A stretch of DNA of 20,492 nucleotides from a virus, in the IMG/VR virus record IMGVR_UViG_3300006928_005164, positions 1 to 20,492 of that record; one strand, 5' to 3'. Every line of letters begins with the position of its first letter. Position 1 is the stretch's first letter. A program made the position numbers and the translations under genes. The notes under the pieces were generated by a model. That model did not search any database. It saw only the letters and a program-made list of their open reading frames with translations, and was not told the DNA's origin. Shown piece by piece: positions 1 to 20,492 of the stretch.

Positions 1-156
1 CGATGTCGTGCCGGGGAACCCAGCTGCCGCGTCGATAAATGCGTCCAGCACCTCCGTTGCATCGAAAGAGGTACACGCAGCAATCAGCTGCACCCCAAGC
101 CCGGCCAGCAACGGGTCCGCTTGTGCGCCACCGGCGCCGTTAACCAGAATAGTCAT
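1..156 (-). CDS. hypothetical phage protein, 3' end beyond window
   Basis: This reading frame opens with ATG at 156 and stays open for 52 codons to the window edge, so the C-terminus is missing. The start overlaps the stop of the upstream gene in a TAATG junction, the same coupling used throughout this operon, which is the main reason to accept it. The visible N-terminus (MTILVNGAGGAQADPLLAGL and onward) is Ala/Gly/Asp-rich, with no signal peptide or membrane segment. I do not recognise the family. Its place at the distal end of the tail-fibre cluster suggests a tail-associated or accessory protein, but that is context only. Confidence 0.55.
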   Translation of the reverse strand, partial: MTILVNGAGGAQADPLLAGLGVQLIAACTSFDATEVLDAFIDAAAGFPGTTS

Positions 157-371
157 TATTGGTCACCCCGCTGTTTTTTAATCCACTGTCCATCGCGCTC
201 AACATGCCCGGCCATAAACTGCGCCTGCGCTTCACCCAGGGCAACGGCAAACGGTTTTTTACTGGCCTCTGCTGCGGCCAGAATCGTCTCAATTTGGCCC
301 AGCGACAAGCGGCTGTGCCGTAGTTTTCGCAGGCGCTCTGGCACCTGGTTGATGCTCGCAAATCTGGCCAT
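156..371 (-). CDS. small conserved-looking phage protein, 71 aa
   Basis: A 71-aa ORF starting at ATG 371, with a good Shine-Dalgarno AAGGAG about 8 nt upstream, which decides the start. The protein is basic at its N-terminus (MARFASINQVPERLRKLRHS), then has a helical Leu/Ala-rich middle and ends with a Phe-x3-His-x5-Gly-x-Trp region (FMAGHVERDGQWI). Small phage proteins with a 'VPER...F...H...dG.W' layout are, from memory, common near the tail genes of marine P2-like phages, but no function is established. Its 5' end overlaps the zinc-ribbon ORF by 83 nt in another frame. Its stop overlaps the next start by one base. Confidence 0.6.
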   Translation of the reverse strand: MARFASINQVPERLRKLRHSRLSLGQIETILAAAEASKKPFAVALGEAQAQFMAGHVERDGQWIKKQRGDQ

Positions 372-513
372 CTTTCTGTTGCTCCTTTGCTATCAGCTTA
401 CGCCGAATGTTGGCCGAACAGCTGGGGCACACTGGCTGCAGTGGCCGCCCCCTGTCCGGGTTAAATGAAAACGTTTTTGGGCAGTACAGGCACCTCGACT
501 GATCCATGCTCAT
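289..513 (-). CDS. putative zinc-ribbon phage protein, 74 aa
   Basis: The start at ATG 513 overlaps the upstream TGA stop in an ATGA junction, indicating translational coupling. The N-terminal half carries CLYC, 17 residues, then CPSC: two CxxC knuckles as in a small zinc ribbon (about residues 8-32). A basic stretch follows (RRKLIAKEQQK). The last 28 residues are low-complexity (Ala/Pro/Gln) and lie in the region that overlaps the 71-aa gene out of frame, so the C-terminus may be under little selection. Function unknown; a structural zinc knuckle or nucleic-acid contact is possible. The CxxC pair supports a real gene, but the long out-of-frame overlap lowers confidence. Confidence 0.5.
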   Translation of the reverse strand: MSMDQSRCLYCPKTFSFNPDRGRPLQPVCPSCSANIRRKLIAKEQQKDGQICEHQPGARAPAKTTAQPLVAGPN

Positions 514-824
514 GCCCAAAAGTCTGGTGCGTTGCGCTGTTTCGCCTCCAGCTCCCATTGCGAAAACGCCAGGTCGCTGATCTGGTCTTTTGCACCCACC
601 TGAAAAACATACGTGCCGTGCCTAGGCAGGTCGCCTGCGCGCACCAGGTAGCTCAGCGTCCCGCCCGGTACCACACCGGCAAACTCTTCGGGCGGAAAGT
701 CATAGCGCACCAGCGTGCCGCCAGGCTGACGAATCACCATGCGCACATGGGTCATTGAGGACAAATCCACCTCGCTGGCAAAATCGATACTAAAGCCGTA
801 ATCACCGGCAAACACATGGTCCAT
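510..824 (-). CDS. putative tail/baseplate accessory protein, Ig-like fold (BppU-N-like)
   Basis: A 104-aa protein. I chose ATG 824 because GAGG lies a few bases upstream; a GTG at 830 overlapping the previous stop (GTGA) is the alternative and adds two residues. The sequence alternates short beta-like stretches with turns: DYGFSIDFASEVDLSSMTHV, then MVIRQPGGTLVRYDF, then YLVRAGDLPRHGTYVFQVGA. This resembles the N-terminal Ig-like domain of phage upper baseplate proteins (BppU type), where a 'D.l..at.v.f.i..P.G' strand is followed by a 'G.Y.v.v' strand. The likeness is judged by eye only. It is coupled at both ends to neighbours in the tail-tip cluster, which fits a structural accessory role. 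No catalytic motif is visible. Confidence 0.55.
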   Translation of the reverse strand: MDHVFAGDYGFSIDFASEVDLSSMTHVRMVIRQPGGTLVRYDFPPEEFAGVVPGGTLSYLVRAGDLPRHGTYVFQVGAKDQISDLAFSQWELEAKQRNAPDFWA

Positions 825-826
825 AA

Positions 827-1336
827 TCACCTCACTGCAGCGGATAGCGTTGGATTGAATAGCGGCCTGGCAATTTTTGCGGGCTGCACATTTCTCGCGG
901 CCATCTGCCCGGCAGAAAAACCGGCCCTGGCCAGCCCCGCACCCGTGTCGATCTGATATTTAAGGCCCTGACCAGCGCGTATTTCCAGGCCAATCTGCAA
1001 AACCTGCTCATCACCCGCCGGGGTCTCGACGCTGCTCAAAATCGAGTAGTTGCCGACGATGTCGCAGCAGCGGCCGCGCAACTGGTAGTCGCCGTCTGGC
1101 AGTGAGTCCATGTCCACCTGGCCGCGAAAAACGTCGTGGGGGATCTCAGGTGTAGCCGCGACCACTTCGGTCATCAGCACCGGGTAGTCTGTGCCGGTGT
1201 CGACGTGGTGCAGCGTCACCTGGCCGTCATTGCCGTAAAAATCCTCGAGGTAGCCGCTGTCGAGGATGCCCAGCTGCTCATTGGATTGCAGTGTGATCCA
1301 CAGGGTTGAAAACTGGCCGCGATAGATCGTGCTCAT
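827..1336 (-). CDS. putative tail-associated beta-sandwich protein
   Basis: A 169-aa ORF starting at ATG 1336, overlapping the preceding stop (ATGA). The first two thirds look beta-rich, with a segment SLPDGDYQLRGRCCDIVGNY. That resembles an Ig/FN3-like strand pair (LPdG.Y.lrGr..D..GN), a pattern seen in phage tail-fibre and baseplate adaptors. The last 40 residues are Ala/Gly-rich and helical, possibly an oligomerisation or docking tail. A vicinal Cys-Cys in the likeness region is unusual. No enzyme motif is seen. Together with the following 104-aa protein it may form a small Ig-like adaptor pair near the receptor-binding protein. Family not recognised. Confidence 0.6.
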   Translation of the reverse strand: MSTIYRGQFSTLWITLQSNEQLGILDSGYLEDFYGNDGQVTLHHVDTGTDYPVLMTEVVAATPEIPHDVFRGQVDMDSLPDGDYQLRGRCCDIVGNYSILSSVETPAGDEQVLQIGLEIRAGQGLKYQIDTGAGLARAGFSAGQMAARNVQPAKIARPLFNPTLSAAVR

Positions 1337-2562
1337 ACGCCCGCTGCTCCGAGTAGTAAATCCGGGCCGGTGGCAGGAGCTCCCCCGGAGGAGTAGGCAA
1401 AAGCCCAGCCGAGTATCGGATTAGATGGGTTGGTCGTTAATGGAAAATCCCACCCGTCTGCATCGAATGAGTGTCCCGACGCCACAACCGCGTCGGTGCC
1501 ATCGTTCTCCAGCAGTCGAAACTGGCCAGCCGTCAGGGATTTACAAACCGTAGTGGCGGCCCCGTCATGATCGCTAAAGCTGTTGCTGTAGACTGCCGCA
1601 TCGTCAAAGGACGTGATTGAGAAGGATGCGCCGTTCCCCCCTGTGTCCAGGGTGTTATATGCAGACGGGCCAACAATATGAGCCATCACCCCGAACTCAG
1701 GCTCAAAACCTACACCGGCTTGTGAGTAGTCACCTGTCGTGGGGATTTGCGAGTCAACCAGTGCCAGCTCGACACCGGGCGCGAACTTCAGGGCCAGCCC
1801 TATCATCTGTGTGCCGGTTGAACCACTGTTGGTGAAACTAAACCCGGCGCTATCAATGTCAGATATTGTTAGCCGCCATCGGGTTGAGCCGATCAGTGTC
1901 GCAATCAACGCCTCTGAATCGCTGGCGCGGGTGTTTTGGTCACCACTTGACGATCCACTATCGGCACACCATGCGATAGATTTCTGCGTTGGTGTGGTGG
2001 GGTTGTCATTGATGACGCAGCCGAACCCAAGGGGGGCGTTGGCATACCCTGCAAAGCTGCTGATATAGTTCTGAGCGAGGAACATCGCATCAAGCTCAAA
2101 ACCCATACTGGTAAATTCTTGCTGTGAGGTGGTCGAGCCCAAGTCCTGATGAAAGACCTTTGCATCCGTAACATCCGCATCAGTAAAGAAGTGCACCGTG
2201 ACGAGGTTGCCGTCAGGGAACCCAGAATGGCTCAGCCTAACACCGTCCGTGATCCACTCAACAAACGCAGCAGACCCTACGCCATCGACATATATAGGCG
2301 CACCGTCGCTTCCATTCCTGTGCGTGCTGGTAGATGCCTGACCATCCAAACAATAGATAGCGATTGATCTATGGTTTGTGCCGTCAGTAAAACCTATGGT
2401 TGCTCTGACATCTGCAGCGATTGCCCCGAGGGTGTCTGCAGCAGACACAATAAACATGGCAGCCTTAATAGTTCCAGCAGCACCAAGCCCGGCAATCGTT
2501 ATGTCTTGATTACCAGGTGATGTGCTCAATGCTGCCTGTGTATGCTTAATCGCATCAGCCAT
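1333..2562 (-). CDS. putative tail protein / receptor-binding candidate, 409 aa
   Basis: ATG 2562 lies one base after the previous stop. The 409-aa product is rich in Ser, Thr, Gly, Asp and aromatic residues, with alternating hydrophobics typical of beta-structured virion surface proteins. It has no signal peptide, membrane segment or coiled coil. Patterns such as GVGFEPEFGVMAHIVGP and GFELDAMFLAQN look like two similar beta segments ('GFEpe..m'), suggesting an internal duplication of a lectin-like or jelly-roll domain at roughly residues 150 and 285. Base composition is lower in GC (about 50% on sampled lines, one line 40%) than flanking genes at 60-63%. That fits horizontal exchange of a host-range determinant. 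Function is inferred from position among tail genes. Confidence 0.6.
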   Translation of the reverse strand: MADAIKHTQAALSTSPGNQDITIAGLGAAGTIKAAMFIVSAADTLGAIAADVRATIGFTDGTNHRSIAIYCLDGQASTSTHRNGSDGAPIYVDGVGSAAFVEWITDGVRLSHSGFPDGNLVTVHFFTDADVTDAKVFHQDLGSTTSQQEFTSMGFELDAMFLAQNYISSFAGYANAPLGFGCVINDNPTTPTQKSIAWCADSGSSSGDQNTRASDSEALIATLIGSTRWRLTISDIDSAGFSFTNSGSTGTQMIGLALKFAPGVELALVDSQIPTTGDYSQAGVGFEPEFGVMAHIVGPSAYNTLDTGGNGASFSITSFDDAAVYSNSFSDHDGAATTVCKSLTAGQFRLLENDGTDAVVASGHSFDADGWDFPLTTNPSNPILGWAFAYSSGGAPATGPDLLLGAAGV

Positions 2563-2563
2563 A

Positions 2564-2887
2564 TCAGCCAGCCGCCAGCGCTAACTCTGCATCAATCCGA
2601 TCCCAGAACGCCTGCTCACTGCGATACACGTCTGGCAGTATGCCCAGCTCGGCCAGCGCCAGAAAATCAAATATGATCACACTGAGCGCGGCCTTGTCTG
2701 GGTGAGAGCTGAGCTTTGTCAGGAATGTACCGAGATCGGCTTGCTGTGCTGCATCGAGACCGAATGTGCTAATCACGTCGCCGGGGCTTAGTTGCCCTCT
2801 TGATATCTCACCAGACATTCCCCTGATCGCGTGGATGGGGATTTTGTTGCCGCCGATGCCTACAATCCGCTCAAATAATGTCGCCAT
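2564..2887 (-). CDS. hypothetical protein in tail-fibre cluster, 107 aa
   Basis: ATG 2887 overlaps the upstream TGA (TGATG), so I prefer it over the GTG one codon earlier. The protein opens with a small hydrophobic segment, then a turn region (GQLSPGDVISTFGLDAAQQ). A mostly helical C-terminal half follows (FDFLALAELGILPDVYRSEQ...). No cysteines or metal motif are present. I do not recognise the family. Adjacent, coupled placement next to the 409-aa protein suggests the two may work together, for example as a fibre accessory or chaperone, but the sequence does not prove it. GC content appears intermediate. Confidence 0.55.
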   Translation of the reverse strand: MATLFERIVGIGGNKIPIHAIRGMSGEISRGQLSPGDVISTFGLDAAQQADLGTFLTKLSSHPDKAALSVIIFDFLALAELGILPDVYRSEQAFWDRIDAELALAAG

Positions 2888-3183
2888 CACTCATACCCTC
2901 TTGATCTAACCTTAACGTTGTACGACTTCTCGCGCCCATGGCGCATGGCCACGGCGTTGTGGAACCCCATCTGCGCCAGGCAGCCGCGGAGTTCTTTGCC
3001 CAGGGCGAGGTCGCTGACTTTCTCGGCGCCCAGCATGACGGCGGTGCGGCCAAAATACCGGCGCCGGATCACGACGAGGCTCACGTCCCAGGGGTGGCCA
3101 TAGGTGCCCTGGTGTATGTGCCGCAGCAGCCAGGCCCGGCGGCCGGTGAGCGGGTTTTTACACAGCGGCTCAGCGTGGAACAT
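2887..3183 (-). CDS. hypothetical basic phage protein, 98 aa
   Basis: I place the start at ATG 3183, just after the upstream TAA; a GTG at 3198 would add five residues and overlap the upstream gene by 13 nt. The protein is strongly basic and carries aromatic and His residues (RHIHQGTYGHPWDVS, then VVIRRRYFGRTAVMLGAEKV). A helix-like ELRGCLAQMGFHNAVAMRHGR segment follows, then a final YNVKVRSRGYE. The layout (two strands, a helix with 'L..mGf..a...RhG+', a last strand) could be a small alpha/beta domain. No catalytic signature is certain and no family is recognised. Its place between a DUF4376-like protein and the receptor-binding candidate suggests a tail or fibre role. Confidence 0.5.
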   Translation of the reverse strand: MFHAEPLCKNPLTGRRAWLLRHIHQGTYGHPWDVSLVVIRRRYFGRTAVMLGAEKVSDLALGKELRGCLAQMGFHNAVAMRHGREKSYNVKVRSRGYE

Positions 3184-3185
3184 GG

Positions 3186-3710
3186 TTATGCGGGCCACCC
3201 GGTGGTGATGTCGATGGCATCCAGTTCGGTCTGGTCGGCAGCGGCCTCGATGCTGGCCACGATCGCGTCCATGGCGTCAAAGATGTCGGACATTCTGGCC
3301 GCACCGTCCTCGCAAACTTGCTGTAGCTGGGCAGCGGTGTGCATCCGCCGCGACCATACGCCACCGCTATCGGCGCACAAAAACGTGCGGTCCAGCCCGG
3401 TTTGTGCGGCACCGATGATGTTGAGCTGATAATCCCGGTTGCTGGGGTAGGTGTGCGTCGTGCCCAGCGCATCGCTGGTGTAGCCCGCAGTGATGTGCTG
3501 CTCTGCCAGGGCGCGAGTCTCAGCCACCAGCGCCGTTTTTTTCTCGGCCAGGGTGGGCGGTGGTGCCGGGTCGCTATAGGTGCCGTCGCCATTATCCAGC
3601 CAGCCAATACCCACGCCAGGCTCAGCGAGCACCCAGCCGTCCGGTAGTACGTCAAATACCGCGATATTGGCAACCAGGCCATCAACAATCTGCATGCCTC
3701 GAACGCTCAT
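3186..3710 (-). CDS. DUF4376-like tail fibre-associated protein
   Basis: A 174-aa ORF whose ATG overlaps the fibre-gene stop by one base (TAATG). Residues 1-50 look like a short beta-rich lead ending in a WLDNGDGTYSDPAPPPTL linker. The rest matches the layout of DUF4376 domains: a helix (AEKKTALVAETRALAEQ), then 'YPSNRDYQLNIIGA', a tryptophan turn (GGVWSRRMHTAAQLQQV) and a closing helix. DUF4376 domains sit at the ends of tail fibre or fibre-assembly proteins in many phages. The gene follows a DUF3751 fibre directly, so it is probably a fibre assembly factor or tip component. Assignment is from pattern memory, without a profile search. Confidence 0.65.
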   Translation of the reverse strand: MSVRGMQIVDGLVANIAVFDVLPDGWVLAEPGVGIGWLDNGDGTYSDPAPPPTLAEKKTALVAETRALAEQHITAGYTSDALGTTHTYPSNRDYQLNIIGAAQTGLDRTFLCADSGGVWSRRMHTAAQLQQVCEDGAARMSDIFDAMDAIVASIEAAADQTELDAIDITTGWPA

Positions 3711-5206
3711 TAGAAAAACTCCTCAATAATCACAAAGCCGTCGCCGCCGTCCCCTCCAGCGTAATTTGTAGCGACATCGTCAGTGGCCACGCCGCCGCCA
3801 CCCTCGCCGTAGCGAGTTGCGTTGTTCCCGGCCCCCTCAATCGAAGTTGGCAACCCGGCCCCGATCACGGGGCAGTGGCCGCTGAGCCCTGTAGCGACAA
3901 ACTCTGCACTAATCACCCGCCCGGATGCCCCCGGTGTGCCGGAGCCGTTAAGGTCGCCGCCCAAACTGCTGCCGGGGGCGCCCTGCCCCGGCAATCCACT
4001 GCCGGCAGTGCCAGTATTTCCCGGCCCTCCACCGCCCCCGTTCGCCACCACATTTATCAACGCCCCCAAAACGGAGGTGTTGCCCCCCGCAGATCCGGCA
4101 TTGTTTCCTGCCGCGCCGCCAGGGCCGCCAGCGCCTATCGTTATGTTGTAGGTGGCCTCGATTCGGCTCGTTGTTTTGATCGCAAAGCCGCCACCGCCGC
4201 CGTGTGATGAATTCGCCGCGGTGCCTGCCCCCTGACCATCCACACCACCACCACCACCGCCCGCGCCGATGGCGGTAAAGCGTATTGCTTTAGTGTCTGG
4301 TTGCGGCACCCATGCCGCATCCGAGACGGTCACATACGTGGTTTTGATTCGGCCAAGCCGGTCCAGCTCCAGCCAGCCGTTGGCAGCGTCATAGCGCAGG
4401 CGGGTGCGCCCACGGATTTCCCCGGCTGCCGGTGTGCCACCACCTTTCAGTTTGATATTTTTTGCGCCAAGCCCCGCCACGTTGACGGTGGATGCCCCGG
4501 TGTTGGCGTTCGCGGCGATAAATTCGTACACCGCACCGTCGAGGTAGGCTCTCGGCCCTTTGCGGCTGGACGACGGGGTCAGCACATACGCATTGGCTGC
4601 GCCGCTGTCGGTATATGCTGTCGCGTTGCTGGCCGCGTTGCCGACATAGTCCGCCACCACCTTCACTGGCGGCACCAGTGTTTCGCTGCTTTCGGCATCC
4701 TGTTCGGTAAGTGTGGCCAGCTCAATCAAACCGGCGGCCAATTCGGTGGCATAGTCAAACTGCCACTGCCAGCTGGAGGCCTCCACGGTCACATTCGTGA
4801 TCGCCTGGGCGTCGGTGTAGGTAATCAAAAAGTTGCGGGTGATGGCGTTGCCCAGGTCTTGCCCGCTAGTGGCATATTTGCTGATCGGCTCGATATAGCG
4901 CACGGCGACGAGGGTGTCGTCGTCTGCCAGCAGGCCCACCCAGTTAAACGTAAAGTCGCCCACCTGGGTGCCCAGGTACAGCGAATAGACCACCTTGTCC
5001 GCACTCACATAGCCGGATTTTGTCACCGGTAGGGTGGCCACCTGGTCGCCCGGCGCGGGCAGCGCCTCCAGCGGGTCGGCGGGGTCGTTTGGATCCAGTC
5101 CCACGATGTTGGCGAGCATAAACCGGTCGATGGTTAAAACCTGTCCAGCGCCCTGTTTGGCGGCGAAAAGGTCGCGCCCTGCGTCCGTTAAAATTCCTGC
5201 GCTCAT
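3710..5206 (-). CDS. tail fibre protein: DUF3751 N-terminus, glycine-rich tip
   Basis: A 498-aa fibre, functionally like P2 gpH. The N-terminus (MSAGILTDAGRDLFAAKQG, then KVVYSLYLG..., about residues 1-150) fits the DUF3751 tail-collar fibre domain that anchors fibres to gpI/gpJ. The middle (about 150-310) has Ala/Thr-rich shaft sequence and a beta unit ending near WLELDRLG. From about residue 312 onward it is extremely glycine-rich, with runs of five or six glycines and Asn/Ser/Ala spacers, closing in GGDGGDGFVIIEEFF. That terminal signature resembles glycine-rich receptor-binding tips that pack as polyglycine-II helices (phage S16 gp38 type). The fibre probably binds a cell-surface receptor. 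An SD-like GAGG lies about 9 nt before ATG 5206. Confidence 0.8.
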   Translation of the reverse strand: MSAGILTDAGRDLFAAKQGAGQVLTIDRFMLANIVGLDPNDPADPLEALPAPGDQVATLPVTKSGYVSADKVVYSLYLGTQVGDFTFNWVGLLADDDTLVAVRYIEPISKYATSGQDLGNAITRNFLITYTDAQAITNVTVEASSWQWQFDYATELAAGLIELATLTEQDAESSETLVPPVKVVADYVGNAASNATAYTDSGAANAYVLTPSSSRKGPRAYLDGAVYEFIAANANTGASTVNVAGLGAKNIKLKGGGTPAAGEIRGRTRLRYDAANGWLELDRLGRIKTTYVTVSDAAWVPQPDTKAIRFTAIGAGGGGGGVDGQGAGTAANSSHGGGGGFAIKTTSRIEATYNITIGAGGPGGAAGNNAGSAGGNTSVLGALINVVANGGGGGPGNTGTAGSGLPGQGAPGSSLGGDLNGSGTPGASGRVISAEFVATGLSGHCPVIGAGLPTSIEGAGNNATRYGEGGGGVATDDVATNYAGGDGGDGFVIIEEFF

Positions 5207-5220
5207 TGCTGTAACCTCAT

Positions 5221-5742
5221 CTATGCGGCCTCGTCGTAGTACCAGGTGTGGTCAAACTCGTGCCCGGATATGCCGAGGCCCACCGGGGTGATAATGTCGA
5301 ACTCGTAGCGTCGGCAGGTGCGGCCGTACTTCTGCATCAGTAGTTTGAGCAGGTCACCGTTCTGGCTCAGCTGTGCGTCGCTCAGCTCCAGGATGATCAC
5401 ATCCCAGTCTTTGTCAGGCTGGCGCTCGCGCACTTCCACGTAGCCCACACCCAGTCGCTCAAAAATCCGCTTGATACCCGCCACGCTCCCGGCATCCACG
5501 GCGTTAATAAACGCATGCTTTACACGCAGCCGGTAAAGGCTCTCCGGCTCACCGGCAAAGCGCTGGATATTGCGACCCCAGGCCAGCAGGTTGAGCAGCC
5601 CCAGGGTGCAGGTATCCGGGTCGATCTGAGCCAGTGGCATCTGTACCCAGGTTTCAACCTGCAGCCACCAGGTGTGCAGAAACTCCGCCAGCTGCCGGGC
5701 TTTGCCACGGTTCAGCCAAATGGGCAGTTTGAGATCACGCAT
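5221..5742 (-). CDS. I: P2 gpI-like baseplate/tail protein
   Basis: A 173-aa protein directly after gpJ, with its start overlapping the gpJ stop by 8 nt. In P2-like phages gpI is a baseplate wedge component that links gpJ to the fibre network. The sequence shows 'LLNLLAWGRNIQRFAGEPES' and 'LRVKHAFINAVDAGSVAGIK', close to the gpI pattern in which an 'LPwLAw...' helix is followed by 'yrRr.l..a...hr..Gt..ai...' and then a beta C-terminal domain. The C-terminal residues (HEFDHTWYYDEAA) are typical of the family's variable end. The order J-I-fibre is the same as in P2, which strengthens the call. Confidence 0.78.
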   Translation of the reverse strand: MRDLKLPIWLNRGKARQLAEFLHTWWLQVETWVQMPLAQIDPDTCTLGLLNLLAWGRNIQRFAGEPESLYRLRVKHAFINAVDAGSVAGIKRIFERLGVGYVEVRERQPDKDWDVIILELSDAQLSQNGDLLKLLMQKYGRTCRRYEFDIITPVGLGISGHEFDHTWYYDEAA

Positions 5743-6901
5743 GCTCGGCCACCGTCAGCAGATCCAGCCGGGGGATATCCATGGTGCTGTCGATATAGCC
5801 CGGGCTGAACACCAGGTTTTTGATTTCTGGTAGCAGGCCGTGGATCTCATCGCCCAGCAGGGAAAAGCTGAATACATCCCAGGGCTGCGTTTTTGTCACC
5901 GAGTAGCTGGTGTTCTCGCGGAACGCGCAGCGGATAATGTTTTCCACATCCGTCAACAGCGCCGCTTTGTCGGCGGTGGAGAGGTTCGGCAAAAACCACA
6001 CGGTGCAGGTCAGGCTGTGGAGCGTTTCCGGCATGGCAAACACCTGCAGGTCGTCGCCGTGGCCGTGGTTTTCGTTGTCGGTGATCTCGCTCTGGATGCT
6101 GGCAATAAACGCGCCGTCCGGGTTGCCAGTTTCGAGCATCACAAACGCGTTGGCCGTGCCGGGTCCACGCGGCGCGTCGTGCTCAAAATACACGTTATCC
6201 GTGGTTACACCGGGGAACGCAGCAATGATGGCGGTATAAACCGCATCGGTGTGCCACTGGTTGATGGCGCTGTACTGGTTGCGCACCCGCTCGCGCAGCT
6301 CGTCGTCGGTTTCCTCGTCCGCTCCCGGCGTTGTCAGCCAGTCGGCCAGGTTGGTGACGGTCACCCCATCGATGTCCTCGACCAGGGTTGTGTAGTAGTT
6401 CGCGCCCAGGTTGTGGGCGGTGCCCGCCTCCAGCGCTTCGCAGGGGATAAGCAGCACCGCATCCCCGTCGGCGAGGGTTGCCTGGGCGAGGGTCCGGACG
6501 CTGTAGTTAACCCCGTTGATCGCTACAGACCGCACCTCCGTGCCGGCCGGAATCACCAGCTCGCCGGTGGTGTCCGAGCGGGTGAACTGGATATTGCCCA
6601 CCGCCGCGACCGCCGCTTTGCGGGTCAGGTTCACGGCCCATGCGTGCATGTCCAGGTAGGCGGTGGTGGATGTTTTGACAAACGCCTGCGGCAGCACGCC
6701 TGTCACAATAAAATCTACCAGCCACTGCACCGCGCTGGTCGCAGCAGCGCTCACAAACCGCCAGAAGGGGCCGAATGCGCTGTCGTTGGTGATGGTCAGC
6801 CCTTCCTGGTCGCGCAGCGACTCGAACTCCGCTTTGATTTCGGCTTCGGTGGTCGGTATGCCAGTGTCTTTGGCCAGCTGTCTAAAATCGTCTTGGCTCA
6901 T
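5735..6901 (-). CDS. J: baseplate assembly protein J
   Basis: A 388-aa protein of the Baseplate_J family, the wedge protein at the baseplate edge that carries the fibres. Landmarks are an N-terminal region with aromatic and hydrophobic helices (FWRFVSAAATSAVQWLVDF), an 'AWAVNLTRKAA' segment near residue 88 and an 'IPAGTEVRS' strand near 117-125. A 'GADEETDDELRERVRNQY' helix follows near 190-207, matching the usual 'GtD.Esde.lr.Rv' signature. A C-terminal domain carries a proline-rich turn before the end. Length is somewhat above the roughly 300 aa of P2 gpJ, as in other marine P2-like phages. It lies 29 nt after the DUF2590-like gene and overlaps gpI. Confidence 0.9.
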   Translation of the reverse strand: MSQDDFRQLAKDTGIPTTEAEIKAEFESLRDQEGLTITNDSAFGPFWRFVSAAATSAVQWLVDFIVTGVLPQAFVKTSTTAYLDMHAWAVNLTRKAAVAAVGNIQFTRSDTTGELVIPAGTEVRSVAINGVNYSVRTLAQATLADGDAVLLIPCEALEAGTAHNLGANYYTTLVEDIDGVTVTNLADWLTTPGADEETDDELRERVRNQYSAINQWHTDAVYTAIIAAFPGVTTDNVYFEHDAPRGPGTANAFVMLETGNPDGAFIASIQSEITDNENHGHGDDLQVFAMPETLHSLTCTVWFLPNLSTADKAALLTDVENIIRCAFRENTSYSVTKTQPWDVFSFSLLGDEIHGLLPEIKNLVFSPGYIDSTMDIPRLDLLTVAEHA

Positions 6902-6930
6902 GGGCTCCTACTCTGCGCCAGGGTGCAGCG

Positions 6931-7251
6931 CTACAAATAAATCGTGAGATCGCCGTACTCCAGCGTCACGGCGGTGATGTAATACGTCCCCGGCTGGCTA
7001 TCAACCGGCAGAAACCGCACCGTGCCGGGCACAAGGCGCAAATCCTTTTCCACTTCCAGCGTCATCTGGCTGATCAGACGCGCCTGCTCAACAGGACTGC
7101 GCTGGGCCACCAGCAACTGCGGCAGACCGGATTCGATCAGCCGATGCTTGATGTCCTGGCCAATGCTTTGGCGGTCGCCCACTTCGGCAGCGAAACCGGC
7201 CACGTCCAGGGAAAAATCCCCATCCTCTACCAGCAGGTCGATATACTTCAC
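6931..7251 (-). CDS. DUF2590-like baseplate protein, possible gpW/gp25 analogue
   Basis: A 106-aa acidic protein beginning one base after the tape-measure stop. It opens with strands around DLLVEDGDFSLDVAGF, then a helix containing GQDIKHRLIESGLPQLLVAQ, then helical and beta segments ending in LEYGDLTIYL. Length and pattern match what I recall of DUF2590 proteins, which sit between tape measure and gpJ in Vibrio- and Marinobacter-type P2-like phages. The slot before gpJ is held by gpW (gp25-like wedge) in P2. The central 'QDI.h.L..sG.p' helix loosely recalls that family, so a gpW-like baseplate role is plausible. This rests on position and weak similarity. Confidence 0.65.
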   Translation of the reverse strand: MKYIDLLVEDGDFSLDVAGFAAEVGDRQSIGQDIKHRLIESGLPQLLVAQRSPVEQARLISQMTLEVEKDLRLVPGTVRFLPVDSQPGTYYITAVTLEYGDLTIYL

Positions 7252-7252
7252 G

Positions 7253-9010
7253 TCAGCCTCCCGCCATCATCAGCTCATCGGTGAGCTGGAATCCGTTGAC
7301 GCCGCCGGTGGTGTTCACCTCCATTTTTTCGATGGTGGTGCCCCGGTTGTTGATCTGTTGCTGCAGCCCGCCGGAGGGAACAATGCTCTCCCGCTGCAAC
7401 CCCCGCGAGCCGCCGCGCAGATCCTCGGGGCCGCCCAGGCTCGCGGCTGGATCCACGCTCGGCTGGCTGCCTTTGGTGTTGATGTTGATGCCGGGAATCA
7501 GGTTGATTTTTTTAATCAGCCAGTCGATGCCGGGACCCAATGCCTGAAATGGGTTAAGCCCCGCCACCCACGTTTTGAGGTCGGCGAGCTTGGCCATTAC
7601 GTCGTCAACAAAGCCGAGTGCTGCAGCCTTGATGTCGTCCCAGTGGCGCACAGCCATCACAATCGCCGCGATCAGCGCAGCAATGCCCAGCACCACCCAA
7701 GTGATAGGGTTGGCCCAGAGGGCAGCACTAAACAGCAGCATGCCGATGCGGGCGGCCAGCAGTACCGTTTGCAGTCCTGCCAGCGCGACCTGGGCGATGC
7801 CGCTGGCCAGTGCAAACGCGCTGACCGCAGCCACCAGCCCAAAAATCACCAGCACCGCCACGCCAATCACTTTGGTGAGGGTGGGGTATTTGTCCGTCAG
7901 GGTGACCACGTTTTCGCCCATGCGAATCAGCCACTCTGCAGCGGGCACCAGCACCGGCTGCATAATCTGGCCAAAAATGGTTTTGATGGCGGTGCCGGCG
8001 GCGCCCAGTCGCTCCCAGGGGTCCGCGATGGACTTGGCCATCTTCTCGGCCTGCTCCATGCCGCTGATATTGTCGAGCTTGCCGATATTTGATTGCAGGC
8101 CATCCATGTCCTGCATCAAAAGTTTGATCAGGCCGCTGGCCTCTTTGCTGCCAAATGCTTTTTTCAGTGCGTCTGACTCTGCCACATCCAGCGTGTCGCC
8201 AAACTTGCCGCGCAGCTTGTCGAGTATGTCCATCATGGGCAGCAACTGGCCCTGACTGTCGACGAACTTCAGGCCCAGCTCGTCCTGGGCTTTGCCAACC
8301 CCGGCAAGAAACGCTTTATATTTTGTGCCTGCCTCGCTGCCGCTCATGGTGGCCTGCAGTTGGCCGAGCACGGCCATTTGCTCACTGATGGCCACACCGT
8401 GGCTTTGGGCCTCGGCTCCCAGGTTGCCGAATGCCCCGGCCATTTCAGAACCGGTGGTTTTAAACATTTGCACCGCCGTGGCGGTCTGCCCGGTCATCTG
8501 CTCCACCCACTGCGACTTGCCCATGGCGTCGGCGCTGTTTTTGAAGATGCCGTACATGGTGCCCATGTAGTCAGTGATGGTGCTGGTGTCAGACTTGGTG
8601 CCTTTGGCCAGCACCGCGCTGGCCCGTGTGAAACTGGATAGCTCGAGATCCGACAGGCCGCCAATGGCACTCTGGATGTCATAGGAGCTGCGCACGATGT
8701 CCGCCGCGCTGTCGCCGTATTGCACGGACGTTTTCAGTGCGGTTTTTTTAAGCATTTTTAGAGCGCTATCAGACACGTCGAGGCTTTTCACCTCGCCCAG
8801 GGCGCGGCTCATTTCCACCGAGGGTCCCATCAGGGAGTTCAGGGCATATCCGGTGGCAAACAGCCCCCCGGCACCGGTGGCGATTTTCTGCATGCCTTTC
8901 TGAGCGCGCTGGGTGATCTGGTCAATTTGCGCCACAATCTTGCCGGCGGGGCCGCTGGCTTTGTCCACCAGGCCCACAATAAACTGCAATTTTTCCAGCC
9001 GGCTTGCCAT
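7253..9010 (-). CDS. T: tail tape measure protein
   Basis: A 585-aa tape measure. After a basic N-terminus (MASRLEKLQFIVGLVDKASG) comes a helical region, then at about residues 90-290 the phage minor-tail/TMP core, with segments such as VLAKGTKSDTSTITDYMGT and QMAVLGQLQATMSGSEAGT. A cluster of hydrophobic stretches at about 375-455 (VIGVAVLVIFGLVAAVSAFA; WVVLGIAALIAAIVMAV) could cross or enter the host inner membrane during ejection. The C-terminal 130 residues are Gly/Pro/Asn-rich. Tape length sets tail length; at about 0.15 nm per residue this implies a tail near 90 nm, shorter than P2's. ATG 9010 is five bases past the frameshift-extension stop. Confidence 0.9.
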   Translation of the reverse strand: MASRLEKLQFIVGLVDKASGPAGKIVAQIDQITQRAQKGMQKIATGAGGLFATGYALNSLMGPSVEMSRALGEVKSLDVSDSALKMLKKTALKTSVQYGDSAADIVRSSYDIQSAIGGLSDLELSSFTRASAVLAKGTKSDTSTITDYMGTMYGIFKNSADAMGKSQWVEQMTGQTATAVQMFKTTGSEMAGAFGNLGAEAQSHGVAISEQMAVLGQLQATMSGSEAGTKYKAFLAGVGKAQDELGLKFVDSQGQLLPMMDILDKLRGKFGDTLDVAESDALKKAFGSKEASGLIKLLMQDMDGLQSNIGKLDNISGMEQAEKMAKSIADPWERLGAAGTAIKTIFGQIMQPVLVPAAEWLIRMGENVVTLTDKYPTLTKVIGVAVLVIFGLVAAVSAFALASGIAQVALAGLQTVLLAARIGMLLFSAALWANPITWVVLGIAALIAAIVMAVRHWDDIKAAALGFVDDVMAKLADLKTWVAGLNPFQALGPGIDWLIKKINLIPGININTKGSQPSVDPAASLGGPEDLRGGSRGLQRESIVPSGGLQQQINNRGTTIEKMEVNTTGGVNGFQLTDELMMAGG

Positions 9011-9014
9011 TCTG

Positions 9015-9481
9015 TTATCTGCCCTTTATTGCTTTGGTGATGCCGTTAGCCACCGCCGTCTCAAAGTTGTCCCAGTAATTCCGCTCCAGAAAGAGCGCCA
9101 TGCCCATGGTTTGTTCGTTGTCCGGTTCTGCAGCCCCAGGCAGGTGTTTCTGTACCAGGGCCTGCAGGTGCGTATAGCCGAGCGCGGCGATCTCGTCCGC
9201 TACGTCTCGCGCTTTTTTACTGCCACCGCCACGTCGGGCTTGTACAGCTCAAGCAGTTCCCCGGCCAGGTCGGTGACGTTGGCAGGGTTGTGCTGCAGCT
9301 CGGTCAGCAGCTCCCGGCTGTCGTCGGTCACACTGGCCGCCAGCAGGTTGTTCATGGCGTTGAACGTGTTTTTGCTGGCACCGTTGATAAAGGCGATGTA
9401 GTGCGGACGCTCCACGGCGAACCGCAGTGTGCGTCCGTCGTCCAGGTCGAGAGTGATGTTTGCAGCAGTGTTTTTACTCAT
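9015..9481 (-). CDS. tail assembly chaperone, -1 frameshift fusion product (155 aa)
   Basis: The full product expected if ribosomes slip -1 at the A AAA AAG heptamer (9218-9212). It keeps the first 90 codons of the 93-aa chaperone, then reads 65 codons in the -1 frame (ARDVADEIAALGYTHLQALV ... TKAIKGR) to TAA at 9017-9015. The -1 frame is open without interruption from the slip site to five bases before the tape measure start. Its translation looks protein-like, with an amphipathic helix and aromatic residues. Two-product chaperones with a frameshift before the tape measure are known in lambda (G/GT) and P2 (E/E+E'). The long form is expected to contact tape and tube during tail assembly. Frameshift efficiency is not visible from sequence. 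Confidence 0.8.
9200..9481 (-). CDS. E: putative tail assembly chaperone, short form (93 aa)
   Basis: The zero-frame product, running from ATG 9481 to TAG at 9202-9200. It begins with a beta hairpin (NITLDLDDGRTLRFAVERPH), then 'ADYIAFING'-like and helical parts (KNTFNAMNNLLAASVTDDSR; ANVTDLAGELLELYKP), ending VAVKKRET. This layout agrees with the Phage_TAC_10-type putative tail assembly chaperones as I remember them. It occupies the P2 gpE position, just before the tape measure. The start overlaps the stop of the HP1-type holin gene (ATGAGTAA), so translation is coupled. The short form likely dominates; the fused form arises by frameshifting at codons 88-90. Confidence 0.78.
   Translation of the reverse strand: MSKNTAANITLDLDDGRTLRFAVERPHYIAFINGASKNTFNAMNNLLAASVTDDSRELLTELQHNPANVTDLAGELLELYKPDVAVAVKKRET
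9212..9218 (-). promoter_or_regulatory. programmed -1 ribosomal frameshift site (A AAA AAG)
   Basis: The minus-strand heptamer A AAA AAG lies in the correct phase (zero-frame codons GTA AAA AAG), three codons before the chaperone's TAG. This is the most slippery -1 sequence known in E. coli (dnaX type). Bases just downstream can form a short GC hairpin (9212-9208 with 9186-9182), but it sits against the slip site rather than at the usual spacing, so any stimulator is uncertain. Confidence 0.82.
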
Positions 9482-9713
9482 GATGTGATTCCCGTTGTTG
9501 TTGTCTAAGCCTTGCTTTCAGTTCTTCGTGAAACTTCTCGCGCTCCAGCGCCATATTCAGTTTTTTGTAGTGCCAGTTGACCAGCATGGTGATAAACCCG
9601 GTGACCAGCACACCCAGGGATATCCACTGGTTAAACGTCAGCCCCCACAGCGCCCCGAATACCACCGTGAGCCACTGCAGGATGAGGTTGTGCTTCTCCA
9701 CTCTACAGGCCAT
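9474..9713 (-). CDS. HP1-type phage holin-like membrane protein, 79 aa
   Basis: ATG 9713 has an AGGA Shine-Dalgarno eight bases upstream and overlaps the preceding 3TM holin gene by 11 nt. The protein shows two membrane segments (about residues 10-26, LILQWLTVVFGALWGL, and 29-47, WISLGVLVTGFITMLVNW). A strongly charged cytosolic tail follows (YKKLNMALEREKFHEELKAR, then RQQQRE). The 'VNWHYKK' turn after the second segment is characteristic of the HP1-family holins (Phage_holin_2_3). Next to a 3TM holin and a putative endolysin it may act as holin, antiholin or pinholin partner; which protein plays which part cannot be told from sequence. Confidence 0.75.
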   Translation of the reverse strand: MACRVEKHNLILQWLTVVFGALWGLTFNQWISLGVLVTGFITMLVNWHYKKLNMALEREKFHEELKARLRQQQRESHHE

Positions 9714-10194
9714 CCTTCTTTCCTGACCGGGCGCTGAACACCTGTACCAGCAGGGGCAGCACGTTCTGCATTGCCCTCTCGCCAAACAGGAAGCCCAGCA
9801 CCAGGAAGTTGATAACAATCAGCGCCGTCTGCTGCTGTTCGTTGAGGCTCCAGGTTGCAAACCATTGGAAGTCGAGCCACAGCGTGGCAAACCCCCACAG
9901 CGGCCGCTGGCAGCCTCGCAAAAAGAGCACCAGCGGGCCGAGTATCGGTATCGCCTTGATGTCTTTGGCGGTGCCCTCCAGCTCACCAATTCTCTTGGTC
10001 ATCGCCTCCGATGCTTCCTGCGTCGCGGCATCGGCATCCCGCTGTTTTTGCAGCTCCAGATTCATCAGCTCCGCTTTGAGTGCGGCTTTTTCTCCCTCGC
10101 TCATGTCCGGCGGGAAGTAGGTCTTTGCCACATCAAAGGCCAGCGCCCCGATGCCGGACGTGGCTGCACTGGCGATTTTTTTCAGCAGGTTCAC
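9703..10194 (-). CDS. 3TM holin (GTA_holin_3TM-like)
   Basis: A 163-aa protein starting at GTG 10194, which overlaps the endolysin stop (GTGA) and has a strong GAGGGGG ribosome site about 8 nt upstream; an ATG-only reading would force an implausible 205-aa product. The N-terminal 75 residues are a charged helix (MSEGEKAALKAELMNLELQ and onward). Hydrophobic segments follow: PILGPLVLFLRGCQRPLWGF, the adjoining ATLWLDFQWFATW, and ALIVINFLVLGFLFGERAM. This is the arrangement of the '3TM holin' family first defined for gene-transfer-agent release. It should form the inner-membrane lesion that lets the endolysin out. Confidence 0.75.
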   Translation of the reverse strand: MNLLKKIASAATSGIGALAFDVAKTYFPPDMSEGEKAALKAELMNLELQKQRDADAATQEASEAMTKRIGELEGTAKDIKAIPILGPLVLFLRGCQRPLWGFATLWLDFQWFATWSLNEQQQTALIVINFLVLGFLFGERAMQNVLPLLVQVFSARSGKKDGL

Positions 10195-10811
10195 AGGTCC
10201 GCCCCCTCGATCAGCGTGTAGGTAAAGCGGTTGCCGTAGCGGATGGCGGACAGACGGCAAAGCGACATCAGCAAGGCAAAGTCCAGCGGGTTGGCCAACA
10301 CCTGGCAACCTGCGCTCCACTTGTCCACCTGGTGGCTGGGCAGGGCCTGAGCGGCGCGGTGGCAGTTAATGCCAAACAGCCCGGTTTGCCTGTCTCCATC
10401 GGTATCCACCACGCCATCCCGGTTGTTATCCCGGCAAACGGTGACAGGGCCAACCTGCACCAGCGCGCTGTATTTGCCCTGGTGCATGCCCATAGTCCAC
10501 AAGCCGCTGTACTGGCCGGGCATAACCACGGCGGTGCCTGCTACATTTAGCGGGTTCTCCAGGTAAAACAGGCCGGGGTCGGTGGTGCAGCGCCACGCAA
10601 ACAGGTGCGGTTGCCCGTCGGTATAAAACGCCGCGCAAAACCAGTCGTTAAACGTGTTGGCGTTGCTGTCTGCGGTGCGAATGCCGACCAGGTTCAGGTT
10701 GTAATCGCCCCGATCAAACCACTGATAGCCATGGGCTATCACGGCCTGTTCCAGTTGCTCAAAGGTGGGCGGCTGAGCGGCTTTCGGTTTTCTCGCTGGG
10801 CGCTTTGTCAT
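10191..10811 (-). CDS. putative L,D-transpeptidase-like endolysin with Ca-binding-like loop
   Basis: A 206-aa protein starting at ATG 10811 (ATGA overlap with the DksA-like stop), placed directly before two holin genes, so it is the likely endolysin. Residues 151-169 read H-x14-S-A-G-C, within GINCHRA...KWSAGCQVLANP, closely paralleling the L,D-transpeptidase catalytic HX14-17[S/T]HGC with Ala in place of the second His. Immediately before it, residues 128-140 (DNNRDGVVDTDGD) form an EF-hand/dockerin-like loop. The N-terminus is basic, without a signal peptide, so export would depend on the holin. The middle is beta-rich with many aromatics. Cleavage specificity is unknown. No lysozyme-type active site is seen. 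Confidence 0.6.
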   Translation of the reverse strand: MTKRPARKPKAAQPPTFEQLEQAVIAHGYQWFDRGDYNLNLVGIRTADSNANTFNDWFCAAFYTDGQPHLFAWRCTTDPGLFYLENPLNVAGTAVVMPGQYSGLWTMGMHQGKYSALVQVGPVTVCRDNNRDGVVDTDGDRQTGLFGINCHRAAQALPSHQVDKWSAGCQVLANPLDFALLMSLCRLSAIRYGNRFTYTLIEGADL

Positions 10812-11032
10812 GTGCAAAACCCTTTTTGCTGTTGTTCCTGGTGGCGGTATCCCTGGCACTCTGTGCAGCAGTCAATCCCGCCCATTTGTCGCCGCTGTGG
10901 CGCTATTTCTTCCCCGCAGTCCAGGCAGTGGGTGAGGCTTGGCAGCCCGCTGCGGTCATTTTTTCGGGCTGCAGCCAGGGCCATATCCCTGGCCCATTGC
11001 TCTGCCTGTTCGGCCCGGTCGGCCTCATCCAC
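10808..11032 (-). CDS. TraR/DksA-type zinc-finger protein, 74 aa
   Basis: A 74-aa protein that begins with GTG 11032, two bases after the tube-gene stop. It has the layout of phage TraR/DksA homologues: an N-terminal acidic/Ala-rich helix (DEADRAEQAEQWARDMALAA), then a C-terminal zinc finger with HCLDCGEEI (C36, C39) and CCTEC (C56, C59). Such proteins enter the RNA polymerase secondary channel and alter promoter choice, like plasmid TraR and P2 Orf82. The predicted acidic tip DEADRA is consistent with that role, because TraR-type proteins use an N-terminal acidic residue near the active site. Its position in the lysis group is shared with other P2-like phages. Confidence 0.85.
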   Translation of the reverse strand: MDEADRAEQAEQWARDMALAAARKNDRSGLPSLTHCLDCGEEIAPQRRQMGGIDCCTECQGYRHQEQQQKGFCT

Positions 11033-11034
11033 TG

Positions 11035-11487
11035 TTAAATCAGGCCGTCTTTGTCACTTTCTGGCGCGTAGGGCACGCCGTTGATCCGGACGAAGTCTTT
11101 ACCGGTCACCTCGTAGGGTATCTTGTGTTGCAGTTTTTCCTCGCCGTTCGCGCTGGCGTTGAGCAGGTCGGATATTTTGGTCAGGCACTCGAACAGCTCA
11201 ACGTTCAGGTTGCTGCTGTTGGTTTCGCCATTCATGACAATGTCGAACAGCTCCATTTCCTGCCATGACCCGGCCTTTTTTGCGGCCTCGATCATGATGT
11301 TGAGGTTGTCGGTGTCCAGCGTGATTTCGCCGGAGCAGGTCACCCCGCCCCGCACGTATCCGTTGGGGCGGTTGCGGCTCATGGCCGCTTTGCTGCTGTC
11401 CTCAATGGTGGCGGTGACCTCGATAAACTGCACCGCATAGTTGCCGACCATCACGCCGATGTCGTAACCGGATAGTTTCTGTCCCAT
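11035..11487 (-). CDS. FII: tail tube protein (DUF2597-like)
   Basis: A 150-aa protein starting at ATG 11487, with SD AGGAG about 8 nt upstream, following the sheath gene by 33 nt. It begins GQKLSGYDIGVMVGNYAVQF and has beta-rich body segments, including GGVTCSGEITLDTDNLNIM and a helix before VTGKDFVRINGVPYAPES. This agrees with DUF2597 proteins, which take the tube (gpFII) place after DUF2586 sheaths in K139-type phages. The tube forms the inner channel through which DNA passes. The call depends strongly on the sheath-tube order. Confidence 0.8.
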   Translation of the reverse strand: MGQKLSGYDIGVMVGNYAVQFIEVTATIEDSSKAAMSRNRPNGYVRGGVTCSGEITLDTDNLNIMIEAAKKAGSWQEMELFDIVMNGETNSSNLNVELFECLTKISDLLNASANGEEKLQHKIPYEVTGKDFVRINGVPYAPESDKDGLI

Positions 11488-11520
11488 GGTGTTCTCCTGC
11501 CTGCTGCCTGGTTGATTAAA

Positions 11521-12636
11521 TTACTCGCCGCTCAGATCCAGCAGGATGTTGGCGGTGATGTCTTTCGGCGAGTTGAATGGCTGCGCCTTGATATAAATTT
11601 CCACGCTGGTGATGGTCGGCCACAGAATCGTTATGGCGTCATCTGCCGGGGGCCGGATTTCGCCGGGGAAGTGCTCGCCGGCAAAGGTGGTGCTGTGGCT
11701 CATTTCGCGCATCGGGCGGGTGAAATAGGTTTTGTTGGCCGCAATGCTTACCGGGGTACTGTTGAAGCTGCGGTTTGCCACCCGGGCAATGGCCAGCACT
11801 CGGACGGCGCGGGCGATTTTGTCGATCACGCGCAGGTTTTCGATCACCTGGTAGTCACCGGCGGGCACGTCCAGCAGGTTCAGGTCGCCCCAGTAGGTGC
11901 CCGGGTAGTCGACGTAGCGCTGTATGCAGCTCAAGCGGTTGCTGTCCAGCGTTGACAGGGTCGCGTTGCTCAACGGCTCGCCGTCCATGTCCAGGGGGGC
12001 ATCGCCCAATCCCAGCACGGTGCCGGTGGCCACCCGCATCGGGCTGTCGGCAATGCTCACTGCGCGATTGCAGAGTCGACCGGCTACCGCGCCCAGGTCG
12101 TTACCGTGCAGCTGCGGGACAGCGCCAACCCGGTAGGCGGCAACGTCGCTGGTGATCGCCGCCTGGGCGGATTCATAGACTGACCAGGTCTCACCGGTGG
12201 ACGGTGTCGGGTCAATGCCCGGCGTGGCAGTCAAAATAATCACGCGCCTTGCCAGCCCGGTGCGCAGCGCCTCGGCCTTGGTTTGCATGGCCTCCAGATC
12301 AGCCGCGACAGTGGCCGGGGTGCAAAGCACGATCAGCTCGGGGCTGATGGTCTCCATGGCACCGTCAACCACCGACTCCCAGTCATAGCCGGTATTTTGC
12401 GGGGCGGCGTAGCACAGCCAGTTTTCCCCTCCGTTGGCCTGGGCGGCCGCCACATTGCGCTTGATTTCGCTGTCGGGTTCGCCGAGCAGTGTGTCCAGGT
12501 CGCTTTGGGCGTTGATGCTTAACACCTGCCCCACGTTGGTTTCGCCCTCGCCGATGAACAGCGCTTTGCGCTCAACTTCATCAAAGGCACCCTGGGCCAA
12601 ATTCAGGTTGTTGACGGTAACGGAACCCTGTCCCAT
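11521..12636 (-). CDS. FI: contractile tail sheath (DUF2586-like)
   Basis: A 371-aa protein starting at ATG 12636, 28 nt after gpS. The N-terminus (MGQGSVTVNNLNLAQG, then ALFIGEG) and the C-terminal ANKTYFTRPMREMS ... VEIYIKAQPFNSPKDITANI region fit the DUF2586 family of phage tail sheaths. The length matches P2 gpFI (about 396 aa) only loosely, because the two families diverge. Sheath subunits stack around the tube and contract to drive the tail into the envelope. The central 'RYVDYPGTYWGDLNLL' and 'VIENLRVIDKIARAVR' segments resemble the conserved sheath core. The next gene is the tube, which supports the assignment. Confidence 0.83.
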   Translation of the reverse strand: MGQGSVTVNNLNLAQGAFDEVERKALFIGEGETNVGQVLSINAQSDLDTLLGEPDSEIKRNVAAAQANGGENWLCYAAPQNTGYDWESVVDGAMETISPELIVLCTPATVAADLEAMQTKAEALRTGLARRVIILTATPGIDPTPSTGETWSVYESAQAAITSDVAAYRVGAVPQLHGNDLGAVAGRLCNRAVSIADSPMRVATGTVLGLGDAPLDMDGEPLSNATLSTLDSNRLSCIQRYVDYPGTYWGDLNLLDVPAGDYQVIENLRVIDKIARAVRVLAIARVANRSFNSTPVSIAANKTYFTRPMREMSHSTTFAGEHFPGEIRPPADDAITILWPTITSVEIYIKAQPFNSPKDITANILLDLSGE

Positions 12637-12663
12637 GTCGTTCTCCAGTTGTTGTGGATGCGG

Positions 12664-13311
12664 TTACGCCCGCGCCCGTATGGTTTGATCAAACACGGTG
12701 TTCACCATGTCGTTAATTTCCTGCCCGGTAGCGCCCAGAAAACTCCGCTCTGGCAGGGGAATTACCCAGCGCTGTTTGCTCGGTTTGTCCCGCATCAGCC
12801 GCAAAATAATGCCGGCCTTGCCCAGGGTGAGCGTGTCCTTGATCTCCCGGATGCTGGCGTTTCGGTAGCCCTTGCCGCTTTTCTTTCGGGCCTTGTAACC
12901 CTCGGCACGCAATGCCTTTGCCTGGGCCGTGGTGGCGGCGGCGGAATAATCGGGCTGGCCGTGGATCCGGCGCATCTTGTCGGCTGTCATCACCTCGGGG
13001 ATCCCGTCCTGGTGAGCCCTGGCTATGCGACCAATCACGGTGCCGTCGAACGCCACTTTGCCGCTATCCGGCTGGTAGTAGGTCTTCATCTGCCGACCCA
13101 CTTTGCGCAGCATCTTTTGCTTGCGGCCACTTTTTCTGGGTGCCCATGGCGCACCATCGAGGCCGCGCTGCGCGCGTAATCGTCCCCGGCTGGCGGACCT
13201 GACTTTGCGAGCCACCTGACCCATCAGGCGTTTGCGCTTGGCCGGTGGCAGCTGCAACAACTTGAGTTTGCGCTGCACGTTCAGATGGCCCTGCACATCG
13301 ATGCGGATCAT
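12664..13311 (-). CDS. S: tail completion / virion morphogenesis protein gpS
   Basis: ATG 13311 is chosen because it follows the gpR-like stop by two bases; an upstream in-frame ATG would add 34 Arg/Gly-rich residues that overlap gpR out of frame. The 215-aa protein is very basic. It starts with IRIDVQGHLNVQRKLKLLQL, has a Lys/Arg-rich middle with GAPWAPRKSGRKQ, and ends with the family signature RSFLGATGQEINDMV. That 'R.flG...' ending and the GxPWapr motif are typical of Phage_tail_S (P2 gpS), a tail completion protein needed to join tail to head. Confidence 0.88.
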   Translation of the reverse strand: MIRIDVQGHLNVQRKLKLLQLPPAKRKRLMGQVARKVRSASRGRLRAQRGLDGAPWAPRKSGRKQKMLRKVGRQMKTYYQPDSGKVAFDGTVIGRIARAHQDGIPEVMTADKMRRIHGQPDYSAAATTAQAKALRAEGYKARKKSGKGYRNASIREIKDTLTLGKAGIILRLMRDKPSKQRWVIPLPERSFLGATGQEINDMVNTVFDQTIRARA

Positions 13312-13313
13312 CG

Positions 13314-13808
13314 TCACGGCTCCCGCGTGTAGGGCAGGTCGGTGGGCTGTTCCTGGTCGTCGCCCACGGCGGCCGTATCCACGTCGACAACCCCCGCCGT
13401 GGTCAGGCTCCATTTTTGGCCACCCAGGGCGAGGGACCCTTTGCTGTCTTCGACCAGCTCGATGTCCTCCCGGAAGCGCACACGGATTTCAACGGTCGCT
13501 CTGGTGTCGTCCTCCATGTCGACATCGATGTCAGGCTGCGGCAGCTTGTCATCATCGCGGGTGGGGTCGTTGTCGATCAGCCAGATGCACACCACGGCCA
13601 TCAGCATCGCGGGGTTACCCGAGAAGCCTTCGAACTCCAGCACGGCGTCATACTGCAGCCGACCAATCAGGAGCTGGCCAGCACCGAGTTTTTTGTTTGC
13701 CGGCGTCAGCTGGCCGTCTTCCATCCAGCTGTTGAACCGCTCGGGCATCAGCAGTCTGCTGTCCTCGATGTGCTGGTGCAGAGATTTGAGTTTTTCCAGC
13801 GCCGCCAT
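13314..13808 (-). CDS. R: P2 gpR-like tail completion protein
   Basis: A 164-aa acidic protein. ATG 13808 overlaps the gpL stop (TGATG); the first in-frame GTG one codon earlier is less likely. It sits between gpL and gpS, the gpR position apart from the lysis genes P2 has there. The N-terminal helix (MAALEKLKSLHQHIEDSRLL), the hydrophobic 'MLMAVVCIWLIDNDP' and the acidic D/E-rich turn (DDDKLPQPDIDVDMEDDT) followed by 'VEIRVRFREDIELVED' fit gpR-type proteins. These close the top of the tail. Similarity to P2 gpR is weak by eye; synteny carries most of the call. Confidence 0.7.
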   Translation of the reverse strand: MAALEKLKSLHQHIEDSRLLMPERFNSWMEDGQLTPANKKLGAGQLLIGRLQYDAVLEFEGFSGNPAMLMAVVCIWLIDNDPTRDDDKLPQPDIDVDMEDDTRATVEIRVRFREDIELVEDSKGSLALGGQKWSLTTAGVVDVDTAAVGDDQEQPTDLPYTREP

Positions 13809-14263
13809 CACATCAGCTCCACATCGATACTGGTGGTTTTACCCAGCAGGCGGCGCAGGGCTTTCTGGCTGTTGGCCATCAGCCGCTGGTACATGGCGTC
13901 GGATTCTTTCGCCAGATCCTCGGCACTGTCGCGCCGGCTCATTGTCTGGAAATCTGCCAATAGGTTGGCTTTTGCCCGGTAATACACGGCGGCCAGATAG
14001 TCGCGGTTGCGGCTGCCGCCATCCGTCTCGTCAACGGCCAGCAGTGATTGGTGGCCAGCCGACACCCACAGGGTTTTCCGGGCGACCAGCTGGCTGTTGA
14101 TTTCACCCCTGGCAAAATCTACCTGGTGCTCGATGGCGGCATCGGCGTAATGGCCGGGGATGCGGTGCAGCTGTTGGAACTCACCCAGCACGAGATCAGG
14201 GAAAAAGCCGTCGTTGGCTACTGAGTGCCCCAAAAATGTGGTGTCGCGTCCCGTAAAGCTCAT
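13808..14263 (-). CDS. L: head completion/stabilisation protein gpL
   Basis: A 151-aa protein starting at ATG 14263. P2 gpL attaches to the portal vertex after packaging and stabilises the DNA-filled head. The sequence has FFPDLVLGEFQQLHRIP, then a helix and the segment SRNRDYLAAVYYRAKANLLADFQTMSRRDSAEDLA. This parallels the gpL pattern (head-tail connector of about 150-170 aa, with 'fPdi.l..fr....' near the start and 'l...Y.rAV....A.LLe...t.dat..G' towards the end). It follows gpM by 92 nt, the same order as P2 (M-L). Confidence 0.85.
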   Translation of the reverse strand: MSFTGRDTTFLGHSVANDGFFPDLVLGEFQQLHRIPGHYADAAIEHQVDFARGEINSQLVARKTLWVSAGHQSLLAVDETDGGSRNRDYLAAVYYRAKANLLADFQTMSRRDSAEDLAKESDAMYQRLMANSQKALRRLLGKTTSIDVELM

Positions 14264-14355
14264 CTGCTACCTGTCTTAATAAAAAGCGGTGCCGTGGTGG
14301 TTAAACTGTGGGACTTTTCCGCAGCGCCCCACCAGGCCCGCTGGCTTGGGAGTCG

Positions 14356-15033
14356 TTAAGCCCCAGCACCGAGCTGGGCCTTGAGTTTTTCAATGCGGGT
14401 TTTACAGCCCGCCCGTTCGTTTTCTTCCTGGGCGCGCTCAAACAGCGCCAGCGCTGCCTTGGCGTCGCCACTGGCTTCTGCCAACTGCCCGGCCACCTTG
14501 AAAACCTTGCCGCGCACAATGTCGTTGGTGGTTGGCCAGGTATCGTTTTCCAGGTATTCGCAGACCCGGTCTATCCAGGGGCTGCCGCTTTGCGTCGCTT
14601 TCAACTGGCGCTCAGCCCAGTCGGCAATGGTTTCCGCAAAAAAGGTGGGCAGGTCGCGCTTGAAATGCTCGGGCGGCAACTGCTGCTGGGCCACGCAGGC
14701 CTCAGCCAGGCGCACGCCGGTTTCCATGTCTTCAATGTCCAGCGCCCAGATGGCGCACCGCACGAGGATGGGGTTGTAAAACTGCTGATCCGTGTCCAGC
14801 TGGGCGTCCACGATCGGCAAATACTTGGGCAGCAGTTCGTTGCGTTTCAGGTTGATTTTTTCTTCCACCGAGTCGATGGCGCTCAGGCGTGCCAGGTCTC
14901 TGTCCAGTGAGGCCATGGCCACCTGGTGATCATGGGTGGAGGGGGTTGGCGCCAGGGAGGGGGTAGACCCTGCCTGTTTTTTTGCTGCCGCTTTCGCCAG
15001 GGCGTTGCGCTTGTGTTTGATGGCCAGGCTCAT
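14356..15033 (-). CDS. M: terminase small subunit gpM
   Basis: A 225-aa protein starting at ATG 15033, with SD CGGAG about nine bases upstream. P2 gpM is the small terminase subunit with endonuclease function; it recognises cos and acts with gpP. The basic N-terminus (SLAIKHKRNALAKAAAKKQ), the LKRNELLPKYLPIVDAQL segment, the LDIEDMETGVRLAEACV region and the C-terminal helical repeat (VAGQLAEASGDAKAALALFERAQE) align in order with P2 gpM as I remember it. An intrinsic terminator lies between capsid and this gene, so its expression may be lower than that of gpN. Confidence 0.9.
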   Translation of the reverse strand: MSLAIKHKRNALAKAAAKKQAGSTPSLAPTPSTHDHQVAMASLDRDLARLSAIDSVEEKINLKRNELLPKYLPIVDAQLDTDQQFYNPILVRCAIWALDIEDMETGVRLAEACVAQQQLPPEHFKRDLPTFFAETIADWAERQLKATQSGSPWIDRVCEYLENDTWPTTNDIVRGKVFKVAGQLAEASGDAKAALALFERAQEENERAGCKTRIEKLKAQLGAGA

Positions 15034-15120
15034 AGTGTTGTCTCCGCAGCGACTGTTTCTCTGGTTTTAATCTGCACCCTGGAACAGGGCGCAGGTTGAA
15101 ACCCCGAGGGGTTGCGGCGG

Positions 15121-15144
15121 CAAAAAGTCCCGGCTTGCGCCGGG
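15121..15144 (-). terminator. intrinsic terminator between capsid and small terminase
   Basis: On the minus strand the perfect six-base-pair stem CCCGGC-GCAA-GCCGGG (15144-15129, GNRA-type tetraloop) is followed by ACTTTTTG (15128-15121). It starts 20 nt past the capsid stop. All pairs are G-C, and a five-T tract lies two bases after the stem. A second dyad (AACCCC/GGGGTT, 15100-15113) lies just downstream. Read-through must occur, because gpM to gpS lie beyond it. Confidence 0.8.
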
Positions 15145-15163
15145 CAAATTGCCGCTGCTAGGG

Positions 15164-16195
15164 TCAAACGAATGCCGAACCGTCCCAGATTTTGACGTTG
15201 GCGAACTCCACCGCCCCCGCTTTCTCCAGATCCTCGATCACATACGCCTCGTTGAGGGTGTTGTAGTGCTCCACACGGTCGCGCTTGGCGTTGTCTTCGA
15301 TCTTCTGGCGCACCTTACCGTTCTGGTAGTACAGGCTCAGGTTGTCCCAGCTGGTGATGAGTAGGCCACGGGCCGGCATGTAGGGCACCGTGAAGGAAGG
15401 CAGGCCGCCGTAAGTGCGGGTAACTGCGTTGGTTTCGATGCGCTCTTTTTCCGTGGGGGTTGCGCCCTGGGCTGTGTAGAGCTGAGTTTTGTCAAAGCTC
15501 AGGAGCTCGCGACCCATCATGGCCACCAGGTCGCCGCCGTCGCGGTGCTCTTCGCCCACCAGCTGCAGCACGTCATAAACCATGGCGTCCAGGTTGGGGT
15601 AGTCGCCTGCCCCGCCGAGCCGGATCTCGCCGACGGTGCCGCCTTCGGACATCAGCTGTGCGCTGGCGTTGTAGTTTCGAAGGTGCTCAAACCAGCCGAC
15701 ATTGACATCCTCGCCGTTGGGGTTTGTGCCGCTATTGGTGACTGCAGCCGCCTCGGTGCCGTGGAAGCCCACTTTGATGCGAGACAGCGCAATGGCCCGG
15801 CGGACGTATGTCAGGAAGCGATCGTTAAAGTCGGGGAACTTGGCCCAGGCGTCCAGCAGGGCATAGCCCAGGTGCACGTCGTATTCTGTTTTTACGCACT
15901 CGTAGCCGTTGGCATCGAGGTTCGCCACGTCCGAGGTTTGGCGATCGCCAGCGCTGGTGTCGGTGCGCTTGCCGAGCAGCCCGGACACGCTGCCCAGGAT
16001 TTTCTCACCCTTGAGCTCGTCCACACCGAGCACGTTGATGCGCTGCAGGAAGTCGCTGGACAAAACGATTTTGTCCATCAGGGTTTGCTCCACCGACGGG
16101 GTGGCTGCAAACGATTTGTCTACAGCGTTGACGCCGTAGGTGCGGGCCATGTCGGCGCACATCTTGTTGAATAAAAGGCGGGTGTTGTTGTCCAT
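15164..16195 (-). CDS. N: major capsid protein gpN
   Basis: A 343-aa P2-type capsid protein (HK97 fold). Segments in order align with P2 gpN: PSVEQTLMDKIVLSSDFLQR, then INVLGVDELKGEKILGSVSG, YECVKTEYDVHLGYALLDAW, GDYPNLDAMVYDVL, and the closing LSLYYQNGKVRQKIEDNAKR with DRVEHYNTLNEAYVIEDLE. P2 gpN is 357 aa and is trimmed near its N-terminus by the gpO protease; ATG 16195 starts with a similarly removable polar and hydrophobic stretch. It forms the T=7 (or T=4 with satellite P4) shell on the gpO scaffold. It follows gpO by 55 nt. Confidence 0.95.
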   Translation of the reverse strand: MDNNTRLLFNKMCADMARTYGVNAVDKSFAATPSVEQTLMDKIVLSSDFLQRINVLGVDELKGEKILGSVSGLLGKRTDTSAGDRQTSDVANLDANGYECVKTEYDVHLGYALLDAWAKFPDFNDRFLTYVRRAIALSRIKVGFHGTEAAAVTNSGTNPNGEDVNVGWFEHLRNYNASAQLMSEGGTVGEIRLGGAGDYPNLDAMVYDVLQLVGEEHRDGGDLVAMMGRELLSFDKTQLYTAQGATPTEKERIETNAVTRTYGGLPSFTVPYMPARGLLITSWDNLSLYYQNGKVRQKIEDNAKRDRVEHYNTLNEAYVIEDLEKAGAVEFANVKIWDGSAFV

Positions 16196-16250
16196 GATTG
16201 CAGTCCTGTCTCGTCAAGTGTTGTGGGCTGTTGGTATAACCGGTTAGCGG

Positions 16251-17114
16251 TCAGACGACCGCTGACTGGTCCCCATCACCGTCCCCTTCCGGGGTGCCGG
16301 TGCCGGTCCCGGCAGGGGTGTCCTCAAAGGTTTTGAATTTGTTTTCCAGGGCTTCGATCCGACCCTTGAGCGCGGTGTTTTCTTCCGCCAGGGCGGTGAA
16401 GGCCGCCGGGTCAGGTGTGTCACCGTCGCCTGATTCGCCAGCGCTTTCACCGGCGGCCGGGGCGGCTGTCAGTTCTTCGCGCAGTGCTGAAAATTTGGTA
16501 TCGATGTGCCCGGAAAGCTGCTCGGTGAGCGCCTGTAGCTGTTCTGGTGTCATGGTGTCGTCTTCCTGGTTGGGGTGGGGTTCGCGCCCGGATATGCCAA
16601 AAATGCGTTTGACCAGGCTGGGGGATTCTTCAATGTTGTCGGACAGGTCGATCTGTCGGCCAGAGAAAACCACGGCATTTTCGTCGCCGTGTTCGGATGA
16701 AAACTTCAGTTCTGTGACGCCGGCGCTGGCTGGGTCGTCGGTCAGCCCAAGCCCCCGCAGGAAATACTTGCCGGTCTTGCGGTAGTTCTCGCCCACTTCG
16801 ATGCTGGGGAAGGTGAAGTCGCCGGCTGCATTGGCGTTCACCAGCCAGTCCGACGGGGAGAGGATGGCAAACAGGGTGATTTCCCCGGCCAGTTCTGGCT
16901 CAGTGGCGGGCTCGATCTTGAGCGCGAGGACGGTGCCTGCGCTGAAATAACGGCGATGCTCTGGCCACAATTTAGCGGTGAAAACCCGGGTGTTATAGGT
17001 TTCGACCATATCCTGCAGCCACTCTTTTTTGATAAAGCGGCCGTCTTCGTCGCCATGCACAACCGGGCCGCTGGTGGCTATGGCAACCCATCCGGTTTTC
17101 AGGTTTCTAGCCAT
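16251..17114 (-). CDS. O: capsid scaffolding protein with N-terminal protease, gpO
   Basis: I place the start at ATG 17114, which has AAGGGAA about eight bases upstream and gives a 287-aa product (P2 gpO is 284); a farther ATG at 17195 adds 27 non-conserved residues. The N-terminal half is the serine protease. By alignment to P2's D19, H48 and S107, this gene has D24 (in EDGR), H53 (in LWPEH) and S104 (in FPSIEVGE), so all three catalytic positions are kept. The C-terminal part, after LTDDPAS and a Gly/Glu/Asp-rich linker, has a predicted coiled coil (TALAEENTALKGRIEALENK) that guides gpN assembly. It is the first gene of the leftward operon. Confidence 0.92.
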   Translation of the reverse strand: MARNLKTGWVAIATSGPVVHGDEDGRFIKKEWLQDMVETYNTRVFTAKLWPEHRRYFSAGTVLALKIEPATEPELAGEITLFAILSPSDWLVNANAAGDFTFPSIEVGENYRKTGKYFLRGLGLTDDPASAGVTELKFSSEHGDENAVVFSGRQIDLSDNIEESPSLVKRIFGISGREPHPNQEDDTMTPEQLQALTEQLSGHIDTKFSALREELTAAPAAGESAGESGDGDTPDPAAFTALAEENTALKGRIEALENKFKTFEDTPAGTGTGTPEGDGDGDQSAVV

Positions 17115-17304
17115 TAACGGTTCCCTTTTTTCATGTGTCCGGCTCCCGGTCTCGCTCAATAAATTGCGTTGATGCGGCCACACTACGAAGCGCAAGCGGC
17201 TCCGGCAATCAGTTAAAAACCGTTTTTTTTCTAGTTTTTTTATTCAGGAAAAAACAAAAAATAATCACCGGTTTTTTTATTTTTCTGGCCCTTAAACTGC
17301 GGCC
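17115..17304. promoter_or_regulatory. divergent O/P promoter region, AT-rich with inverted repeat
   Basis: This 190-nt gap separates the divergently transcribed O and P genes and must carry promoters in both directions. Its part from 17214 to 17286 is far more AT-rich than the rest of the window. It includes a near-perfect A/T inverted repeat (GAAAAAACAAAAAAT at 17248-17262 against TTTTTTTATTTTTC at 17272-17285). A TTTT-N12-ACAA element at 17238-17257 matches seven of eight bases of the P2 Ogr box (TTGT-N12-ACAA). No strong -35/-10 pair is evident, as expected if an Ogr-type activator is needed. Confidence 0.6.
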
Positions 17305-19086
17305 ATGACTGAATCCACCACCAGCCGGGCGGCGTATCCGCAGGAAGTTAAAGACGCTGCAAAAATGATGTTTTTGCGGCAGGTGCCCGTGCGGGACATT
17401 AAAGAGCGCCTCAATCTGAACAGCACCCGGGTGGTTTACCAGTGGGCAGAAAAAAACCATTGGGACGAAATGCTGCAGCATGAAACGGTAGAGCAGGCCA
17501 CTGCGCGCCGCATGATCTACCTGGTGGAAAAACAGCAGAAGTCCGACGACGACTACAAAGAGATCGATCGGCTGGGCGCGCTGCTGGACAGGCTCGCCGG
17601 TATTGATTTGCGCAAGGCGAAGGCGGCCAAGGAAAAAGCGCATGCGTCGATGGTGGAGCAGGGCGCTGCCGGCCCAGGAGCAGGGAAGAAAAAGCGCCGG
17701 GTAAAGAACGACATTTCCGACATCACGCCGGAACGGCTGGAAGAAATCCGCAATGCCCTGTTTTTTCAATACCAGCACACCTGGCACGAACACAAAGACG
17801 AGCGCACCCGGTTTATTTTAAAAAGCCGCCAGATTGGTGCCACGTATTATTTTGCCTGGGAGGCGTTCGAGGACGCCGTTATTACCGGCGACAATCAGAT
17901 TTTTCTGTCTGCCAGTAAGAACCAGGCGGAGATTTTTAAAGCGTATATCCTCCGGTTCGCGTTGGGGTATTTCGAGATAGAGCTGAAAGGCACGGACGTG
18001 ATGCCGCTCAGCAAAGACGGCAAGCCGTGGGCGGAATTGCGCTTTGTCTCAACCAACGGCCGGACTGCCCAGGGCTACCACGGGCACCTCTATGTGGATG
18101 AAGTGTTCTGGATCCCCGACTTTGATCGGCTGAACACCCTGGCGTCAGGCATGGCCAGCCATAAAAAATGGCGCAAAACCTATTTCTCGGTGCCCAGCGT
18201 GAAAAGCCACGGCGCCTACAAGATGTGGAGTGGCGAGAAATACAACAAGCGCAGGAAAAATACGGTTGATTTCGACCTGACTCACCAGACGCTCAAGGAT
18301 GGCCAGCTCGGCCCCGACAAAATATGGCGAAACATTGTCACGGTAAAAAATGCCGAGGCCCAGGGCTGCGATCTGTTCGACATCGATGAGTTGATCGACG
18401 AATACAGTGAGGCGGAATTTAACAATCTGTTTATGTGCGCCTTCATGGAAGCCGGTGCCAGCGTGTTCAGCCTGCACGACCTGCTCGGCTGCGCGGTAGA
18501 TAGCAGCGTAGTGTGGGTCGATTTCAAGGCCAGACAAAAGCGGCCCTATGGCAACTATCCCGTGTGGGTCGGTTACGACCCGGCCCGGGTGGGCGACCGG
18601 TCAACCGTTTCGGTGCTGGCCCCGCCGCTGGCAGAGGGTGGAAAGTTTCGCGTGCTGGAAAAGCTCGACCTGAAAGGGACATTCAAATATCAGGCCAGCA
18701 AAATTAAAGAGCTGACCGACCGCTACAACGTCCAGTTTATTGGCGTTGACTGTACCGGTCCGGGCCTCGGGGTGCTGGATGAGGTCAGGGCGTTTTATCC
18801 CAGGGTGACGCCGATCCACTACGGGCTGGACAGCAAAACCCGCCTGGTGTTGAAAGCGGTGGACATCATCGAGGCCGGCCGGATCGAGTGGGATGCCGAG
18901 CACACCGATATTGCCCAGGCGTTTCTCCAGGTGCGCCAAACCACCACGGGCAATGACTCCATCACCTATGTGGCAGACCGTAAAAGCGCCACAGGCCATG
19001 CCGATGTGGCGTGGTCGATCATGCACGCAATCAGCAACGAACCACTGACCGGTAGGCGTCGCACCGCCTCGGTCTCATTCGGATAG
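17305..19086 (+). CDS. P: terminase large subunit (ATPase/nuclease) gpP
   Basis: A 593-aa large terminase (P2 gpP is 590), which cuts cos DNA and powers packaging. The N-terminus has an HTH-like element (VRDIKERLNLNSTRVVYQW) typical of this family. The ATPase domain shows a degenerate Walker A, LKSRQIGATYYFA (about 171-183), and a Walker B, HLYVDEVFW (about 261-269). The RNase-H-like nuclease domain carries an acidic residue in VGYDPARVGD (about 424), another in FIGVDCTGPG (about 482) and one in GHADVAWSI (about 567). No clear SD precedes ATG 17305. It is followed by gpQ after nine bases. Confidence 0.95.
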   Translation: MTESTTSRAAYPQEVKDAAKMMFLRQVPVRDIKERLNLNSTRVVYQWAEKNHWDEMLQHETVEQATARRMIYLVEKQQKSDDDYKEIDRLGALLDRLAGIDLRKAKAAKEKAHASMVEQGAAGPGAGKKKRRVKNDISDITPERLEEIRNALFFQYQHTWHEHKDERTRFILKSRQIGATYYFAWEAFEDAVITGDNQIFLSASKNQAEIFKAYILRFALGYFEIELKGTDVMPLSKDGKPWAELRFVSTNGRTAQGYHGHLYVDEVFWIPDFDRLNTLASGMASHKKWRKTYFSVPSVKSHGAYKMWSGEKYNKRRKNTVDFDLTHQTLKDGQLGPDKIWRNIVTVKNAEAQGCDLFDIDELIDEYSEAEFNNLFMCAFMEAGASVFSLHDLLGCAVDSSVVWVDFKARQKRPYGNYPVWVGYDPARVGDRSTVSVLAPPLAEGGKFRVLEKLDLKGTFKYQASKIKELTDRYNVQFIGVDCTGPGLGVLDEVRAFYPRVTPIHYGLDSKTRLVLKAVDIIEAGRIEWDAEHTDIAQAFLQVRQTTTGNDSITYVADRKSATGHADVAWSIMHAISNEPLTGRRRTASVSFG

Positions 19087-19095
19087 GGAACAGAC

Positions 19096-20151
19096 ATGCG
19101 AAAAGGCCAACTAAAAAACCAACCCGCCCGATTTCCCGCTGGCGACAAAAACCACCATCAAAAGGAAAAACCCGGCCGGGGGACCGCGTTCAGCTTTGGC
19201 GACCCGGAGCGCGTTCTGGCATCAAATCTGGTGGATTACCTGGGCATTTTTATCAACCCCCACGGCGATTATTACGAGCCGCCAGTGAGTCAGAGCGGCC
19301 TGGCCAAGCTGCTGAGGGCGAACGGTTATCACGGCACCATCCCGTATTTTCGCCGTAACATGCTGCGGCGCTGGTATATCGACAACGACGCGCTGCCCGC
19401 CGAAGACCTCAAAAAAGCGGGTTTTGATCATGATGTGTTTGGCAACTGTTATTTTCAGATCGTCGAAAATCGTTTTCGAAAAAAGTGGTGGCTGCGGCAC
19501 CTGCCGGCATTGAACATGCGTCGCATGAAAACAGCAGACCAGTTTTGCATGCTGCGATCCGGCCGCGACCCGCTGCCGTTTAAACCCGGCGAAGTGGTCC
19601 AGCTGAAAGAGTATGACCCCGTGCAGCAGATTTACGGAGTGCCGCAGTATTTGGGCGGGATCCAGTCGGTGTTGTTGTCTGAGGACGCCACGCTGTTTCG
19701 CCGGCGCTATTATCAAAACGGTGCCCACATGGGGTATGTGTTTTATACCGCCGACGCCAACCTGGACCCGGACGACGAGACCGCACTCAAGGAGCAGATC
19801 AGAAACAGCAAAGGGGTGGGCAACTTCCGCAGCATGTTTCTCAACGTGCCAGGCGGCAAGCCGGACAGCGTGAAAATCATCCCGGTGGGGGATATCGCCA
19901 CAAAAGACGAGTTCGAGCGCGTTAAAAACCTCACCCGCAACGACGTGCTGGCCATGTGGCGCATCAACGGGGCGCTGGCCGGGGTGCTGCCGGAAAACAA
20001 TGCCGGGTTCGGTGATCTCGATAAGATCAGCCGCAACAACTACGAAAACGAAGTGGTGCCGGTGCAACAGGTGTTCCTGCAGCTGAATAACATTTTGCAC
20101 CCGTCGCGCAAGATAGGATTCGCCACGCCCAGCTTTGCATCAGAGGCTTAA
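19096..20151 (+). CDS. Q: portal protein gpQ
   Basis: A 351-aa portal (P2 gpQ is 344). After a polar and basic lead come segments usual for the gpQ/PBSX portal family: YYEPPVSQSGLAKLLRANGY, then FGNCYFQIVENRF, FKPGEVVQLKEYDPVQQIYG, and VPQYLGGIQSVLLSEDATLF. The RYYQNGAHMGYVF core and the terminal MWRINGALAGVLPENNAGFG follow. The protein forms the dodecameric channel at one capsid vertex. It sits nine bases after gpP on the same strand, so the two are co-transcribed, as in P2. Confidence 0.93.
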   Translation: MRKGQLKNQPARFPAGDKNHHQKEKPGRGTAFSFGDPERVLASNLVDYLGIFINPHGDYYEPPVSQSGLAKLLRANGYHGTIPYFRRNMLRRWYIDNDALPAEDLKKAGFDHDVFGNCYFQIVENRFRKKWWLRHLPALNMRRMKTADQFCMLRSGRDPLPFKPGEVVQLKEYDPVQQIYGVPQYLGGIQSVLLSEDATLFRRRYYQNGAHMGYVFYTADANLDPDDETALKEQIRNSKGVGNFRSMFLNVPGGKPDSVKIIPVGDIATKDEFERVKNLTRNDVLAMWRINGALAGVLPENNAGFGDLDKISRNNYENEVVPVQQVFLQLNNILHPSRKIGFATPSFASEA

Positions 20152-20196
20152 CCGACTGAATTGAAAAGGGAAAAACGATAGACCTGGACGATATTG

Positions 20197-20205
20197 TGTT
20201 AAAAT
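20197..20205 (+). promoter_or_regulatory. candidate extended -10 promoter for the Ogr-like gene
   Basis: The bases TG-T-TAAAAT match an extended -10 element (TGn-TAnnnT). No good -35 is seen 17 bases upstream. Transcription starting a few bases downstream would give a leader of about 30 nt with SD GGAGGGG before GTG 20244. P2 ogr likewise has its own promoter in addition to late-operon read-through. Judged by eye only. Confidence 0.45.
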
Positions 20206-20243
20206 TTATCCCGACACACCAGACCGCCTGGGGAGGGGACGAC

Positions 20244-20492
20244 GTGCAAGTCATCTGCACCGAATGCCACGGGAAAGCCGTGATCCAGTCTCGCGCAGTG
20301 AAAGATCCAAAAGTGTCGGATCTTTACTGCAGCTGCAAAAATCCCAGGTGCGGTCACACCTTTGTTATGACCCTCTCGTACAGCCACACCCTATCCCCTT
20401 CCTCAAAACAAGCCAGCAGCATGGTCCTTGACCTACTGCGAGGCATGCCAAAAGCAGAACAACTGCAACTGCTGCAGCAGGCCACTCACTAG
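20244..20492 (+). CDS. ogr: Ogr/Delta-type late-gene activator, zinc finger
   Basis: An 82-aa protein of the Ogr/Delta family. I choose GTG 20244 because GGAGGGG lies seven bases upstream and the protein then starts five residues before the first zinc ligand, as in P2 Ogr; the upstream GTG at 20196 has no ribosome site. Zinc ligands are C5 and C8 (ICTEC) and C31 and C36 (SCKNPRC), with the usual HTF motif after the last Cys. Ogr-type proteins bind upstream of late promoters and contact the RNA polymerase alpha subunit, so this gene likely drives the O-to-fibre and P-Q operons. It ends exactly at the window edge. Confidence 0.88.
   Translation: MQVICTECHGKAVIQSRAVKDPKVSDLYCSCKNPRCGHTFVMTLSYSHTLSPSSKQASSMVLDLLRGMPKAEQLQLLQQATH

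Follow-up and report, generated by a model that had tools for sequence, protein, structure and literature searches.

A 206-residue protein encoded among the tail genes of a P2/HP1-like phage is probably the late-operon endolysin of that phage, a cysteine enzyme of the L,D type that would cut peptidoglycan at meso-DAP3. Its gene lies on the minus strand of a 20,492-base virus record, which was analysed over its whole length and is referred to here as the window (Table 1). A plus-strand gene in the same interval is ruled out by a stop codon within it, and a search against Rfam gave no match within the window. Translation of the minus strand yields an acidic loop (D128-N-N-R-D-G-V-V-D-T-D-G-D140), a histidine at position 151 and the tetrapeptide S166-A-G-C169, all of which had been pointed out in the original prediction made from this DNA. 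As an L,D-transpeptidase-like build is combined here with a position used for host lysis, the protein (hereafter, the target) probably represents a kind of lysis enzyme that has gone unrecognised.

Table 1. The candidate endolysin gene and its neighbours, by position in the window
Feature	Position	Strand	Basis
Candidate endolysin, YkuD-like cysteine enzyme (PHROG 3000), 206 aa	10191..10811, including stop	-	ORF, homology, model, synteny
Codons of H151 to C169 (predicted catalytic H, S166, C169)	10305..10361	-	Positions computed from ORF
Codons for the acidic EF-like loop (residues 128-140), which joins two strands	10392..10430	-	ORF, model, alignment
Putative holin-like protein, 163 aa, hydrophobic C-terminal segments	9703..10194	-	Position; no significant Pfam or PHROG match
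HP1-type holin, about 76-77 aa	9474..9701	-	Pfam Phage_holin_2_3 7.4e-07, above cut-off; PHROG 20 holin
DksA/TraR-like zinc-finger protein, left border of slot	10808..11032	-	PHROG 54
Tail assembly chaperone, right border of slot	9200..9481	-	Pfam Phage_TAC_10
Tail tape measure protein	7253..9010	-	
Tail tube protein	11035..11487	-	Synteny, homology
Tail sheath protein	11521..12636	-	Synteny, homology

The genes of this region follow the order sheath, tube, DksA-like zinc finger, target, 163-residue protein, HP1-type holin, chaperone and tape measure. The target is likewise found in about 55 P2-like loci (near-identical ones included), where it lies between the tail tube gene, which the zinc finger may or may not accompany, and the genes for the tail chaperone or tape measure. 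In related phages the same slot is occupied by other lysis genes. After the zinc finger, C5a and PY3 encode a pesticin-like muramidase and SMHB1 encodes an M15 endolysin, with the Pesticin and M15 assignments both confirmed by profile, while K139, phiO18P and HP1 carry a holin together with a lysozyme or endolysin. The target is located as an endolysin of a P2-like phage would be, beside a holin and in place of another lysin, and the assignment of this gene to the endolysin slot in the original prediction is therefore borne out by what its relatives encode there.

Two holin genes had also been proposed to lie immediately downstream. Both genes are in that position, and the 77-residue product matches the HP1 holin family of Pfam and the holins of PHROG, whereas the 163-residue product has no significant match to any family and is holin-like by its place and its hydrophobic C-terminal segments. 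Homologues of the 163-residue protein come after the target in related prophages too. Comparison of the two neighbours with C5a gp37/gp38 or ACA1 gp23 by BLAST revealed no homology, such that only their positions agree. Small membrane proteins, as judged by a crude hydropathy measure, are encoded at positions +1 and +2 of the target in 80 of 264 cases, versus 108 of 973 elsewhere (p 7e-13). Some of the proteins encoded at +1 belong to holin and spanin families.

Some phages that carry the target have no other recognised lysin. In ACA1 and ACA2, complete P2-like phages that form clear plaques, their authors could identify no endolysin, and gp35 of these phages is a homologue of the target residing in exactly the same slot. 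When 20 selected ACA1 proteins, mostly unassigned ones, were searched for lysin families, no match was obtained. The crAss-like phage crAss002 has a holin annotated elsewhere in its genome and no annotated endolysin; its gp5 is a target homologue, after which come two proteins, each with a single membrane segment, and then terminase. In the crAss-like loci L012, L013 and L014 the proteins encoded after the target have a single membrane segment, at the N-terminus or the C-terminus, and are perhaps spanins or holins. Neither GH24 nor Amidase_2 was detected in ACA1, crAss002 or the other target-carrying P2-sized IMG/VR records searched. Searches for GH19 and GH108 likewise found nothing, but because they included no positive control we do not treat this absence as evidence. 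Among the families searched, the target homologue is the sole recognisable lysin of ACA1 and crAss002, and the phage of the window has in addition a Peptidase_M15_3.

This peptidase is encoded outside the window, on a 33,886-base contig (G001, locus L001) that contains the entire window at 99.995% identity and ends at an integrase. The complete M15_3 gene (G001:1500-1862(-), also L178:1500-1862; E 4.7e-15) adjoins the integrase and an excisionase-like gene and is not grouped with the holins; the search that detected it covered 16 other target-carrying IMG/VR records, and it was present in none of them (0/16). The earlier remark that no other endolysin is visible in the window agrees with the genes seen there, but a different endolysin beyond the window had been named as a finding that would count against the proposal, and the M15_3 gene is in part such a finding. 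Since the fuller copy carries this peptidase, it may be a second lysin of the phage.

The target belongs to PHROG 3000 (E 2.7e-37), a family whose function is unassigned, and it also matches the C-terminal part of PHROG 33083 (7.4e-16), a family annotated as endolysin whose members have the target domain at the C-terminus. Both families are matched by all 95 of the 95 aligned relatives. Searches of the target against Pfam and NCBIfam gave no family above cut-off, and a search of PDB sequences produced nothing credible, the matches to nanobodies being due to chance. Scans located at least 593 encoding loci in viral contigs and 254 in species genomes. Homologues are found in P2-like prophages of marine Gammaproteobacteria, in Bacteroidota, in crAss-like phages and in huge phages; some family members occur in bacterial chromosomes and plasmids, where a phage context is not evident, and these count against the endolysin reading.

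Some proteins unite the target domain with domains that act on the cell wall. One of these joins it to a GH24 lysozyme (L169; E 3.2e-45), and others carry SLT and PG_binding_1, or SH3 and PG_binding_1, in addition to the domain; a viral contig encodes PG_binding_1 together with it. Fusion forms were detected in Rhizobium, Methylobacterium and cyanobacterial plasmids. A GH24 lysozyme gene and a target homologue share a region of one large phage contig (L096, G035:153560-154009), echoing the fusion in L169.

Conservation was assessed among 162 relatives, non-redundant at 80%. The residues H151, S166, G168 and C169 are each kept in 99% of these sequences and A167 in 96%, and of the residues in and next to the acidic loop, R127 is kept in 100%, D128 in 99% and D132 in 91%. 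Positions T76, G80, G92, Q119 and V171 are also near 100%. The only near-invariant cysteine is C169 (C185 is kept in 79%), and the histidine and the cysteine lie 18 residues apart in 117 of 161 relatives. Because they are near-invariant across the 162 relatives, H151, the SAGC motif and the loop residues are not chance occurrences, and the observation with which the original prediction began is confirmed.

The published signature of YkuD enzymes is (S/T)XGC, in which X can be any residue (PMC12729407), and S166-A-G-C169 conforms to this pattern in about 99% of relatives. The alanine at position 167 had been read as a departure from the signature, standing in for a second histidine. As X is free, it is no departure, and the chromosomal YkuD proteins fetched for comparison have WTDGC. 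The real departures are the replacement of HG(S/T) by H-R-A and of GC-phi-R by GC-Q-V. Thus, the phi-G-phi-H-G-(S/T) motif is represented by a histidine kept in 99% of relatives that is followed by arginine in 81%, not by glycine, and C-Q-V is found in about 90% where C-phi-R-(M/L) would be expected. One copy, on a plasmid of the cyanobacterium Tolypothrix (L181:2797-3609), has lost both the histidine and the cysteine (SAGS) and is apparently a degenerate, inactive relative.

An AlphaFold2 model built from the target alignment (mean pLDDT 96.6) has as its best PDB match, by Foldseek, Campylobacter Pgp2 (6xj6), a weak match with a probability of 0.75 and an E of 0.056. With a second model, representing a distant subfamily (pLDDT 95.2), the top 16 PDB matches are all of L,D-transpeptidase or L,D-carboxypeptidase type. 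The best is an L,D-transpeptidase of G. oxydans (8qzg; probability 0.93, E 3.4e-3), and further matches include Csd6, M. tuberculosis Ldt structures, Bd1075, DpaA and a clostridial fused wall protein, which from its company in the list would also have the L,D-transpeptidase fold. No structural match passes E 1e-3 and the TM-scores are about 0.25-0.40, and hence it is the consistency of the match list that serves as the evidence. The Pfam YkuD family (PF03734) is touched by 5 of 95 members at E up to 1, with a best E of 0.0087 that falls below the curated cut-off, and the protein of the window has no match to it. Profile-profile comparison with the fetched YkuD proteins pairs histidine with histidine and cysteine with cysteine (p 0.02-0.07, versus 0.2-0.6 for reversed profiles; probabilities of about 2%), and in one YkuD subgroup (YafK-like) these residues did not align. 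This comparison, in register but weak, was rejected as proof of YkuD membership by itself. A divergent YkuD-like fold is supported by the models, less strongly than the slot, the conservation and the fusions are supported by their own data. Because the family keeps the histidine and SXGC without HG(S/T) and C-phi-R, we call it YkuD-like and do not file it under PF03734. The earlier description of an L,D-transpeptidase-like protein is upheld by the PDB matches of the two models, weak as their scores are; the HMM and structure check suggested at that time returns structures of the expected type and does not reach the cut-off of PF03734.

The acidic loop had been likened to an EF hand or dockerin. 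Residues 128, 130, 132 and 136, corresponding to EF positions 1, 3, 5 and 9, are all D, N, E or S in 134 of the 162 relatives; glycine is present at EF position 6 in 18% and an acid at position 12 in 22%. In the AlphaFold2 model the loop joins strands 123-128 and 141-144, and there is no helix-loop-helix. An EF hand is ruled out because the loop lies between two beta-strands and neither Gly6 nor the acid at position 12 is conserved, leaving of this comparison the acidic residues themselves. It is possible that they form a conserved loop, with a structural or metal-binding role, next to the catalytic strand. What endures of the original interpretation is the endolysin slot, the YkuD-like fold and the invariance of the cysteine and histidine; the remark on the second histidine and the EF hand do not.

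In the mechanism that we propose, the target would be soluble and cytoplasmic, and the neighbouring holin-like proteins would let it through the inner membrane. Beyond the membrane, H151 would activate C169, the thiolate of which would attack the meso-DAP3 carbonyl of a stem peptide. Hydrolysis of the acyl-enzyme by water would then complete cleavage. Acting as an L,D-endopeptidase, the enzyme would cut the meso-DAP3/D-Ala4 bond of a 4-3 cross-link, whereupon the strands would separate and the wall would lyse. The slot, the conservation and the fusions to wall-active domains are computational observations. What we infer is that the protein is lytic, that it cuts this bond, that it acts by hydrolysis and not by transpeptidation, and that it needs a holin. 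Hydrolysis by YkuD enzymes has precedent in carboxypeptidase and endopeptidase activities (PMC12729407). We also put forward, as a tentative and distinctly less probable extension, that PHROG 3000 might constitute a large class of cysteine endolysins that has escaped recognition, acting as L,D-endopeptidases at meso-DAP3/D-Ala4 in cross-links with a metal-bound loop by the active site, and that it might be the lysin so far missing from ACA-type P2 phages and crAss-like Intestiviridae.

The main competing explanation, which we judge unlikely, is that the target is an accessory wall-editing enzyme, an L,D-carboxypeptidase or transpeptidase that helps another lysin or blocks superinfection without itself lysing the cell. 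Its structural neighbours include Csd6, Pgp2 and Bd1075, which are carboxypeptidase-type proteins. Also in keeping with such a role are the relative fused to a GH24 lysozyme, the record with a GH24 gene in the region of the target and the M15 peptidase carried by the fuller contig. YkuD enzymes mostly act as transpeptidases or carboxypeptidases (PMC12729407). Such enzymes do not by themselves lyse cells, which counts against a lytic function. However, ACA1 and crAss002 carry a target homologue and no other recognised lysin, and the target substitutes for a lysozyme in the slot. A quite improbable variant, specific to the phage of the window, is that the M15_3 peptidase encoded next to the integrase serves as endolysin, with the target being dispensable. 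That gene is full-length and the slot endolysin of SMHB1 is of the same family, but it is located in the early/integration region, away from the holins, and is missing from all of the other target-carrying records searched for it.

The location of the target gene among tail genes might instead indicate a lysin carried in the virion tail and used to breach the wall on entry. We give this very little probability: in crAss-like phages the gene adjoins terminase, away from the tail genes, and the same slot of relatives carries ordinary lysis genes. Equally remote is a coincidental motif in an unrelated fold, for which the lack of a curated Pfam family above cut-off and of a PDB sequence match could be cited; the 16 best structural matches of the distant subfamily, all of L,D-transpeptidase type, and the 99% conservation of both the histidine and the cysteine argue against it.

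The closest parallels of the target are the YkuD L,D-transpeptidases (PF03734; for example LdtMt2 and the G. oxydans enzyme 8qzg), with which it shares the predicted fold, a histidine followed by SXGC, the wall as presumed site of action and fusions to PG-binding domains. It differs from them in having HRA for HG(S/T), GC-Q-V for GC-phi-R and an invariant R127-D128 with the acidic loop, and also in its score below the Pfam threshold, its place in a phage lysis slot and the lack of a visible signal peptide. The branch of the YkuD fold formed by Csd6, Pgp2, Bd1075 and DpaA, which is among the nearest structures, consists of carboxypeptidase-type or protein-detaching hydrolases; these are cellular periplasmic enzymes for trimming or detaching, whereas the target is a single-domain phage protein. 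The lysis modules of P2/HP1-like phages (C5a muramidase, K139/HP1 lysozyme, SMHB1 M15 peptidase) have the same slot and similar partners but an unrelated catalytic domain. PhaLP holds 10 YkuD-type phage lytic proteins (PMC8310338). These match curated YkuD models, unlike the far commoner target family, and the idea common to both is a YkuD domain in a phage lysin. The target family is probably an overlooked endolysin family, YkuD-fold lysins being already known, rarely, in PhaLP; within our incomplete coverage of the literature, no publication describes an L,D-transpeptidase-like endolysin belonging to the target family.

The present reading moves PHROG 3000, with at least several hundred viral members, from unassigned function into lysis, and provides a candidate for the endolysin missed by the authors of ACA1 and ACA2 and for crAss002, which lacks an annotated one. 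If it is correct, an L,D-specific cysteine lysin would have a bond specificity that is rare among phage lysins. Because carbapenems acylate many L,D-transpeptidases (PMC12729407), a carbapenem might block phage lysis.

Several loci depart from the usual arrangement. In L144 and other Bacteroidota loci among L121, L137, L142, L143 and L150, the next gene after the target encodes a DUF2589 protein; this domain accounts for 6 of the +1 proteins scanned (Bacteroidota contigs), in what is not obviously a phage-lysis context. Split or interrupted copies of the target are represented by L022, with two target ORFs, and L230, with one stop. A Hymenobacter plasmid (L184) and a huge phage (L016) encode versions in which the first half of the fold bears an insert resembling a peptidoglycan-binding domain.
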